Source: Tunturiibacter gelidiferens (GTDB lineage: Bacteria; Acidobacteriota; Terriglobia; Terriglobales; Acidobacteriaceae). Taken from it: a DNA stretch of 64,000 nt. The stretch spans positions 1,116,001 through 1,180,000 of the forward strand of contig NZ_JACCCV010000001.1 of the NCBI RefSeq assembly GCF_013410115.1. Direction: 5' to 3'. The notes beneath the pieces are model-generated. The model did not search any database, was not told where the DNA came from, and worked only from the letters and a program-made list of their open reading frames with translations. Shown piece after piece: positions 1-64,000 of the stretch. The translations under genes and the position numbers were made by a program. The first letter of the stretch is position 1, and every line of letters begins with the position of its first letter.

Positions 1-6
1 AGAAGG

Positions 7-594
7 ATGATGCATCTTCGAAGCGTCCTGTTAGTGGCACTTCTATCCGTTTTGTCCGGGATTCTGCATGCCCAGGCCATATCCATGGGCGGGATTCACG
101 ACGACATACCTCGATTCGAGCTCGGAGCCAACTATAACTATTTCCATGCGAACGCCCCTCCAGGCCAATGCGGCTGCTTCTCGCTGAGCGGAGGCAGCGG
201 AACAATACTCATGAACGTGACCCCGAGGTGGGCCGCTGTAGCGGATATTGCTGTTGCGCATGCTAACCAGGTGGACAACACTTCTCAGAACATCACCATC
301 GTCAACTATCTCTTTGGTGCGCGATACACTCGCCGCAACTCAAGTAGATTTGTTCCTTACGGGGAAGCGCTGTTTGGCGGCGCGAAGGAGGATGTTAACT
401 TTCAGTTCACCATCAATCGCAACTCGTTTGGCCTGGCAGCAGGAGGAGGCGTAAGCGCACAACTTAAGCGACGATTGGGTGTTACCCTGGCTCAATTTGA
501 CTATGTCTACACCCAGATCCCGAACGCTAAGAACGATCGCCAAAACAATATCCGAGTAAGTACCGGCGTCACCTATAACTTTGGTTTCAAGTAG
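7..594 (+). CDS. Outer-membrane beta-barrel protein
   Basis: A 195-residue protein with a signal peptide of about 22 residues (hydrophobic core, cut after LHAQA). The rest alternates short polar and hydrophobic stretches rich in Gly, Asn, Tyr and Phe, as expected for an eight-stranded OmpA-like barrel; it ends VTYNFGFK, close to the usual C-terminal aromatic signature. Two ATG codons stand in tandem; the second, at position 10, fits the AAGG just upstream better. I see no peptidoglycan-binding domain, so it is a bare barrel. Function unknown; the barrel class is an inference from composition and length. Upstream context lies outside the window. Confidence 0.75.
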   Translation: MMHLRSVLLVALLSVLSGILHAQAISMGGIHDDIPRFELGANYNYFHANAPPGQCGCFSLSGGSGTILMNVTPRWAAVADIAVAHANQVDNTSQNITIVNYLFGARYTRRNSSRFVPYGEALFGGAKEDVNFQFTINRNSFGLAAGGGVSAQLKRRLGVTLAQFDYVYTQIPNAKNDRQNNIRVSTGVTYNFGFK

Positions 595-823
595 CTTGAC
601 ATCTGTCGATTTTAAGTACTTCTGCTTTACCAATTCAATCATGTAGTCTATCCGTGCACCCCTTACTCACTAATGGGACACAACTAAATTAGTGATCTCG
701 TTGACCTGACTAGCAATGTCGTTCTAGGTAGGATTCGCCAAAAAGATCTTACCGAGCAGGTGACCGTACCAAGCGATCCGCCAGATTAAACTACAATTGA
801 TACCGAAGGTAGGTCTTTTCGGA

Positions 824-2224
824 TCAGCTTCGGATGCCTTTGTAGCGAAATCCATACACAACCGAGCCCGCTGCCAGGATCAGCCCGGCTGTCCGCATCT
901 CTCGCAGGAAGTTCGGTCGTGAAAAGAGGATGAAGACAAATCCACCCAGCGCCAGCAGCACAGGCAGCGGATACGCTGGCATCCGGAACCCTCGCGTCTT
1001 GCGCTCGCGGCGGTGCTTTGGTAGCAACGCGGCTGTTCCCTGTAGTAGGAATTGAAACAAAATGCGAATCACTACAAGAGTCGTGATGACTTCCTGCAAC
1101 CTGAAGATGCAGCACGTCAGTGTTATGCCACCGAGGGTCAAAAGGGAATGCATTGGGACTCGATGTTTCGGGTGTACCGCGCCAAACCATGAAGGGAAGT
1201 TACCATCTCGTGCAGCAGCGAAAGGGATACGCGAGTATCCGAGCAATAACGCAAACACAGATGCAAGTGCTGCCAGAGCGATTAGCAGAACGATCACTCC
1301 GGCGGCAGTATGCCCATACAGCTTCTCCATGAAGACGGCCATAGTAAACGTACGGGCGTGGCTGTCGCTGTACTGTGCCATCTCTCGCCATGGGAGCACG
1401 CCGAGAACGCTAATGTTCATCAGCACGTACAGAGTTGCGACAAGACCGATTGAGCCGAGCACTGCGCGGGGGATGGTTTTTGCGGGGTCGCGGACCTCGG
1501 CGCCTAGGAAGCAGACCCCGTAATAACCCCAATAATCGTAGGCTGAGATCAGCATTCCAGCGCCGAGGCCCGCGAAGAATGCATGGTTGATGTGAAAGGC
1601 ACCGGGCGGAAAGTCGAAGGCTAGACGAGGGCTGAAGTGCATAAATCCAACCACGATCAATAACACCAACGTGAGACCTACAACGACTCCGAGCCAGCGT
1701 GCGATTCGACCGATGGCGAAGATGCTCCGGTGCAGAATGACCAGGGCAGCAGCGCATGCACTCATCGCAATCAGCGTCTGTCCGCTTAGTACTACTGGAA
1801 CCCCAAAAAGCGATGCGGATGCAAAAGGGTGGCCCGCGTTTGGAAGAAAGAAGGAGACGTATTGTGCGAATCCGATGCATCCTGAGGCGATCGAGAGTGG
1901 CGCGCTGATCAGTACCTGCCACGCGTAGAGAAAAGAAAACGCCCGGCCCCAGGTCTTCTCTCCATAGAGGTGCTTTAGGTAGGCGTAGGAGCCGCCGGCC
2001 TCAGGGTAGGCGGTGCCGAGTTCGCTCCAGATCAAGCCGTCGCAGAGAGACAGGAGGGCACCCATCATCCAGCCGAGCATCGCCTGCGGTCCGCCCATGA
2101 CTCCGACGATCAGAGGGAGCGTGACGAACGGGCCGACTCCGACCATGTCGATGACGTTGAGGCCGAGCGCAGCGCCGGTTGAGAGGCCGCGATGGAGCTC
2201 ATTTGCTCTGGGCTCGGAGTTCAT
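824..2224 (-). CDS. APC-family amino-acid permease
   Basis: A 466-residue inner-membrane protein with about 12 hydrophobic segments, of the amino acid-polyamine-organocation superfamily. The first helix has the family-typical GLNVIDMVGVGPFV pattern, helix 2 the GGPQAMLGWMMGAL stretch, and the middle AYDYWGYYGVCFLGAEVRDP resembles the APC helix 6-7 region. The ATG is chosen because it overlaps the stop of the upstream yggS-like gene in an ATGA tetranucleotide (2221-2224), implying translational coupling. A longer reading frame continues upstream but is only antisense-like, Arg-rich sequence inside yggS. Substrate cannot be told from sequence. Confidence 0.9.
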   Translation of the reverse strand: MNSEPRANELHRGLSTGAALGLNVIDMVGVGPFVTLPLIVGVMGGPQAMLGWMMGALLSLCDGLIWSELGTAYPEAGGSYAYLKHLYGEKTWGRAFSFLYAWQVLISAPLSIASGCIGFAQYVSFFLPNAGHPFASASLFGVPVVLSGQTLIAMSACAAALVILHRSIFAIGRIARWLGVVVGLTLVLLIVVGFMHFSPRLAFDFPPGAFHINHAFFAGLGAGMLISAYDYWGYYGVCFLGAEVRDPAKTIPRAVLGSIGLVATLYVLMNISVLGVLPWREMAQYSDSHARTFTMAVFMEKLYGHTAAGVIVLLIALAALASVFALLLGYSRIPFAAARDGNFPSWFGAVHPKHRVPMHSLLTLGGITLTCCIFRLQEVITTLVVIRILFQFLLQGTAALLPKHRRERKTRGFRMPAYPLPVLLALGGFVFILFSRPNFLREMRTAGLILAAGSVVYGFRYKGIRS

Positions 2225-2919
2225 CCGGCGCTGGCCACGATCCGTTTGCCGAAGAGTGCGGTCCCGACTCGGACGCAGGTGCTGCCTTCTTCGATGGCTA
2301 CCTGGAAGTCGTTCGACATTCCCATCGAAAGCTGCGTCAGCTTCGGGAAGCGAGCGAGCGACTGGTCTCTCAGGCCGCGAAGGTCGCGGAAGTAGGGCCT
2401 CGCCAGCTCTGCGTCCTCGGACCATGGTGGAACCGTCATCAGGCCTACGGCTTTGATCGACTCGAGCGGCTCCATCGCCTCCAGGAGAGCGGGTAATTCT
2501 GCCGGAGCGAATCCATGTTTTGACTCCTCGTGGCTCAGCTTAACCTCTACCAGGATTGGCAGCTTCTTTCCTAGTGCTTTAGCGGCTGCGTTCAGCCGTT
2601 GTGCGATCTTCAGCGAGTCGACTGCATCGATCGCGTGGAATAACTCGGCTGCGCGGGCTGTTTTGTTGGATTGAAGCGGGCCGATGAGATGGAATTCAGC
2701 GTCAGTCAGTGCGGCGAGATGGAGAGATTTTTCTTGAAACTCCTGTACCCGGTTCTCACCGAAGAGGCGCTGTCCGGCGGCGTAGGCCTCCAGGATGACC
2801 TCGACCGGATGGACCTTGCTGACTGCCATCAGGGCTACTTCGCTGTAGGAGCGATTGGCTCGGCGGCAGGCTTCGTGAATCTGTTGATGGAGGTGCTCGA
2901 GGTTTCCGGCGATGGACAT
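2221..2919 (-). CDS. yggS: YggS/PLPBP-family PLP-binding protein
   Basis: A 232-residue cytosolic protein of the PLP homeostasis family (YggS, YlmE, PROSC), a single alanine-racemase-like TIM barrel without a second domain. Lys35 in LMAVSKVHP is the expected Schiff-base lysine; GENRVQEFQEK, HLIGPLQSNK, LVEVKLSHEESKHG, GLMTVPP and the phosphate-binding LSMGMSNDFQVAIEEGST end are all present. Family members buffer intracellular PLP and influence amino-acid pools. It is followed by an amino-acid permease with a 4-base start-stop overlap, which fits a shared role in amino-acid homeostasis (inference). Confidence 0.95.
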   Translation of the reverse strand: MSIAGNLEHLHQQIHEACRRANRSYSEVALMAVSKVHPVEVILEAYAAGQRLFGENRVQEFQEKSLHLAALTDAEFHLIGPLQSNKTARAAELFHAIDAVDSLKIAQRLNAAAKALGKKLPILVEVKLSHEESKHGFAPAELPALLEAMEPLESIKAVGLMTVPPWSEDAELARPYFRDLRGLRDQSLARFPKLTQLSMGMSNDFQVAIEEGSTCVRVGTALFGKRIVASAG

Positions 2920-2976
2920 GCTCTTTGCATCTTATCGTTAGCTTCCAATTAGATTGACTGGAGACAGAAACGAACT

Positions 2977-3303
2977 ATGTGGACCATCTTTTTGCTGATT
3001 GGGTCGAATATTTTTATGACCTTCGCCTGGTATGGTCACCTCAAGTTCAAGGAGGTGCCGCTGTGGAAGGTGATCCTGGTCAGCTGGGGCATCGCCTCTT
3101 TGAGTACTGCCTGCAGGTACCAGCCAATCGGATCGGGTCGAAGACCTTCAGTCCGGATCAGCTCAAGGTGATTCAGGAGGTGATTACGCTGACGGTGTTT
3201 GACGTCTTTTCGACCTTTTACTTTGGCGACAAGTTGCACTGGAACCACTTTGCTGCCTTTGGGTGCCTCGGCCGGCGCGTTTTTTATGTTTCACAAGTTC
3301 TAG
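2977..3303 (+). pseudogene. DUF486 small membrane protein, two compensating frameshifts
   Basis: The reading frame begins MWTIFLLIGSNIFMTFAWYG, a clear DUF486 (DMT-superfamily-like, 4 TM, about 110 aa) start. Near 3096-3101 the frame is lost and the family motif FEYCLQVPANRIG continues one base earlier, as if one T were missing from GCC-TTC-TTT. Near 3261-3263 (a GGG run) the frame shifts back, as if one G were extra, and the original frame ends GAFFMFHKF then TAG. The net length is exactly 108 codons plus stop, so the two indels cancel. Either a recent pseudogene or two sequencing errors. Divergent from yggS, 57 bases apart. Confidence 0.8.
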
Positions 3304-3421
3304 ACCTCGGCTGACCCTCACCCCCCCTCCCCCTGGGAGTATTTTTGGCGTAAAGTATTTGGATGGAGTGGTTTACAGAAGTAATAATATACTTGACTGA
3401 ATAAGTCTGCTATGATTCAGC

Positions 3422-3865
3422 ATGCCTTACTGCCGAGGTGCGCATCTCAAGATCAAACGGGCCGACAAACACATTGCGGATCTTGAATCTTGCATTCACC
3501 GCCTGAAAAAGGGACTGATCGTTGCGGCTCATGTAGACGCGAGTAGTGGATGTGAATACATCGAGTGCGACTTTGCAGGTATCGAGGAAAGAGATATTCG
3601 AGATGATCTCGCCACAATCATCGGTGACGCCGTCCACAATCTTAAGTGCGCTCTCGACCATGTTTGGCTTGAGACGATTACCCGCCTGATCCCGTCCTAC
3701 GATTGGGAAAAGACTAAGTTCCCCGCCTATCCCACCTCTGATTTGCTTGAACTTAAGCTCAGGGAAGTGACCGCCCTCCGCGTAGGAGACCCGTTCGGCA
3801 GGACATCAGCAGGGCAGCCGAACCGGAACCCCAGCACGCTGCAACTCCGCCTTCAACTCCCGTGA
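3422..3865 (+). pseudogene. Hypothetical protein, 3' end replaced by a dispersed repeat
   Basis: The first about 113 codons look like a real cytosolic protein (charged, with KIKRADKHIADLESCIHRL and DDLATIIGDAVHNLKCALDH; I believe a widespread hypothetical family usually longer than this). From about 3763 the frame runs into the intergenic three-hairpin repeat and then antisense through the end of hisF, giving a nonsense tail. So the gene appears to have lost its C-terminal part at the repeat junction. Lower GC than its neighbours in the first part suggests acquired DNA (weak). Function unknown. Confidence 0.55.
3763..3805 (+). repeat. Three-hairpin dispersed repeat, copy A (partial)
   Basis: Matches the 3' part of copies at 27775-27857 and 37894-37978: GAAGTGACCGCC, then CTCC-GCGTA-GGAG, then GTTC-GGCA-GGAC. 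The second and third hairpins are intact. The first has lost its 5' arm. It abuts the hisF stop codon (3806-3808) on the other strand and interrupts a plus-strand gene. Confidence 0.75.
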
Positions 3866-4579
3866 GTCCGTCACGCCGAAGTGAAAGATACTAGCCGCCA
3901 GCGCCGCATCCGCTCTCCCCCTTCCAAACACCTCAACAAAGTGCCCTGCAGTCCCCGCACCACCCGAAGCAATCACCGGAATCTGCAACGCCCCGCTCAC
4001 CATCGCGGTCAACTCACAATCGAAGCCACCCCGCATCCCATCGGTATCCATCGAAGTCAGCAGAATCTCCCCCGCCCCTCGCTCCTCCGCCTCATGAACC
4101 CAATCCAACACCCGTCGCCCGGCAGCCTTCCGACCACCACTCACAAAAACTTCAGCCTCTTCCACCCCGCGTCCTTCAATTCGCCGAGCATCGACCGCCA
4201 CAATCACCGCCTGCGCTCCAAAGCTTCCACCGATCTCTCCAATCAACTCCGGCCTCGCAATCGCCGACGAGTTAATGCTCACCTTATCTGCGCCCGCATC
4301 GAACACAGCCGCAGCATCCTCCGCACTTCGAATCCCTCCACCAACCGTGAAAGGCACAAACAGCGCCGCAGCCGTCCGTTTAACCGTCTCGAGCAGTGTT
4401 CCGCGCCCCTCATGTGTAGCCGTAATATCCAGCAGCACAATCTCATCCGCTCCCGCCGCAGCATGACGATGCGCCAGTTCCGCCGGATCGCCCGCATCGA
4501 CGATGTCCACGAACTGCACACCCTTCACGACACGGCCGCCTCGCACATCGAGACACGCGATGATCCGCTTAGTCAACAT
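3806..4579 (-). CDS. hisF: Imidazole glycerol phosphate synthase cyclase subunit HisF
   Basis: A 257-residue TIM barrel that, with HisH, turns PRFAR and glutamine-derived ammonia into IGP and AICAR in histidine synthesis. The N-terminus [17 protein letters not shown] holds Asp11, one of the two catalytic acids; the other lies in VIVAVDARR. The phosphate-binding loops FTVGGGIRS and [11 protein letters not shown] are clear, as is DADEI-type [12 protein letters not shown]. It is the last gene of the operon, 3 bases after the lipoyl-like ORF stop, and its stop abuts a dispersed repeat; no clear terminator follows. Confidence 0.97.
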
Positions 4580-4582
4580 CGG

Positions 4583-4864
4583 CTATCCCAATCTCAGCGG
4601 CACCGCCGCTGGCACGGTCGCCGACTCACCCTCACACACAATCCGCGCCAGCGAGTCTCCATTCTCGATCACCGCCCCATGCTCCACAAACCACTCCACC
4701 AGCAAACCCTGCCTCGGCGCCGGTACATGAAATTCCATAGCCCCATCCGTCAAAGTACAAACCGCCTGCCCAGTTCCCACAAGCGACCCCGCCGGCACCA
4801 GCTGTTGAACAAACGTGTAAGAAGGTTCTTCCGCCGCAATCTTCAACTCATACAAAAAAGGCAT
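4583..4864 (-). CDS. Lipoyl/biotinyl-domain-like small protein inside the his operon
   Basis: A 93-residue protein with the fold signature of a single lipoyl/biotinyl carrier domain: two quasi-symmetric halves (LVPAGSLVGTGQAVCTLTD and EWFVEHGAVIENGDSLARI) around the hairpin where the modified lysine normally sits. Here the hairpin reads LTDGAMEFHVPAP, with Gly-Ala where lipoyl domains have Asp-Lys-Ala and biotin domains Met-Lys, so it cannot be lipoylated or biotinylated at the usual position. It lies between hisH and hisF with 3-base gaps on both sides, where hisA often stands in other bacteria. Role unknown; a structural or regulatory partner of the HisHF complex is speculative. Confidence 0.8.
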   Translation of the reverse strand: MPFLYELKIAAEEPSYTFVQQLVPAGSLVGTGQAVCTLTDGAMEFHVPAPRQGLLVEWFVEHGAVIENGDSLARIVCEGESATVPAAVPLRLG

Positions 4865-4867
4865 ATT

Positions 4868-5479
4868 CTACAGCTCCACAAAGTTCTTCAAAACCTGTAA
4901 TCCCACCGCGCTCGACTTCTCAGGATGAAACTGCACTCCCATCACATTGTGCTTCTCGACCACTCCCGTAAACGCCCCGCCATATTCTGTAACCGCTGCA
5001 GTTGCATGAATCACCGGGGCGCGCCACGAATGAGTGTAGTAAACAAATCCACCATTTTCGATCCCACGCATCAACCTGGAATCAGCACTCACCCTCTCAA
5101 GCGAGTTCCATCCCACATGTGGCGACTTCAACTCCGCGCCCTCGAACAGAGCAGGGAACCGCTCGCACATTCCCTCAAAGTGTCCCAACCCCTGCACACC
5201 CGGAGCTTCGGTCGAACCCTCAAACAACCACTGCAACCCAACGCAGATCCCCAGGAACCATGAGCCCTTAGCAACACTCTCCCGCACCGCATCCGCCAAC
5301 CCAAGCTCGCACAACAGGGAAGTAGCCCGAAAGTGTCCTACCCCTGGCAGCACCACCTTCGCCGCTCCAGCCACCACCGCAGGATCCTGAGTCACCACCA
5401 TCTCGCGCGCACCAAGATAGTGCAGCGTCTTTACAACACTGGCCAGGTTTCCCGCTTTGTAATCGATAATCGCGATCAT
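4868..5479 (-). CDS. hisH: Imidazole glycerol phosphate synthase glutaminase subunit HisH
   Basis: A 203-residue class I glutamine amidotransferase. It starts IAIIDYKAGNLASVVK, has the nucleophile elbow LGICVGLQWLFEGS (Cys), and the His-Glu pair in MGVQFHPEKSS. The oxyanion-region PGVGHF is present. It supplies ammonia to HisF for IGP formation. The ORF between it and hisF is unusual, since HisH and HisF form a heterodimer and are usually close; spacing here is still operon-like. Confidence 0.97.
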   Translation of the reverse strand: MIAIIDYKAGNLASVVKTLHYLGAREMVVTQDPAVVAGAAKVVLPGVGHFRATSLLCELGLADAVRESVAKGSWFLGICVGLQWLFEGSTEAPGVQGLGHFEGMCERFPALFEGAELKSPHVGWNSLERVSADSRLMRGIENGGFVYYTHSWRAPVIHATAAVTEYGGAFTGVVEKHNVMGVQFHPEKSSAVGLQVLKNFVEL

Positions 5480-5526
5480 ACAATCAGCCTTATTCGTACA
5501 TGTGACGAAGAAGAAAATTAAGTCCG

Positions 5527-6138
5527 CTAAAGTAGTCCCTTCGTACTCGGCAACATCTCCCTCATCCGCTCATCCCGAGAACAGGCCCCACGCAGCGCCC
5601 TGGCAAACGCCTTGAAGATCGCCTCGATCTTGTGATGATTGCTGCGCCCATACATCGTTTTCACGTGGACATTTGCTTTGGCGCCGCGCGCGAAGCCGTC
5701 GAAGAAGTCGGCCAGCAATTCGCTCTGAAAATCTCCCACCAGCCGCACCTTCACTTTATCGTCGACAACATAAGCAACTCGTCCACTAAGATCTACCGCT
5801 GCGACAGCAAGAGTCTCGTCCATTGCCATCACAAAGTACCCCGCGCGCATGATGCCCTTCTTGTCACCCAGCGCTTTCCCAAATGCCTCGCCAAGAGCAA
5901 TCCCCACGTCTTCCACGGTATGGTGCTGATCGACATCAAGATCACCCGAACACTTCAACGTGAGATCAAACCCTCCATGGCGCGTAAACAGCTCCAGCAT
6001 GTGGTCAAAAAAACGAATGCCGGTCGACACTTTGTACGCACCTTGCCCGTCAATAACGAGCCTCAACGAGATCTGCGTCTCTGTAGTATCGCGCTTGATT
6101 ATTCCAGAGCGCACCTTCAAAGTCTTCGCCGCCGTCAT
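5527..6138 (-). CDS. hisB: Imidazoleglycerol-phosphate dehydratase HisB
   Basis: A 203-residue monofunctional dehydratase (no N-terminal histidinol phosphatase domain) that makes imidazole acetol phosphate from IGP. The two Mn-binding repeats are visible: [19 protein letters not shown] and [18 protein letters not shown], plus [17 protein letters not shown]. The ATG at 6138 overlaps the hisC stop in ATGA (6135-6138); an in-frame ATG five codons earlier is less likely because of that coupling. Confidence 0.97.
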
Positions 6139-7241
6139 ACCGCAGCGCTCCATTCAATCTCCTGGAGGGAAGTCTTCAACGCATCCAGTCCACGCGTCAC
6201 GTGTTCTTCAATTCCAATGGTGATGCGCACAAAACCATCACATCCAGGATCGGTCGATCGATCTCGCAGCAGTACCCCTTGCCTTCTCATCGCGCCTACC
6301 AGCGCCGCATGCTTTGGCCCAATATTCATAAGAACAAAGTTTGCATGACTAGGAAAGAAGGGAACCCCCAGCTCTCGCAGCCCATCCATCATTCTCTGCC
6401 GTCCAATACGAACCTGCTCTGTGTACCAGGAAAGATATTCCTCATCGGCAACAGCAACTGGCAGACAAGCCAACGCTACTCCATTCACGTTATACGGCGA
6501 CGACACCTTGCGCAGACTCTTCAAAAGCGCTGCATTCCCGGCCAACAAGCCGACTCGCAAACTAGCCAATCCATAGGCCTTTGAAAACGTCCTGGCTACG
6601 ATCACGTTCGGCACCGTCGACAGATCTTCAAGTATCGACTCGCCGTGGAAATGGTAGTAAGCTTCATCAACCATCAACACCGCGTGAGGAGCCGCAGCGG
6701 CGATCGCCAGCAGATGCTCTTTGCTCACCGTTGCTCCGGTCGGATTATTTGGCGAAGCAACGATAATCAGCTTCGTCTTATCCGTGATAGCAGACATAAA
6801 GCGTTCGAACGGAAACTCCATCGTCGCATCTGCCTGTACCTTTCGCAGGTGAGGCGTCATCATCTTGATACTCACGTCGTACATGAAAAATGTCGGGGTC
6901 GCAATCAGCGCTTCGTCATCCGCCTCGAGAAACGCCACACACATAAGGTGAATCGCTTCATCGACGCCGTTTGTCAGCAGTACCTCCTCTGTCTTTAATC
7001 CGAAATGCGTTGCAACGACCCTCTCCACCGGTTCCCTCTCGGGATACTTCGTTAGCCCCTCGGCTGTAAGCGCCAGTAACTTCTCTACGACCCGTGGCGA
7101 AGGCGCAAACGTGTTTTCGTTGAAGTCCAGACGCAACGCGTCACGTCCAGCCAACGGGGGATGGTACTCCGGCATCTCTAGTACAGCCTTGCGCGGCTGC
7201 ACGATTTTTCTATCTGTAACCAAGTCAGTAGCAAGACTCAT
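6135..7241 (-). CDS. hisC: Histidinol-phosphate aminotransferase HisC
   Basis: A 368-residue fold-type I PLP aminotransferase converting imidazole acetol phosphate and glutamate to histidinol phosphate. It shows RLDFNENTF near the start, [11 protein letters not shown], the [10 protein letters not shown] loop, VDEAYYHF with the PLP-contacting Asp, and the Schiff-base lysine in [16 protein letters not shown]. It overlaps both neighbours by 4 bases (ATGA with hisD upstream and hisB downstream), so the three are translationally coupled. Confidence 0.97.
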
Positions 7242-8500
7242 TTCATCCTCACCCGCACGCTCTCTGCATGTCCCTTCAGTCCCTCAGCTTCCGCCAGTGC
7301 GATCGCATGGGGACCCAACTTCTTCAATCCTGTCTTCGTGTACTGCTGCACTGTAATGACCTTTACAAAATCCACCACACTCAATCCACCTCGGACCCGG
7401 CCGAAGCGCCCGGTCGGCAATACATGATTCGGTCCTGAGACGTAATCACCCATCGACTGCGGCGCGAACGCTCCGACAAAAACAGACCCAGCATTCTGAA
7501 CCCACTTCAGATCGGCCTCCGAATCGACGGTTAAATGCTCTGGCGCAAGTCGGTTCGTTAGCTCCTGAGCTCCGCGTACTGAGGCGGTCACAAATAAGCA
7601 TCCGCGCGCCGCCAGTGACTGCTTCGCAATCTCATTCTCTCGCGTCCGCAACTTCACCTCTGCCTCAACAGCCTTCGCCAGCTCTTCCTTGCTCGTAATC
7701 AGAACAGCCAATGTCTCCGGGTCATGCTCTGCCTGCGCAACCAGATCTGCCGCGATCCCCGCCGCGTTTCCGCTTTCACTGGTTACCACAATCTCCGTTG
7801 GGCCAGCCGGCATATCGATCCCGCATTCATCCGAAGCCAGCATTTTGGCCGCAGTCACATAAAGATTTCCCGGCCCAACAATCTTATCGACTCGCTCAAT
7901 AGTAGTCGTGCCGTAAGCCATAGCTGCAATCGCCTGCGCTCCGCCCACCCGATAAAACTCCGTTACCCCGGCGAGCCATGCCGCAGCCATTGTCTCTTTT
8001 GCGGGCTTCGGCGAACACACCACAATCCGTTCCACCCCAGCGACTTGCGCAGGAATCACTGTCATCAACAGCGTCGAAGGCAGTGGATAGCGCCCTCCCG
8101 GCACATAGCAGCCAACGCTGCCCAACGGCCGCACGATCTGCCCCGTCCTCACTCCATCCACCGGGGAGATCGTCCACTCCTGCGGCAGCTGCGCCTCGGC
8201 GAATGCAAGAATATTTCCTCGCGCCACCATCATCGCCGCTTGCAGTGCCGGTGCAGTCGAATCCCAGGCCTCCTTCATCTCATCCCGCGACACCAACAAC
8301 GTCTGACCCTTCGCAAGCCCATCGAACTCTACCGCATACTTCGCCAACGCCCGATCACCGCCCTTGCGCACCGCTGCGAGAACGCGTCGCACCACTGGCT
8401 CCACGCGCGCCGTGTTCACAGCCCCTCGCCGCTCCAGCGATTCGATCAATGCATCTGCCGCAGCTTTGCCGCGGCCAAACGTCTTTACCAGCTTCATCAC
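7238..8500 (-). CDS. hisD: Histidinol dehydrogenase HisD
   Basis: A 420-residue NAD- and Zn-dependent enzyme for the last two oxidations to histidine. Characteristic stretches: GCYVPGGRYPLPS, IDMPAGPTEIVV, DLVAQAEHDPE, the catalytic-region NRLAPEHLTV, and SVFVGAFAPQSMGDYVSGPNHVLPT split over the C-terminal half. Length is typical. It follows hisG by 44 bases and overlaps hisC by 4. Confidence 0.97.
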   Translation of the reverse strand: MMKLVKTFGRGKAAADALIESLERRGAVNTARVEPVVRRVLAAVRKGGDRALAKYAVEFDGLAKGQTLLVSRDEMKEAWDSTAPALQAAMMVARGNILAFAEAQLPQEWTISPVDGVRTGQIVRPLGSVGCYVPGGRYPLPSTLLMTVIPAQVAGVERIVVCSPKPAKETMAAAWLAGVTEFYRVGGAQAIAAMAYGTTTIERVDKIVGPGNLYVTAAKMLASDECGIDMPAGPTEIVVTSESGNAAGIAADLVAQAEHDPETLAVLITSKEELAKAVEAEVKLRTRENEIAKQSLAARGCLFVTASVRGAQELTNRLAPEHLTVDSEADLKWVQNAGSVFVGAFAPQSMGDYVSGPNHVLPTGRFGRVRGGLSVVDFVKVITVQQYTKTGLKKLGPHAIALAEAEGLKGHAESVRVRMK

Positions 8501-8544
8501 AAAACTCCAGAGGCAACTCGTTAGCCTAAAGCAGGAACGATCTC

Positions 8545-9426
8545 CTACAGCACAACCTTACTCAGTGGATACTCAACAATGCCGGTAGCACCTGCAGCTT
8601 TAAGCTTAGGAATCACCTCGCGCACCAAAGCTTCATCCAAAATCGTATTCAACGCGACCCATTCCTGATCGCTCAACTGCGATACTGTCGGCGAGTTCAA
8701 CGCAGGCAACTCACCAACGATCTTCTCCAAATCGGCCTTCCGCGCATTCAACATCAAACCAACTCGTCCCTGTGCAGCAATCGCGGCATTCAGCATCAGG
8801 GAGATATTCTCAATCTTCTCCCGCTTCCAGGCATCTTTGTACGCCGTTTTATTTGCAATCAACTGAGTCTCGCTCTCCATCAGCGTCTCGATAATTCGCA
8901 GCCGATTCGCGCGCAACGACGACCCTGTCTCGGTCACCTCGACAATCGCATCAGCCAGAGTAGGAGGTTTCACCTCGGTCGCGCCCCAGCTAAACTCCAC
9001 CGTCACAGGAATCTTCTTCCCGGCAAAGTACCGCTTCGTAAACTCAACCAGCTCAGTAGCAATAATCTTCCCCGCAAGGTCCTCCGGCTTCTGGAACGGT
9101 GAGTCTTCCGGCACCGCCAGGACCCACTTCACCTTCTGACGGCTTTGTTTCGAGTAAGTCAGACTCGTGACGTACTCCACGTCCGTCTCATTCTCTAGCA
9201 CCCAGTCATTACCCGTCAGCCCGGCATCCAGCGCCCCATGCTCCACATACCGCGCCATCTCCTGCGCCCGCACCAGCATGCATTCAATCTCCGCATCATC
9301 GATAGAAGGGAAGTAGCTCCGCCCGTTAGCGAAGATCCTCCACCCAGCGCGTTCAAACAGCGCAATCGTCGCGTCCTGCAGACTGCCCTTCGGTATTCCC
9401 AGCTTCAACCGCTTCGTTTCGCTCAC
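8545..9426 (-). CDS. hisG: ATP phosphoribosyltransferase HisG (long form)
   Basis: A 293-residue enzyme for the first, feedback-controlled step of histidine synthesis. [16 protein letters not shown] starts the catalytic part; [10 protein letters not shown] and the PRPP-loop region [14 protein letters not shown] follow. The C-terminal about 75 residues ([29 protein letters not shown]) form the ACT-like regulatory domain, so no HisZ partner is needed. I chose the GTG at 9426: it forms GTGA with the hisI stop and has GGAGG 8 bases upstream, while an upstream ATG reads through hisI. Confidence 0.95.
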
Positions 9427-9764
9427 TTCGCCTCCATCGCAATATTTTTCGTAAAGCAGCTCACTGTACCCTCGTGACAAACCAACCCATCGCCCTCGAC
9501 TTCAACTTTGAACAAAAGCGCATCGTTGTCGCAGTCGGTCGACGCCTCGATCACCCGCAGCCGATTACCGCTGGTCTCACCCTTCATCCAAAGCTTCTGC
9601 CGCGTCCGGCTCCAGAAAGTGACAAATCCAGATTCCAGCGTCTTCGCGTAGCTGACCTCATTCAAAAAACCGAGCATCAGCATCTCGCCCGTCTTCGCAT
9701 CCTGAACGATACCCGGGACAAGGCCATCCATCTTCGCAAAATCTATCTTCACTGTATTCACCAT
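9423..9764 (-). CDS. hisI: Phosphoribosyl-AMP cyclohydrolase HisI
   Basis: A 113-residue monofunctional cyclohydrolase (no HisE pyrophosphohydrolase domain). It has [35 protein letters not shown], the Mg-binding [11 protein letters not shown] and the Zn-binding cysteines in [11 protein letters not shown]. It is the first structural gene of the operon, 30 bases past an attenuator terminator, with GGGAG before the ATG. Since HisE is neither fused nor adjacent, phosphoribosyl-ATP pyrophosphatase must be encoded elsewhere. Confidence 0.97.
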
Positions 9765-9794
9765 CTCAGTCTCCCATCTTCATCCGCGCAAGAA

Positions 9795-9831
9795 AAAGGC
9801 CCGCTCGCGGTATGCGCGTCAGCGGGCCTTT
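9795..9831 (-). terminator. Attenuator terminator of the his operon
   Basis: On the minus strand an 11-bp stem AAAGGCCCGCT / AGCGGGCCTTT with a 15-base loop, ending in a T tract (TTTTTCTT). It lies between the leader peptide and hisI. Its 5' arm and loop (9814-9825) can instead pair over 12 bp (including three G-T wobbles) with 9877-9888 in the leader, which would prevent the terminator from forming. Confidence 0.88.
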
Positions 9832-9853
9832 CGAAATCCTTAGTAAGCGTTCG

Positions 9854-9937
9854 TTACTTCGCCACTCCGGACACAGCCGCCAACACGCTCTTTGCGTGAT
9901 GATGCGAATGGCCGTGATGGAGGTGCAGTCTGCTCAT
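9854..9937 (-). CDS. hisL: Histidine operon leader peptide (attenuator)
   Basis: A 27-codon frame whose residues 5-14 read HLHHGHSHHH: seven His codons in ten. The last of these His codons lies in a 5-bp hairpin (CACGC 9894-9898 with GCGTG 9884-9888 in minus-strand sense). That hairpin's 3' arm is also part of the 12-base segment (9877-9888) able to pair with the 5' side of the terminator. A ribosome stalled on His codons would open the first hairpin and favour the antiterminator: the classic his attenuation logic of enteric bacteria, here found in sequence alone. An in-frame start 23 codons upstream exists but reads through the promoter. Confidence 0.85.
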   Translation of the reverse strand: MSRLHLHHGHSHHHAKSVLAAVSGVAK

Positions 9938-9946
9938 CTCCCCTTC

Positions 9947-9975
9947 AGGGTAGCGTTCAGCCTTGGAGAAGTCAA
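9947..9975 (-). promoter_or_regulatory. Probable his operon promoter
   Basis: Minus-strand TTGACT (9970-9975), 17-base spacer, TACCCT (9947-9952). The predicted transcription start falls only a few bases before the leader-peptide ATG at 9937, so the leader would be translated from an almost leaderless RNA; AAGGGGAG precedes the ATG directly. Confidence 0.6.
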
Positions 9976-10093
9976 CCCGCGCAGCGCCAGCCGCACACTT
10001 CATCGCCCTTAACCCAACTTGTTCGTTGACGCAGCCCACACACTCTCGTACTCTTCCGCTGTAAAGTATTCAGCCCAAAGTAGGAGATCCAAG

Positions 10094-10402
10094 ATGCTCA
10101 CTCTTCGCCACAAACTTCTCGCCGCCGCGCTCCTGCTCTTCGTCGCCCCGGTCTTCTCGGTTGCCCAGGCCTCCAAAGCAGGCACGCCAGCCGCCGCCGC
10201 AGCCGCCGCGCCGCTCGACATCAACACCGCCACCGCTGACCAGCTCAAGGCCTTCCCAGGCATCGGCGATGCTTACTCGAAACGCATCATCGACGGACGC
10301 CCCTACACCGCAAAGAATCAGCTCGTCACCAAGGGCGTCCTCCCCAAGGCCACTTACGACAAGATTAAGGACCAGATCATCGCCAGCCACCCCAAAAAAT
10401 AG
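10094..10402 (+). CDS. Exported ComEA-like helix-hairpin-helix protein
   Basis: A 102-residue protein with a signal peptide (about residues 1-25, ending FSVAQA), an Ala-rich linker and one C-terminal HhH domain: LDINTATADQLKAFPGIGDAYSKRIIDGRPY. This is the DNA-binding unit of ComEA-type competence proteins and of many small exported HhH proteins. Chosen start has TAGGAG 8 bases upstream. No other competence gene is adjacent, so a DNA-uptake role is only suggested. Confidence 0.88.
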   Translation: MLTLRHKLLAAALLLFVAPVFSVAQASKAGTPAAAAAAAPLDINTATADQLKAFPGIGDAYSKRIIDGRPYTAKNQLVTKGVLPKATYDKIKDQIIASHPKK

Positions 10403-10427
10403 GCGGTAGCTCGAGCCCTTGCTCAGG

Positions 10428-10451
10428 CGGGCATCCGGACCAGGATGCCCG
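10428..10451 (+). terminator. Hairpin after the ComEA-like gene
   Basis: Perfect 9-bp stem CGGGCATCC / GGATGCCCG with a 6-base loop, 26 bases after the stop. Only a short T stretch follows (TCCCATTT), so termination may be partial. Its presence argues against the ATG inside it (10445) as start of the next gene. Confidence 0.5.
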
Positions 10452-10519
10452 TCCCATTTAACCCGTTATCTTTATCCTCGAAACTCCCACGCCGCTGCTA
10501 CCATCTCTCCAACTGGCCT

Positions 10520-13150
10520 ATGCCCCAGAGATCCGCACGCCTCCAGTATTTTCTTCTCGCTGTCGTAGCCGCACTTGCGCTTCTGCATGCGTACGGTGCT
10601 GCTATTCGCGACTTCAACGTTTTCGTGCACGGCCAGTCCATCGTTCGAGCCCCGTTCGAAAGCGGCGCGCGCCTGGCGACCACGACCAACCTCCGCGAAG
10701 AGGCTCTTGCCGCAGGTATCAAACCTTTCGACACCATCCTCACTATCAACGGCCAGCCGTACACCAGTCGCAGTATGCTTCTCGGCCAAATCCGTCGGGC
10801 CTCGCCGGGCGACCCAATGACAATCACCTACCGCCACGGCTCTGACGCAGCAATTGAATCAACCAGCATCCGACTAGCCGCGCTTCAGTCCCAGAAGCTC
10901 TCGCCCTTCCAAATCTCAGTCAACGTCATATTCGCCGTATTGCCTTTCTTCTGTCTTCTCATCGGTTTGTGGGTGGTCTTCGCTCGTCCGAGAAATTTAA
11001 ATGCCTGGCTAATTCTGGGGATCCTCTGCTACTTCGACGCTCTTATCATCAACCCGACCCTGATCGTCGGACCCTACCTCCTTCCCCTCGCCTTGACCTG
11101 GAATATCGTGGCGCAGGCGGCAATGCCGATCTGCCTTATGTTCTTTGGGGTCTACTTTCCTGATCGCTCACAAACCGATATCAAGTTCCCCTGGGTCAAA
11201 TGGGTCATAGCGATTCCCCTCATCCTCCTCTGCTCCACGGATTTCATCGCCAACTACGGCGACATGTGGAGCTTCGCTTCGATCTCCTGGTTCGTTCCTT
11301 ACATGTACCCCGTCAACGTTACGGAAAATGTCTTGAGCGCCATCGCAATCTGTTGGTTCTTCTTAAATCTCGGTCCAAAGATCGGGCAAGCCACCGGAGA
11401 TGCCCGTCGCCGCCTCCGCGTTCTCTTAGTCGGAACTTCGGTCGGACTCACCCCACTGTTTCTCCTCCTTGCGGTATCCATCTTTCGCGAAAGCGACGTT
11501 GGACAGGGAATCCCTGAGTGGGTCAATATCTCCGTCTTCCTCACTCTTCTTATGTTCCCGCTCTCGCTCGCCTACGTTGTCGTCGTACAGCGTGCAATGG
11601 ATCTTCGCATCATCATCCGCCAGGGAACCCGCTACGCCTTCGCCCGCGAATCTCTTACGGTGGTAAGAGTTGGACTCGCCATTTGGTTGGCCTTCTCCCT
11701 CAACGACTTCTTCAGGCACCCCGACCATCAACGCAACGACATCATTCGCATTCTCTGCATCATCGGAGTCTTCTTCGCCTTCCGCTTCGTCGTCTCCAAA
11801 CGTCTGCAACAGATGATCGACCAGCGCTTCTTCCGCGAGGCTTACTCCACCGAGCAGCTTCTCTCCGAGCTATCCGACGAAGCCCGCAACTTCACCGAAG
11901 TCACTCCGCTCCTCGAAACCATCACCCGCCGCCTCAGTTCAACCCTGCACATCGACCGCATCGCCGTCTTCCTCCGCTCCGGCGATAACTATCATCTCCA
12001 ACTAGCCACCGGAATGCCCATGCCCGCCGCTGGTGGACCCCAGTTCTTCTCTCTTCCGGCCGCCTCGACCACCATCACCACGCTCAGCCGGGCTAAAGCC
12101 CCCGCCAATGTCTATCGCGACGACCCTTCCAGCTGGCTCATCGACGCCACCGACGCCGAACGCAACGCCCTAAACGACCTGTCCACTGAGCTCCTCGTTC
12201 CTCTGCCCGGCCGCACTCGCCTCGCCGGAGTCATCGCCCTCGGCCCCAAAAGCTCCGAGGAGCCCTACACCAAAACCGACCGCCAGCTCCTCCAGACCAT
12301 CGCCTCACAGACCGGCCTCGCCCTCGAAAACGCCGAACTCCTCCAAAACCTCACCACCGAGGTAGCCCAGCGCGAACGCATCTCTCGCGAGATCGAGATC
12401 GCCCGCGAGGTCCAGGAGCGCCTCTTCCCGCAGACCTATCCCAAACTTTCAGGCGTAGATCTCGCAGGATTCTGCCGCCCCGCTCAGGTCGTCGGAGGCG
12501 ACTACTACGACTTCTTCCTCCTCCCTTCAGACTCAACCACAGACTCCCGCCTGGCCCTCGCCCTCGGCGACATCTCCGGCAAAGGGATCTCCGCCGCGCT
12601 CCTCATGGCAAGCCTCCGAGCCAGTCTTCGCAGCATCGCCGGCCTGCAGCAGAGCGATCTCGCCGCTCTCATCTCCCACGTCAACAAACTTGTCTATGAG
12701 TCCTCCACGGCTAACCGCTATGCCACCTTCTTCTACGCCGAATACGATCCCATCAATCATCTACTCACCTACGTCAACGCCGGTCACAACCCTCCTTATG
12801 TCCTCCGCGGCACCGAAACCATCGCCCTCGAACCCACCGGAACCGTAGTTGGCCTCCTCCCCGACGCCGAATACTCCCAGGCTACGCTCCAACTGCATCC
12901 CGGTGACGTCCTCCTCGCCTTCACCGACGGCATCTCCGAAGCCATGAACCACGATGAAGAAGAGTGGGGCGAAGACAACATGCTTGCATCGGCCCGCCAA
13001 CTCCTCAACCGCCCGGAGTGCACCACAACCGCTGACCAACTCCTCACCTGCATCTTTGACGCTGCTGACAAATTCACCGCCGGCGCTCCGCAGCACGACG
13101 ACATGACCCTCCTCGTCTGCACCATCAGCCGCACAGCTACTAATAATTGA
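10520..13150 (+). CDS. Membrane-anchored PDZ-7TM-GAF-SpoIIE phosphatase
   Basis: An 876-residue signalling protein. In order: an N-terminal membrane anchor; a periplasmic PDZ-like segment (EEALAAGIKPFDTILTINGQ, with a GQIRR helix); about seven to eight TM helices between roughly residues 130 and 410; a GAF domain (from FTEVTPLLETITRRL to QTGLALENAELL); and a PP2C/SpoIIE phosphatase domain with AREVQERLFPQ, VVGGDYYDFF, LALGDISGKGISAALLMA, NAGHNPPY, LLAFTDGISEAMN and QHDDMTLLV, so the metal-binding aspartates are present. Such proteins dephosphorylate anti-anti-sigma factors. An ATG 25 codons upstream sits in a hairpin and is less likely. No anti-sigma partner is adjacent. Confidence 0.88.
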   Translation: MPQRSARLQYFLLAVVAALALLHAYGAAIRDFNVFVHGQSIVRAPFESGARLATTTNLREEALAAGIKPFDTILTINGQPYTSRSMLLGQIRRASPGDPMTITYRHGSDAAIESTSIRLAALQSQKLSPFQISVNVIFAVLPFFCLLIGLWVVFARPRNLNAWLILGILCYFDALIINPTLIVGPYLLPLALTWNIVAQAAMPICLMFFGVYFPDRSQTDIKFPWVKWVIAIPLILLCSTDFIANYGDMWSFASISWFVPYMYPVNVTENVLSAIAICWFFLNLGPKIGQATGDARRRLRVLLVGTSVGLTPLFLLLAVSIFRESDVGQGIPEWVNISVFLTLLMFPLSLAYVVVVQRAMDLRIIIRQGTRYAFARESLTVVRVGLAIWLAFSLNDFFRHPDHQRNDIIRILCIIGVFFAFRFVVSKRLQQMIDQRFFREAYSTEQLLSELSDEARNFTEVTPLLETITRRLSSTLHIDRIAVFLRSGDNYHLQLATGMPMPAAGGPQFFSLPAASTTITTLSRAKAPANVYRDDPSSWLIDATDAERNALNDLSTELLVPLPGRTRLAGVIALGPKSSEEPYTKTDRQLLQTIASQTGLALENAELLQNLTTEVAQRERISREIEIAREVQERLFPQTYPKLSGVDLAGFCRPAQVVGGDYYDFFLLPSDSTTDSRLALALGDISGKGISAALLMASLRASLRSIAGLQQSDLAALISHVNKLVYESSTANRYATFFYAEYDPINHLLTYVNAGHNPPYVLRGTETIALEPTGTVVGLLPDAEYSQATLQLHPGDVLLAFTDGISEAMNHDEEEWGEDNMLASARQLLNRPECTTTADQLLTCIFDAADKFTAGAPQHDDMTLLVCTISRTATNN

Positions 13151-13398
13151 AATCTCCAACCGCAATCCAGTCACGTCGCTTTATGAAGTGAAGCAGCGTA
13201 TCTCCGCACCGTGCGGCAATCGGTCCGACTCGCGCGTTACAAAGTCCTGGCAATCACAAACAAAATCTGATGATTACCCCGTATCCCACAGATTGGTCAT
13301 ACCCTCCATCCGTTCTGCACTCTCCTGCGTAGTGAAATCGAGTAAAGTGGAAGCAGCGCGGCGCCTCCATCAACTTGAGGATCACTAGTCGACGGTCT

Positions 13399-14127
13399 AT
13401 GTTCAATCTCATTCATCTCGTCGCTCGCGTCGCCGCGGCCATAGCGATCCTGCTCACACTTAGCGGATGCGGAGCCATCGTCAACACTGCTCCCGCACCT
13501 CAGGTTCGCGTCGTCACCGCCTCCCCTGACGCTCCCAGGCTCGACATCTATCAGGGCTCCAACGCCCTCGCTCACAACCTCGGCTTCGGCACCATCACGT
13601 CCTATATTCCGCTCTCACCCGGCAGCGACACGATCGCCGCAAACACGGCCGGAACCAGGCAGCTTCTCTCCATATCGAGGATGAACTTCGCAGCCTCTGG
13701 TCAATACACCGTTCTCATTGGCAGCACCGCCGCCAGCATGCAGCAGCTCACCCTCACCGATCAGAGCCAACCCGCACCCCAGGGCCAGATCGCGCTCCGT
13801 TTCCTCAACCAGGCCACGCGCTCGGGTGCCGTCGACATCTATCTCGTCCCCGCCGGTCAGAGACTCACCGCCGTCGCGCCCACCGTGACCAACATTTCCT
13901 TCGGCGCGAACACCGGCTACCTCAACATCCCGGCCGGTGCCTACTCATTCGTCATGCTGCCCGCCGGAACCGTCCCCCCCAATTCATCTCTCGCGGTCTA
14001 CAACGGTTCGCAAGTCACATACTCCTCCGGCTCAGCCCATACCGTCATCCTCATTGATCAACAGCCGGCCTCCGCACCGGGCCTCCAGGTCATTACCGCC
14101 AGCGACTTCGACCCCGCCACGAACTAG
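13399..14127 (+). CDS. DUF4397 lipoprotein
   Basis: A 242-residue protein with a lipoprotein signal: hydrophobic core then LTLSGCG, the cysteine being about residue 22. The mature part shows the DUF4397 repeat-like pattern twice: RVVTASPDAPRLDIYQGSNAL...SYIPLSPGS and LRFLNQATRSGAVDIYLVPAG...GYLNIPAGAY. DUF4397 domains are extracytoplasmic beta-sandwiches of unknown function. An in-frame TTG eight codons upstream is possible but the ATG leaves a better signal peptide. Nothing recognisable lies in the 248 bases before it. Confidence 0.85.
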   Translation: MFNLIHLVARVAAAIAILLTLSGCGAIVNTAPAPQVRVVTASPDAPRLDIYQGSNALAHNLGFGTITSYIPLSPGSDTIAANTAGTRQLLSISRMNFAASGQYTVLIGSTAASMQQLTLTDQSQPAPQGQIALRFLNQATRSGAVDIYLVPAGQRLTAVAPTVTNISFGANTGYLNIPAGAYSFVMLPAGTVPPNSSLAVYNGSQVTYSSGSAHTVILIDQQPASAPGLQVITASDFDPATN

Positions 14128-14323
14128 CGCCGCCAGGCCGTTCTCGCAAAGTAAATCCACAGCAAGCCTCGCGCATACCCATAGAGCGCGCGAAAGTCGC
14201 GGCGTTTCGAAAAAATATACTTCTTCGATTTACCACAACACCCGCAAAGCCCCTGTGTCTATTCCCTCCGTAAGCGGTAGCAGCAAGATTGAAGCGACCG
14301 CAATAAATTACAGGAGCGCCACC

Positions 14324-14662
14324 ATGAACCTCACCAAACTTGCCCTCATCGCCTCTCTCACTCTCGCCCCCGCCGCTATCTTCGCGCAGACCCCCACCCC
14401 TGGCCAGAACGACTACAACATCAACCAGCGCAAAGCCGACCAACAGCAGCGTATCGGCCAGGGCGTTCAGAGCGGCCAGCTTACCGCCGGCGAAACCGCT
14501 CACCTCGAGCATCAGGAAGCCGGCATCAATAAAGAAGAGCGCGGTATGCGCGCCCAGGACAACGGCCAGCTCACCAAATCCGACCGCCAGACGATTCACA
14601 AGCAGCAGAACCAGGAATCCCGCCGTATCTACCGCGACAAGCACAACAACAAGGTGCGGTAA
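14324..14662 (+). CDS. Small exported Gln-rich charged protein
   Basis: A 112-residue protein with a signal peptide (MNLTKLALIASLTLAP..., cut after IFAQ). The mature part is hydrophilic and likely helical: INQRKADQQQRIGQGVQSG, LTAGETAHLEHQEAGINKEE and LTKSDRQTIHKQQNQESRRI form two similar amphipathic repeats (GQLTAGE / GQLTKSD). CAGGAG lies 8 bases before the ATG. I believe such proteins are frequent in Acidobacteria; function unknown. Confidence 0.85.
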   Translation: MNLTKLALIASLTLAPAAIFAQTPTPGQNDYNINQRKADQQQRIGQGVQSGQLTAGETAHLEHQEAGINKEERGMRAQDNGQLTKSDRQTIHKQQNQESRRIYRDKHNNKVR

Positions 14663-14744
14663 CGGATACGCCTCCCCGATCTTCCACTGCAATCCTGAAT
14701 ACTGAATGAACGTGCCTTGTTCTCTCCATGCAGCAAAACAAAAA

Positions 14745-14770
14745 GGCCGCCGAGGAACTCCTCAGCGGCC
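14745..14770 (-). terminator. Terminator of ahcY
   Basis: Minus-strand stem GGCCGCTGAGG with its partner CCTCGGCGGCC (one G-T), small loop, followed by TTTTTG. It sits 20 bases after the ahcY stop. Confidence 0.85.
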
Positions 14771-14789
14771 CTTTGTTTCGTCTTGAAGC

Positions 14790-16232
<1,443 letters not shown>

Positions 16233-16256
16233 AATAGGAAACCTCAAAATGCTGAA

Positions 16257-16285
16257 TTTTTACTTGATCCAGAATATCATCGCAA
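16257..16285 (-). promoter_or_regulatory. Possible ahcY promoter
   Basis: Minus-strand TTGCGA (16280-16285), 17-base spacer, TAAAAA (16257-16262), about 25 bases before the start codon. I looked for SAM- and SAH-riboswitch features upstream and did not recognise any. Confidence 0.4.
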
Positions 16286-16447
16286 CCATTATTCCCCGAT
16301 GAAATAAGCGTCGCTGCAATTGGCCCCATCGAACTCTTCCTAAGTCTTTTCAGTGAGATGACCATGCTCTCTGTTTATCAAAATCACGCAGCCGTTAGAC
16401 ATCTCAGGGATGCAAAGCAATCAAGAAAACTTGGCCCACGAAAATTG

Positions 16448-17770
16448 CTAGTGCTCATTCTCCGCAATCGCCCGAGTCTCTTTACTCCTTGCCACCAGAG
16501 CCAGCCCCGCAGCACCCAGCGCCATCGCACTGATCAGATACAGCCCCCCGGTAAAGCTCTGCGTCGCATCTCGCAGCCGCCCCGTCATATATGGTCCCGC
16601 AAATCCCCCCACTCCCCCAACCATCTGCAGGATCGCCACCGCCCCCGCTGCCGCCGTCCCACTCAGCATGCTCGTCGCCAACGTCCAGAACGGCCCCATC
16701 ATGCTCCAGAGTCCAATCGCCGCCAGCGTCATCGCGCACAACGCAACTACCAAAGCATGCGCCCACGCTGCCCACGCAAACCCCACCGCCGACAACGTCA
16801 GACATCCAGCAATATGCCATCGCCTCTCATTCCGTCTATCCGAACTCCACCCCACCACCACCGTCATCACCGCTGCCGCCAGATAAGGAAACGTCGCGTA
16901 GCGCGCAATCAAGATCGCATCTCGCTCCCCGCCATGCGAGAAGCTCTGCAGAATAAGCGGCATCCACAGATTCACGATGTACACACCCACTTGACTCACA
17001 AAATAAACACCCGCAAGCACCCAAAGCGCCGGCAATCGAAATGCATCGAGCAGCTTATGGTGCGTCGATGCCCCAAACCGCTCCTTATCCCTCTGCAACT
17101 CCCCCTCAAGCCACGTGCGCTCCTCAGGCCGCAGCCAACCGGCCTTCGACGGCCCATCCTTCAACACAAACAGCACCGATATCCCCAGCAGAATCGTAGG
17201 AACTCCCTCCGATACAAACAGCCACTGCCAACCCGCCAATCCCCCCACTCCATCCAGCTTTAGCAGATAACTCGAAAGCGGCCCACCCACCACTCCCGCC
17301 AGCGAAGTCGCCGTCATAAACTTCGCCACCGCCCGCGCCCGCTCCTGCGTAGGAAACCAATACGTCAGGTAAATAATCATCCCCGGGAAAAATCCCGCCT
17401 CACTCACACCTAGTAAAAACCGCAGCACATAGAACGACTCCTTCGAGTGCATAAACATCATGCAGGTCGAGATCACGCCCCAAGAGATCATGATCCGCGC
17501 AATCCATATCCGCGCACCAACACGCGTCAGCATCAAATTACTAGGCAGATCGAACAGCACCGACCCAAGAAAGAAAATCCCCGCGCCCGTCCCATACACG
17601 GTATTGCTGAAGTGCAGATCCCGCTGCAGATCATAAGCAGCAAACCCCACATTCACCCGATCCAAATACGCCACAATGTAAAGCAGAAAAATATAAGGAA
17701 TCAGCCGCCACGTAATCTTCGAGTAAAGCGCCCGTCCATCCACCGCCATCTCAGGAACCGCTTTCGACAT
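16448..17770 (-). CDS. MFS transporter, anion:cation symporter family
   Basis: A 440-residue inner-membrane transporter with 12 predicted TM helices. LDRVNVGFAAYDLQRDLHFS after TM1 and the RFLLGVSEAGFFPGMIIYL stretch at TM4 are typical of the ACS/phthalate-hexuronate group (ExuT/GudP-like), as is LTYWFPTQERARAVAKFM before TM5. These carry organic anions such as hexuronates, tartrate or phthalate; the substrate here cannot be assigned because no catabolic gene is adjacent. Confidence 0.92.
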   Translation of the reverse strand: MSKAVPEMAVDGRALYSKITWRLIPYIFLLYIVAYLDRVNVGFAAYDLQRDLHFSNTVYGTGAGIFFLGSVLFDLPSNLMLTRVGARIWIARIMISWGVISTCMMFMHSKESFYVLRFLLGVSEAGFFPGMIIYLTYWFPTQERARAVAKFMTATSLAGVVGGPLSSYLLKLDGVGGLAGWQWLFVSEGVPTILLGISVLFVLKDGPSKAGWLRPEERTWLEGELQRDKERFGASTHHKLLDAFRLPALWVLAGVYFVSQVGVYIVNLWMPLILQSFSHGGERDAILIARYATFPYLAAAVMTVVVGWSSDRRNERRWHIAGCLTLSAVGFAWAAWAHALVVALCAMTLAAIGLWSMMGPFWTLATSMLSGTAAAGAVAILQMVGGVGGFAGPYMTGRLRDATQSFTGGLYLISAMALGAAGLALVARSKETRAIAENEH

Positions 17771-17887
17771 CGCTCTACTCTAATCTTTCACGTGCGCAAG
17801 ATCGAGAATCTTCTCGGGTGAACACAAGGCAGTAATTGAGAGACATTCTTTGTGAGTACAATCCCCAAATGTTCAGTTTGAAGACTT

Positions 17888-18145
17888 ATGCGCAAGCTCC
17901 TGGGTGTGGAGCGCACTCCCCAGCACTGTCCTGCGCATTCTCAATACCTCCAGAGCTGCCGACACTGTCGGTCAGCCGAAAAGCGAGTTGCGAAAACATG
18001 GGGACGTTACTGGAACACCGGCAGTTCGCCGAATCCCTACCTAAATCCTCCCAGCTTTGACACAGTCCCCATTCCGCCAGCGTCCGACTCCGGTTTCACT
18101 GGGTTCGGCGCTGGAGATAGCGGCGGGGGAGGCGCTAGTTTCTAG
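17888..18145 (+). CDS. Small CxxC protein with Gly-rich tail
   Basis: An 85-residue candidate gene. It has a CRHC pair near residue 29-32 within a basic segment (SCRHCRSAEKRVAKTWGRYW), then a Pro/Ser/Asn-rich part and the tail GFGAGDSGGGGASF, a pattern seen at the end of several small bacterial proteins. No strong ribosome site (TTTGAAG only) and no clear homologue known to me, so it may be spurious. Convergent with the next gene. Confidence 0.4.
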   Translation: MRKLLGVERTPQHCPAHSQYLQSCRHCRSAEKRVAKTWGRYWNTGSSPNPYLNPPSFDTVPIPPASDSGFTGFGAGDSGGGGASF

Positions 18146-18192
18146 CGTTGTCTCACTCTCGACGGATCGATCCATTAGTCGTGGCTATCGCT

Positions 18193-18477
18193 TTAACGCG
18201 CCGGCGGAATAATCTGCACTCGCTTTGACTCTGAATAAGATCGCCATCCTGCGAACGCCAAAAGCACAAACAGCCCCGCGAACCCAAGTACCACGCCGAA
18301 TGCACCCGCTACTCCCAGCAGCGTGACCCAGAGCGGATTCGTCTTCTCGGAAAAATAAGCGAACGCCGCAACAATATCCCCGAGCAAGAGCATGAGCGAA
18401 AACAGCAGCACCGATACGCTCGCTATGATCCAACTCTTGAACCCATCCGGCAGCGGTTTGCTCCTGGCAGCACTCAT
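18193..18477 (-). CDS. Small two-TM membrane protein
   Basis: A 94-residue protein with two or three hydrophobic segments: SWIIASVSVLLFSLMLLLGD and LLGVAGAFGVVLGFAGLFVLL, with a short basic tail. It begins 30 bases after the ada stop on the same strand, so it may be cotranscribed with ada. ATG chosen over an in-frame TTG nine codons earlier. Function unknown. Confidence 0.65.
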   Translation of the reverse strand: MSAARSKPLPDGFKSWIIASVSVLLFSLMLLLGDIVAAFAYFSEKTNPLWVTLLGVAGAFGVVLGFAGLFVLLAFAGWRSYSESKRVQIIPPAR

Positions 18478-18507
18478 CGTGCAATCATTGTCGCTCACCA
18501 GCAAACC

Positions 18508-19629
18508 TCACGCCCGCTCAGCCTCCAGCAGCCGCCTCTTCCGCTCAACGCCCCATCGATATCCAGTGATCGCCCCACCCTTACCCACCACACGATGGCA
18601 AGGCACCGCAATCGCAATCGGATTCGCCCCACAGGCCCCCGCTACCGCACGCGAAGCCGAAGGCGCGCCCAACTGCAACGCCACCTCCGAGTAACTCCTC
18701 GTCTCCCCCCGCGGAATAGCCTGCAGCGCCTTCCACACACGCTGTTGAAACGCCGTAGCCCTCACATCCAGTGGAAACGTAGCTGCCAGCGGATGCTCCC
18801 CAAGCTGACTCGACACAAACGCCACCGCATCCGCCAGCCACCCCGTGTTCCCCTTAGCCACCACCAGCTGCGCCTTCGAGAACTGCTCCCGCAGCCCAGC
18901 AATCAACTCCTTATCATCCTTCCCAAACGCAATCGAGCAGATCCCCACATCCGTCGTCGCCACCAGCATCCGCCCCAACCGACTAGCCGCCGTACAGTAC
19001 CGAATCAACAACCCAGCCCCACCCTCCCGCATCACCCGCGGAGTCATCCCCAGCGTCGCCTTACTCTTCTCATACAACCTGCTGCTCGACCCAAACCCCG
19101 CGTCGTAGATCGCATCCGTAATCGGAGCCTTCACCTTCTTGGGTTCCCTCACCCTGCTCTTGAACCGTTCCAGCCGAGCCTCCTTCGCATACTGCCCCGG
19201 ACTCACCCCCAGCACGCGCTTGAACCCACGCAGAATCGTCAGTCGCCCCACACCCGTAGCCTTCGCCACATCGGCCAGTCTCGTCCTCTCCTCCGCATGA
19301 TCCTTCAAATACTCCGTCACCGCCGCAATCGCACCCGCCTGCGGATCAGCCTTCGCCTCGGCACTCTCCGGCTCACACCGCTTGCAAGCCCGGTATCCCG
19401 CAGCCTCAGCCAGCGCCGGGGTAGGGAAGAACGTCACATTCTTCCGCGAAGGCCGACGGCTCGCACAGCTAGGCTTGCAATACACCTTCGTGGACTTCAC
19501 GGCGTACACAAACTGCCCATCCGCGCTCGCATCCCGCCCCAGCACCTGCTGCCACTGCTTCCCGGGAAAGTAACTCGGAACCACCACATCGCTCTTCGCT
19601 GCACTCGTCATCGTCATTGTCTCTGTCAT
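18508..19629 (-). CDS. ada: Ada: methylphosphotriester-sensing activator and O6-alkylguanine methyltransferase
   Basis: A 373-residue three-part DNA-repair regulator. N-terminal Ada Zn domain with the methyl-accepting cysteines (KVYCKPSCASRRPSR and CKRCEPE); a central AraC-type HTH (RLADVAKATGVGRLTILRGF, AIYDAGFGSSSRLYEKS); and a C-terminal methyltransferase domain with VRATAFQQRVWKAL, IPRGETRSYSEVA, RAVAGACGANPIAIAVPCHR (acceptor Cys in PCHRV) and GYRWGVERKRRLLEAE. Full length, all three cysteine sites kept. Start at MTETMTM; no AlkB or AlkA gene is adjacent. Confidence 0.96.
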   Translation of the reverse strand: MTETMTMTSAAKSDVVVPSYFPGKQWQQVLGRDASADGQFVYAVKSTKVYCKPSCASRRPSRKNVTFFPTPALAEAAGYRACKRCEPESAEAKADPQAGAIAAVTEYLKDHAEERTRLADVAKATGVGRLTILRGFKRVLGVSPGQYAKEARLERFKSRVREPKKVKAPITDAIYDAGFGSSSRLYEKSKATLGMTPRVMREGGAGLLIRYCTAASRLGRMLVATTDVGICSIAFGKDDKELIAGLREQFSKAQLVVAKGNTGWLADAVAFVSSQLGEHPLAATFPLDVRATAFQQRVWKALQAIPRGETRSYSEVALQLGAPSASRAVAGACGANPIAIAVPCHRVVGKGGAITGYRWGVERKRRLLEAERA

Positions 19630-19716
19630 TCCAGTATCCTCCCACCCACCGAAGATCCGCACACTCCGTTTCGTGTCTTCAAAGTAGTGAAACCTCTACG
19701 GCGTAAACTACGGTCG

Positions 19717-20241
19717 ATGAAACTGCGAACCTCTCTCCGTCTCTCCGTCTCCGCGACTGTCATCTTTGCGGCCTTCTCCTCCGCTCAAAGCCCCACCGAT
19801 CTGTCAATCACCGTCCCGCCGCCCCCGCAACGCCCCATCCTCACCGTCGCCGGCAAAGGGGTACAGGTCTACGCCTGCCAGCAAACCGACACCGGCCCCC
19901 AATGGATCTTCAAGGCTCCCGAGGCCACCCTCACTGACGAATCCGGCCTCACCGTCGGCACCCACAGCGCAGGTCCCATCTGGATCTCGAAAGATGGCAG
20001 CTCGACAAAGGGCGAGCTCCTGCAAAAAAGCCCATCTCCCGAACCCGGAGCGATCCCCTGGCTTCTCCTCAAAGCCGCCAGCCCCACCGGTTCCGGCATC
20101 ATGACCCACGTAGAGTTCATCCGCCGCTCTGACACCCACGGCGGCATCGCTCCCACCACCGGGTGCGACGCCCAACACCTCACAGCCACCACCCGCGTAC
20201 CCTACACCGCCACCTACACCTTCTACTCCGCCAAACCCTGA
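19717..20241 (+). CDS. DUF3455 exported protein
   Basis: A 174-residue protein with a signal peptide (cut after FAAFSSAQ). The core matches the DUF3455 pattern as I know it: VAGKGVQVYACQ, PQWIFKAPEATLTDESG, GTHSAGPIWISKDGS, PGAIPWLLLKAA and the conserved end GCDAQHLTATTRVPYTATYTFY. Family function unknown, many copies in soil bacteria and fungi. Its last 19 bases overlap the 3' end of the convergent next gene. Confidence 0.88.
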   Translation: MKLRTSLRLSVSATVIFAAFSSAQSPTDLSITVPPPPQRPILTVAGKGVQVYACQQTDTGPQWIFKAPEATLTDESGLTVGTHSAGPIWISKDGSSTKGELLQKSPSPEPGAIPWLLLKAASPTGSGIMTHVEFIRRSDTHGGIAPTTGCDAQHLTATTRVPYTATYTFYSAKP

Positions 20242-21152
20242 ACCGCTCCCGCCGAGCCGCGATTCGCCGACGTCACCAGAGGCTCCTGCGCTATCGCACC
20301 TGGCAGGCTTGGCACCGTCGTCCCATCCGCGAGCACCTCATAGCTGTCCACATAAAAGTTCGTCAAAATCGCATTCCCGAATGAAGTCGTAATCGCCACA
20401 TCCGCAGCATCCCGTCCCACAGCCATCAGCACTCGCCCCACCCTCGGTTCGTTATGCCGTGCGTCCATCGTCATCCAGCGCCCATCAAGAAACACCTCAT
20501 ACCACGCGCTAAAATCCCCCGCCCCGCTATAGGGCCAGCGAATATCCCCGAGATACCCCGTCACATACCGCGCCGGAATATTCTGGCACCGCGACAGCGT
20601 GATCGCCAGATGCTGATAATCCCGGCAAACTCCAATCCGCTCCGCATAAACATCCATCGCCGTCTTCGTCGGCCGTGCCGTCTTGTAGTTGAACATCACC
20701 TTCTCATGCACCCAGTCGCGTATCGCAGAAGCCTTCGTCCACCCCGGCGTCATCCAGCCAAAGAGATCCTGCGAGATCGGCCCAAACATGTCCACCTCGC
20801 AGTACCGGCTCGCCAGCAAAAACTGCAATACCTCAGACGGAAGATTCTCCACCGGAGCCTGCTGCGCATAGGCGTTGATCGGATCGGCCAACCCCTCCAT
20901 CTCCACAACGCTCGTCCCGCTCAAACGAATCGCACCCGCCGGCGTAACAAACCGCGTGCACCGATTCCCAAACACATCGTGGTACTCCGACAACGGAACA
21001 TCTGTCTTCGCGTCCTGGTCGATATGTTCGACCTTCAGTTCATTCCCCGCGCGCACCTGGGGCTCCAGCGACGGGTGCAGATGCAACATCGCCACCATTG
21101 GAGTAGGCATAGGAAGGTGAAATTCAATATCGTATTCAGACTTAACAAGCAT
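20223..21152 (-). CDS. Transglutaminase-like protein
   Basis: A 309-residue protein with an N-terminal beta domain and a transglutaminase/protease-like core: AERIGVCRDYQHLAITLSR carries the nucleophile Cys, and DGRWMTMDARHNEPRVGRV the Asp region. The usual catalytic His before Ala-Trp is replaced: the sequence reads DFSAWYEVF, with Ser (AGC codon) in that place. Some members of this subgroup may share that change, but it leaves activity uncertain. Usually found near circularly permuted ATP-grasp genes; none here. Convergent overlap with the DUF3455 gene. Confidence 0.85.
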   Translation of the reverse strand: MLVKSEYDIEFHLPMPTPMVAMLHLHPSLEPQVRAGNELKVEHIDQDAKTDVPLSEYHDVFGNRCTRFVTPAGAIRLSGTSVVEMEGLADPINAYAQQAPVENLPSEVLQFLLASRYCEVDMFGPISQDLFGWMTPGWTKASAIRDWVHEKVMFNYKTARPTKTAMDVYAERIGVCRDYQHLAITLSRCQNIPARYVTGYLGDIRWPYSGAGDFSAWYEVFLDGRWMTMDARHNEPRVGRVLMAVGRDAADVAITTSFGNAILTNFYVDSYEVLADGTTVPSLPGAIAQEPLVTSANRGSAGAVQGLAE

Positions 21153-21425
21153 CGAAAACCCTCATCTCTATTGGGGTTGGTATTGAATGTGATGCAATTA
21201 AGCGATAGCCAGCAGTCTACTGCATCTCCCCCTGAACCCCACCACCAAAAAGAAAGAAGCAAGTTCACCAGTTCGAGTCGATCCCGCGGCGTGACCTCAC
21301 ACAAAAGGGCAACGCGACGGTGCGTACATCGCGCCGCGCAGAAAATTTGACTCGGCGACAGGTTGAGGCTCTTTCGGTAAAATGGCGCATCTCGTAAGAT
21401 CCGTTTACTTCCGGAGGCCCTGCAA

Positions 21426-23078
21426 ATGCAAAGCCCTCTGCCAAATCGCTATACCCGCGCTCTCCTTGCGATCTCCCTGGGGTTTTGCACGCTCCAGGTC
21501 TGCACGGCTCAGGCAACAGCGCAGGGGTTCGGCACTACGGATCGCCTCACCGCCAAACTGGTCAAGCAAACGCCTCCTGACTTCCCTCTCTTCGAGAAGC
21601 GCGTGGCGTTCAATATCAGCGGAGTCGGTTACCCCGAACTGGCAACCAGCCTCTCCACCAGGGTTGCGGCCACTCTTGCCTCGCGCGGAATCTCTGTCGT
21701 CAACGCTTCTGACATAGCCACCCGAATCGATCTCTCTCTTTCCAATTACCGGAACTCAAGAGCACAGGCCGCACCGCCCGAGCAGCCCAAAGCGACCTCG
21801 GAACCCCAATCGGCTGCCGACAACAACTGGAATGGCTTCCTGACAGTGACATGTGTCCTGCGCGAGCCTGGAGCCACGCAGGACAGCAAAAAAACCTTCA
21901 ACGTCGAGGCGTCCCTTGACTCCGGGCGCGCGACCCTTCAAAGTCCAGACGCCGAGCTGCTAAACGCCAGGCTGGTCGACAACTTCATCAGCCTCTTCAC
22001 GCAAGAGTTCTTCGGCGGCAAGCAGGAGATCGAGGTGCCTCTTCCCGTAGGATCGCTTCGCGAAGCCAGCCTGCTCGGCCAACAAGGACGGTGGTTCGAT
22101 ATGTTCACCATGCTGACCCACAAAGGCCCTCTCCCAAACCAACTGGATGAGTCCTACAGGCTCTATTCCTTGGGAGTCACTTATGAGGCAGTCGCCAACC
22201 TCGAGCCTTACTCCTCCACCGCAACCGGACAACTCTTCTCTAACGCTTACATGGCGTACTCTCAGGCTTATCTCAAAAACCCTAAACAACCGGTTTTCGT
22301 TCAAGCGGGGAGTCGGGTCCTCGCAGCGGATGGCGCCGTAGCCGCTCGTTCGGGCACTCTCTCCATCCTGCAGTCGATGCAGCGCACCGTCGAACAGCAA
22401 AACAGGTACTCCGCGTCGGCTAACCAGAGCATGCGGGACGAATTCCAAAAAAATATGGAAGCGCCGTCACGGCCCCTCTCGCCCTCTTTCCCTTGGCCGC
22501 CTCCACCCAGCACCAGTATGCAGGTTCTTCCCGAAGACCTCTTCAAGCAGCAGCCTCCCCTGCATTCGATCGACGATGCCAATCACCTTCTCCTCTCTGC
22601 GCTGGAATCCAAAGGCTACGTCGAGCACAGCTACTACTCCGTCCCCGGTGGATTCGCCCTTGTCACACGAATCGAGCAGATCGACTCCACCGGCGCGCCC
22701 TTGCCGCCTCCGGATCGTTGGGCTCTGGGCAAGGTACAGCTGCGCCAACCTTCTCTCCAGGAATGGGCGAAGGCTCTCTTCAACGCTCGCCCTGGCTTCT
22801 ACCGGGTCATCGTCTTCGTCATCTCGAACAAACCTTTCAGTCAGAGCGGCGCAATGCCGGACCAGACCCAGGCGCGGCAATGGATTACAGAGGGGTCAAA
22901 CGTACTCGACAGCTCAGTCGCCTCCACACCCATCGCTCCCGGCTACAACTGCACGGCTCTCATCTATGAGTTCAGGCGAGACCTCGACCACGGCACGCTC
23001 TTTGTCGAGGACAGTGCGCCGGACGCTCGGACGCAGCTCAAAAACGCAGGTATCTGGTCAGCTCTCTCGCTCCGCTGA
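21426..23078 (+). CDS. Large exported protein of unknown function
   Basis: A 550-residue protein with a signal peptide (hydrophobic residues 11-28, cut near CTAQA) and a good ribosome site (GGAGG 9 bases upstream). No family recognised. The N-terminal third (FPLFEKRVAFNISGVGYPEL...TRVAATLASRG) resembles proteins that build a secondary CsgG/TolB-like lipoprotein fold (tentative). The middle is Tyr/Gln-rich and helical, perhaps TPR-like, and the last third (DANHLLLSALESKGYVEHSY, FYRVIVFVISNKPFS, ALIYEFRR) looks like a globular alpha/beta domain often described near caspase-like modules. Convergent with the following membrane protein. Confidence 0.85.
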   Translation: MQSPLPNRYTRALLAISLGFCTLQVCTAQATAQGFGTTDRLTAKLVKQTPPDFPLFEKRVAFNISGVGYPELATSLSTRVAATLASRGISVVNASDIATRIDLSLSNYRNSRAQAAPPEQPKATSEPQSAADNNWNGFLTVTCVLREPGATQDSKKTFNVEASLDSGRATLQSPDAELLNARLVDNFISLFTQEFFGGKQEIEVPLPVGSLREASLLGQQGRWFDMFTMLTHKGPLPNQLDESYRLYSLGVTYEAVANLEPYSSTATGQLFSNAYMAYSQAYLKNPKQPVFVQAGSRVLAADGAVAARSGTLSILQSMQRTVEQQNRYSASANQSMRDEFQKNMEAPSRPLSPSFPWPPPPSTSMQVLPEDLFKQQPPLHSIDDANHLLLSALESKGYVEHSYYSVPGGFALVTRIEQIDSTGAPLPPPDRWALGKVQLRQPSLQEWAKALFNARPGFYRVIVFVISNKPFSQSGAMPDQTQARQWITEGSNVLDSSVASTPIAPGYNCTALIYEFRRDLDHGTLFVEDSAPDARTQLKNAGIWSALSLR

Positions 23079-23086
23079 GACACGCA

Positions 23087-23566
23087 TTACGTCAGCGAGC
23101 TTTCCGGTGGTGCCGCCTTAAAGAACAGCACCCCAATCACTGAAGCCACCAGAGTCTGAACAGGAGCCAGCCAGTATTTGGAGATTCGCATCAGCTCAAA
23201 AGAGTCCGCCGCGACGAAAGGTTCTATCGCGATGGTCAGTACGACCAGCAGCAGGTAGACAATCGAGAGCGCATAACACAGCCTCAAAAAAGATCGTCTC
23301 ACCACATACTTCAGCCGTCGCGCGTCGAGCGCCGTGTAGCAGAGCGCACCGACGATAACGCCCACCGTCGGCATGACCGACCCCAGAAACCACTTCCACG
23401 CTGGCTCAGGATCTTCCCCGTAATGGCCCGACAAGGACTGGGCAATCAGTACCAGGCCAATCACTAATGCGGAGATCAGCCAGAGTTTTGAGAGAGACGA
23501 CCTCACCTGCTCCAAAGAGGCGAGCTCGCTATCGGCTAACTCCTGCATGTTCTTTGCTGGCGCCAT
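23087..23566 (-). CDS. Four-TM membrane protein
   Basis: A 159-residue protein: a short soluble helix (QELADSELASLEQVRSSLSK), then four hydrophobic segments (LWLISALVIGLVLIA, WFLGSVMPTVGVIVGALCY, YALSIVYLLLVVLTIAI, LAPVQTLVASVIGVLFF) with an RRLKYVVRRSF cytosolic loop between TM2 and TM3. No family recognised. It ends 8 bases from the end of the convergent 550-residue exported protein. Confidence 0.8.
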   Translation of the reverse strand: MAPAKNMQELADSELASLEQVRSSLSKLWLISALVIGLVLIAQSLSGHYGEDPEPAWKWFLGSVMPTVGVIVGALCYTALDARRLKYVVRRSFLRLCYALSIVYLLLVVLTIAIEPFVAADSFELMRISKYWLAPVQTLVASVIGVLFFKAAPPESSLT

Positions 23567-23710
23567 AGGTTGATCGATGCGAATGCTTCAAGGGAAGTGT
23601 CAAGCCCGACCAGAGTACCCCATCTCCGGCCAATACGACACCCGTCCCTTCGGCTTGCGTCTCAACCTTCGCAAAAACGGTCCTCGGCAAGTCGACATTT
23701 CCCCCCAAAA

Positions 23711-23738
23711 AAAGAGCAGGCCCGAAGGCCCGCCCTTT
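23711..23738 (-). terminator. Terminator of metK
   Basis: Minus-strand 12-bp stem AAAGGGCGGGCC / GGCCTGCTCTTT (two G-T pairs) closed by a TTCG tetraloop and followed by a run of T. It starts about 20 bases after the metK stop. Confidence 0.9.
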
Positions 23739-23758
23739 CTCAGCGAATTCAACACAGC

Positions 23759-24931
23759 TTACTTCGCAGTAGCCTGCTTCACCCCAGCCTGCTCCGCCAG
23801 CGCAGCAGCCTTGTCGGTCTTCTCCCACGTAAAGCCCTCGCCCTTGCGGCCAAAGTGACCATACGCTGCCGTCGCCTTGAAGATCGGCTTACGCAGATCG
23901 AGCCCTTCGATGATGCCCTTCGGCGTCAGCGAGAAGTTCTTCCGAACCAGGTCCTCAAGCTTCGACTCATCGACCTTGCCCGTGCCAAACGTATCCACCA
24001 GCACGCTCACCGGCTCTGCCACGCCAATCGCGTAGGCCAACTGCACCTCGCAACGATCCGCCAGCCCAGCCGCGACGATGTTCTTCGCCACGTACCGCGC
24101 CATGTACGCCGCCGAACGATCCACCTTCGTCGCATCCTTACCGCTGAAAGCTCCGCCGCCGTGCCGTCCCATGCCGCCATACGTGTCGACGATGATCTTC
24201 CGACCCGTCAAACCCGTGTCGCCCATCGGTCCGCCGACCACAAACCGGCCCGTCGGATTGATGTGGTACTTCGTATCCTGGTCCAGCAACGCCGCAGGAA
24301 TCACAGCCTGAATCACGTGCTTCAAAATATCCGCGCGCAGCTCTTCATTGCCAACGTTCTCCGCATGCTGGGTCGAGATCACCACCGCATCCACCCGCTT
24401 CGGCTTGTTATCCGAGTCATACTCCACCGTCACCTGGCTCTTGCCATCCGGCCGCAGGTACGACATCAGCCCCGACTTGCGAACCTCGCTCAGCTTTTGC
24501 GCCAGCTTATGCGCCAGCGAGATCGGCGTCGGCATCAGCTCCGGGGTCTCGTTCGTCGCATACCCGAACATCATTCCCTGATCGCCCGCGCCGCCTGTAT
24601 CCACACCCATGGCGATATCGCCTGACTGCTTGTTGATCGTCGAGATCACCGCGCAGGTGTTCGAATCAAACCCATAGAGCGCGTTGTCATACCCAATCGC
24701 GGCAACAGTCCCCCGCACCAGGCTTTGGAAATCGACATAAGCCTGCGTCGTGATCTCCCCGGCGATAACCACCAGACCCGTGCAGGTCAGCGTCTCGCAC
24801 GCCACGCGGCTATAGGGATCCTGCGCCAGGCAGGCGTCCAGAATCGCATCGGAGATCTGATCAGCGATCTTATCCGGATGCCCCTCAGTGACAGACTCAC
24901 TCGTAAACAAAAAACGGTCGCGTTTAGCCAA
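23759..24931 (-). CDS. metK: S-adenosylmethionine synthetase MetK
   Basis: A 390-residue enzyme making SAM from methionine and ATP. It starts [20 protein letters not shown] and shows the P-loop-like [31 protein letters not shown] and the [11 protein letters not shown] end region. The start is taken as TTG because it gives the canonical N-terminus and has GGAGGA 3 bases upstream; a GTG ten codons earlier is in frame but lacks such a site. Strong promoter upstream and terminator downstream make it monocistronic. Confidence 0.97.
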
Positions 24932-24989
24932 AACTCCTCCAAAGAGTACCTGCCCGGACACTTAGCCCGTAACAGCGTGCGTTCTGTCT

Positions 24990-25018
24990 ATTCTACCCAC
25001 GCTCGCCCAACCGGGCAA
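24990..25018 (-). promoter_or_regulatory. Probable metK promoter
   Basis: Minus-strand TTGCCC (25013-25018), 17-base spacer, TAGAAT (24990-24995). The start codon is about 55 bases further; the leader is too short for a known SAM riboswitch. Confidence 0.65.
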
Positions 25019-25044
25019 AAGGACGCATCCGTCGGCGAAGATGA

Positions 25045-25194
25045 TCATTCAACGGCGATATCCTGCATCAACCGGCAAAACTCTCTGGTTCGTGATACGC
25101 AAAATCGCCGCTTCAACCTAAGCCACTGCTTTTCGTACACCTCGTAGCTGGCCACCGCAACCAGCATTGTCCCCGCAAACATCATCAACACAAA
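25045..25194 (-). pseudogene. C-terminal remnant of an acyltransferase-3 family protein
   Basis: A 49-codon open stretch bounded upstream by an in-frame TGA, reading FAGTMLVAVASYEVYEKQW then LRLKRRF. This is the pattern of the last TM helix and cytosolic end of OafA/YrhL-type acyltransferases (A-x-x-S-Y-x-x-Y-E-x-x-W-L-R-L-K). The two intact acyltransferases in this window end in a similar way (FYRLIERPTMQLGRR, FHFVETPARKAIL). Upstream, another frame reads VGYMLTALFLACAKDW before a stop, possibly the preceding helix. A decayed gene; no start can be found. Confidence 0.5.
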
Positions 25195-25424
25195 TCACAG
25201 CCCACCCAGCATCACGGACCTAAACGCGCCTGAAACCAAGGCTGAATCCAATCCTTTGCGCAAGCTAAAAACAACGCGGTAAGCATGTATCCCACAGACA
25301 CATCGGCCGATAAACCGTAGTGCGGATCGCCCACCCGGTCTCAACGAAATGGTAAATGAAGGAGCAGACAGCCGCGCTTGGCCGGCGAAATGTCACTGCA
25401 CTCAGGCAAGAGAAAAGAGTTCCG
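25195..25424. other. Non-coding stretch beside the acyltransferase remnant
   Basis: No convincing gene. Minus-strand frame between about 25205 and 25310 is open and hydrophobic (SVGYMLTALFLACAK), possibly more of the decayed acyltransferase in another frame. Confidence 0.4.
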
Positions 25425-25841
25425 TCAGGGGATCAACCGCCCATGCAACGCAAACTTCCACACCGCCCAGCCCAGAACCCCCAGCATCGTCACCATGGTT
25501 CCGACGCCCATCCATCGAATGTTCGTCTTCGATTCGACACCACTTCTGTTCCTTCGCACATTCTCCGCGAACTCAGTCCAATCGGTATCTTCGCTGCCCG
25601 CGCCACTCTCCCTCAGGGTCGCCTCGAACCGTTCGATCCACGGAGCCTCTTCCAACCCCACCGCTGCTAAATAGCTGCGAAGAATACCTTTTCGGAACAC
25701 CCCGCCCGGCAAAGCGTCGTACTCTCCGGCCTCAAGCGCCTCCAGGTGACGCAGCGACACCTTCGTCTCGTCGGAGATCCTCTCCATCGAGACCTTGCGC
25801 CTCTCCCGCTCCCGCCGTAGCTCGTCGCCGAATCGTTCCAT
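25425..25841 (-). CDS. RodZ-like HTH membrane protein
   Basis: A 138-residue protein with an N-terminal HTH_25 domain (FGDELRRERERRKVSMERIS, then VSLRHLEALEAGEYDALPGG and KGILRSYLAAVGLE) and one TM helix near the C-terminus (WMGVGTMVTMLGVLGWAVW). That is the layout of RodZ, the MreB-binding cell-shape protein, but the periplasmic DUF4115 domain is missing, as only a short tail follows the helix. Probably a truncated RodZ-type cytoskeletal or regulatory protein. Confidence 0.85.
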   Translation of the reverse strand: MERFGDELRRERERRKVSMERISDETKVSLRHLEALEAGEYDALPGGVFRKGILRSYLAAVGLEEAPWIERFEATLRESGAGSEDTDWTEFAENVRRNRSGVESKTNIRWMGVGTMVTMLGVLGWAVWKFALHGRLIP

Positions 25842-26187
25842 TCGCTCCGTCTAACCCTTATCGGCGCAGGCCTCATTCCTGCGCGGCACACGCTAATTCA
25901 TCGAAGAATAGACCGGGTCATTTGTCAAAGTCAAAGCTACTTTTGGGTTACGCGTGCCCGCTTACCATATTGGAACCAGAGTAGTTAGGCATGTTTACTT
26001 CGAAGTCGTCACTATCCACTCCCACTTAAGAGGGATTCCTTTGACGATCCATTGCCCAATCGCTATCATCGCAGTTGAAGCGTCGATCGAAAATCCTCCA
26101 GCTTTTGACGGTCCAAACGTAGAGTTCCCTACCTGCGATCGCAGACCTTCTCGAAGCCGTCCCAGTCCTGGTTGAGAAAGAGAACGA
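25842..26187. other. Intergenic region, nothing recognised
   Basis: 346 bases between divergent genes. A 73-codon plus-strand frame (25954-26175) is open but lacks a ribosome site and a recognisable product; I do not call it. It should hold the two divergent promoters. Confidence 0.4.
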
Positions 26188-27708
26188 GTGCGCGTCCCCT
26201 TTCCCGAAAGCATTCCGATCGTCCCCGTATTCTTCTTTGCGGCGACCCTCCTGGTCATCCAGCTCTCTCAAGGCACCAGCCCTACCTTCGCTCTCGGCTG
26301 CTTCTTCTATATTCTGGTCGCCACGCACGCCTTCAACGTCGCCGGAGGGTTCACTCGAACCTCCGGCGCCTTCATCTTCTTCAACTCCGTACTCGGCGTC
26401 ATCGTTGGTCTCTGCGTAAAGGCTTATCTCGACGAGCCGGCAGACTCCAACCTCTTCGCTCCCGACCTCACTATCAGAGTCCTGCTCGCCGGAATGTGCA
26501 TGATGCTGGTGGCCGTCTACCTCACTAAGAGATTCGCGCCCCGGCGCGCGCTCCTGGGAAAAATGGTCACTGACGCCAAGATGCAGACAGCTACCGTCGG
26601 CAGTCTCATCGCGGGCCTTGTCCTCAATATCGCTTTTAGCCTGATCCCCTCCGGCAGCGGGTCGGTCCTCAGCGCTCTCAGTCAGCTCAATCGCTTCTTC
26701 CCCATGGCGATCGTACTTGGTGTCATCAACACGATTCGCCGCAGCGGCGGCAGACGCAGCGTCAACCTGCCCGTCCTGCTCGCCGGCGCCATCATGTTCA
26801 TTATTGGCGTCTTTGGTTTCTCGAAAGAAGGAATGTTCGCTCCCTTCGCCTGCTGGGTGCTTGCTATAGCCTCCCAGCGATACAAACTCAATCGCGCTCA
26901 GGTCGCCGGCGCAATCCTCGTGACCATCTTCGTCTTTCGATACCTCGTCCCCTACGCCCAATACGGAAGAAACTTTCGCGAGGAGAACGGGGGCGCCAGC
27001 GTTTCAACTGCGATCTCGCTCCTCTCAAACCTGGGCTACGTCCGCCAGCAGTTCTTAGAAACCTCCGCCGAGTCCTATGACAACCGCGTTCTCGGCTACT
27101 TCAACAACCCCCAGGGACTCTTCGATCGCCTGCAAATGATCTCGGTCGATGACGCTCTCATCAACCGAACCGCGGAGTTTGGAACCTTCGGCCTCTACCC
27201 CATCTTCGAGGCCTTTGAGAATCTGGTCCCTCACTTTATCTGGCCGAATAAACCCATCCTGCTCAGCGGAAACATCTACGCGCATGAAGTCGGGCTCCTC
27301 GGAGAACAGGATGAGAGCACCGGCGTCTCGTTTTCTTCTACCTCCACCGCGTTCCATCTCGCAGGATGGAAGGGGGTCTTTCTCCTTGCCCCTGCCATCT
27401 GGTTCCTTCTCTTCTTTGTCTTCGAATCACTCTGCGGAGACACCCGGCAATCCCCCTGGGGGCTCCTCGTCCTGGTCCTCTATAGCCACACCGCCCCGGA
27501 GGGCGACATCGGCAACATGGTATACACAGCCACTTACGCCGCGTTCGGTATCGTCTTTGCCGCAGTCGTCGGCGCCTATGTTGCACCCCTGATCGGAACC
27601 CTCTTTATCGGCCCCGAAGGCATCGAACTCCGTCGGGGAGGATCTGTCCGAAGCATCGCCGGACGGCTTCTCCTCCCCCCTCCCGCAGAGCCGGATCAGG
27701 CACGATAA
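26188..27708 (+). CDS. O-antigen ligase/polymerase-like membrane protein
   Basis: A 506-residue protein with about 10-12 TM helices and one large extracytoplasmic loop (about residues 255-365: YGRNFREENGGASVSTAIS, RVLGYFNNPQGLFDRLQMIS, FENLVPHFIWPNKP). This architecture, many helices with a long periplasmic loop late in the chain, is that of Wzy/oligosaccharide repeat polymerases. GTG start, AGAAAGAG upstream. No sugar-nucleotide gene is adjacent, so the glycan is unknown. A 26-bp inverted repeat follows within 30 bases. Confidence 0.7.
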   Translation: MRVPFPESIPIVPVFFFAATLLVIQLSQGTSPTFALGCFFYILVATHAFNVAGGFTRTSGAFIFFNSVLGVIVGLCVKAYLDEPADSNLFAPDLTIRVLLAGMCMMLVAVYLTKRFAPRRALLGKMVTDAKMQTATVGSLIAGLVLNIAFSLIPSGSGSVLSALSQLNRFFPMAIVLGVINTIRRSGGRRSVNLPVLLAGAIMFIIGVFGFSKEGMFAPFACWVLAIASQRYKLNRAQVAGAILVTIFVFRYLVPYAQYGRNFREENGGASVSTAISLLSNLGYVRQQFLETSAESYDNRVLGYFNNPQGLFDRLQMISVDDALINRTAEFGTFGLYPIFEAFENLVPHFIWPNKPILLSGNIYAHEVGLLGEQDESTGVSFSSTSTAFHLAGWKGVFLLAPAIWFLLFFVFESLCGDTRQSPWGLLVLVLYSHTAPEGDIGNMVYTATYAAFGIVFAAVVGAYVAPLIGTLFIGPEGIELRRGGSVRSIAGRLLLPPPAEPDQAR

Positions 27709-27733
27709 GCGGGCGTTCGCACGCCTTTTTAAA

Positions 27734-27801
27734 GCTTCGCCTGGTCCTCCCGTTGGTCGGAATCAACTTCCTTCGCGACCAACGGGAGGACCAGGCGAAG
27801 C
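27734..27801. repeat. Perfect 26-bp inverted repeat
   Basis: Arms 27734-27759 and 27776-27801 are exact reverse complements (arm core CGCCTGGTCCTCCCGTTGG), 16-base loop. No T tract follows on the plus strand. The right arm continues directly into repeat copy B. It may act as a terminator or mRNA-stabilising hairpin, or mark an old insertion. Confidence 0.9.
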
Positions 27802-27857
27802 GGTATACCCGCCACGAAGTGGCCGCCCTCCGCGCAGGAGGCCCGTCCGGCAGGACA
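27775..27857 (+). repeat. Three-hairpin dispersed repeat, copy B
   Basis: Begins CGCGACCAACGG, contains GGTATACCCG, then three hairpins: CCAC-GAA-GTGG (27812-27822), CCTCC-GCGCA-GGAGG (27827-27841) and GTCC-GGCA-GGAC (27845-27856). Compared with copy C the stem bases change in pairs while loops stay the same. Confidence 0.85.
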
Positions 27858-27878
27858 TTCCCATACACTGATACAAGA

Positions 27879-28970
27879 ATGAATAAATTAGTAGCCGGCA
27901 ATCTGGTCCACCGTCCCCTCCGCTCGCTCATCAGCTGCCTCGCCATCGCCATCGAGGTCATCATGATCCTCTCCATCACCGCGATCCTCATGGGCAAGCT
28001 CAACGGCTTCAAGACCCGCCAGAACGGCATCGGCATGGACATGTTCGTCCGCCCCAACACCGCCAGCAACCTCATCGGCATGAGCCCCGCCGGAGCTTCC
28101 ATCAAGGTCGCGGACGTCCTCGCCAAGATCCCCCACGTCATCGTCTCCGCCCCCGTCAACGTCCAGATCAACAGCTCCCTCGACACCATCTACGGCATCG
28201 ACTTCAAAAGCTTCGACGCGCTCCTCCCCTTCACCTTCCTCTCCGGCACACCCTTCCAGGGCCCCGACGACGTCATCCTCGACGACTACGCCGCCGCAGG
28301 TAAGAAGGTCGGCGACCACATCAGCATCCTCAACCACCCCTTCCGCATCTCCGGCATCGTCGCCCACGGCAAAGGCGGCCGCAAGTTCGTCCCCATCGAC
28401 ACCATGGGCTCGCTCACCGGCACCGAAGGTAAGGCCACCATGTTCTACCTCCGCACCGAAGACCAGCCGAAGTACCAGGACGAGGTCCGCAAGGACATCC
28501 TCGCCACCCCCGGCATGAGCACCTACAACGTCGCCACCGCCGAGGAGTATCTCTCCTCCATCTCGCCCGATCGCCTTCCCGGCTTCAACATCGGCCTTCA
28601 GGTCGTCATCGGCATCGCCGTCATCATCGGCTTCCTCGTCATCTTCCAGTCCATGTACACCGCCGTCATGGAGCGCACCCGCGAGATCGGCATCCTCAAA
28701 TCCATGGGAGCCTCCCGCTCCTACATCGTCGGCATCGTCCTCCGCGAGACCGGCGTCCTCGCCACCATCGGCATCGTCCTCGGCATCGCGGCCAGCTTCG
28801 CCCTAAGCGCCGCGCTAGAAGCCCGTTTCCCCACGCTCGACTTCGTCATCAACGTCCCCTACGTCTGGAAGGCCACCGCCATCGCCTTCATCGGAGCCCT
28901 TCTAGGCGCACTCTACCCAGCCCTCAAAGCCGCCAGCAAAGACCCCATCGACGCCCTCTCCTACGAGTAA
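27879..28970 (+). CDS. FtsX/MacB-type ABC transporter permease
   Basis: A 363-residue permease: TM1 near the N-terminus (RSLISCLAIAIEVIMILSI), a periplasmic MacB-like domain (about residues 45-235), and three C-terminal helices with the typical cytosolic motif VMERTREIGILKSMGASRSYI and end ALKAASKDPIDALSYE. This is the DevC/LolC group that moves lipids or lipoproteins or acts mechanically. No ATPase is next to it; a LolD-type ATPase without permease lies at 60957. The start is the ATG after the repeat; the frame upstream runs through repeat sequence. Confidence 0.9.
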   Translation: MNKLVAGNLVHRPLRSLISCLAIAIEVIMILSITAILMGKLNGFKTRQNGIGMDMFVRPNTASNLIGMSPAGASIKVADVLAKIPHVIVSAPVNVQINSSLDTIYGIDFKSFDALLPFTFLSGTPFQGPDDVILDDYAAAGKKVGDHISILNHPFRISGIVAHGKGGRKFVPIDTMGSLTGTEGKATMFYLRTEDQPKYQDEVRKDILATPGMSTYNVATAEEYLSSISPDRLPGFNIGLQVVIGIAVIIGFLVIFQSMYTAVMERTREIGILKSMGASRSYIVGIVLRETGVLATIGIVLGIAASFALSAALEARFPTLDFVINVPYVWKATAIAFIGALLGALYPALKAASKDPIDALSYE

Positions 28971-29440
28971 GAACTGTTTGGACGTTACCCAGTCTTCCTC
29001 GGTCGCAGAAGTTTGCTCGCGGCTGGGGTTGATGTAGAGGCCTAATGTAGAGGGCTAAAAAAGCACACCGATCCATTCGATCTTTACCAAGTATTGAATT
29101 GACCCCTCTTGGCACCCGGCGTAAAATTTGCCCGTCGCGTAAGTGATCTTCCCTCGCGACTCTCGTCGGCCCTGGTCCCCCAAGAATCTATTGCCCCCCT
29201 GAATCCCCCAGGAATCCACCGGCTACCCGATTCATTCCACTAAAACGGCGCCTCATCGAGAGCCCTTCCGCTCTCGAAAAGCTGTTTGCCGCATGGTGCA
29301 TCAGCTAAAGGGGCTCTGGAACAAATTCAGGTCAACCATTGTGCTCGGTTATCTCCCTACGTGGGTTGCTATTTCGGCTTCGGGCCTCTCCGAAGTTCAC
29401 TCTCAACAGCAACGAATCTCATCCATTGGAGAACATACAT
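28971..29440. other. Intergenic region before the sulfatase gene
   Basis: 470 bases without a gene I can support. It presumably holds the sulfatase promoter. Open frames here have no ribosome site and are shadows of the following gene. Confidence 0.4.
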
Positions 29441-31348
29441 ATGAAGCGCAGAGACTTCCTGAAAACCACCGCCGCCGTCGCAGGCGCCAGTGTCGCCACT
29501 CGCCTTGGTTTCTCTCAAAACATCACACAACCAGGAGCGAAACCCAACGTCATCTTCATCCTCGTCGACGAGCTCCGTTGGCCCTCCGTCTTCCCCGTCG
29601 GCGTCAACAGCGCCGAAGAATACTTCAAGCGCTTCATGCCGAACCTCTACAAACACGTCTGGAAGCGCGGCGTAAAGTTCTCCAACTACCACACCGCGGC
29701 CTGCGCCTGCACACCTGCCCGCGGCACCATCATCACCGGCCTCTACTCACATCAAAGCTGGCTCATCACCACGATCCTCAACAATCCCAACCTGCCGGTC
29801 CTCAATCCTGCATTCCCTACCTTCGGCAAGCTCCTTCAGGCAGCCGGCTACAAAACCCCCTACTTCGGCAAGTGGCATGTCTCCGTCCCCAGTGGCCCCG
29901 CCGACACCGCCCCCTACGGATTCGACTGGAACAGTCCCCCCGACCCCACCGGAAGCAACCTGCAGGGCACCTACGGCGACTTCAACAACACCCCCCAGTA
30001 CCACAACGATGCCTACACCACCAACCAGGCCGTCAATTACCTGCAGAACGTCAAGACCAACGATGCCCCATTTTTCCTGACCATCGGCTACGTCAACCCG
30101 CACGACCGCGAGTTCTTCCCCGCGGGAACGGAGTTCCTCACCTACACCGACCTCTTCGCGGACTACAACAAGAACAAACCCACAAGCGCCCAGCTCGCGC
30201 AGTTCACCGACTACACCACCACTCCGCCGATTGTCGACTGGAACACCAACAAGCTCAAATCCCCTCCCCCCTTCGGCTACTCCTTCCTTCCGGACAACTG
30301 GCAGAACCCCAACCACTACGCGGCATTCAACAAACCCACCACCCACACCTTCATCCAGCAGTTTCAAGCAGCCATCTGGGGAGGCATCACTCCTGACCCG
30401 TTTCAGTTCGGCTTCCGCGTCACTCCTTACGGCAACGGAAACCTCACCTTCGGCACGGGCGTCGCGCCTTTCTACTACTGGCAACGCGGTCTCGACAGTT
30501 ACACCCAGATCACTAAGATCGTCGATGAAGAGATCGGTGACGTCCTCGATCAACTCCACAAGCTGCCGCAGAGCGTCATCGACAACACCGTCATCATCTT
30601 TGCCTCCGACCACGGCGAGTACAGCGGCTCGCACGGCCTCGTTCAGGGCAAGATCGGCACCGTCTATGAGGAGGCCACCCACATCCCGCTCATCGTCATG
30701 GACCCCAGCGGCCGCTTCACCGATGACACCAACACCATCCGAACCGGCCTCTGCTCCTCCGTCGACCTGCTGAACATGTTCGTCACCCTCGGCCACAAGG
30801 GCGACACAACCTGGCTAACGAGGTATCCTTACGACCAGATTTACAACAACCGGCACGACATGTACTCCATGCTGAAGTCGCGCTGGGCTCCCGGCCGGTC
30901 TTACCTCCTCTTCGCCACCGACGAGATCGCTCCCGACTTCTACAACTTCAACGGAGCACCAACCAACATCCTCGCCCTCCGTACTGACGACACCAAGGTT
31001 GGTGTCTACGCCGACTGGAAGCCGCACTCCGTCGACATCGACCCCACCACCGTACAGCTCGAGTTCTACGACTACTCCACCAAAGCCGGTCAGCTCGAGC
31101 TCTTCAGCCACCCCAACGCCCCCCGTGCTCAGGAGGGCTACGAGGCGCTCATCAACAACTACCTTCCCAACGAGCTCGCCGCACCGCTGCCCGGCAATCC
31201 ACTCGATCCCAACTCCCTGCGTGCCCAGCAGATCAAGGCGGAGATCGCACACGTCGCCTTCCGCGATTTCATCAAGAACCAGCCGGACTCCACTTGGCAG
31301 AAAGGCAACGGCCTGCGTCTGTTGCTCGGTTACGGCGGGCCATTCTAA
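29441..31348 (+). CDS. Tat-exported type I sulfatase
   Basis: A 635-residue periplasmic hydrolase. The N-terminus MKRRDFLKTTAAVAGAS is a twin-arginine signal. The alkaline-phosphatase-superfamily core begins NVIFILVDELRWPSVFP (metal Asp pair region), with the formylglycine site ACACTPARG, i.e. C-T-P-A-R, which needs a formylglycine-generating enzyme. PYFGKWHV holds the active-site Lys/His and IIFASDHGEYSGSHGL the distal metal site. Substrate unknown: sulfated polysaccharide or aryl sulfate. No FGE or polysaccharide-degradation gene is adjacent. Confidence 0.93.
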   Translation: MKRRDFLKTTAAVAGASVATRLGFSQNITQPGAKPNVIFILVDELRWPSVFPVGVNSAEEYFKRFMPNLYKHVWKRGVKFSNYHTAACACTPARGTIITGLYSHQSWLITTILNNPNLPVLNPAFPTFGKLLQAAGYKTPYFGKWHVSVPSGPADTAPYGFDWNSPPDPTGSNLQGTYGDFNNTPQYHNDAYTTNQAVNYLQNVKTNDAPFFLTIGYVNPHDREFFPAGTEFLTYTDLFADYNKNKPTSAQLAQFTDYTTTPPIVDWNTNKLKSPPPFGYSFLPDNWQNPNHYAAFNKPTTHTFIQQFQAAIWGGITPDPFQFGFRVTPYGNGNLTFGTGVAPFYYWQRGLDSYTQITKIVDEEIGDVLDQLHKLPQSVIDNTVIIFASDHGEYSGSHGLVQGKIGTVYEEATHIPLIVMDPSGRFTDDTNTIRTGLCSSVDLLNMFVTLGHKGDTTWLTRYPYDQIYNNRHDMYSMLKSRWAPGRSYLLFATDEIAPDFYNFNGAPTNILALRTDDTKVGVYADWKPHSVDIDPTTVQLEFYDYSTKAGQLELFSHPNAPRAQEGYEALINNYLPNELAAPLPGNPLDPNSLRAQQIKAEIAHVAFRDFIKNQPDSTWQKGNGLRLLLGYGGPF

Positions 31349-31804
31349 TCAATCGACCGAGCCGCAAAAACTCAAGGGAGGCGCTCATTCCGCGTCTCCC
31401 TCTTTCTTCTGTTCAACACCTGACGCCTTTTCGTAGGCAGCCGCTGACATCTTTAGCGTCCCGAGTATGTGGTTGGCGAGCCGGAAGTTGCCGCACTTCT
31501 TTCTCAATTGTTGCTAAATCGCAAATGCACTCGTTGAACTTCGTGCACGCTCAACAGTTCCGCATCGCTCCCGAGTAACGAGCTGACCGGAGACTGACCC
31601 ACTTCCAAAAAGCCTACCCCCTTGACAAACAGCCGCCCCAAATCCCCCCACTTTTAGCCTGCCGCACCCGCAATAAAAAATCCACCACCAAAACGCGAAA
31701 AGCCGCCACTGGCGCGTCCTCCACCACAAAAAGACGCTGTCAAAACACCACATCTCACCACCAGAAAACCACCTCATTACCACCATCCACCAGCAACCAA
31801 CAGC
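31349..31804. other. Intergenic region between convergent genes
   Basis: 456 bases. From about 31610 the plus strand is rich in CCACC/AAAA motifs and low in complexity; the minus-strand open frame there is Trp/Phe/Gly-rich and looks like chance. No gene, RNA or clear terminator recognised. Confidence 0.4.
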
Positions 31805-32809
31805 TCAGAGCGATCCCGACGGCGCATCCACCCTCACCGGTAGAAACCGCTGCATCGCCAACTCCACCGTCAGCGGCGCCAGCGCCAGCGCAAACGGCAG
31901 AAAGATCCGCACCTCCTTCACCCTCCCCACCACCAGCCACATCCCCAGAAAGATCAGTGCTCCCGCCAAAACCCCCACCCCAGCCGCTTCCATCCGCTCC
32001 CGCCGCCTCACAACCATCCACACCGTCCAGGCAAAAGGCCCCATAAACAGCCAAAACGGAATCCACGAAGCCGCCGAACTCAAATTCAAAAGAAGCTGAA
32101 ACACCGCCGTTCTTCCATAGCCCGTCTGCGGAAACATCCATCGCATCAGCCCATACTGAATCCCCACCACCATCAGCAGCGAAACCACGCTCGTGCTCGC
32201 TTGCACCCCCCGCGGCAGCGCAAATTCCCGCCCCAAAGGCGTCAGACAAACCAGCAGAATCCCCGCATGCAGCGCAAACGCGACATCGGCGCGCACAAAT
32301 CCCTGCGCCACAGCCAACAGCAAGAACCCAACCATCGCAGTGCCGACACGCAAAGGCACAGCCAGCAGCAGCACCGCCAGCGCCAAAATCGCCGCCGTAG
32401 GCAACGTCTCAGGCCGTTGATACCAAAGCAGCCACGCCAGGTAGAACTGCACCAGAACCACAAACCCCGCCGCCCCAAACCACTGTCCCGTCCGCCCGGC
32501 CTCGCGATACACAGCCGAACGCCGCAGCACCAGAAACAGCGCAAACAAAGCGATAAAACCCGCGATCACATCCAGAACCGTCAGCATGTACCGAAGCGAC
32601 AGATGTGTATGTTCAGCCAGAAAGTACGCCGTATCGATCACCCCAACTCGATACTGGTTGGGCGCATCTGCGGTCCCCCCCACCACGTCCATCCAGATCC
32701 CCGGCTCCGTATGGAACGCCTGACTGTAGCTCCAGTAATCCAGAAAGCCCGCCGACAGAACGATAAGACTCAGCAAAACGCTGACGACCTTCTTTGGGCC
32801 CTCCATCAT
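31805..32809 (-). CDS. Multi-spanning membrane protein of unknown function
   Basis: A 334-residue protein with about eight TM helices (for example VVSVLLSLIVLSAGFLDYW, LTVLDVIAGFIALFALFLVL, TAAILALAVLLLAVPL). One extracytoplasmic loop after TM1 carries SYSQAFHTEPGIWMDVVGG. No catalytic motif recognised. It is divergent from the GT39-like gene by 188 bases and may belong to the same envelope-glycan region. Confidence 0.8.
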   Translation of the reverse strand: MMEGPKKVVSVLLSLIVLSAGFLDYWSYSQAFHTEPGIWMDVVGGTADAPNQYRVGVIDTAYFLAEHTHLSLRYMLTVLDVIAGFIALFALFLVLRRSAVYREAGRTGQWFGAAGFVVLVQFYLAWLLWYQRPETLPTAAILALAVLLLAVPLRVGTAMVGFLLLAVAQGFVRADVAFALHAGILLVCLTPLGREFALPRGVQASTSVVSLLMVVGIQYGLMRWMFPQTGYGRTAVFQLLLNLSSAASWIPFWLFMGPFAWTVWMVVRRRERMEAAGVGVLAGALIFLGMWLVVGRVKEVRIFLPFALALAPLTVELAMQRFLPVRVDAPSGSL

Positions 32810-32997
32810 CCGTTCTCTTCTCGCTTCCCCACTGCGTTTGAGTGGAAGAATAGCACTCCGTCACAGTCCTCAACCCCCACACGGGCCCAGCCGTTACCCC
32901 AGATATCAACCCTTGCGCAACTCTTTGCATCCCTCCGTACTAATTCTGTAATACCCTGAACTCTTACATCAGACTTGCGTTTAACCTCCTGTACACA

Positions 32998-34677
32998 ATG
33001 AAGCGGCCAGGCTCCATCCCGTTCCCCATTCTTCGCGTCCTTGAGGCGGCCCTCCTCCTCGTCTCGGCCATCTTTCTCATCCTGCACGCCTTCCACCTCA
33101 GCGCCGACTTTCCCAACCACTCCCCCTGGATGGACTGGGCCAAGTACACCGACGAGGGCTGGTACGGCGACGCAGCCATCCGCCACTTCCTGCGCGGCCA
33201 CTGGTACGTCCCCGGCGACTTCAACCCCGCCGCCGCCCTCCCCATCTGGCCCCTCCTCGAAGCCGCCCTCTTCCGCTTCACCGGCGTCAGCCTCACCGCC
33301 GCCCGCGGCCTCACCGTCGCCATCTTCGGCCTCATTCTTGCCGCCTCTTATCTTCTGCTCCGCCGCTGGCAAAATCTCACAGCCCCTGCCGGTCACAAAC
33401 CCACCACCACCCTCGCTCCTGCCATCGCCGTCCTCCTCCTCGCGGTCAGTCCCTTCTGCTATGTCTTCACCCGCATGGCGATCCTCGAGCCCCTGCTCAT
33501 CCTCCTCACACTCCTCGCCCTCCTCGCCGCCTCCTACGCCGGCCTGCAGCCAGAGAGCCTCCCCACCAATCTCCGCACCCGCCTCCATCAAGCTATCCCT
33601 ATCGTCTCTCTCGGCTTACTTCTCCCGCTCATGGTCCTCACCAAGACCACCGCCATCTTCCTCCTCCCCTCCGTCGCCTGGATCTTATGGGCCCGTGCCG
33701 GGTACCGCATTCGCCCCTTCCTCCGCCTGATACTCCCCGCCGCAGCCCTGGCCGCCATCACCTGGATCGCCTACTACGCCTTCATCGTCCGCCCCCACTT
33801 CCTCGACGACTATCACTATCTCTTCAGCGCCAACGCCTACACCGGCATCACCCCCGCCACCGCCCTCTCCGTCCTCGGCGACACCATCACCGACGGCCTC
33901 TGGATCGGCAACATTCTCTACCCCCTGGCCCTCCTCGCCATCTTTTCAGCCTTCCTCCTCCGTCCTCGCCTCCTCCGCAACCCACTCATTCCAGCCCTTC
34001 TGCTCTGGGCAGCGGGCTACGCAGCCTTCCTCGCTTATCACAACAACCTCCAGCCCCGTTACTACCTCGTCCTCGCAATCCCCCTCACCCTGTTGATTCC
34101 CGTCGTCTTCTCCACCCTCTGGACCCTCCCGCAACCCAACTCCGAACCCCTCTCTGCCCTTCGCCGCCTAGGCACCGTCAGCATCGTAGCCGTTCTGGCC
34201 GTCCTTACCGTCACCGACGCCCGCCAGACCCTCCACTACGTCCGCACCCCCGACTACACCTTTACCTCCGCCGCCGCCCAGATCCGCAAAATCGTCTCTG
34301 CCGACCACACCCACAACCCGCTCATCCTCTCCATCAGCGGTTCCAATCTCTCCCTCATGACCGGCCTGCCCTCCATCTGCGACGACTTCGGCACCATGGA
34401 CCTCGCCGTCCGCGTCAAGGCCTACCACCCCGGCTGGTACGTCGCCTGGAACCAGGTTGACGACGACAAGATGGACGCCCTCACCCCCACCTATCACCTG
34501 CAACGCGTCGCCGCCTTCCCCGCCATGGACGATCCAGAGCGCAACCTCCTCATTCTCTACCGCCTCGACCCCGCCACCCCCGGCACGCCCCCGCGCCGCC
34601 ATCGCAAACCCGTCATCCCGCGACTCCTTCAGACCAGCTTCGGCCAGCAGCCCAGCTCCCTCCAGCTCGAACACTAA
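32998..34677 (+). CDS. GT-C (family 39/83-like) membrane glycosyltransferase
   Basis: A 559-residue integral membrane protein with about 11-12 helices. The first periplasmic loop contains YTDEGWYGDAAIRHFLRGHW; the Asp-Glu pair there is the usual metal/sugar-binding element of ArnT/PMT-type GT-C enzymes, which use polyprenyl-phosphate sugars. The C-terminal about 170 residues are soluble and periplasmic (SADHTHNPLILSISGSNLS, ICDDFGTMDLAVRVK). First of three same-strand genes with an acyltransferase and another membrane protein. Confidence 0.85.
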   Translation: MKRPGSIPFPILRVLEAALLLVSAIFLILHAFHLSADFPNHSPWMDWAKYTDEGWYGDAAIRHFLRGHWYVPGDFNPAAALPIWPLLEAALFRFTGVSLTAARGLTVAIFGLILAASYLLLRRWQNLTAPAGHKPTTTLAPAIAVLLLAVSPFCYVFTRMAILEPLLILLTLLALLAASYAGLQPESLPTNLRTRLHQAIPIVSLGLLLPLMVLTKTTAIFLLPSVAWILWARAGYRIRPFLRLILPAAALAAITWIAYYAFIVRPHFLDDYHYLFSANAYTGITPATALSVLGDTITDGLWIGNILYPLALLAIFSAFLLRPRLLRNPLIPALLLWAAGYAAFLAYHNNLQPRYYLVLAIPLTLLIPVVFSTLWTLPQPNSEPLSALRRLGTVSIVAVLAVLTVTDARQTLHYVRTPDYTFTSAAAQIRKIVSADHTHNPLILSISGSNLSLMTGLPSICDDFGTMDLAVRVKAYHPGWYVAWNQVDDDKMDALTPTYHLQRVAAFPAMDDPERNLLILYRLDPATPGTPPRRHRKPVIPRLLQTSFGQQPSSLQLEH

Positions 34678-34725
34678 GGCCCCGCGCCATTGCTCATCAG
34701 TCCCCAAGCTATACTTGGCGTGACC

Positions 34726-35922
34726 ATGCCAGACGAGACAAATCAGCGCCCGGAGCGCGAATCCAGGCGCTTCTACGAGCTTGATTCTCTCCGTGGCGTG
34801 GCCGCTCTCACCGTCGTTCTCCACCACTTTTCGCGCATCTGTCCAGACAACGTCACCCACCTCCTCATCCGGACTCCCCTCAGAATCCTCATCGCCGGAC
34901 ATCAGGCCGTCATCCTCTTCTTCTTCCTCAGCGGCTTCGTCCTCACTCTCCCCTATCAAAAAAAGAACCGCCTCAACTACGGCCCGTTCCTTCTAAAAAG
35001 GATCTGTCGCATCTACCTCCCTTATCTGGGAGCATTGGCCCTCGCCGTTGTGTTTGACCGTTATCTCCCGGCTAAGCCTTCCGACAACTACTGGATCAAC
35101 TCCACCTGGTCCGAGCCTGTAACTTCACATCTCGTGATGCAGCACGTTCTCTTTCTCGGCAACTACAACTGGTCTCAGTTCAACACCGCCTTCTGGTCGC
35201 TTGTCTACGAGATGCGGATCTCTCTCATCTTCCCCCTGATTGCAGTCGCTGTCCTTCGCCTTCGCTCTATCTGGCTGATCCTCACTGCCGCCGCGCTCTC
35301 GGCCGCCTGTTTCCCCCTCGCCAACCTGTCTTCCAACATAGTGCACCTCTGCACTCACGAGACAGCCATCAACACGATGCTTACCCTCCACTACGCGGCC
35401 TTCTTCATCATCGGGTCGCTGTTGGCAAAGCATCTTCCTGCAGTCAACCGCTGGTACGCCCGGCTCACACTCAGTCAGGTCACGATCGCTGCCCTCGTCT
35501 CTTTGAGCCTCTACTGCTTCGGCAACGCCAGCAGCCTGGTCCAACGCTTTCCCACCATTCCTCAGGACATGTTCGACTGGCTGGTCGCCGTCGGAGCCGT
35601 CATGCTCATCGTCTTCGCAATCAACAACCGTCTCTTCCATCGCTTTCTCACCAGCCGCTCCGTCCACTACCTTGGAGAGCGTTCGTACAGCCTCTATCTC
35701 ATCCACGGAACCATCCTCTTCGCCCTCATCCACACCCTCATGGGACGAGTTCGCCTCGACCTCCTCTTGCTCCTCTATCTCGCGATGACCCTGATGGTCA
35801 CGGAGATCTTCTACCGCCTGATCGAACGGCCCACCATGCAGCTCGGTCGCCGCCTCACAGCTCCCGCAAGGCCCCAGATATCGACGACGCTTCTGCCCGT
35901 CGCGTCCGATTCTCATAAGTAA
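34726..35922 (+). CDS. Acyltransferase-3 family membrane protein
   Basis: A 398-residue protein of the OafA/YrhL/NolL O-acyltransferase family with 10 TM helices. It begins FYELDSLRGVAALTVVLHHF: the R-G and H of this motif are catalytic. Then QAVILFFFLSGFVLTLPY, LLKRICRIYLPYLGAL and near the end HYLGERSYSLYLIHGTILF. These enzymes acetylate or acylate surface sugars. Forty-nine bases after the GT-C gene and 15 before the next gene, so in one operon. Confidence 0.93.
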   Translation: MPDETNQRPERESRRFYELDSLRGVAALTVVLHHFSRICPDNVTHLLIRTPLRILIAGHQAVILFFFLSGFVLTLPYQKKNRLNYGPFLLKRICRIYLPYLGALALAVVFDRYLPAKPSDNYWINSTWSEPVTSHLVMQHVLFLGNYNWSQFNTAFWSLVYEMRISLIFPLIAVAVLRLRSIWLILTAAALSAACFPLANLSSNIVHLCTHETAINTMLTLHYAAFFIIGSLLAKHLPAVNRWYARLTLSQVTIAALVSLSLYCFGNASSLVQRFPTIPQDMFDWLVAVGAVMLIVFAINNRLFHRFLTSRSVHYLGERSYSLYLIHGTILFALIHTLMGRVRLDLLLLLYLAMTLMVTEIFYRLIERPTMQLGRRLTAPARPQISTTLLPVASDSHK

Positions 35923-35937
35923 ACTGGAGAACGTTTC

Positions 35938-37860
35938 ATGACCCCAGCTTCGCTTCTGCACTTCCTTGAGGCCCTCGTCTGGTGCGCTCTCCTCTTCCTC
36001 TCCATCGTGGGCTACGGGGCCCTTTTCCTTCGCCTCTTCGCTATCCGCAGACCCTCCGTCACCCTCGCAGCCACCAGCGGATTCGGCGTCGTTATCTTCC
36101 TAGGCGGCTGCCTCAATCTCCTCCATGCCATCACAGCCCCCGTCCTGATCTCCTTCACGATCCTCGGCCTTCTAGCTGCCATTCTCCTGCGCATCACCAT
36201 CAACGAAACCGACACGTCCAGCCCAGCCCCGTTACTCCAGAAGCCCTCAGCGGCATCAAAAGCCGTCCCCATCCTCCTGCTGGTTACAGCCCTGGTCTTC
36301 ATCGTCCGCATCGCCGCGACCGTGCATACGCAGTCCTACCAGGCCTCCGACGACTACAACTTCTACCTCGCCGCACCGGCAAAGATGCTCCGGCTCCACC
36401 ACTACGCCGCCGATCCCTTCAGCGAACGCCGCATCATGTCCAGCATCGGCGGCAACGACTTCCTCCAGACCCTCGTCCTCGCCGTCCTCCCCCTCGCCGA
36501 CGTCCAGATGGCCGACCGCGCCCTCGGCCTCCTCCTGCTCGCCCTCCTGTCCTTCTCTCTCGCCGCCGAGTTCCGACTCACCCCGCCCCAGCGAGCCGTA
36601 TTCGCGCTCCTGGTCTTCACGACACCCCAACTCACCTTCAATCTCACCTTCGTCCTTCTACCTAGCGCCTTCTTCTTCGCTCTCGTCTACCTCGCGGCCC
36701 ATCGCAAACTCCTCGCCGCAAACCCAACCCTCCAAGCCCTTCTCCTGGGCGCAATCACCGGTGTCCTGGCCACCACCAAATCCACTTATCTCCCTCACGG
36801 AGTCATCTTCGTCGGCTGCTTCGCTCTCTTCCAAACGCGTCGCCGCGGCCTCTCCTCAGGCATCAAGACGCTCCTACTCGCCGCCCTCTCCTGCCTCATC
36901 GTCATGGCTCCATGGATGATCGCCAGTCACGCCACCTCCGGCACCTTGTTCTATCCCTCCCTCGGCAAGGGCTACCAGTACAGCGCCTACGGACTCTATC
37001 CCGCACCCTCAGGAGCGGGCCTCTCCATCCTCCTGCACAAGGTCGTCCCCTTCTGCGCCCCCCTCCTCTTTCTCTTAGGACTCGAGTGGTATCTAGGCGA
37101 CCGCGACGAGCAAGGCGAAGCCATCCTCGCGCTCTCCGCTGCCGCCCTCTGCGCCACCCTGCTCGTCGGCATCGGCACTGGCGGAGACTCCGTTCGCCGC
37201 TACAACTACCCCTGCATCATCCCCGCGATGCTCCTCCTCTACATCGTCTTCAGCCGCCGCCGCAACACCTTCCCCGGCTCCCGCCGCTGGCCAATCCTGC
37301 AAACCGTCAGCATCCTCTTCATCGCCTACACCGCCATCACCACCTGGCGCAACAAGTTCACCAACGAGTACGACCAGATCCCCCTCGGCCTCAAAGCCGC
37401 ACTGCAAGACACCCCCATAGTCCCCCCCAGCGTTACAGCCGAGTACGCCGCCGTCCAGCGAGCCATCCCCACCGACGCCGGCGTCCTCGCCACCGTCACC
37501 AACAGCTTCCTCTTCGACTACCGCGCCAACGCCATCAGCATCGCCGACTACCCCGGAGCCGCCAGCCTCCCCTCCGGCTGGCCCTCCCGTGGCGACGGCA
37601 ACGCCCTCGCCAGCTACCTCCTTGCCCACAACCTCCGCTACCTCGTCTGCTCCTACGCCGACTTCGTCCCCCTCGACCACGAAGCCGTCAAAGTCCTGCA
37701 CGACCCCAGCCGCACCCAGTGGATCCACAGCGAGCAGGCCATCATTCTCCGCTCCCACCAGCAATACGACGAGCTCGCCCGCACCCGCCGTCACCTCTAC
37801 GACGATGGCCAGATCTACGTCCTCGATCTCGCTGAACCCGGACGTGATGAGCCACACTAG
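35938..37860 (+). CDS. Large GT-C-like membrane protein
   Basis: A 640-residue protein with about 13 TM helices and a soluble C-terminal part (from about residue 480). The loop after the fourth to fifth helix has TQSYQASDDYNFYLAAPAKML with an Asp-Asp pair, similar to acidic first-loop motifs of GT-C glycosyltransferases. GGAG lies 8 bases before the ATG. Together with the GT-C enzyme and acyltransferase upstream it suggests assembly or decoration of a lipid-linked glycan. Family assignment is tentative. Confidence 0.75.
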   Translation: MTPASLLHFLEALVWCALLFLSIVGYGALFLRLFAIRRPSVTLAATSGFGVVIFLGGCLNLLHAITAPVLISFTILGLLAAILLRITINETDTSSPAPLLQKPSAASKAVPILLLVTALVFIVRIAATVHTQSYQASDDYNFYLAAPAKMLRLHHYAADPFSERRIMSSIGGNDFLQTLVLAVLPLADVQMADRALGLLLLALLSFSLAAEFRLTPPQRAVFALLVFTTPQLTFNLTFVLLPSAFFFALVYLAAHRKLLAANPTLQALLLGAITGVLATTKSTYLPHGVIFVGCFALFQTRRRGLSSGIKTLLLAALSCLIVMAPWMIASHATSGTLFYPSLGKGYQYSAYGLYPAPSGAGLSILLHKVVPFCAPLLFLLGLEWYLGDRDEQGEAILALSAAALCATLLVGIGTGGDSVRRYNYPCIIPAMLLLYIVFSRRRNTFPGSRRWPILQTVSILFIAYTAITTWRNKFTNEYDQIPLGLKAALQDTPIVPPSVTAEYAAVQRAIPTDAGVLATVTNSFLFDYRANAISIADYPGAASLPSGWPSRGDGNALASYLLAHNLRYLVCSYADFVPLDHEAVKVLHDPSRTQWIHSEQAIILRSHQQYDELARTRRHLYDDGQIYVLDLAEPGRDEPH

Positions 37861-37893
37861 ACGCCCTGCGCGGGCGTACCGGCTCTGCCCGGG

Positions 37894-37978
37894 TCGCGAC
37901 CAACGGAAGCGCCACCCGAAGGGGTATACCCGTCACGAAGTGACCGCACCGCGCGCAGCGGGCCCGGCCGGCAGGCCA
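37894..37978 (+). repeat. Three-hairpin dispersed repeat, copy C
   Basis: Begins CGCGACCAACGG and GGTATACCCG as in copy B, then TCAC-GAA-GTGA (37933-37943), CCGC-GCGCA-GCGG (37949-37961) and GGCC-GGCA-GGCC (37966-37977). Loops GAA, GCGCA and GGCA are identical to copy B while stems differ by paired changes. It lies 30 bases after a stop codon. Confidence 0.85.
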
Positions 37979-38014
37979 CTTCTCACAAACCCCGGAAAAC
38001 ACGCCAAACAATCC

Positions 38015-38044
38015 TTGACGCAATCCCCGAACCGCCAGTAAGAT
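38015..38044 (+). promoter_or_regulatory. Probable promoter upstream of rplM
   Basis: TTGACG (38015-38020), 18-base spacer, TAAGAT (38039-38044). The predicted RNA would start near 38050, leaving about 330 bases before the rplM start codon. Confidence 0.6.
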
Positions 38045-38049
38045 TAAAT

Positions 38050-38300
38050 CTCGCGCAGTCTCGCGTCTGTACGTCTGTGTCAGTACCACTCTCAGGCGGG
38101 TCAGGTCACCGAGACATCCGTGGTGGATCCACTGGGGAGCAGCCTTCAACATAGCCGCCCCTGAAGCACCCATCCCATAGGTTTGTGCGTAGTCCAGGTA
38201 AAGCGGTTTGTTCCGCGCGTCTTGGGGAGAAATCTCTCCTGTCCGCACATCGCCTTGCTCTGGAACAAACGTTCTTTCGGGCTCTTTCATTTTTTCTTTT
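38050..38300 (+). ncRNA. Candidate structured RNA or rplM leader
   Basis: A gene-free stretch just after a good promoter with several possible stems: TCAGG...CCTGA around 38092-38165; ATCC-GTGGT-GGAT (38116-38128); GCGG-TTTGTT-CCGC near 38200-38215; GGAGA-AATC-TCTCC near 38222-38240; and a long-range 9-bp pairing GTTTGTTCC with GGAACAAAC, mutually exclusive with the GCGG hairpin. It ends in CTTTCATTTTTTCTTTT. GGTCAGGTC and GAGCAGCC resemble the two sides of the SRP RNA helix-8 loop, but the apical part is too long for a normal SRP RNA. Could be an L13-responsive leader or a separate small RNA. Confidence 0.35.
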
Positions 38301-38382
38301 AGCGAACCATCAACCTCGCACCACCTTCTTCATGCACCACGCCGAACACTGAAGACGGCAGAAACAAGGAGTAACCCAAACG

Positions 38383-38886
38383 ATGTCCACCACGATTCCA
38401 AGTGGCAAAGATATTAAGCGCAAGTGGTACGTGCTTGATGCCAGCGGCAAGACCCTCGGACGCCTCGCCACACAGGCCGCCTCCGTCCTCGCCGGCAAGA
38501 CCAGCCCCCTCTACACCCCTTACATCGATATGGGCGATCACGTCGTTATCATCAACGCCGAAAAGATCGTGCTGACCGGCCTCAAGTCTGACCAGAAGCT
38601 CTATCGCCGCTACACCGGATTCCCCGGTGGTCTCCGCGAAGAGTCCTTCATCAAGCTGCTCGCCCGTCGCCCCGAAGCCATCGTCGAACAGGCCGTCAAG
38701 GGCATGCTTCCCAAGTCCAAGCTCGGCCGCCAGATGGCCACCAAGCTCAAGGTCTACAAGGGAGCTCAGCACCCCCACCTCGCACAGCAGCCCGTTGCCA
38801 TGGACTTCCATGCCAGCAACGCGCCCAAGGTTCTCACCTCCAAGGTCATGGTGCCGGCGCATCCTGCCCACTCGCTCGAAGGCTAA
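38383..38886 (+). CDS. rplM: 50S ribosomal protein L13
   Basis: A 167-residue ribosomal protein; L13 is usually 140-150 residues, so there are short extensions at both ends. [76 protein letters not shown] and the [10 protein letters not shown] stretch are canonical. AAGGAG lies 11 bases upstream. Cotranscribed with rpsI as in most bacteria. Confidence 0.98.
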
Positions 38887-38962
38887 GCATCCCCTCCCGT
38901 TCTAAGGGAGCAAACGAAGTTTGGGGCATCAGCCCCGGGTTTTCAAAAGTTCAAGGAGCACC

Positions 38963-39358
38963 ATGGCAGATCTGATTCAGTACTACGGAACCGGCCGTCG
39001 CAAGTCCTCGATCGCACGCGTCTTCCTGCGTCCAGGCAGCGGCAAATTCACCGTCAACAAAAAAGAGTGTGACGTCTACTTCGTCACCGCTCAACAGCGC
39101 GCAGCCGCCAAGCGGTCGCTCGGCATCGCTGACATCGGCGAGACCTTCGACGTCATCACCACCGTAAAGGGTGGCGGCGTCATGGGCCAGGCCGACGCCG
39201 TCAAACTCGGCATCGCACGCGCCCTCATGGTATTCAACCCCGAGCTCCGCAAGGCGCTCAAGGCAGAAGGCCTCGTTACCCGCGACTCGCGTGGTAAAGA
39301 GCGCAAGAAGTACGGTCAGAAGGGCGCTCGCGCTCGCTTCCAGTTCTCCAAACGGTAA
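38963..39358 (+). CDS. rpsI: 30S ribosomal protein S9
   Basis: A 131-residue ribosomal protein with [19 protein letters not shown] at the start, [19 protein letters not shown] in the middle and the tRNA-contacting basic C-terminus [16 protein letters not shown] stands 4 bases before ATG. Follows rplM by 76 bases and is followed by an 18-bp hairpin. Confidence 0.98.
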
Positions 39359-39373
39359 TTGGAATGCAGCCTT

Positions 39374-39414
39374 TAGCTGTTGGCTCTTAGCTTTTCGCTA
39401 AGAGCCAACAGCTA
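39374..39414. repeat. Perfect 18-bp hairpin between rpsI and rpsB
   Basis: Arms 39374-39391 and 39397-39414 (TAGCTGTTGGCTCTTAGC and its complement) with a 5-base loop TTTTC, followed by more AGCTAATAGCTAAAAGCT-like sequence. No T run after it, so it is more like a mobile palindromic repeat or RNA-processing hairpin than a simple terminator. Confidence 0.85.
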
Positions 39415-39543
39415 ATAGCTAAAAGCTGGCTTTCGCATCACCCGCAGGCTTCAACCCTTGCGGCAAGGAGTCAAATCTCCCTTACGAGGGATCAATCCAG
39501 GCACCGGCACCACGGTACCGGCTGTCTTAACCAAGGAGCTACA

Positions 39544-40479
39544 TTGGCAAACATCACTATGAAAGAACTGCTCGAAGCTGGCGTTCACTTCGGGCATCAG
39601 ACCAAGCGCTGGAACCCCAAGATGAAGGAGTACATCTTCGGCGAGCGCAACGGCATTTACATCATCGACCTTCAAAAGACCCTCAAGATGTTCAAAGAGG
39701 CCTCGAAGTTCGTCACCGATCTCACCTCCACCGGCAAGCTCATCCTCTTCGTCGGTACCAAGCGCCAGGCACAGGATGCCATCGCCGAAGAAGCCACCCG
39801 CGCCGGAATGCCCTACATCAACAGCCGCTGGCTCGGTGGTCTACTCACCAACTGGGTCACCGTGCAGAAGTCGGTAAAGCGCCTCACCGAACTCGACGAC
39901 ATGTCGACCGACGGCCGCTACGAGCTCCTCACCAAGAAGGAAGTCATCAAGCTCGAGCGCGAGCGCAAGCACCTCACCACCAACCTCGCCGGTATCAAGA
40001 CCATGAAGCGCCTTCCTGACGCCATCTTCGTCGTTGACTCCAACAACGAAGCCATCGCCGTCGCCGAAGCCCGAAAGCTTGGCATCCCGGTCGTCGCCGT
40101 CGTCGACACCAACTGCGACCCCACCGTCGTCGACTACGTCATCCCCGGCAACGACGACGCCCTCCGCGCCATCCGCCTCTTCACCACGAAGATCGCCGAT
40201 TCCGCCTACGAAGGCGTCCAAATGGTCTCCGAGAAGGCGTTCGCCACTGAGTCCGCTGACGTTCAGCCCCTCGCAGTCTCCCCCGAGTACGTCGGTGAAG
40301 ATGGCGAGATCGAAGGCGTAGAAGTCCACGCCGCTGCCGAGCCCACCGAAGCTGCTCCCGAAGAAGACGAGACCGTCGACCTCGCTGCAGTCCTCGGCGG
40401 AAACATCCGCAAGGCTCCTTCGGCCGCCTCCGAGCCCGAAGCCGAGTCCGAGCCCATCTCAGCCCAGGCCGCCGTCTAG
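39544..40479 (+). CDS. rpsB: 30S ribosomal protein S2, with acidic C-terminal extension
   Basis: A 311-residue S2. The start is TTG: it gives the canonical [20 protein letters not shown] and has AAGGAG 5 bases upstream; the next ATG would drop five conserved residues. [32 protein letters not shown] and [19 protein letters not shown] are typical. After about residue 230 a 75-residue Glu/Ala-rich tail ([17 protein letters not shown]) exceeds the usual 240-residue length. A hairpin GCCGGTACCGTGGTGCCGG lies in its leader. Confidence 0.97.
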
Positions 40480-40560
40480 CACCATCTATCGTGCCGAAAG
40501 GCCGTCGCAAGGGAAGGGCAGGGCATTAGCCGTGCCGTAACCGTCTCTTGTTATTTTGGT

Positions 40561-40590
40561 GGGGCGCGGGCATCCAGCCCGCGCCCCTTT
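40561..40590 (+). terminator. Intercistronic hairpin between rpsB and tsf
   Basis: Perfect 11-bp GC-rich stem GGGGCGCGGGC / GCCCGCGCCCC, loop ATCCA, followed by TTT. Position inside the rpsB-tsf unit suggests partial termination or mRNA processing that sets the S2 to EF-Ts ratio. Confidence 0.7.
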
Positions 40591-40620
40591 CGCAGAAACC
40601 GCAACTCAAGGAAACTCACA

Positions 40621-41283
40621 ATGACTGAAACCGCCGTAAAGATCGACGCAAAACTCGTCAAAGAACTCCGTGAAAAGTCCGGCGCCCCTATGGGCGACTG
40701 CCTCAAGGCCCTGCAAGAAGCCAAAGGTGAGATGGAAGCCGCCTTCGTCGTCCTCCGCAAGCGCGGCATGGCCTCGGCCGCCAAGAAAGCGACCCGCACC
40801 ACCAACGAAGGCGCAGTCGGAACCTACATCCACGCCGGCGGCAAGATCGGTGTTCTCCTCGAACTCAACTGCGAGTCCGACTTCGTAGCCCGCACCGAAG
40901 ACTTCCAGGAGCTTCTCCGCGACGTCGCCATGCACATCGCCGCCGTCGACCCGCGCTTCGTCAGCCGCGAAGACGTCACCGAAGCCGACCTCGAGCGCGA
41001 GAAGGACGTCTACCGCGCCCAGGCCGCAGCCTCCGGCAAGCCCGCCGAGATCATCGAGAAGATGCTCACCGGCAAGCTCGCCAAGTTCTACGAAGAGTTC
41101 TGCCTCCTCGACCAGCCCTTCATCAAGGAAGCCTCGCAGACCATCGGCCAGCTCATCGCCAGCAAAGTCGCCAAGCTCGGCGAGAACATCAGCGTCCGCC
41201 GCTTCGCCCGCTTCAAGGTAGGCGCCACCGACTGGACCGTAGCCCAGGCCAAGGCAGCCGTCACCGAAGAAGCCGCCTCCTAA
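40621..41283 (+). CDS. tsf: Elongation factor Ts
   Basis: A 220-residue nucleotide-exchange factor for EF-Tu. The N-terminal UBA-like part reads KLVKELREKSGAPMGDCLKALQEAKGEMEAA, followed by the Phe-containing EF-Tu-contacting CESDFVARTEDFQEL. It is the short form with a single dimerisation core, as in many non-enteric bacteria. Same strand as rpsB, 141 bases downstream, and ended by a strong terminator. Confidence 0.97.
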   Translation: MTETAVKIDAKLVKELREKSGAPMGDCLKALQEAKGEMEAAFVVLRKRGMASAAKKATRTTNEGAVGTYIHAGGKIGVLLELNCESDFVARTEDFQELLRDVAMHIAAVDPRFVSREDVTEADLEREKDVYRAQAAASGKPAEIIEKMLTGKLAKFYEEFCLLDQPFIKEASQTIGQLIASKVAKLGENISVRRFARFKVGATDWTVAQAKAAVTEEAAS

Positions 41284-41305
41284 TCTGTAACCATCATCGA
41301 TACAA

Positions 41306-41340
41306 AAAGCCCGGGCCACCAGCCCGGGCTTTATGTTTTT
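41306..41340 (+). terminator. Terminator of the rpsB-tsf unit
   Basis: Perfect 11-bp stem AAAGCCCGGGC / GCCCGGGCTTT with loop CACCA, then ATGTTTTT. Confidence 0.92.
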
Positions 41341-41701
41341 AGCCTGTCATCAAGTTTTAACTGCGAGAATCGTCATCTCGACCGAAGTCGCGCAGTCTTA
41401 TCGCGCGACGTAGTGGACAGACCCCTGCATTTTGCCTGAGCCGGCGCCTCTTCCTTGAACAGGTCTCGCTTGACTCGCTACCTCACCTCCACTAATCTCC
41501 AACCATGCACTTCGCCTCTGCAGCCCGGTATTGTTGTCCGCCCAGCCTCTAGGCTGACGACACCTCAGGGCACCGCAGACCCCTCCAGATCAATCGTCAG
41601 TCGAACATCCAAGCGCTCTTTTCCCGCTTTGACCTCCGGTCAGGCATCCCTTCCCGCGCCGACATCTCAGCCAACGACGATCAATCACGGAGACTACACC
41701 G
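41341..41701. other. Intergenic region with a repeat-like element
   Basis: 361 bases without a supportable gene. From about 41370 to 41435 stands CATCTCGACCGAAGTCGCGC ... CGCGCGACGTAGTGGACAG, with internal self-complementarity (GTCGCGC / GCGCGAC). I recall similar elements scattered in Acidobacteria genomes, but only one copy is in this window. Confidence 0.4.
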
Positions 41702-42142
41702 ATGCGCAGACTCATAAGCCTTCCTCTCGCTGTCCTCACTCTCATCGCACCCATCACGATTAAGGCTCAAGCCACAGCACCCACTCCTGCAAAGCCCTAT
41801 CTCGTCGAGTGGGTCTACCGAGTCCAATACGGCCACCAGGATGAGTGGTGGTCTCTCTTCCGCAAGTATCAAATCGCCGCCCTCGACCGTGAGCAGCAGC
41901 TCGGTTACATAACCAGCTACACCGTCTATGGCCCCGGTCTGCACACCTCGGAGGACAGCCGCTGGGACTACCGCATCGTCATCACCTACAAGGACCAACC
42001 CTCCTCCACTCACGAAGGCGAAGTCCTCCACCAACTCTTCTCCGACCAGAGCACCCTCCACAAAGAAGAGAACCGCCGATGGGAACTTACCTCGAACCAC
42101 TACGATCTCCCTATCCAGATCGTCGATCCCCACGCAGAATAA
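41702..42142 (+). CDS. Small exported protein of unknown function
   Basis: A 146-residue protein with a signal peptide ([17 protein letters not shown]..., cut after IKAQA). Mature part [39 protein letters not shown] and [14 protein letters not shown] suggests a ferredoxin-like alpha/beta (dimeric barrel) fold, here exported. No function known. 70 bases before the carbonic anhydrase on the same strand. Confidence 0.85.
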
Positions 42143-42212
42143 TCCGCACCATCATCCCACCATAAATTCGCCACAACCCACGATCGAACCACCACACTCA
42201 GGAGACACCACC

Positions 42213-42797
42213 ATGAGTAAGATCCTTACCGAAGTCCTCTCCGCCAACGAATCCTATGCCAGCAACTTCGGCGAAAAATCCAAACTAGCCCTCCCACCAG
42301 CCCGCGGCTTTGCCATCCTTACCTGTATGGACGCCCGCCTCGACCCCGCCAAATACGCAGGCCTCGCCGAAGGAGACGCCCACGTTATCCGCAACGCCGG
42401 CGGCCGCGCCTCAGACGACGCCATCCGCTCCCTCGTCATCAGCTACAAGCTTCTCGGCACCAAAGAGTTCTTCGTCATCCACCACACCGACTGCGGCATG
42501 CAGTTCTTCACCAACGATGTCATCCGCGGCCTCCTCGCCAACAGTCTCGAAACCGCAGCCCTCACCCCCGAAGGCTTCAAAGATGTGGGCAAAGGCCCAG
42601 GCTCCACAGCAGCCGAGTTCGTCGAGTTCCTCACCATCAAAGACCAGGCCCAGTCCGTCCTCGCCGACGTAACTCGCATCCGCACCAGCCCGCTCGTGCC
42701 GAAGTCCATCCCCATCTACGGCTACATCTACGACGTAAAATCCGGCAAACTCATAGAGGTCTCCGCCGCGACTGCAGCCGGCCAAGCCCTTCTATAA
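42213..42797 (+). CDS. Beta-class carbonic anhydrase
   Basis: A 194-residue cytosolic zinc enzyme converting CO2 and bicarbonate. The zinc ligands and catalytic Asp-Arg pair are in [11 protein letters not shown] (C-x-D-x-R) and [12 protein letters not shown] (H-x-x-C). [20 protein letters not shown] and the C-terminal [15 protein letters not shown] complete the small beta-CA type (Rv1284-like). GGAGA lies 8 bases upstream. A short degenerate copy of its start occurs 1.45 kb downstream. Confidence 0.95.
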
Positions 42798-42884
42798 AAC
42801 TGGCGAAGAAGGTCGTCATCCTGACCCTGAGCGTCGAAACCCAGAAGCAAACCACTTACCCTGAGCGCTCACCATGCAGGAAAG

Positions 42885-42901
42885 CCCGGATACTGTCCGG
42901 G
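42885..42901 (-). terminator. Terminator after the DUF-like small exported gene
   Basis: Minus-strand stem CCCGGA / TCCGGG with loop CAGTA, then GCTTTCC; 42 bases after the stop at 42943. Confidence 0.55.
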
Positions 42902-42942
42902 ATTCCGCTCAATCCGTACTAGTTAAGCAGGCTGACGACCTT

Positions 42943-43407
42943 CTACTGCCAATGCCCAGCCTTCTCAGCGTTATCCACAATCGTATGAGCGTAGTCGATT
43001 TCAGCGATTGCATGGTTTCGAAGCTGTTTCGCCTGCGGCAGCTCCTCCGCGTTCTCCAGATCCTTGTGCGCGCTCAGAAGCAGCTCGTTGGCCTTGTGGA
43101 AACGGTCCCGCGGACTCAGGCCCGGATCGACTTTATAGGAATCATGCAGGCTCTTATCCTCATCGATCGACGCCTGCTTGATCTCGCTCACCGCCGCATC
43201 AATGTGTTTTGTCGCCGCATCGGCGTCGCGCTTCACCGGCTCTGGCGCCGACATTCCTTCATTCAGATACCGCCGCGCTGCACGCAGGTCGCTGAGCGCA
43301 TGCTGATAAGCCGGGTGAGCACCAGGTGCCCCTTGTGCCTGAACCACCGGGACCGCTGTCACCATCAGAGTAGCGGCTAAGATTGCAAACCGCATATTCA
43401 ATGCCAT
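42943..43407 (-). CDS. Small exported helical protein, paralogue 1
   Basis: A 154-residue protein with a signal peptide (cut after VVQAQG). The mature chain is all-helical: HPAYQHALSDLRAARRYLNE, DAATKHIDAAVSEIKQASID, FHKANELLLSAHKDLENAEE and RNHAIAEIDYAHTIVDNAEK. About 60% identical by eye to the gene at 44870. Repeated Ala/His/Asp helices suggest a four-helix bundle. GGAG lies 7 bases before the ATG. Function unknown. Confidence 0.88.
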   Translation of the reverse strand: MALNMRFAILAATLMVTAVPVVQAQGAPGAHPAYQHALSDLRAARRYLNEGMSAPEPVKRDADAATKHIDAAVSEIKQASIDEDKSLHDSYKVDPGLSPRDRFHKANELLLSAHKDLENAEELPQAKQLRNHAIAEIDYAHTIVDNAEKAGHWQ

Positions 43408-43666
43408 ATTTATCTCCTTCTTATGCCTTTGGAGTGTTGCGTAAAATCTCAAACCATCTTGGAGGACGTGGTCTTCGCCCAAACTCGCAACTGCCCGTCC
43501 GCACAGCACGAGCGAAGACCCAGACAATACTCCAGTGATAGATGCAAGTGTTGGCCCTTGGGAAGTACGACCCGTAAGTCACAGCAACGGAACGTGTCAT
43601 CGTCGCGAAAACCAGTGAGCGAAATAATCCCGCAGCCGTCTAACCACGATCAAGGAGTGTCACGCC

Positions 43667-43691
43667 ATGAGCAAGATCCTCCCGAAGTCCG
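43667..43691 (+). pseudogene. Degenerate copy of the carbonic anhydrase start
   Basis: ATGAGCAAGATCCT-CCGAAGTCC (one base removed here) matches the carbonic anhydrase start ATGAGTAAGATCCT..CCGAAGTCC apart from two substitutions and a one-base gap, and the upstream ACCACGATCAAGGAG...CCATG also resembles that gene's leader. The frame ends after 27 codons. It looks like the leftover of a duplicated segment. Confidence 0.45.
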
Positions 43692-43695
43692 CGCC

Positions 43696-44655
43696 TCAAC
43701 GCGAAGACACGGAGTACTGCACCAGCACCCCATTCACAAAATCCGCCTGAACCCTCTCATCCTTGCTCTTATACGTGCATGAGGTGATCCCCATCCCATT
43801 CTCTGTTCGGTCATGCGCCTCCACCGCCGGGCCATACAGAGCCTCCACCTGATCTCTGCTCATCCCTTTCTTCAAACTCTGCGCCGGATCAGCACCATTG
43901 TCCGAGGGATGCACCGCCAGTCCCGTACCTTCGCCCGGAGCCCCTCCAGCGGGATGCGCCCCGTCAGCCCCCGTCGCGTCTCCCGAAAACGAGACATACT
44001 GCGCCAGCGCACTCTCAATCACCTGCGGCGTCAATAAATCCCCCATCGCTCGTGCGTTCAATTTGATATTGAATCGCGACCCACCCTGTTGCCGCTTCAT
44101 CGCCACCTGCCCCGTCCTTCTTTCAGCATCATCCTGGGCTCGCGCGCTATCGATCCGATTACGCCTCTCGCGCTCAGACCTCACATAATCAAGTTCACGC
44201 TGCAACGAGCGCCGCTTATCCGGATCGTTTTCGTTGCTGATCTGGTTCTCCAGATCCTTCTCCCGGTCGCTCTTCTCCGCTGGCGTGAAGTGGACCGCAG
44301 TATCCGTGTTATCCCCCGCTGTCCCATATCCCCCACCGCCAAGCTGAAACTCGACGTTATCCTTGTTCACCTTTACCTTCGTGACCATCACCGTATCGCC
44401 CCGCTGCAGCGACACCCCGAACTGCTTCAACCGGTCTCCATAGCTCTTCGCGTCCAGCGGCTGAGGCCGGTTCGGATAGATGTCCACACCCTTCTGCGTC
44501 CCCGGCATATCCATCTTCACAACCACCTGCTTGCCTTCAAAGAAAGAGGAAAGAGCCTCCGGGTTCTGCGCCGCCACGCGAGACGCACCCACCAAAACAA
44601 GTACAACCCAAGCCAGCGAACAGAAACCCACCGACAACCAGCGGCATCGACGCAT
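43696..44655 (-). CDS. Exported protein with C-terminal BamE/SmpA-like domain
   Basis: A 319-residue protein with a signal peptide (cut after RVAAQ). Residues 30-110 look like a beta domain (GKQVVVKMDMPGTQKGVDIY, VMVTKVKVNKDNVEFQLGGG), then a charged coiled coil (EKDLENQISNENDPDKRRSL ... ERERRNRIDSARA), and a C-terminal segment KKGMSRDQVEALYGPAVEAH ... VQADFVNGVLVQYSVSS that matches the SmpA/OmlA pattern (helix-turn, small beta sheet). Unusual combination; function unknown. Lies between the two paralogous small exported genes. Confidence 0.8.
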   Translation of the reverse strand: MRRCRWLSVGFCSLAWVVLVLVGASRVAAQNPEALSSFFEGKQVVVKMDMPGTQKGVDIYPNRPQPLDAKSYGDRLKQFGVSLQRGDTVMVTKVKVNKDNVEFQLGGGGYGTAGDNTDTAVHFTPAEKSDREKDLENQISNENDPDKRRSLQRELDYVRSERERRNRIDSARAQDDAERRTGQVAMKRQQGGSRFNIKLNARAMGDLLTPQVIESALAQYVSFSGDATGADGAHPAGGAPGEGTGLAVHPSDNGADPAQSLKKGMSRDQVEALYGPAVEAHDRTENGMGITSCTYKSKDERVQADFVNGVLVQYSVSSR

Positions 44656-44814
44656 CGCACCTCCTCCACTATCTACCCGCGAATAGAAAAAAAGGCCCTG
44701 GGATTATGCAGTTCAGAACGAAATTATCACAGCCTCTTCTCCATCTTTCAATTCTCTCTTCCGCTGAATCACCCGAATGAAAAAAGAGCTCCAAGCGTGC
44801 TCAGACTAAAGCAC

Positions 44815-44856
44815 AAATACGAGAGGGGAGCGCACTAACGCTCCCCTCTCGTATTT
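44815..44856 (-). terminator. Perfect 18-bp hairpin terminator
   Basis: Arms AAATACGAGAGGGGAGCG and its complement with loop CACTAA (or its complement). On the minus strand it ends in TATTT, 14 bases after the stop at 44870. A-rich and T-rich flanks could let it work in both directions. Confidence 0.8.
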
Positions 44857-44869
44857 CAAGCGACAGCGC

Positions 44870-45334
44870 CTACTCCCAGTGAGCCGTGCGCTCCGCATTG
44901 TCCACAATCGTATGCGCGTAATCGATCTCCGCGATCGCATGGTTCCGAAGTTGACGCGCCTGCGGTCCGTCTTCGGCGCGCTCCAGATCCCTGTGCGCCG
45001 CAAGCAGAAGCTCATTAGCTTTGCGGAACCGGTCATGCGCGCTCAGACCAGTATCGATGTGGAACGGATCGTTCAAGCCTTTACCATCATCGATCGAAGC
45101 CTGCTTGATCATGTTGATCGCCGCATCGATGTGGTGAATCGCCTCATTATCCTCTCGCTTTACCGGCGCCCATGCCCATCCATCATTCAGATAATGCCGT
45201 GCCGCGCGAAGATCGCTAAGCGCATGCAGATAGGCAGGGTGGGGTCCCGGAACCTCTTGCGCCTGCACCGTCATCGGCGCCGCTGCTGCAACAATACCGG
45301 CTGTCAAAACCATCAAACGTACTTTGCTGAACAT
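44870..45334 (-). CDS. Small exported helical protein, paralogue 2
   Basis: A 154-residue protein, same length and helix pattern as the gene at 42943: HPAYLHALSDLRAARHYLND, EAIHHIDAAINMIKQASIDD, FRKANELLLAAHRDLERAED and RNHAIAEIDYAHTIVDNAER. Signal peptide cut after MTVQAQ. Ribosome site GGAGAAAGTAA-ATG. The two copies flank the BamE-like gene, all on the same strand, suggesting local duplication. Confidence 0.88.
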   Translation of the reverse strand: MFSKVRLMVLTAGIVAAAAPMTVQAQEVPGPHPAYLHALSDLRAARHYLNDGWAWAPVKREDNEAIHHIDAAINMIKQASIDDGKGLNDPFHIDTGLSAHDRFRKANELLLAAHRDLERAEDGPQARQLRNHAIAEIDYAHTIVDNAERTAHWE

Positions 45335-45522
45335 TTACTTTCTCCTTGGGCTGCGTCGTATCGTGCCCGCACCCAGCAATACCCACCTTAACCCGCAAAG
45401 ATGTGCACAACCTTTACAAGCTCCACCAAAGTTGTAAACAAAATCTGGTGTCGAGCCGTCTATAGGCTCGAATTTAACCACCCAATAATCTTCCCCTCCA
45501 CCATGCGATACTTAGTTCTGAC

Positions 45523-46227
45523 ATGTACAAAAGAGTCCTCCTCAAGATCTCAGGCGAAGCCCTGGCTGCAGGCAAAGGTTTTGGCATTGACGCCGTTTTC
45601 ATTCACAAAATAGCCGCTGAGATCGCCGCCGTCCACGCCCTCGGCTGCGAGATCGCCATCGTAGTCGGTGGTGGGAACTTCTTTCGCGGCGTCGCCCAGC
45701 AGGCAATCGACATGGACCGCGTCGCCGCCGATCACATGGGCATGCTCTCCACTGTTATCAACGCCATCGCCCTTCAAGACGCCATCGAGAAGCTGGGCCT
45801 CTTCTGCCGTGTCATGTCCGCCATCGAGATGCACGAGGTCGCCGAGCCCTACATCCGCCGCCGCGCCATGCGCCACCTCGAAAAGAACCGCATCGTCATC
45901 TTCGCCGCCGGAACCGGCAACCCCTTCTTCTCCACCGACACCGCCGCCAGCCTCCGCGCCATGGAGATCAAGGCCGACATCCTCCTCAAGGCCACCTCCG
46001 TCGACGGCATCTACACTGCCGACCCCAAGGTCGATGACAAAGCCACAAAATTCGAACAGATCACCTACAGCGAGATGCTCCGCCTCAACCTCCGCGTCAT
46101 GGACACTACCGCCGTCTCCCTCTGTCGCGACAACAACATGCCCATGATGGTCTTCAGCATGCGCGAGCCCGGCAACATCGTTCGCGTCGTCAGCGGCGAA
46201 AAAATCGGCTCCCTCGTCACAGCCTGA
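45523..46227 (+). CDS. pyrH: UMP kinase PyrH
   Basis: A 234-residue amino-acid-kinase-fold enzyme phosphorylating UMP. It starts [20 protein letters not shown], with [31 protein letters not shown], the [17 protein letters not shown] loop and [13 protein letters not shown]. No clear Shine-Dalgarno precedes the ATG. In many bacteria pyrH follows rpsB-tsf directly; here 4.2 kb of accessory genes separate them. A 7-bp hairpin TCGAGCC / GGCTCGA lies 50 bases upstream. Confidence 0.97.
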
Positions 46228-46266
46228 TCGGCTGAGATCGGTCGTTCTTGCCGTTGCCGTCCTTTT

Positions 46267-46291
46267 GTTGTCATCCCCGCTAGGGATCTGC
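46267..46291 (+). repeat. Short dispersed repeat, copy 1
   Basis: TTGTCATCCCCGCTAGGGAT followed by CTGC, preceded by GTTCTTGCCGTTGCCGTCC; nearly the same string occurs at 47832. Confidence 0.6.
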
Positions 46292-46481
46292 GTTTGTTCT
46301 TGCCCTTACGTATCCTTTCGCAGCGAAGCGGAGAAACCTGCCGTCGTCCCATGCCCTCCGGCTCGAAATCACGGAAGTTGATGCGAATTATGTCGTCTTC
46401 CGTGTACCCTCGCGCGTCCAATCCTAAGAAACCGCGTTAGACAGAGTTGAACGGTACTATCCCATTCAAGCAGGACGTATA

Positions 46482-47666
46482 GTGAATCCCAGCCTTCTGG
46501 AACCAGAGATCGAGCAGCCGCAGACCCCTGTTCAACCACCCGTGGCCATCACTACCCGCAAGCCGCCCCTGCCGGCTCTCACCGGTATCCGCACTCTGCT
46601 CGCCATCTTCATCATTCTCTTTCACTTCACGCCGCCACACCTCGGCCTCCTCTATCCCATCATCGACAACGGCTACGTCTTCGTCGGTGTCTTCTTTCTC
46701 ATCTCCGGCTACGTCCTCACCTACAACTACGCCGACCGCGCAAACACCCTGGTCAAACGCGAGTTCTGGCTCGCCCGCTTCTCCCGGCTCTACCCCATCT
46801 ACCTGCTCGTCCTCCTCATCTCCTTCCGCATGGTGCAGGACGAGTGGCACGCCCGCTCCCGCTTCGAGTTCTGGCAGGGAATCATCCTCACCCCCCTCGT
46901 CCTCCAGGGTTGGAGTCCCTCCGTCGCCACCTTCTGGAACACCGTCGCCTGGACTCTCTCGAGCGAAGTCGTCCTCTATGCCGCCTTCCCCTGGCTCATT
47001 CGCCTTCCGTGGCCCAAAAAGCCGATCCAGCTCGTCTTTCTTCTCGCAGCTCTCTGGATCATCGGCCTGTTCCCCCACTCCCTCTATCTCTGGCTCAACC
47101 CCGACCACATCGTCGGTCCGGTCGACCGCTACAGCTCCACCCAACTCATTCGATTCCTCAAGTACACCCCACTCCCGTACGTCTGCACCTTCCTCATTGG
47201 CGTCACCCTGGGCAAACTCCAACACGCCCTCACCATCACCTCACGTCAGCGACTCCTTCTCTCTTTTGCCAGCCTGGCCCTTGTGGGAGTCTTCTTCTAC
47301 ACCCTGGTTCTCCGCACACCCTATCTCCTCATGCACGGCGGCCTGATGACCCCCGTCTTCGCCGCCCTGGTCCTCGGCCTCAGTGGGCCACACGCAATCT
47401 CGGCCATCTTCTCCTGGCGTCCTCTCCTACTGATCGGTGAAAGCAGCTACTGCCTCTACCTGCTCCATTTCAATGTCTTCCAACTCCTCCACATCTACCG
47501 TGTGCCGGAGCGACTGCACCTATCAGCCCTCGAGCCTTGGCTCTCCTACGTAATCCTTATCTTGCTGGCTTTGGCCGCCTTCCACTTCGTAGAAACCCCT
47601 GCCCGTAAAGCCATCCTCACCCGCTTCTCCCGCAAACCCCGCATGCTGTCACCCGTCTCAAACTAG
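46482..47666 (+). CDS. Acyltransferase-3 family membrane protein
   Basis: A 394-residue O-acyltransferase with 10 TM helices. PALTGIRTLLAIFIILFHF is the catalytic R/H motif at helix 1; GYVFVGVFFLISGYVLTY, FWLARFSRLYPIYLLVLLIS and the end LLIGESSYCLYLLHFNVFQ follow the family. GTG start with AGGA upstream. Preceded by about 25 residues of Pro/Gln-rich cytosolic tail. Likely modifies a surface or secreted sugar. Confidence 0.92.
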   Translation: MNPSLLEPEIEQPQTPVQPPVAITTRKPPLPALTGIRTLLAIFIILFHFTPPHLGLLYPIIDNGYVFVGVFFLISGYVLTYNYADRANTLVKREFWLARFSRLYPIYLLVLLISFRMVQDEWHARSRFEFWQGIILTPLVLQGWSPSVATFWNTVAWTLSSEVVLYAAFPWLIRLPWPKKPIQLVFLLAALWIIGLFPHSLYLWLNPDHIVGPVDRYSSTQLIRFLKYTPLPYVCTFLIGVTLGKLQHALTITSRQRLLLSFASLALVGVFFYTLVLRTPYLLMHGGLMTPVFAALVLGLSGPHAISAIFSWRPLLLIGESSYCLYLLHFNVFQLLHIYRVPERLHLSALEPWLSYVILILLALAAFHFVETPARKAILTRFSRKPRMLSPVSN

Positions 47667-47831
47667 CGACCTCCGCAGCCGCAACGCTCCCGATGCACCG
47701 TCGCGCCCCAGTTTCAAGTCATTATTCGTTCCACGATTGTTTCCTGGCGCCGTTCGTTCTTTTCGTTCGTTCTTTTGCTGTGTTCTGTTTGCTTGTCCTT
47801 TTGGCTTGTCCTTTTTGGTTTGTTCTTTTGG

Positions 47832-47853
47832 TTGTCATCCCGTAGGGATCTGC
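47832..47853 (+). repeat. Short dispersed repeat, copy 2
   Basis: TTGTCATCCCGTAGGGATCT then GC; in both copies CCC and GGG arms could form a small hairpin (ATCCC-GTA-GGGAT). Confidence 0.6.
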
Positions 47854-48133
47854 TGTTGCTGTTCTTCCTTTCTCCACCGGATTCCCCTGCCACCGCCTGG
47901 TCTCGCTGGCCGTACCTGAGTCGTGCCTGCCATTCCGAGCGAAGAAAACCTCGCATTTCGCCCTCTTTTCTGCACGCCGACGCGTTTTGAAAGGCAGTGA
48001 AAGTCTGATTCATCGCAAGCCGCCGCGCGCCAGTTCAAAGCCAGTCGCCCAAGAATCCTGTCAAGCCCCAAAGTCGCCAATCACCGCGCCAGACAAGGAG
48101 AAACGCGTGGCGTATTAGTTTCGGTCGATCCGC

Positions 48134-48183
48134 TATACTTAATTCAGAGCTCAAAAGAGATGCCCTCGGACAAATCCGAGGGC
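48134..48183 (+). ncRNA. Possible very short transcript: promoter box plus terminator
   Basis: TATACT (48134-48139) is a good -10 box; the -35 is weak. Only about 20 bases later comes a perfect 9-bp stem GCCCTCGGA / TCCGAGGGC (48162-48170, 48175-48183) with loop CAAA and TTTATGTTT. If transcribed, the RNA would be about 50 bases. It may instead be an isolated terminator. Confidence 0.35.
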
Positions 48184-48315
48184 TTTATGTTTAAGGGGGA
48201 TTAACCTAACTCGTTTGCTTGGACGAATTTAGCCGTAACCCGTTTCGAATGAAGATTTTGCGCGAAGCCATATTTTATAAGTCATTGAAAATAAATGAGT
48301 TACATCGTAATACCA

Positions 48316-48327
48316 GGGGGGGGGGGG
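48316..48327 (+). repeat. Homopolymeric run of 12 G
   Basis: Twelve consecutive G between TACCA and TACC, in a lower-GC intergenic stretch. Such tracts vary in length by slippage; no open reading frame spans it here. Confidence 0.9.
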
Positions 48328-48462
48328 TACCTCACAGAAAGGTATAAGGGAAAGCAGTGTAGGTACTGACCAACGGCCTCAGTCAGTCGAAAGAACGCAG
48401 TCGCACCCGAGTCACGGGAATTTCAGGAAACAGAAGGAAGCCAATAGCCAGGAGCGCAAAAA

Positions 48463-48482
48463 AGCCCCGCAATAGCGGGGCT
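48463..48482 (-). terminator. Terminator of the propeller lipoprotein genes
   Basis: Minus-strand stem AGCCCCGC / GCGGGGCT, loop TATT, followed by TTTTTTG; 22 bases after the stop at 48505. Confidence 0.9.
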
Positions 48483-48504
48483 CTCTGCACAACCGGGAAC
48501 GCCG

Positions 48505-49827
48505 TTACTCGACTATGATCTGCGTCGGATGCGAACCATTCGCCACTGCCACTGCACAGGTCGGCAGTGCGCCCGAGGGGAACGGCGTATTCTGCACCTG
48601 CTTCAGCGTGCCGTTTTGAGGGGCCAGTTGAAACGCCGAGACATCGCCTTCGAGGTTGTTCGACGTATAGAGGTAAACGCCGAGTGCCGGTTCGATCGCA
48701 ACGCAGGTTGGACCCGTGCCCGTGGCCGTCGAAGCAGAACCGACGGACCCCGTCGGATTCCCCGAGTTTTGATCGATCGTATAAGCGCCAACCGTTCCGG
48801 AGGAGAAGTTCGCAACATACAGGAACTTGCCACGCGGATCGACCGTCACACCCACCGGGAAGAGACCCGTTGGGAACTGGTTATTGACCATCGGGGTCAG
48901 CGACCCATCTGCATTGGCTGTTTTGCCGTAGAGCACATTGGCCGCCTGGTCCGTGACATACACGAACCGGGAGGAAGGATCTTCCGCGATCGCGCTCGGT
49001 GTGATCCCCACGCCATAACCGGTTGCCACCGTCTTGCCCGTAGCATCGGTCGTGATCGTGGTCCCGGGAGTAGGAGTCAATAACCCCGTCGACATGTTCT
49101 GTGAGAAGCCAAGCAACGCAGCCTTAGGCGTCGTCGGTGTCTCCTGATCGATGATGTAAACAAACGAGGTCTGAAGTCCAGATCCCGTGCCGTCGGTCAA
49201 AGTGCAGGTCGGATTTCCGGCATTGTAGGCGGCCGACGGTTCGCAGCGCGGACGGCTGACCACAACCCCGACTGGGGTGTTGCCGACGTTGACGGTCTTA
49301 GGAGTTCCCAGCGAGCCGTCCTTGGAACTGATTGGAAAGATCGTGATACCGCCAGGCCCAGGCGAAGCGGTCGAGTACAGCTGCTGTCCAGTTGGACCCA
49401 GCTGATATTGGAAGGTGACATAAAGAAAAGCACCTGCCGCATCCATCGCAACCGCGGTAGCATTGCTTCCCGTTATGTTGTACGTGTTCTGCAGGTAGAT
49501 CTTCCCGTCGGTTCCGATTGAGTACTCACCGATGGTTGAATCGTCGTGATTGACGACATACAGATTTAGCCCATTCGGCGAGGCAACCAGGGTCACCGGA
49601 TTTCTGCCTGCCGGTATCGGTGAATCTGCCAGCGGCGTCAGTGATCCGATCTGGAAGTCCACCGCGTAGGCATTGATCCCACCGTTAGGAGAGGTGCTCG
49701 TCAACGGTTTTGCAGTCGTCACGTATACATACGCCAGCGTGTAGTCGCGGCTGCACGCCGTTACGCTCACCAACGCAAAAGACAATATCGAGGCCACTGT
49801 TCCGCGACCCATCTTATTCCACTTCAT
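48505..49827 (-). CDS. Beta-propeller lipoprotein (lactonase-like), copy 1
   Basis: A 440-residue protein with a lipoprotein signal (ALVSVTACS, Cys about residue 25). The mature chain consists of repeated propeller blades with the YVxx/ADPSGxFLYV pattern: LVASPNGLNLYVVNHDDSTI, AVAMDAAGAFLYVTFQ, IAEDPSSRFVYVTDQAANVL, VTVDPRGKFLYVANFSSGTV, VAIEPALGVYLYTSNNLEG. These resemble 6-phosphogluconolactonase-type (PF10282-like) seven-bladed propellers, but exported and lipid-anchored. Tandem with the next gene, 105 bases apart. Confidence 0.9.
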   Translation of the reverse strand: MKWNKMGRGTVASILSFALVSVTACSRDYTLAYVYVTTAKPLTSTSPNGGINAYAVDFQIGSLTPLADSPIPAGRNPVTLVASPNGLNLYVVNHDDSTIGEYSIGTDGKIYLQNTYNITGSNATAVAMDAAGAFLYVTFQYQLGPTGQQLYSTASPGPGGITIFPISSKDGSLGTPKTVNVGNTPVGVVVSRPRCEPSAAYNAGNPTCTLTDGTGSGLQTSFVYIIDQETPTTPKAALLGFSQNMSTGLLTPTPGTTITTDATGKTVATGYGVGITPSAIAEDPSSRFVYVTDQAANVLYGKTANADGSLTPMVNNQFPTGLFPVGVTVDPRGKFLYVANFSSGTVGAYTIDQNSGNPTGSVGSASTATGTGPTCVAIEPALGVYLYTSNNLEGDVSAFQLAPQNGTLKQVQNTPFPSGALPTCAVAVANGSHPTQIIVE

Positions 49828-49932
49828 GCTTGCCTAACTCCGGGGCAAATCGTTTCCGCCCGTTCCTGCTGTCCCGATACTCAGAATTCCTACCGACATT
49901 CTGTCCTGGTTCTCCAGCTGCCGCTCTGCCAG

Positions 49933-51192
49933 CTAGTTTACGTTTCCGCTTACTGCGAGGCACGTCGTCTGTCCGGTCGCCGTGAACTTCGACCCTCTGC
50001 GCAGATCCGACAGGGTGCCTGTTGTCGAGATCTGCTTCCCGGTCACCGTCCCATCTCCATTTGACGTGTAGATGTATTGATTCGACGGGTCCTCGACCAT
50101 ACAAACCGGCCCTGCGCCGACCGGGTACGGGTTGTTCCCCGGATCGTTCAGCAACTGCAGTGCTCCGTTGGACAGGATATTGAACGCCGAAATCGAGCTG
50201 TTCGCATTCGTGGTATCGGTAGTCGACTGGTTCGCGACATAGACAAAGTTCTTCGCAGAGCCTGTCCCGCCGACCAAGGAATAGACCGGATTTGCCGCCG
50301 GTGAGGGATTGGTACCCACTCCGTTGTTGATCGTGTTCAACGAGCACGAAGTGGCCCCAACGGTAAACGGAAGAAGCTGCCCCGGACTGTTCGTATTGGG
50401 AGCACCTGCATCGGTAATGTAAATATTGCCTCCACCTGCAATAATCGACGTAGGCCGTAGAGCATTCGTACTGTACTTTTGCGTAGTCGTAAGCGTCAGC
50501 TGTCCGGCGGTTCCAGCCGCGTAGGGAGAGACGGTCTGGTCAGCTGTATTGAGCGTTAACACGCATCCGCCCAAGACCGCCAACATTGTCGGCGTTTGCC
50601 CAACAGGGAAGTACGTCAGCTGCAAGCCCGTCGCGGGATCCTTGATCTGCTGGTTCAATACCAGTGTCAATCGGCCGGTGTTCGGGTCGATCGAGAACAC
50701 CGTGATGTCCCCGTTCGGAGGTAGTGGAGCCCCATCGAGCGAGGGTGCCTGCTGGTCCAGAACATACAGGAAGTTACCCGTAGTATCGACCGCTGCCCAG
50801 ACAGGTGTAGTCCCCTGGCTTGTGAAGCACTGCTGGAAGGTCAACACACCCTGTCCGCCAACGCTGAACTCGCTGATGCTGCCCGCGGTTCCGCAAGGCA
50901 GGTTGGTTGTTGTTCCATTCCCGCCCCCCTTATTGACCACAAAGACGAAGCGGCCACCCGGCTTCACCACGATCGACACAGGGTTCGCTCCGCCAGAGGT
51001 GAACGGCGAATGAGGAATCGTTGTCAGATTTCCCGTAAAGTCATCGATCTTGAAGCCGGCGATCTGGTTGTATTGCGTTCCAAGAACCCACATGAATCCG
51101 ATCGTGCCGCCACCGCACGCCGTCATGCCCAGACCCATCGCTACGGACACTACCAAGGCCATTGAAACCCGGCCAATCCTGCTCAACTTCAT
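49933..51192 (-). CDS. Beta-propeller lipoprotein (lactonase-like), copy 2
   Basis: A 419-residue paralogue of the preceding gene with the same signal (GLGMTACGGG, Cys about residue 26) and the same blade pattern: IVVKPGGRFVFVVNKGGG, AAVDTTGNFLYVLDQQAP, KNFVYVANQSTTDTTNAN, MVEDPSNQYIYTSNGDGTV. Blades lack the acidic cluster of true lactonase active sites as far as I can see, so an enzymatic role is doubtful. AAGGAAG lies before the ATG. Probably the first gene of a two-gene operon. Confidence 0.9.
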   Translation of the reverse strand: MKLSRIGRVSMALVVSVAMGLGMTACGGGTIGFMWVLGTQYNQIAGFKIDDFTGNLTTIPHSPFTSGGANPVSIVVKPGGRFVFVVNKGGGNGTTTNLPCGTAGSISEFSVGGQGVLTFQQCFTSQGTTPVWAAVDTTGNFLYVLDQQAPSLDGAPLPPNGDITVFSIDPNTGRLTLVLNQQIKDPATGLQLTYFPVGQTPTMLAVLGGCVLTLNTADQTVSPYAAGTAGQLTLTTTQKYSTNALRPTSIIAGGGNIYITDAGAPNTNSPGQLLPFTVGATSCSLNTINNGVGTNPSPAANPVYSLVGGTGSAKNFVYVANQSTTDTTNANSSISAFNILSNGALQLLNDPGNNPYPVGAGPVCMVEDPSNQYIYTSNGDGTVTGKQISTTGTLSDLRRGSKFTATGQTTCLAVSGNVN

Positions 51193-51402
51193 GCGCTTCC
51201 TTAATCCTCGCCAGTGAACGTCTTCCGTCCACCTTTTGCCGCGAGCAACTCTGTAGGGTACGATTCCTTCGCTTATTGTAGAAGCTGTCGCGACTTTGTG
51301 CCACTTATGCCGCTCATTCTGGTTGGTCTATCCTTCGCGCGCAAGGTCACCACGCCATGGTTACTCCAGCTCCCCCGATCTTAAAGCGAACACGAAAAGC
51401 CC

Positions 51403-51421
51403 AGGCCCGCAGCCCGGGCCT
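51403..51421 (-). terminator. Hairpin after the M13 peptidase gene
   Basis: Minus-strand stem AGGCCCG / CGGGCCT with loop GGCTG; GGGCTTTTCG follows. A few bases separate stem and T tract, so strength is uncertain. Confidence 0.5.
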
Positions 51422-51439
51422 CTGCCTCACTTCTATCCT

Positions 51440-53518
51440 CTACCAGACGCGACAGGAGTTCACCGGCATCATTGGTTGTCCTGCTTTACAGCCAAAGGCC
51501 TTGCCGAACTCATCGAAGTTTTGCACCGTGCCCTTCGCCCGCCACTCGCCTGTGCTGTGCGGATCGGTCTTGGCCAGCACACGCGCGTTCTGTTCCGTCT
51601 GATTCTGGCACCACAGCTGTCCGAAGGTGATAAAGAAGCGCTGCTGCGCGGTATAACCATCACGCTTCCCATCGACATACCCCGGCTCAGCAGCGGCTCC
51701 CTGTTGCGTTAGAGCTGCTTCGAGCGCCTGGAATGCAATGCGAATCCCGCCATTGTCTGCCGTATTTTCGCCAAGCGTTAGCTTTCCGTTGAGGTTTTGT
51801 CCCTCGGCAACCTTGAACCCGTCATACTCTTTCGCTTCGCAATCGGTACGCTCGGTAAACTTCGCGCGGTCCTCCGCTGTGAACCACGGCCGCACATTTC
51901 CTTTCGGATCGTACTTCGATCCCTGGTCATCGAAACCATGCGTCATCTCATGCCCGATCACAGTACCGATGCCGCCAAAGTTTACCGCTGGATCTTTGCT
52001 GTTGTCGAAGAAGGGAGGCTGCAGAATCCCGGCAGGGAAGTTGATATCATTATTCGGAGGGCTGTAGTACGCATTGACCGTAGGCGGCGTCATACCCCAC
52101 TCCTTCTCGTCGACCGGCTTGCCTAGCTTGGCATAGTTGCGGGCCCGCTCAAAGTTCTGACCCCGCTGCACGTTTCCAAGGTAGTCGTCGCGCTTAACAG
52201 TCAATGTGCTGTAGTCGCGCCAGCTTTCCGGATAACCGATCTTGTTCCGAATCGCATCGAGCTTTGCCTTCGCTTCTACCTTCGTCGCGTCGCTCATCCA
52301 TGGCAGCTGTTGTATGTCCTGTCCCAGCGCCTGTTCAAGCGCCACCACCAGTTTGTCCATGTTGGCCTTCGCATCGGGAGGAAAGTATTGTTTCACCCAA
52401 TCCTGGCCCACGGCTTCACCCAGCGCCGCATCCGTTGCGCGTGTACAACGTTTCCAACGTGGCGTCTGTTCCTTCTGGCCTTGCAGCGTCGCTGAAAAAA
52501 AGTTGAAGTTTTCATCCACAAATGGCTTCGACAAAGCAGGCGCAGCGGTTCTCAACGCCTGCCAGCGCAGATAGCTCTTGATCGAATCCAAACTCGCCGT
52601 ATCGATCGCTACATTCATCGCCTTGAAGTAGTCCGGCGTCGCGACATTCAGCGTACTGAACTCTCCGATCTTGACTTCTTGCAAATAGGTCTGCCAATCA
52701 TAATCGGGAGACAGCACCTCGAGGTCCTGCCTGGACATAATGTGGTACCGCTTCGCCGGATCTCGCAGCTCGACGCGATCGATTGAGCCCTTGGCGAGCG
52801 CCGTCTCGATGGTCATTACACTTTTAGCCTCGTCCGCAGCTCTCTCAGGAGCATCGCCTAATAGCACGAACATCTTCGCGACGTGCTCGACATACTGATC
52901 CCGTAGCTTTTGGCTCCTCTCATCCTCAGTCAGATAGTACGACCGGTCCGGCAGCGAAAGGCCCCCCTGGATCGCGCTCGCAATCTGCTGGCTCGAGTCT
53001 TTCTGATCCTGCTGCACATTCAACCCATAAAACACGCCCACAGAATAGGTTCTCTGTAACTCTGCGACAGTCGTCGCCAGTTGCTTTTTGTCCTTCAACG
53101 ATTCAATCGCCGCCAATACTGGCTTCAACGGCTTCACCCCCAGTTGGTCCGCCAGATCCACGTTCATGCACGCAGCGAAGTAGTCCCCGTACTTCCGCTG
53201 CAGGGGAGTCTTCGGAGCGTCGGCGGCAGCCCTCAACTCGGTATACAACAAATAATTATTTCGCTCCGCCAACTCGTTAAACCTTCCCCACCGTACCTGA
53301 TCTGCAGGTATAGGATTTTTCTTCAGCCAATTGCCGCAAGCATATTGGTAAAAATCGGTACAAGGGTCCGCGGTCTTATCAATTGCGGAAAGGTCGAAGA
53401 TGATTGGCTGCTTCGGCTCCGAACTTGGCCCACCGGCTGCATCTGCCCTAGTAAACGCTTGCCCAAGACAAACTCCCGTAGACAGTATCAGCACACTTGC
53501 AAAAGACTTAGAAATCAT
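51440..53518 (-). CDS. M13 (neprilysin-family) metallopeptidase, exported
   Basis: A 692-residue zinc peptidase. Signal peptide (MISKSFASVLILSTGVCLGQ) then DPCTDFYQYACGNWLKKNPI, the M13 N-terminal hallmark. Catalytic domain: VNAYYSPPNNDINFPAGILQ, the zinc motif VIGHEMTHGFDDQGS (H-E-x-x-H), LGENTADNGGI (third ligand Glu and E-x-x-x-D) and the substrate-binding PHSTGEWRAKGTVQNFDEF near the end. C-terminal tryptophan VNSCRVW matches the family. AGGAGAG precedes the chosen ATG; an upstream start would ruin the signal. Confidence 0.96.
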   Translation of the reverse strand: MISKSFASVLILSTGVCLGQAFTRADAAGGPSSEPKQPIIFDLSAIDKTADPCTDFYQYACGNWLKKNPIPADQVRWGRFNELAERNNYLLYTELRAAADAPKTPLQRKYGDYFAACMNVDLADQLGVKPLKPVLAAIESLKDKKQLATTVAELQRTYSVGVFYGLNVQQDQKDSSQQIASAIQGGLSLPDRSYYLTEDERSQKLRDQYVEHVAKMFVLLGDAPERAADEAKSVMTIETALAKGSIDRVELRDPAKRYHIMSRQDLEVLSPDYDWQTYLQEVKIGEFSTLNVATPDYFKAMNVAIDTASLDSIKSYLRWQALRTAAPALSKPFVDENFNFFSATLQGQKEQTPRWKRCTRATDAALGEAVGQDWVKQYFPPDAKANMDKLVVALEQALGQDIQQLPWMSDATKVEAKAKLDAIRNKIGYPESWRDYSTLTVKRDDYLGNVQRGQNFERARNYAKLGKPVDEKEWGMTPPTVNAYYSPPNNDINFPAGILQPPFFDNSKDPAVNFGGIGTVIGHEMTHGFDDQGSKYDPKGNVRPWFTAEDRAKFTERTDCEAKEYDGFKVAEGQNLNGKLTLGENTADNGGIRIAFQALEAALTQQGAAAEPGYVDGKRDGYTAQQRFFITFGQLWCQNQTEQNARVLAKTDPHSTGEWRAKGTVQNFDEFGKAFGCKAGQPMMPVNSCRVW

Positions 53519-53667
53519 CTCTCTCCTCACAACAACTCTCCATAAAGAGCAACTATTCAAAGAGCGAGACGATTCTTCGTCTACTCAAAAACGCAACTCT
53601 CAGCGGTTCTACAAAGACGAGACACTGTATCGCAAAGTTTCGGGGTCCGTAAAACGCAGAAAAAAAC

Positions 53668-53685
53668 GGGCTCAGGCCAGAGCCC
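53668..53685 (-). terminator. Terminator of the MCE gene
   Basis: Minus-strand stem GGGCTC / GAGCCC with loop TGGCCT, followed by GTTTTTTT; about 30 bases after the stop. Confidence 0.75.
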
Positions 53686-53715
53686 AAACCCGTCATCTTT
53701 GTTGCTGCACCTTCT

Positions 53716-54801
53716 CTAAAAGATCTTCAGATGGATCGTCAGGTATTTCTTCGGATCGCTTCGAATCGTCTTCACCAGATCCGTGCTGGCCTCCAGCAGT
53801 TTGTTCAGGTTGGTGTAGGCGGCATCGTCGGTCACTAGTTTGCCCAGCGTACCTCGACCATCGTTCACTCCAGTCACCAGCGTGTTTACCTGCGTCAGCG
53901 TATTGCTCAGATCCTGGCGAAACTTGGGATCTTTCAGCATGAGCCCAATCCCACCTTTGCCAGCGTCGGCATCGGCCAGCAGCGAATTCGCATGCGCAAG
54001 CGTCGAGTTCAGGTTTTTATAAAGGGTATCGTCCTTTATCAGTTTGCCCGCCGTGCCCTTGCCGCTGTCGATCCCTTCAGCAATACTCTGTAACTTCGCC
54101 ACTGTGCCGTTTAGCCGGTTGTACAACGTGTCGTCGGTCATCAGTTTGCCGATCGACCCGCGACCCGCATTGATATTCTTCTCCAGCTTCAAAAGCTCAT
54201 CGACGGTATTGTTCGCCTTGTTGTACAAATCAGGATTATTGATCAGCTGCCCGACCGAGCCCTTCCCCGACTGAATGTTGTCAACGATGATGTTCATCTT
54301 CGCCAGAATCACATTCAGGCTCTCGATCGTTCCCTGGCTCGCCTTCACGACATCGGTCAAACTAGGCGTCTCCAGAGTCTTCAGTACATCACCGTCCTGC
54401 AGTGGCGGCCCCACGGCAAACTGGCTATTGATATCCACCACCGTATCGCCCAGCACTCCCACCGTCGACAGCGAAGCCTTCGAATCTTTCTTCAGATTGG
54501 TGGCGAACTTTTCGTTCATCTTCATCACCACCTTCACCGGAGTCAGCTTGTGCTCTGGTGAGTTGTCGATCGTCACAGACTTCACCGTCCCGATCGTCAC
54601 GCCTTCCAGGTTCACCGCCGCACCTGTCTTCAGGCCAGCCGAGTTCTCGAAGAACGTCACCACCGTCAGCTTATGCGAAAAAATTCCCAGACCCGACGAA
54701 CTCGTCATCAGGAACAGCAGGGTCACCAGCACCACTGTCGAAATCAGTACAATCACGCCCACCTTCAACTGCGACCACCGGACCTCCTGCTGGCTGGGCA
54801 T
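53716..54801 (-). CDS. MCE/MlaD-family lipid-transport protein
   Basis: A 361-residue protein: N-terminal TM helix (LKVGVIVLISTVVLVTLLFL), one MCE domain (about residues 38-115: LTVVTFFENSAGLKTGAAVN, GVTIGTVKSVTI, VGVLGDTVVDI), then a long helical tail carrying four repeats of G-[KR]-G-[ST]-x-G-[KQ]-L (GKGSVGQLINN, GRGSIGKLMTDD, GKGTAGKLIKDD, GRGTLGKLVTDD), each followed by an L/Y-N-x segment. Such tails form the needle or coiled coil of MCE hexamers that carry lipids across the periplasm. The ABC partners (MlaE/MlaF) are not adjacent. Confidence 0.92.
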   Translation of the reverse strand: MPSQQEVRWSQLKVGVIVLISTVVLVTLLFLMTSSSGLGIFSHKLTVVTFFENSAGLKTGAAVNLEGVTIGTVKSVTIDNSPEHKLTPVKVVMKMNEKFATNLKKDSKASLSTVGVLGDTVVDINSQFAVGPPLQDGDVLKTLETPSLTDVVKASQGTIESLNVILAKMNIIVDNIQSGKGSVGQLINNPDLYNKANNTVDELLKLEKNINAGRGSIGKLMTDDTLYNRLNGTVAKLQSIAEGIDSGKGTAGKLIKDDTLYKNLNSTLAHANSLLADADAGKGGIGLMLKDPKFRQDLSNTLTQVNTLVTGVNDGRGTLGKLVTDDAAYTNLNKLLEASTDLVKTIRSDPKKYLTIHLKIF

Positions 54802-55023
54802 AGCTCTCCTTTAAGACCTTTTTGCAAAACTTCACTGCCACGGCGTCGCACCGCCGCCTCCCACCTGTAGTGCAATCAGGGTGTCAGTAACTAGGAGAAT
54901 ACATTACCCTCCCAACCAATCACCTCAGGAAAAGCACAGGGAATCACGTCGCGCTAAAGTGCTTGATCTCTTATGGATGCCCAAACCACTCTAATGGTTT
55001 CAACTTCCGCTACCCGCAGCGGT

Positions 55024-55404
55024 TTAGTCTTCAACGACCACCACCGCCATCGCTAGCTCCCTGCTATGGGTCAAGCTCAACTGTACCCTGTGCACGCCCA
55101 TAGCCCCAGCCAACTCTGCCGCCCTCCCACTCAGGTGTAGCGTGGGTCTGCCACTAGCCTCGCGCCGCACTTCAAGCTCTTTCCACGTAATGCCTCGACT
55201 AATTCCGGTCCCGAGAGCCTTCGCACCGGCCTCCTTCGCAGCAAACCGGGCCGCAAAGCTCTCTGCGGCATTCTTTTTCTTACGCATGCAGTAGGCGATC
55301 TCTCCCGCAGTAAAAACCCTCTCCAGAAATCGCTCGCCGTAACGGTCGATACTCTCCTCGATCCGTTTCGTCTCTATCAAATCCGTTCCTACTCCCAGCA
55401 CCAT
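55024..55404 (-). CDS. acpS: Holo-[acyl-carrier-protein] synthase AcpS
   Basis: A 126-residue phosphopantetheinyl transferase activating acyl carrier protein. VLGVGTDLIETKRIEESI carries the Mg-binding Asp; FLERVFTAGEIAYC and FAARFAAKEAGAKALGTG (W/F-x-x-K-E-A) are the second signature, LSLTHSRELAMAVVVVED the third. Typical length. Neighbours are unrelated, as is common for acpS. Confidence 0.96.
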   Translation of the reverse strand: MVLGVGTDLIETKRIEESIDRYGERFLERVFTAGEIAYCMRKKKNAAESFAARFAAKEAGAKALGTGISRGITWKELEVRREASGRPTLHLSGRAAELAGAMGVHRVQLSLTHSRELAMAVVVVED

Positions 55405-55636
55405 AAAGAACCTCGCTCCCGCTATCTACTACATCCATGAAACTAAAAGCAGACAAACCGCCGTCGGAGAGCAAAGTTTTCGAAGTGATATCGCAAGTCA
55501 TCTCTTTTCAACATTATCAAACCGCAAGCGCCACATGACCACAGTACCCCACTAGAGACTCACGCTCCCACCCTCCCCTTCCGATGAACACCCTATCGGC
55601 AAGCACACCTTCGATCGGCAGAGGCTCAACATTCCC

Positions 55637-56002
55637 ATGCAATCGCTTGATATTCAGGGCTTCAGCTACGAAGAGCGCCAAGGCCTCCTGCCCTCGCTCA
55701 CCTCAGCCTTCGCAGACTGCGGAGGCTGGATCCTCAACCGCAGAACCCTCTCGCCCACCACCGTGGAGTTCCGCGTCGAGATCCAGCTTCGCGCCGTCAT
55801 CGACCTTTACGCCTCCATCATCTCCTCGGGCCTCGAGCTCACCCGCGCCGGCCACCTCGGCTTTACCCACCTCTGCACGTGTCGCAAAAACCTCACCACT
55901 CCGGCCGACCTCGGTCAGATCATCACCATCCGTCTGGAGATAAGCTTTCTCGAAGACGCCACTCTCCAGTCGCTCTTTCTCTCCGCTGGCGAGTGCGCCT
56001 GA
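55637..56002 (+). CDS. Small cytosolic protein of unknown function
   Basis: A 121-residue protein without signal or TM segment. MQSLDIQGFSYEERQGLLPS, AFADCGGWILNRRTLSPTTV and EFRVEIQLRAVIDLYASIIS suggest an alpha/beta fold; CTCRK near residue 80. The coding bias matches the surroundings. No family recognised. Ends 16 bases from the end of the convergent FapF-like gene. Confidence 0.75.
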   Translation: MQSLDIQGFSYEERQGLLPSLTSAFADCGGWILNRRTLSPTTVEFRVEIQLRAVIDLYASIISSGLELTRAGHLGFTHLCTCRKNLTTPADLGQIITIRLEISFLEDATLQSLFLSAGECA

Positions 56003-56017
56003 TCATCCTTCACGGTC

Positions 56018-57298
56018 CTAGTGCACGTCCAGCTTCTTTGGTTTCGCCCCCCACAGCCCGAACCGAAACGGCACACCCACGGAGAACTGCAGATTCGGCG
56101 TATCCGGCGTCAGCCCCACGCCGAAGCTCAGGTCGATCGTTTTCCCCGGCGCGTACACGTACGTTGTTCCCAACCGCAACGCTCCTTCTACTAGATACGA
56201 CGCCGGAATATCCACCCCGTTTAACGTGGTGCTACGCGTGAACCGCTGATCCCAGCCCAGCGTCATCGATACCTCTGGATTGAGTGCCAAGATCGATCCA
56301 AGCTGGAATCCCACCGCATCACCCGGCTTGAAGTGTCCCACCATCGTTGCCGAAGGGTTGGTTGGATCGTTCGCCGAAACGGTATGATTCCCCGGCAGAT
56401 TAGCCGTATACGAAAGATTTCCAAAGAACACTACCGGGTCGCTCGACTTCGACAGCGTCAGATTTCCTTGAAGCGCATTGAACCCGGTCCCGAGCGCCGT
56501 CAAGCTGCTCTGCAGATTGAAGGCATCTTTCCCGGTCGTCGATTTGAAGCGCACACTCGCAAGTATGTCGGGAACCTTTCCATGTTCGACCGTGAACTGC
56601 CGGGAGACACCCGCAGAGATATCGCCCAACCCAAAGCTGCTCGAAGAGGTTTGAACATTGTTCGCATCCACCGTCCTGATCAGTTCATATCCATAGGGAA
56701 TCGTGAAATCCCCTTGGAACTTATGCGGAAGCCCCAGTCTGGCCGTAAAGTTTGGCAATAGGTAATCCTCCCGAATACGCTCAGAAGCGATATCGCCCAC
56801 GACTAACACTGGCAGCAGCGCGAACCCATTCACCGTCACATGGTCAGACGAGGCGCTGAAATAAGAAGTCGTATGGTCGACCTCAAGAGTTCCCGAAGGT
56901 AATAGCAATCCACCGCGCAAGATAAGCGCCTGGTCGAGAGCCTCCGTTGCCTGCCGCTCCGTGCTGTCGTAGGTCGACGTCGACACGACCGAGTTAATCA
57001 CGCGACTGGTCGAGCTGGCCGGCAGAGTAGGACGCTCCTCAACCTTGGCCGGAGTGGTAAATCCTCCGTTGACCCGCCACTCCAGCTCATTTACTCGTTC
57101 CAGCAGGTTGCGGATGATGGCATCGCGCTCTCGCAGTGCGTCCTGCAGCTTCAAATCCACCGGGTCTTTCGTCAGAGCCGCTGCTTTGGCGACTTCTTGT
57201 GTCTGAGGGGCAACTTTAGCTGGTGTCGTCTGTGCCGGGAGCGATCCCGCAGCCGCCAGCAACACCACAAGGCCTGGTAGAACTCTTCGCCGCAACAT
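56018..57298 (-). CDS. FapF-like outer-membrane amyloid-export barrel
   Basis: A 426-residue protein: signal peptide (cut after GSLPAQ), a predicted coiled coil (about residues 47-75: LKLQDALRERDAIIRNLLER then VNELEWRV), a Ser/Thr linker, and from about residue 125 an outer-membrane barrel of the 'transporter/phenol_MetA_deg' type (GGLLLPSGTLEVDHTTSYF, LPHKFQGDFTIPYGYELIR, PDILASVRFKSTTGKDAF, FSVGVPFRFGLWG). This coiled-coil-plus-barrel layout and length match FapF, the trimeric channel for amyloid subunits in Pseudomonas. Last gene of the cluster, 16 bases after the C39 gene. Confidence 0.75.
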   Translation of the reverse strand: MLRRRVLPGLVVLLAAAGSLPAQTTPAKVAPQTQEVAKAAALTKDPVDLKLQDALRERDAIIRNLLERVNELEWRVNGGFTTPAKVEERPTLPASSTSRVINSVVSTSTYDSTERQATEALDQALILRGGLLLPSGTLEVDHTTSYFSASSDHVTVNGFALLPVLVVGDIASERIREDYLLPNFTARLGLPHKFQGDFTIPYGYELIRTVDANNVQTSSSSFGLGDISAGVSRQFTVEHGKVPDILASVRFKSTTGKDAFNLQSSLTALGTGFNALQGNLTLSKSSDPVVFFGNLSYTANLPGNHTVSANDPTNPSATMVGHFKPGDAVGFQLGSILALNPEVSMTLGWDQRFTRSTTLNGVDIPASYLVEGALRLGTTYVYAPGKTIDLSFGVGLTPDTPNLQFSVGVPFRFGLWGAKPKKLDVH

Positions 57299-57314
57299 CG
57301 AGCCGCCTTTCCCC

Positions 57315-57995
57315 TCAGTACAAATAGTTGCTCGGAGCCGTAACTCCGATCTTGCGCGAGATCAGCGACTCATCCGGTACCAACCGCGCTGCCACAGGAA
57401 GACGTTTTTGCCCGATCATCCGGTCGTCTGGTGGATGGACCACGAAGACGATTCCGTCCTTCCACAAAGTCTGAAACCGGTCGACTCGCATCGTCACATT
57501 ACCGAAGCCCGGATCGCCCAGAATCACGTGCCCTGCAACAAAACCTTTCACCACCACAAAGTGATCGAAGCCCTTCTCTCGTATCGGTACGATCACCGAA
57601 GTCTTCTCCAGCGCCAGATCCTCAATCGACATGCCGCTGAAGGCCTCCGCATGATATCCCCGCGCCTCGGAAAAGTGCTTCAGGTCCAGCAGCGAAAATC
57701 CGCCACGCGAACGCACGCGCTTTGCGTCCACACGATGAAGAAGCCAAACCACGATCGAAGTCTCTGGCGTATCGTCCTTGAAGTCGTAAGTAAGGAGCGT
57801 GCTCAACGCCGCGGCGCCGCAACTCACGTCCCAACGCTGCTTCACCACGCCCTCATCGCGAATCTCTTTCATGCTTCGAATGTTCTTGCTTCCCTGCACC
57901 CCGGGTGCTTCTCCCGTCTTCTGGGCGCGCATGGGGGCAGGGAAGAGAACAAGACTGGCCAATCCAGCAGCAAGTATCGATCGCAAACAGTTCAT
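57315..57995 (-). CDS. FapD-like exported C39-family peptidase
   Basis: A 226-residue protein with a signal peptide (cut after APMRAQ) and a papain-like C39 domain: KQRWDVSCGAAALSTLL with Cys59, the catalytic His145 in KGFDHFVVVKGF and Asp161 in HVILGDPGFGN. C39 domains normally sit on bacteriocin ABC exporters; free-standing exported ones are the FapD type, needed for Fap amyloid maturation. Its ATG shares the A of the upstream TGA stop (TGATG), so it is coupled to the small subunit gene. Confidence 0.85.
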   Translation of the reverse strand: MNCLRSILAAGLASLVLFPAPMRAQKTGEAPGVQGSKNIRSMKEIRDEGVVKQRWDVSCGAAALSTLLTYDFKDDTPETSIVVWLLHRVDAKRVRSRGGFSLLDLKHFSEARGYHAEAFSGMSIEDLALEKTSVIVPIREKGFDHFVVVKGFVAGHVILGDPGFGNVTMRVDRFQTLWKDGIVFVVHPPDDRMIGQKRLPVAARLVPDESLISRKIGVTAPSNYLY

Positions 57996-58405
57996 CAGTG
58001 TTTTCCAGTCAGGTTGGACTGCACAATGGTCCCTACCGTCGAATTCAGATTGACGTTCAGGTTCAGCAGCACATTGATGTTGGAGTTCACCGCGTTGATG
58101 TTGACCAGCGAACTCAGATTCTGCTGCGCGCTGCCATTCAACGTGAGAGTGCCCATGTTGGTGGTTGAGGTCAGCGGACCGGTCAGCACCTGCAACGTGC
58201 CAGCACCTGTCACCAGACCGTTGGCAGTTGACGCCGATCCTTGGAACTGCACGACTCCATTCGACAAGCTTGCGGAAACACCCGCTGCCGTCACCCGATC
58301 CATAGCGGCATCGTTCAACGGTTGGGGAATATGCCGTGCTGTGCTCTGGGCCAGTCCTGCTTGGGTCAGCAACGCAAGACTCGCAACTACGAAAAGACGA
58401 CGCAT
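57995..58405 (-). CDS. Small Fap-like amyloid subunit or chaperone
   Basis: A 136-residue exported protein (signal cut after AGLAQS). Soon after the signal it has MDRVTAAG (residues 35-42), shared with the larger upstream protein. The C-terminal half TLTLNGSAQQNLSSLVNINA then VNSNINVLLNLNVNLN is Asn/Leu-rich and aligns with the repeats of the larger protein (GSAEQN, NIVNA). GGAGGATTT precedes the ATG. Position suits a minor subunit such as FapA or FapB; assignment is inferred from context and composition. Confidence 0.72.
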   Translation of the reverse strand: MRRLFVVASLALLTQAGLAQSTARHIPQPLNDAAMDRVTAAGVSASLSNGVVQFQGSASTANGLVTGAGTLQVLTGPLTSTTNMGTLTLNGSAQQNLSSLVNINAVNSNINVLLNLNVNLNSTVGTIVQSNLTGKH

Positions 58406-58434
58406 AAATCCTCCTTGATGCCACAGAGAAGCGT

Positions 58435-58468
58435 AGGGAGGGGCTCCCTGGTTGGAGAGCCCCTCCCT
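58435..58468 (-). promoter_or_regulatory. Strong intercistronic hairpin in the Fap-like cluster
   Basis: Perfect 12-bp stem AGGGAGGGGCTC / GAGCCCCTCCCT with a 10-base loop, between the large subunit stop and the small subunit start; no T run follows. Likely protects or partly terminates the upstream mRNA, giving more large subunit than downstream products. Confidence 0.75.
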
Positions 58469-58478
58469 GCGGCCGTCT

Positions 58479-59762
58479 TTAGCGAGACTGCGAAATGCTG
58501 TTGACCTGGCTGAGAGTCGGCATAGTAGTGAGGTTTGTCGTGTGGGCAATGTTCAGTCCATTGGCAACCATACCGCCGGCCGCGTTTACGATGTTCAGTG
58601 CCTTCGCGTTCTGCTCTGCCGAACCGGCAAGTATCACGCTGTAGCTATTGGTGTCGTCGATCGTCGATCCATCGACGGCGATGTTCTTCGCGGCGGCGTA
58701 ATCGAAGCTGACTGCGCCCTCTACATCCTTACTTACAGACTTGCTCTTCACTGCGGTGTAGGACTTCATGTCTGAAGCACTCGCCGCAAGTGTCGTCGCA
58801 AGACTGCTCGAATAGTCGTTCGACACACTTACATTGTGAGTCTTAGTCGAGGTTGCCGAAACAGTGTTGCTCTTGCTCGACGCCAGGTTCGCGGTGGCCG
58901 CCAACGACGCGGCGCTGTTCGAGGCGCTTGTATCTGTGTTCGCCGTGTTGGTGGTGCCGTTGGTCGCTGACCCATTGTTAGCTGATTTTGTGCTGTTCAT
59001 CGCAGAGCCTCCGGTTGAGGAGGTGCTTCCGCCACTCGAAGCGCTGTTGGTGGAGGTGGAGCTGCCTGTTGTTGCGGCACTCCCTCCCGTACCTGACGTT
59101 GCGGTGTTAGCGGTAGTACCGGTAGCCGCTGTATCGTTGGCGCTGTTTGCACTGTTTTCAGAAGCATTCAACGTCAGAGCTGCAGACTTCGTTTTGGTAT
59201 ACGTGTCAGAGAAGCTCTTGCTCTTTGTCAGATCGTTCGCATAAGCAAAGCTATCGGTCTTGCTGGCGGTCAGCGAAGCGTTAAGGCTCGACGTAGAGCT
59301 CTTCGTATCGCTCACATTCGAGCTCTTGCTAACTTTCAACTGGCTGTTCTCTCCCCGCTTGTAGCCATAGAGAACGGCTGTCGATGAGCTATCCTGCGAG
59401 ATACTGTTGGCCTGCGTCACGTCGGTTGGTTTGGTCGAAGCATTGGTCAAAGCGCTGCTGTCGTATACGTTCACGCCATTGGCAACAAGCGCGTCAGACG
59501 AGCTCACGATGTTGATGCCGCTTGCACCCATCAGTGCGGTTCCAGCGAGATTCACCGTGCCTGAGTTGTTTTCAGTCACGGTCGAGTTATTAGCCGCGAT
59601 CGCAGAGTTCTCTTCGCCGGCGGCGGTAACTTTGTCCATCTGGTTGTCAAGCAGCGCCTGCTTTGCCTGTTTATGGTTCGTTGGTTTGGTCTTGTTCTGG
59701 CCGTAAGCGGAGCCGCCGACAAGAACCGATGCGGTAACGAGAGTGCAAATGAGTTTATTCAC
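58479..59762 (-). CDS. FapC-like Ser/Thr/Ala/Asn-rich repeat protein (putative amyloid fibril subunit)
   Basis: A 427-residue exported protein; GTG start with GGAGG 6 bases upstream, signal cut near GSAYGQ. MDKVTAAG follows at residues 42-49. Two homologous units of about 62 residues stand at the ends (60-123 and 365-425), each with A-G-[TS]-A, N-I-V, V-A-N-G-[VL]-N and ending QxNSISQ. Between them lies a 240-residue low-complexity linker of Ser, Thr, Ala, Asn and Lys (SASSGGSTSSTGGSAMNS is typical). Amyloid repeats separated by linkers are the plan of FapC/FapB. First gene of the cluster and presumably the most expressed. Confidence 0.75.
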   Translation of the reverse strand: MNKLICTLVTASVLVGGSAYGQNKTKPTNHKQAKQALLDNQMDKVTAAGEENSAIAANNSTVTENNSGTVNLAGTALMGASGINIVSSSDALVANGVNVYDSSALTNASTKPTDVTQANSISQDSSSTAVLYGYKRGENSQLKVSKSSNVSDTKSSTSSLNASLTASKTDSFAYANDLTKSKSFSDTYTKTKSAALTLNASENSANSANDTAATGTTANTATSGTGGSAATTGSSTSTNSASSGGSTSSTGGSAMNSTKSANNGSATNGTTNTANTDTSASNSAASLAATANLASSKSNTVSATSTKTHNVSVSNDYSSSLATTLAASASDMKSYTAVKSKSVSKDVEGAVSFDYAAAKNIAVDGSTIDDTNSYSVILAGSAEQNAKALNIVNAAGGMVANGLNIAHTTNLTTMPTLSQVNSISQSR

Positions 59763-60326
59763 TTCTGCCTCCTGGGCATTGTTGACGAGCACGACCGTCT
59801 ACGCAGCAAGGCCGGCTGCATAGGGGACAAGATTGACGCACCACAGTGCGGGCGCACGCAAGCGAGCGGGCGCAGTGGGGACATCGCGTAAATGTTCGGA
59901 TTAAGGCTTCAACTCAGGCTGAATGAAACCAGCGTAAAACGTAAAAAGCGTAGCGATACATGCGATGAGACTGTCGTTCAAGCCGATCGCGTTCGTAATG
60001 TAGTTCGTGCATGAAGCCTGTCACTACTAATGAATGTCATCTCTGTCTTGCAATAGATAGTGCGCGACAGATGGAGCCCGTTTCAGAAGTATCTTTCAGA
60101 CTTCCGACGACAGCGGTATATGCAATTCAAGTGCCAATTTCTGCCCCCGCATTCCACAGGGGATCTTGCGTATCTCATTTGACACCATGCAGCAACTTGC
60201 AAATTTCGAGAAAACAATTCTCTCGACACGTGTGCCACGGTGGTAACCCTCTCGTCCGCTCCTACCGTAACTTACTCAGTCTTATTCTCTTGCAACGTCT
60301 TAGTCTCGGAGCGCCGGAGCCCTCAA
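59763..60326. other. Intergenic region upstream of the Fap-like cluster
   Basis: 564 bases with no supportable gene. It should carry the cluster's promoter on the minus strand; TTGAAC (near 59980) with a weak TATCGC 17 bases on is the only candidate I noticed. The plus-strand open frame at 60011-60385 has no coding character. Confidence 0.4.
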
Positions 60327-60932
60327 TCAGCGCCCAAGTTCGACAACCGTCTTGCGGTGCAGCATGCTATCCGAGTCACCAATAACCAACGCGCCCGGCT
60401 GCTTCCACCCATGCGTCAAAACCAGCCTTAAGCCCGTTGCATCTCCGGCTACCTTGAACACCGGCTCGCTCATTACCGAGTCTCCTCCAGCCACCCTCGT
60501 ACTCAACCCCACCCCATTGACTCCAGCCGACTCCTCCCACAGCCGCCCCTGCGCATCCGTCAAGTAAACCCGGATCAAACCATCGCTCCGGGCCGACCGT
60601 CCCCGATTTGTAACCCGAACAGTCACTCGCACCAGGCGCCGCCCATCACGAACCAGAAATCCTCTTACCTCGTCCACTCGGACAACTGTAAAACACATCT
60701 CATCAAAACACTGCGGCTCCCCTACCGCGACCACTCTCTGCTTTTGTCCCAGCGAAACTCCAATCAACACCGTCAGATACACCACCCAAACCCCAGCCAG
60801 CCACGCTATCCCACGACGCACTCGCAGCCGTTCACCTCGCAGCCACGACACCCCCACGCCCACCAAGCCCAACGCCGTCCATCCCCCCACTCCAACAAGC
60901 AAAAGCTCCGTCAGCCTCACTCCCCACCCCAT
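60327..60932 (-). CDS. DUF4352-like membrane-anchored protein
   Basis: A 201-residue protein with two N-terminal TM helices (LTELLLVGVGGWTALGLVGV and GIAWLAGVWVVYLTVLIGVS) and an extracytoplasmic immunoglobulin-like domain: FDEMCFTVVRVDEV, RRLVRVTVRVTNRGR, LIRVYLTDAQGRLWEESAG, SVMSEPVFKVAGDATGLRLV. That is the DUF4352/telethonin-like pattern of exported beta domains. AGGAAG 9 bases before the ATG. A longer frame upstream is antisense to the ABC gene and rejected. Divergent from that gene by 24 bases. Confidence 0.78.
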   Translation of the reverse strand: MGWGVRLTELLLVGVGGWTALGLVGVGVSWLRGERLRVRRGIAWLAGVWVVYLTVLIGVSLGQKQRVVAVGEPQCFDEMCFTVVRVDEVRGFLVRDGRRLVRVTVRVTNRGRSARSDGLIRVYLTDAQGRLWEESAGVNGVGLSTRVAGGDSVMSEPVFKVAGDATGLRLVLTHGWKQPGALVIGDSDSMLHRKTVVELGR

Positions 60933-60956
60933 TCGCGATAGACTTCCTATACGTAC

Positions 60957-61745
60957 ATGTCTCCTCATTCTTCCACGTTGTCCCCCCAGCCCGACTCCTC
61001 TTCCACAACGCCTCTTCTCTCGACGCCCGATGGCAGCGTCGCAACGCCCGTCATCCTCGCCCGCGATCTCGGCAAGACCTATCGCTCCGGCAAGCTCGAG
61101 GTACCCGCTCTTCGCAAGGTCAACTTTGCCATCACACCCGGCGAGTTCGTCGCCATCGTTGGCCCATCCGGCTCCGGAAAATCCACGCTCTTCTATATCC
61201 TCGGCGGACTCACCGGAGCCACAACCGGCTCCGTCCTCATCGACGGCATCGACTTCGCCACCCTCTCCGACGCGGAACGCACGCGCACCCGCCGGGCAAA
61301 GATTGGCTTCATCTTCCAGCGTTTCAATCTCTTGCCCACCCTCTCGGCCATGGGCAACATCGAGATCGCCCACGACATCGCCAATCTCGGCGCCTCGACC
61401 AAGCGAGAGCTCGACCGGCCTCTCCTCACCCACCTCACCGAGATGCTCGGCATCCAAGGCCGTCTCGACCACCGCCCCAACGAGCTATCCGGCGGCGAGC
61501 AGCAGCGAGTAGCCATCGCCCGCGCCCTCATTAACCGCCCAGCCATCGTCCTCGCCGACGAACCCACGGGCAACCTCGATACCAGGAACTCCGATGCTGT
61601 CCTCAAGATGCTCCGTCAATCCAGCCGCGAGCTCAACCAGACCGTCCTCATGATCACCCACAACCCAGAGGCGGCTCAGATCGCCGATCGCATCCTCCAC
61701 ATGCGCGATGGCGAAATTACTCATATTGAGACCGTTACCCGCTAG
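60957..61745 (+). CDS. LolD/MacB-type ABC transporter ATPase
   Basis: A 262-residue ATPase: Walker [11 protein letters not shown]-loop [13 protein letters not shown], signature [15 protein letters not shown], Walker [13 protein letters not shown], switch His in MITHNPEA. The sequence around the Q-loop and GNLD is that of the MacB/LolD/FtsE group, which pairs with FtsX-type permeases. A Ser/Thr/Pro-rich 30-residue N-terminal extension is unusual. No permease is adjacent; the only one in the window is at 27879. Confidence 0.95.
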
Positions 61746-61966
61746 TATCCCTCCTAACCAGCGCCTGAATTTGCGAAGTAACTGCTTGCTGGCTCACTAG
61801 TTATAAGTAGTAACTAGATGTTTGGTTACTTACGCTAAAACCCCTGACAGTACTGCACAAATCGCGCAGATAATCACTTTAAAATTGAAGTGGATACTGC
61901 TCCCCTGTACCATTCGCTTGTCGAAACTAGATTTTGATTGCAGTGATTTGCCGGGGGTTTATCGTG

Positions 61967-62815
61967 ACTTACACATACTTCCAACCAGAAAAAGAATTCT
62001 CTGATTGCTTCAGGCGAAAGCCCTTTCTCTTCTCCCATAACCTGGACTCCAACGATCTCTTTTCGACCCAATCGGTGGAGAAGCTCGCCGAAATCTGGAG
62101 CCGCGACAACACCAAATCCGGCTTCTTCTATCTTGATAGAAAATTCAGAGAGTGGGGCAGCGAGGACCACAAGGCCAGCCTGGTCGAAGCCTTCCGGCAC
62201 TCCGACCTCAGCCGGATGAGGATGAAGCTCAGCTTCATTCACACCCAGCCAAAGTACGATAAAGTCCTCGAAACCATGACGCAGGAGCTATCCGAGCTCA
62301 CCCATGTCGATCTCGCCAAAGAGTATCGCGCGCCCATGGAGACACTCTTCCTCACCTCTCCAAACGAGTTCACCCCGTATCACATCGACAGCGAAGACAG
62401 CTTCCTCCTTCAGATTCAGGGCACAAAGACTATCTACATCTTCGATGGAAGCGACAAAGAAATTCTCAAAGACCTCGATATAGAAAAGTATTGGGCGCAG
62501 AACGAGATCGCATTCCGCGAAGAGATCAGGTCGCGCGGCCAACGCTTCGATATGGAGCCCGGAACCGGCGTCCACATCCCCATGCACTTCCCCCACATGG
62601 TCGAAAGCGGTCCCACATCTTCGATGTCGCTGAGCATCGGCTACGAGTCAATTGCCTTTGACAGGGATCTATTCCGCGTCAATCATCAGCTGCGCAAACT
62701 CGGCCTCAACCCTACGCCCCCAGGCAAGAGCAAGGTCATCGACAACACCAAGATGGCCGTCTTTGCCGGAGCCAAAACAATCACCAAGACACTCAAGGGA
62801 CTGCAACACAAGTAG
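61967..62815 (+). CDS. JmjC/cupin_8-like protein
   Basis: A 282-residue protein of the cupin-like Fe(II)/2-oxoglutarate oxygenase superfamily. EFTPYHIDSEDSFLLQIQG provides the H-x-D metal pair and GTGVHIPMHFPHMVESG the distal His; the latter also resembles the R-x-S region of JmjC proteins. The usual product is unclear: small-molecule or protein hydroxylation. GTG start chosen with GGGGG 6 bases upstream; a TTG 11 codons earlier is also in frame. I noted its similarity to 'transcription factor jumonji' bacterial entries, which is a family label only. A terminator follows. Confidence 0.8.
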   Translation, partial: TYTYFQPEKEFSDCFRRKPFLFSHNLDSNDLFSTQSVEKLAEIWSRDNTKSGFFYLDRKFREWGSEDHKASLVEAFRHSDLSRMRMKLSFIHTQPKYDKVLETMTQELSELTHVDLAKEYRAPMETLFLTSPNEFTPYHIDSEDSFLLQIQGTKTIYIFDGSDKEILKDLDIEKYWAQNEIAFREEIRSRGQRFDMEPGTGVHIPMHFPHMVESGPTSSMSLSIGYESIAFDRDLFRVNHQLRKLGLNPTPPGKSKVIDNTKMAVFAGAKTITKTLKGLQHK

Positions 62816-62839
62816 GTCCCAAGTCATTTGATACGTCAG

Positions 62840-62868
62840 GAATCCCTGTCACCGCAGGGATTCTTCTT
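62840..62868 (+). terminator. Terminator after the cupin gene
   Basis: Perfect 9-bp stem GAATCCCTG / CAGGGATTC, loop TCACCG, followed by TTCTT; 24 bases after the stop. Confidence 0.75.
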
Positions 62869-62888
62869 GCCGAGGCAGCAAACCAAAG

Positions 62889-63092
62889 CTACTCCGTCTT
62901 TTTCACATGATTGCTGCGATCATCATCCGGCAACACATGGTCCGGATCGACCACGACCTCAGCAATCGGCGCTTTATTCTCAAGCGTCCACGTGTACCTC
63001 CCTTTTGCATCCATGTCTCCAAGGGCAACGTCACGCGTAACTTTTCGCTCGAGCGGTGTCCATTCACCGGATCCGGCAATATGAGCGGCCAA
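62889..63092 (-). pseudogene. C-terminal remnant of a peptidase-like gene
   Basis: A 67-codon open frame without a proper start, reading GEWTPLERKVTRDVALGDMD, YTWTLENKAPIAEVVVDPDH and VLPDDDRSN before a polar end. The VDPDHVLPDxxRSN end resembles the C-terminus of exported M1-type (aminopeptidase N-like) proteins. Upstream on the same strand no frame continues the domain. Probably a gene fragment. Family call tentative. Confidence 0.45.
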
Positions 63093-63340
63093 ACGTCAGT
63101 CGCGGATCATACCCAGACGTCGCGCTGGCAGCGGTTCTGCGCTGGAACGAACTCCGCGCTCAAGCCAAGCCAAAAGCCATCAACAGCAACACGGATAAAC
63201 GAACATTGCACCGGATCTGCATCAGAGGTGGGTCTCGCTTTCCAGAATCTGGGGGTGTTTTCTAGATCATAGATGCAAGCCGCAGTACGATGGACTCGAG
63301 TAACCGGTCCCTGGAGTCGAATTGCAAACAAGGAAATCCC

Positions 63341-64000
63341 ATGCCCTGGTATCAACTCGACGACGCAAACGATCCGAAGCTGGACGCGCTCGCCAAGCAG
63401 TACGACCTCCACCCTCTCCACCTCGAAGACGCCCGCAACCCAGACGAGGGCGTCAAGGTTGACTCCGGTTCCAACTACACCTTCGCCGTATTTAAACCCG
63501 TCCGACTCATCCCCGACCCCGACAACCCCGGCGAAGAGATGCCTTCCTTCTCCCCCGTCGATATCTTCGCCGGCAAAGATTTTCTCGTCACGATCTCCGA
63601 TCCCACCTGTCCCACCACCGAGCAGGCCCTAACCCGTGCGCGTCGCGACGGAGACGACGAGCACCCCGGAAAACTCGTCTCCCTCATCCTCGACACCATC
63701 GTCGACCTCTATTTCCCCGCCATCGATCACTTCGACGACCGCATCGACCAGCTTGAGGACAAAGTCTTCGACGATCCCTCACCCGAGATCCTCCAGGCCG
63801 TCTTCGCCATCAAGCGAGAGCTCATCGACCTTCGCCGCGTCCTCGTCAATACACGCGATGCCGCGCTCCACCTCCAGCGCGATCCCAACACCATCATCGA
63901 TGCTGACTATCAACCCTATGTACGCGACACCTACGATCACATCGCTCGGCTGCTCGACTCGGTTGAAACCCAGCGCGACCTCCTCAACAACACTCTCGAC
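63341..64000 (+). CDS. corA: CorA-family Mg/Co transporter, 5' part (runs off the window)
   Basis: The first 220 codons of a CorA-type divalent metal channel; the frame is still open at the end of the window. It begins MPWYQLDDANDPKLDALAKQ, then YDLHPLHLEDARNPDEGVKV, FAVFKPVRLIP, ILDTIVDLYFPAIDHFDDRI and DLRRVLVNTRDAALHLQRD, i.e. the cytosolic alpha/beta funnel and the long stalk helix (willow helices). The two TM helices with the GMN motif must lie beyond position 64000. AAGGAAAT precedes the ATG. Confidence 0.92.
   Translation, partial: MPWYQLDDANDPKLDALAKQYDLHPLHLEDARNPDEGVKVDSGSNYTFAVFKPVRLIPDPDNPGEEMPSFSPVDIFAGKDFLVTISDPTCPTTEQALTRARRDGDDEHPGKLVSLILDTIVDLYFPAIDHFDDRIDQLEDKVFDDPSPEILQAVFAIKRELIDLRRVLVNTRDAALHLQRDPNTIIDADYQPYVRDTYDHIARLLDSVETQRDLLNNTLD

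Follow-up and report, generated by a model that had tools for sequence, protein, structure and literature searches.

The closest described counterpart of the locus reported here is the Fap system of Pseudomonas (fapABCDEF), in which a single operon encodes two kinds of exported repeat subunit, large and small, whose linkers vary, along with a periplasmic C39 peptidase and a FapF-family barrel with a coiled-coil-like region. In a 2013 survey, complete systems of this kind were confined to Proteobacteria (PMC3792158), and co-localised fapD-fapF pairs were described from five further phyla in 2018 (PMC6173800). Papers of 2017 (PMC5557850) and 2018 (PMC6173800) did not settle what FapD cuts; the former reports that Fap proteins have no canonical C39 sequences and that Pseudomonas FapB and FapC are, by mass spectrometry, not N-terminally processed. 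The same C39 and barrel families occur as FilB and FilC in the Acinetobacter Fil pilus system (FilA-F), and the Neisseria nap island (NapP, a C39 peptidase; NapF, FapF-like; and the GG peptides NapA-C) is described as a single locus encoding GG-type leader cargo together with a C39 peptidase and a channel related to FapF (PMC11798529).

Here we describe a four-gene locus in a 64,000-nucleotide stretch of DNA (the window) from Tunturiibacter gelidiferens. An original prediction had assigned it to an apparent acidobacterium, a host that our analysis supports, and had read it as following the Pseudomonas Fap plan. Of that plan the FapF-family barrel, the FapD/FilB-type C39 peptidase and the repeat subunits held, whereas homology to the FapB/FapC repeats and the gene order did not. 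The accompanying view that Fap is mainly proteobacterial agrees with the survey of complete systems but not with the fapD-fapF pairs reported from other phyla. Judged by its sequence, the locus appears to be a Fap-like variant rather than a canonical Fap system, and its most informative feature, more so than any in the original prediction, is a leader motif.

Organization and conservation of the four-gene module

The four tightly spaced minus-strand genes lie where they had been placed (ORF listing of the window; Table 1), and all 31 mapped loci with the module, of which L003 and L071 represent one and the same DNA, keep the order large repeat protein, small relative, C39 peptidase, barrel. 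The large-subunit gene opens with GTG, with AGGAGG in front, and is separated by 73 nt from the small-subunit gene, which overlaps the C39 gene by 1 nt (ATGA); a further 16 nt precede the barrel gene. By eye, each protein opens with a Sec-type signal sequence. The ORF listing also offered a 369-aa reading of the C39 gene and a 184-aa reading of the small subunit; both were rejected, as their in-frame upstream starts overlap the neighbouring genes and disagree with most orthologues.

Table 1. Features of the locus, with positions in the window and residues numbered within each protein
Feature	Positions	Strand	Conservation or basis
Large repeat subunit, 427 aa, FapC-like layout: signal sequence, putative double-glycine-type leader, repeat, Ser/Ala/Thr/Asn-rich linker, repeat	58479..59762	-	
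Putative leader motif of large subunit, LLDNQMDKVTAA, residues 37-48; C39 cleavage predicted after A48 or G49	59619..59654	-	30/31 orthologues
N-terminal ~65-residue repeat unit of large subunit, residues 55-123	59394..59600	-	hhalign against C-terminal unit
C-terminal ~65-residue repeat unit of large subunit, residues 361-425	58488..58682	-	Asn/Gln columns common to N-terminal unit
Small subunit, 136 aa, single related repeat-like unit in C-terminal half	57995..58405	-	
Putative leader motif of small subunit, LNDAAMDRVTAA, residues 30-41	58283..58318	-	31/31 orthologues
Exported free-standing C39 peptidase, FapD/FilB-like, 226 aa	57315..57995	-	
FapF-like outer-membrane barrel, 426 aa, N-terminal coiled-coil-like region	56018..57298	-	
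Candidate periplasmic coiled-coil helix of barrel protein, residues 46-76	57071..57163	-	Conserved in nine Edaphobacter-type rows; helix in very-low-confidence model
Candidate plug helix of barrel, residues 115-126	56921..56956	-	Position before barrel; helix in very-low-confidence model
Non-coding stretch upstream of the four genes, present or absent together with them	59763..60320	-	G245 comparison

Compared with five to six relatives, dN/dS was 0.07-0.11 for the C39 and barrel genes, 0.11-0.21 for the small subunit and 0.25-0.36 for the large one; values of 0.07-0.36 mark all four as genes under selection rather than chance ORFs. In the near relative G245 the stretch equivalent to 56005-60320 of the window is replaced by 78 bp, with both flanks aligning at 77%, so that the four genes and their upstream region are missing as a single 4.3-kb block. 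That upstream region probably holds the promoter. Consensus scans returned 3 promoters where 2.1 were expected, not above chance, and 10 terminators where 5.2 were expected, and an Rfam scan of 55000-61000 gave no match reaching the gathering score.

The small subunit was found in 25 of 298 sampled genomes of the order, 24 of them already known to carry the barrel; the remaining one, G645, holds the whole module as a four-gene copy, 37-49% identical, with both leaders present. A tblastn search with the small subunit gave no match in the plasmid collection. The C39 protein is 92% identical to that of Edaphobacter lichenicola. Transfer from a sampled donor was considered and rejected, since in both trees, which comprise 12 of the 31 orthologues without G645 and have weak deep forks, Edaphobacter forms a separate, long-stemmed clade that is nested in no sampled group.

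The 426-residue barrel, as had been proposed, belongs to the FapF family: it matches the FapF structures 5o65, 5o67 and 5o68 at E 9e-22 to 8e-21. The barrel alignment is collinear, R187 is the equivalent of the secretion-critical R157 of the barrel lumen, and the TG loop motifs are kept in the window barrel. The E98-K401 plug salt bridge of FapF is not matched; at K401 the window barrel has Gly408 and the nine aligned Edaphobacter-type rows have Gly or Ser, with an Arg four residues further on. Against family models the barrel scored 102.5 bits with FapF (NF058560; 2.2e-29; equivalog cut-off 700) and 46.9 bits with FilC (2.4e-12).

The neighbouring protein matches Pfam Peptidase_C39 (4.3e-14), and all 31 orthologues retain its Gln53, Cys59, His145 and Asp161, His and Asp being scored by alignment (narrow regular expressions missed them in 10 and 1 of the 31); the description of a free-standing exported C39 protein with intact Cys/His/Asp was thus accurate. 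Its scores were 114.5 bits against FilB (5.6e-33; cut-off 475) and 94.7 bits against FapD (4.8e-27; equivalog cut-off 330), and the G645 relative likewise scored 117.8 against 108.1. The anticipated FapD and FapF profile matches were accordingly found, but far below the equivalog cut-offs and with FilB ahead of FapD. In the other records surveyed, Polymorphobacter has a second C39 place, C39 matches also occur in Neisseria and Tistrella, and the C39 genes of Acidithiobacillus plasmids appear in pieces in the ORF list.

Unlike Pseudomonas Fap, the operon lacks FapA and FapE, and its order is large-small-D-F instead of A-B-C-D-E-F. FapE had been called unrecognisable, and rightly so for the operon, which contains no such gene and has no room for one; searching the whole genome with the FapE model brought up a single 570-aa frame, some 80 kb distant, at E 0.011 and 16.1 bits against a cut-off of 250. 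Two alphaproteobacterial operons, from Polymorphobacter (L090) and Croceicoccus (L091), share the order large-small-C39-...-barrel and a homologous small subunit. They differ in that their large proteins have no leader and in an extra exported gene, called FapE-type by position, that lies between C39 and barrel and carries a leader-like RGG motif; the Polymorphobacter copy has no FapE model match.

Repeats of the large and small subunits

The repeat-linker-repeat architecture proposed for the large protein was borne out by hhalign (N- against C-terminal unit, E 6.6e-17, score 87.2; 60 column shuffles gave no more than 18.8). The small protein had been taken for its relative, which is right for the C-terminal unit (E 9e-6, score 32.6; shuffles at most 16.8) and weakly so for the N-terminal one (E 0.017, reached by 1 of 60 shuffles). 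Nine columns, including N, N, Q, N and Q, are identical across all aligned copies of both repeats. By eye, two natural variants of the large subunit were recognised, one of 238 aa without the linker (L073) and one with four repeats (L076), in line with the linker and repeat variation published for FapC (PMC3792158).

The two repeats of about 65 residues differ from the repeats described for Pseudomonas, mostly three of about 39 (PMC12392863). A by-eye alignment with FapB/FapC repeats looked good, but hhalign against nine of them detected no homology (E 0.15, 0.05 and 0.2, at or near shuffled controls), and membership of canonical FapC was rejected. A weak, indirect link to the FapB/FapC repeats runs through the alphaproteobacterial small subunits (E 0.006), two of which match the small subunit at E 2.7e-5. 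The N-terminal repeat reached E 0.02 against these alphaproteobacterial proteins, as did 3 of 60 shuffles, and the small subunit and C-terminal repeat gave no match to the Cupriavidus/G333 small proteins (E 0.26 and 0.14).

No family was recovered for the small subunit in Pfam or NCBIfam, or for the large one in Pfam, NCBIfam or PDB beyond a DinI match (E 0.0075; 0.19) over residues 341-381, at the junction of linker and C-terminal repeat, which we took as chance. Curli (Csg) models were absent from the Pfam and NCBIfam matches of all four proteins. Two AlphaFold2 predictions, whose input rows were the window and L001-L003, had mean pLDDT values of 27.4 and 30.5 and were unusable.

A putative double-glycine-type leader on both subunits

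A new element, which on its sequence appears to be a double-glycine-type leader, lies behind the signal sequence of both subunits. The consensus of double-glycine (C39) leaders has L at -12, L/M at -7, V/I at -4, G/A at -2 and G/A/S at -1; the layout here is L at -12, M/L at -7, V/I at -4, A at -2 and A/G/S at -1, position -2 being Ala instead of the textbook Gly. In the sole orthologue without the large-subunit motif, the ORF is cut by the contig end. A strict pattern, derived from the motif itself, was found in 61 of 62 subunit sequences, in 0 of 917 other ORFs (six-frame, at least 120 aa, same loci), in 0 of 146 known flanking or export genes and in 0.00008 of shuffles. With textbook spacing the corresponding figures were 61/62, 33/917, 11/146 and 0.06. 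No leader-family model of Pfam or NCBIfam matched the subunit leaders. Within the large-subunit leader, columns D, Q, T and A are 100% conserved, compared with 23-70% at fixed offsets in the 24 residues that precede it.

This conserved leader on both proteins, a departure from Fap proteins as characterized in the 2017 paper (PMC5557850), points to the subunits as substrates of the C39 peptidase. Leader-like motifs, there with G at -2, were also seen beyond Edaphobacter, in 19 of 21 small or FapE-type proteins adjoining C39 genes, a set hand-chosen after looking and scored with a loose pattern that 26% of shuffled small sequences match; the count is 16 of 18 without the loci whose barrel-like ORF matches neither FapF nor FilC.

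Proposed export route and alternative readings

Taken as a whole, the locus probably encodes a small Fap-like module that exports extracellular fibre subunits in two steps. The repeat proteins would both leave the cytoplasm by Sec, and the periplasmic C39 peptidase would recognise the double-glycine-type leader and trim each subunit. The trimmed, largely disordered chains would then cross the FapF-like barrel and assemble outside, probably into amyloid-like fibres, in which the Asn/Gln-bearing repeats of about 65 residues may stack while the variable Ser/Ala/Thr/Asn-rich linker loops out; the small one-repeat protein might act as nucleator or cap. Several observations speak against this reading: the subunit repeats match neither FapB/FapC repeats nor, apart from the DinI match, a known family, the K401 column is altered, the leader has Ala at -2 and matches no leader model, the N-terminal repeat is weakly related to the small subunit, and Pseudomonas FapB and FapC were found unprocessed at their N-termini (PMC5557850).

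The same export machinery could instead serve a non-amyloid surface adhesin or pilus-like system nearer to Acinetobacter Fil, with the subunits forming a flexible Ser/Asn-rich coat or thread. The preference of both C39 proteins for FilB over FapD, a leader-like motif in FilA (locus L093) and the failure of the subunit repeats to match FapC speak for this reading. We nevertheless regard it as unlikely, as the barrel resembles FapF far more closely than FilC, neither subunit matches a Fil model, the operon has no further exported gene, and the two-repeat, variable-linker layout with its invariant Asn/Gln columns is amyloid-like. Of the FilA-F set, the scan of the four operon genes with Fil models showed FilB- and FilC-related members only.

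A secreted peptide system like the nap island, with the small protein as signalling or bacteriocin-like cargo, would use the same three functional pieces (PMC11798529), and on Acinetobacter and Deinococcus plasmids small leader-bearing proteins adjoin a C39 gene and a generic outer-membrane-barrel ORF without a FapF match. These Deinococcus and Acinetobacter (SAAs474) loci were not counted as FapF-type because their barrel-like ORFs match no FapF model; they match only the generic outer-membrane-barrel family, below its cut-off. Nap cargo is described as small, cationic and microcin-like (PMC11798529), whereas here it would be repeat fibre subunits, a conserved pair of predicted mature proteins of 95 and 379 residues, the larger repetitive and the smaller nearly uncharged (1% Lys; no Arg, Asp or Glu), which makes this reading very improbable. 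Least credible is a small-molecule uptake porin of the COG4313/phenol-degradation type standing beside unrelated exported proteins: the barrel does pass the Pfam Phenol_MetA_deg cut-off (28.6 against 22 bits), but FapF structures and the FapF model match far better, and the four genes occur together in 31 loci, are missing together in G245, and are tracked by the small subunit in the genome survey.

If the two-step export module is what this locus encodes, a four-gene Fap-like version with its subunits would exist in a phylum other than Proteobacteria. The conserved C39-type cutting site on both subunits predicts the substrate of the peptidase and the position of the cut, and the leader reading also points to FapE and the small subunits of other operons. 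It is also possible, though we hold it tentatively, that a widespread FapD/FapF-type route (Sec, periplasmic C39 cleavage of a portable double-glycine leader, FapF barrel) carries interchangeable cargo, be it amyloid subunits, pilus parts or peptides, and that a leader-processed amyloid arose independently in the Edaphobacter branch or diverged strongly there, so that the peptidase would release the chain that forms the fibre and not a FapE-type helper alone. So divergent a fibre sequence would offer a way to test which features a secreted functional amyloid needs.

Organization, distribution and loss of the module

An ORF check of the window bore out the coordinates and strand that the original prediction had assigned to all four genes. 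Going from the large subunit to the barrel, the first two genes are 73 nt apart, the second and third overlap by 1 nt, and the last two are 16 nt apart.

Genes of the module in the window
Gene product	Position	Strand	Length
Large exported protein	58479-59762	minus	427 aa
Small exported protein	57995-58405	minus	136 aa
C39 peptidase	57315-57995	minus	226 aa
Barrel	56018-57298	minus	426 aa

Thirty-five stretches were mapped, 31 with the module, two with remnants (genomes G130 and G034) and two with relatives (G333 and G404). The order large-small-C39-barrel was found in all 31 module-bearing stretches; among these, L003 and L071 represent one and the same DNA, a contig end truncates L030, and L041 has its large gene divided over two frames. 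The host belongs to Edaphobacter: the C39 protein of the window shares 92% identity with that of E. lichenicola and 83% with that of Granulicella sp. L60. dN/dS is low across all four genes, with constraint loosest on the large subunit; the module is genuine and under selection. The window's genome holds one copy each of the barrel, the C39 gene (by FapD model) and the large subunit.

Barrel matches were obtained in 29 of the 62 genomes of the genus (both remnants counted), in 6 of 150 sampled from the family and in 16 of 396 sampled from the phylum, and the small subunit in 25 of 298 sampled from the order, namely 24 known barrel carriers and G645, from another genus. The divergent four-gene module of G645 (L109, 7798-11812) shows 37-49% identity and scores 98 bits with the FapF model; its 12-kb contig, one of 190 in the assembly, may be misbinned and is of unsure origin. 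Near-identical modules occur in L030 (G089) and L085 (G548), from genomes assigned to different genera; since the G089 copy lies on an 11-kb contig, this reflects either misbinning or recent transfer. G333 and G404, from another family of the phylum, have C39 and barrel relatives among different neighbours. In G333 (L034, 676-3398) the C39 gene and the FapF-like barrel are convergent, and the small and FapE-position proteins both bear GG leader-like motifs.

The flanking genes in the window encode an M13 peptidase, an MlaD protein, AcpS, an ABC ATPase and a JmjC-type protein. In genome G245 the flanks align with the window at 77% and 78 bp stands in for window 56005-60320; the four genes and the upstream region are thus present or absent together. 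When 14 of the 33 barrel-free genomes of the genus were queried, the gap between acpS and the ABC gene was 1.2-1.6 kb in eight; in the window it measures 5.6 kb. Of the remaining six genomes, three yielded no ABC gene at E 1e-80, one had it on a separate contig and two had it 3.7 and 5.3 kb off. In several module-bearing stretches the window's flanking genes were not seen, so that the module there probably sits at another place. Loss or movement affects the module as a single unit.

Between acpS and the ABC gene, G130 retains a frame-broken barrel and a partial large subunit (L032, 5758-8142) and G034 a truncated barrel (L033, 5788-6390), neither remnant having a C39 or small-subunit ORF match; these are decayed modules, with loss in progress. 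In the window, the approximately 1.2 kb from the module to the ABC-transporter gene (59763-60956) contains no convincing gene, and about half of it falls inside the presence/absence block.

Relatives of the barrel, the peptidase and the subunit repeats

The window barrel matched the FapF crystal structures 5o65, 5o67 and 5o68 (about E 1e-21), the NCBIfam FapF model (2.2e-29, 102.5 bits, the equivalog cut-off being 700) and the FilC model (E 2.4e-12), and also passed the Pfam Phenol_MetA_deg cut-off. The barrel region was collinear throughout an alignment of 9 Edaphobacter-type barrels, 11 others and the crystal sequence. R187 of the window barrel is the equivalent of FapF R157, which mutants have shown to be required for secretion in Pseudomonas (PMC5557850). 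Both TG loop motifs are kept in the window protein, without the proline, and K401, the lysine of the FapF plug salt bridge, is replaced by Gly, with an Arg four residues further on.

The C39 protein scored 114.5 bits against FilB and 94.7 bits against FapD, each under its cut-off, and all 31 orthologues keep its Gln53, Cys59, His145 and Asp161. The 12 Edaphobacter-type rows come together as a single supported clade with a long stem, nested inside no sampled group, in the C39 tree and likewise in the barrel tree; long branches leave the remaining deep joins unsure. In the barrel tree G333 groups with proteobacterial rows, apart from Edaphobacter.

Save for a chance-level DinI match, the large subunit matched nothing in Pfam, NCBIfam or PDB, and the small subunit matched nothing in Pfam or NCBIfam. 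The N- and C-terminal units of the large subunit are homologous to each other (hhalign E 6.6e-17, 42% identical across 65 columns; score 87.2, compared with a maximum of 18.8 among 60 shuffles), and the C-terminal unit also matches the small subunit (E 9e-6; 32.6 versus 16.8 in shuffles), the N-terminal unit doing so weakly (E 0.017). Nine columns are invariant in every aligned copy of the two repeats (29 sequences for the first and 30 for the second, L041 being omitted and L030 present in the second repeat only), and five of the nine are Asn or Gln. The linker is rich in Ser, Ala, Thr and Asn and freely variable; by eye, the large subunit of L073 lacks it and that of L076 has four repeats.

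Against nine FapB/FapC repeats from Aeromonas and Pseudomonas UK4, the Edaphobacter units gave E values of 0.05-0.2, at or near those of shuffles. Two alphaproteobacterial operons encode small subunits that the Edaphobacter one matched (E 2.7e-5; score 30.1 versus 19.2 in shuffles); these in turn matched small proteins of Cupriavidus and G333 (E 2.3e-6) and, weakly, the FapB/FapC repeats (E 0.006; 17.0 versus 15.7 in shuffles). Between the Edaphobacter units and the Cupriavidus/G333 pair there was no match (E 0.14, 0.26). As judged from these sequence comparisons, a deep common origin is possible.

A double-glycine-type leader on both subunits

Peptidases of the C39 family cut double-glycine leaders, for which the bacteriocin consensus is LSxxELxxIxGG. 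Directly behind the signal sequence, 30 of 31 large and 31 of 31 small subunits carry the motif [LIM]-x-D-x-x-[ML]-x-x-[VIL]-T-A-[AGS], which has the same spacing as the bacteriocin leader, with Ala replacing Gly at -2. A strict pattern derived from the motif itself matched 61 of 62 subunits, none of 917 other ORFs (six-frame, at least 120 aa, same loci) and 0.008% of shuffles; the textbook spacing, a looser pattern, matched 61 of 62, 33 of 917 and 6%, respectively. The large subunit of G645 matches the strict pattern and its small subunit the textbook pattern only.

Outside Edaphobacter, 21 proteins of small or FapE type, each from beside a C39 gene, were hand-picked after inspection. Within residues 16-110, 19 of them had a leader-like motif whose -2 residue is Gly (e.g. 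LTDDEMSSLRGG, ITDYELATMRGG and, in Aeromonas FapE, LADGELAHLRGR), under a loose pattern that 26% of shuffled small sequences also match; the count is 16 of 18 without three plasmid proteins whose barrel-like ORF has no FapF model match. The Cupriavidus protein has an RGG deeper than this range and the G404 protein gave no match. Among 10 large or FapC-type proteins one had matches, all inside its signal region; Edaphobacter differs from these ten in bearing a leader on the large subunit.

On a Deinococcus plasmid (L099, 3174-5293) a leader-bearing small protein (LSDEELDGVTGE), a C39 peptidase and an ORF for a generic outer-membrane barrel are consecutive, and on an Acinetobacter plasmid (L100, 1376-4534) two small proteins sharing an identical leader-like motif (LSRQEMKDTQGA) accompany a C39 peptidase and a barrel-like ORF of generic type; neither barrel matched FapF.

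Proposed pathway and relation to Fap

Signal sequences and family membership suggest that the subunits would be exported by Sec and later pass the FapF-like barrel; between these steps a periplasmic C39 enzyme would remove the conserved leader. The repeat layout, the Asn/Gln columns and analogy point to putative assembly outside the cell. AlphaFold2 models from a four-row input were unusable. The FapE model gave one weak match in the whole genome (G000:C1:1093708-1093923, outside the window; E 0.011, 16.1 of 250 bits); it lies in a frame of 570 aa some 80 kb away from the module and is probably due to chance.

A 2013 survey detected Fap operons in Proteobacteria only (PMC3792158); a 2018 review added 25 genera, and fapD-fapF pairs in five further phyla that its available text leaves unnamed (PMC6173800). 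A 2025 GTDB survey made FapBC-repeat homology a requirement (PMC12392863), a rule that would probably pass over the module. The catalytic Cys of FapD is reported to be essential and FapE to be its suspected substrate, canonical C39 sequences being stated as absent from Fap proteins (PMC5557850), and a Neisseria island encodes GG peptides alongside a C39 peptidase and a FapF relative (PMC11798529). In the accessible text of the open-licence literature on acidobacterial or Edaphobacter amyloid, Fap and C39 leaders, we found no account of the locus or the leader.

The original prediction of a Fap-like locus is partly supported: the module most likely works like Fap, but it departs from Fap in several defining features and is therefore a variant of the Fap type rather than a canonical member.
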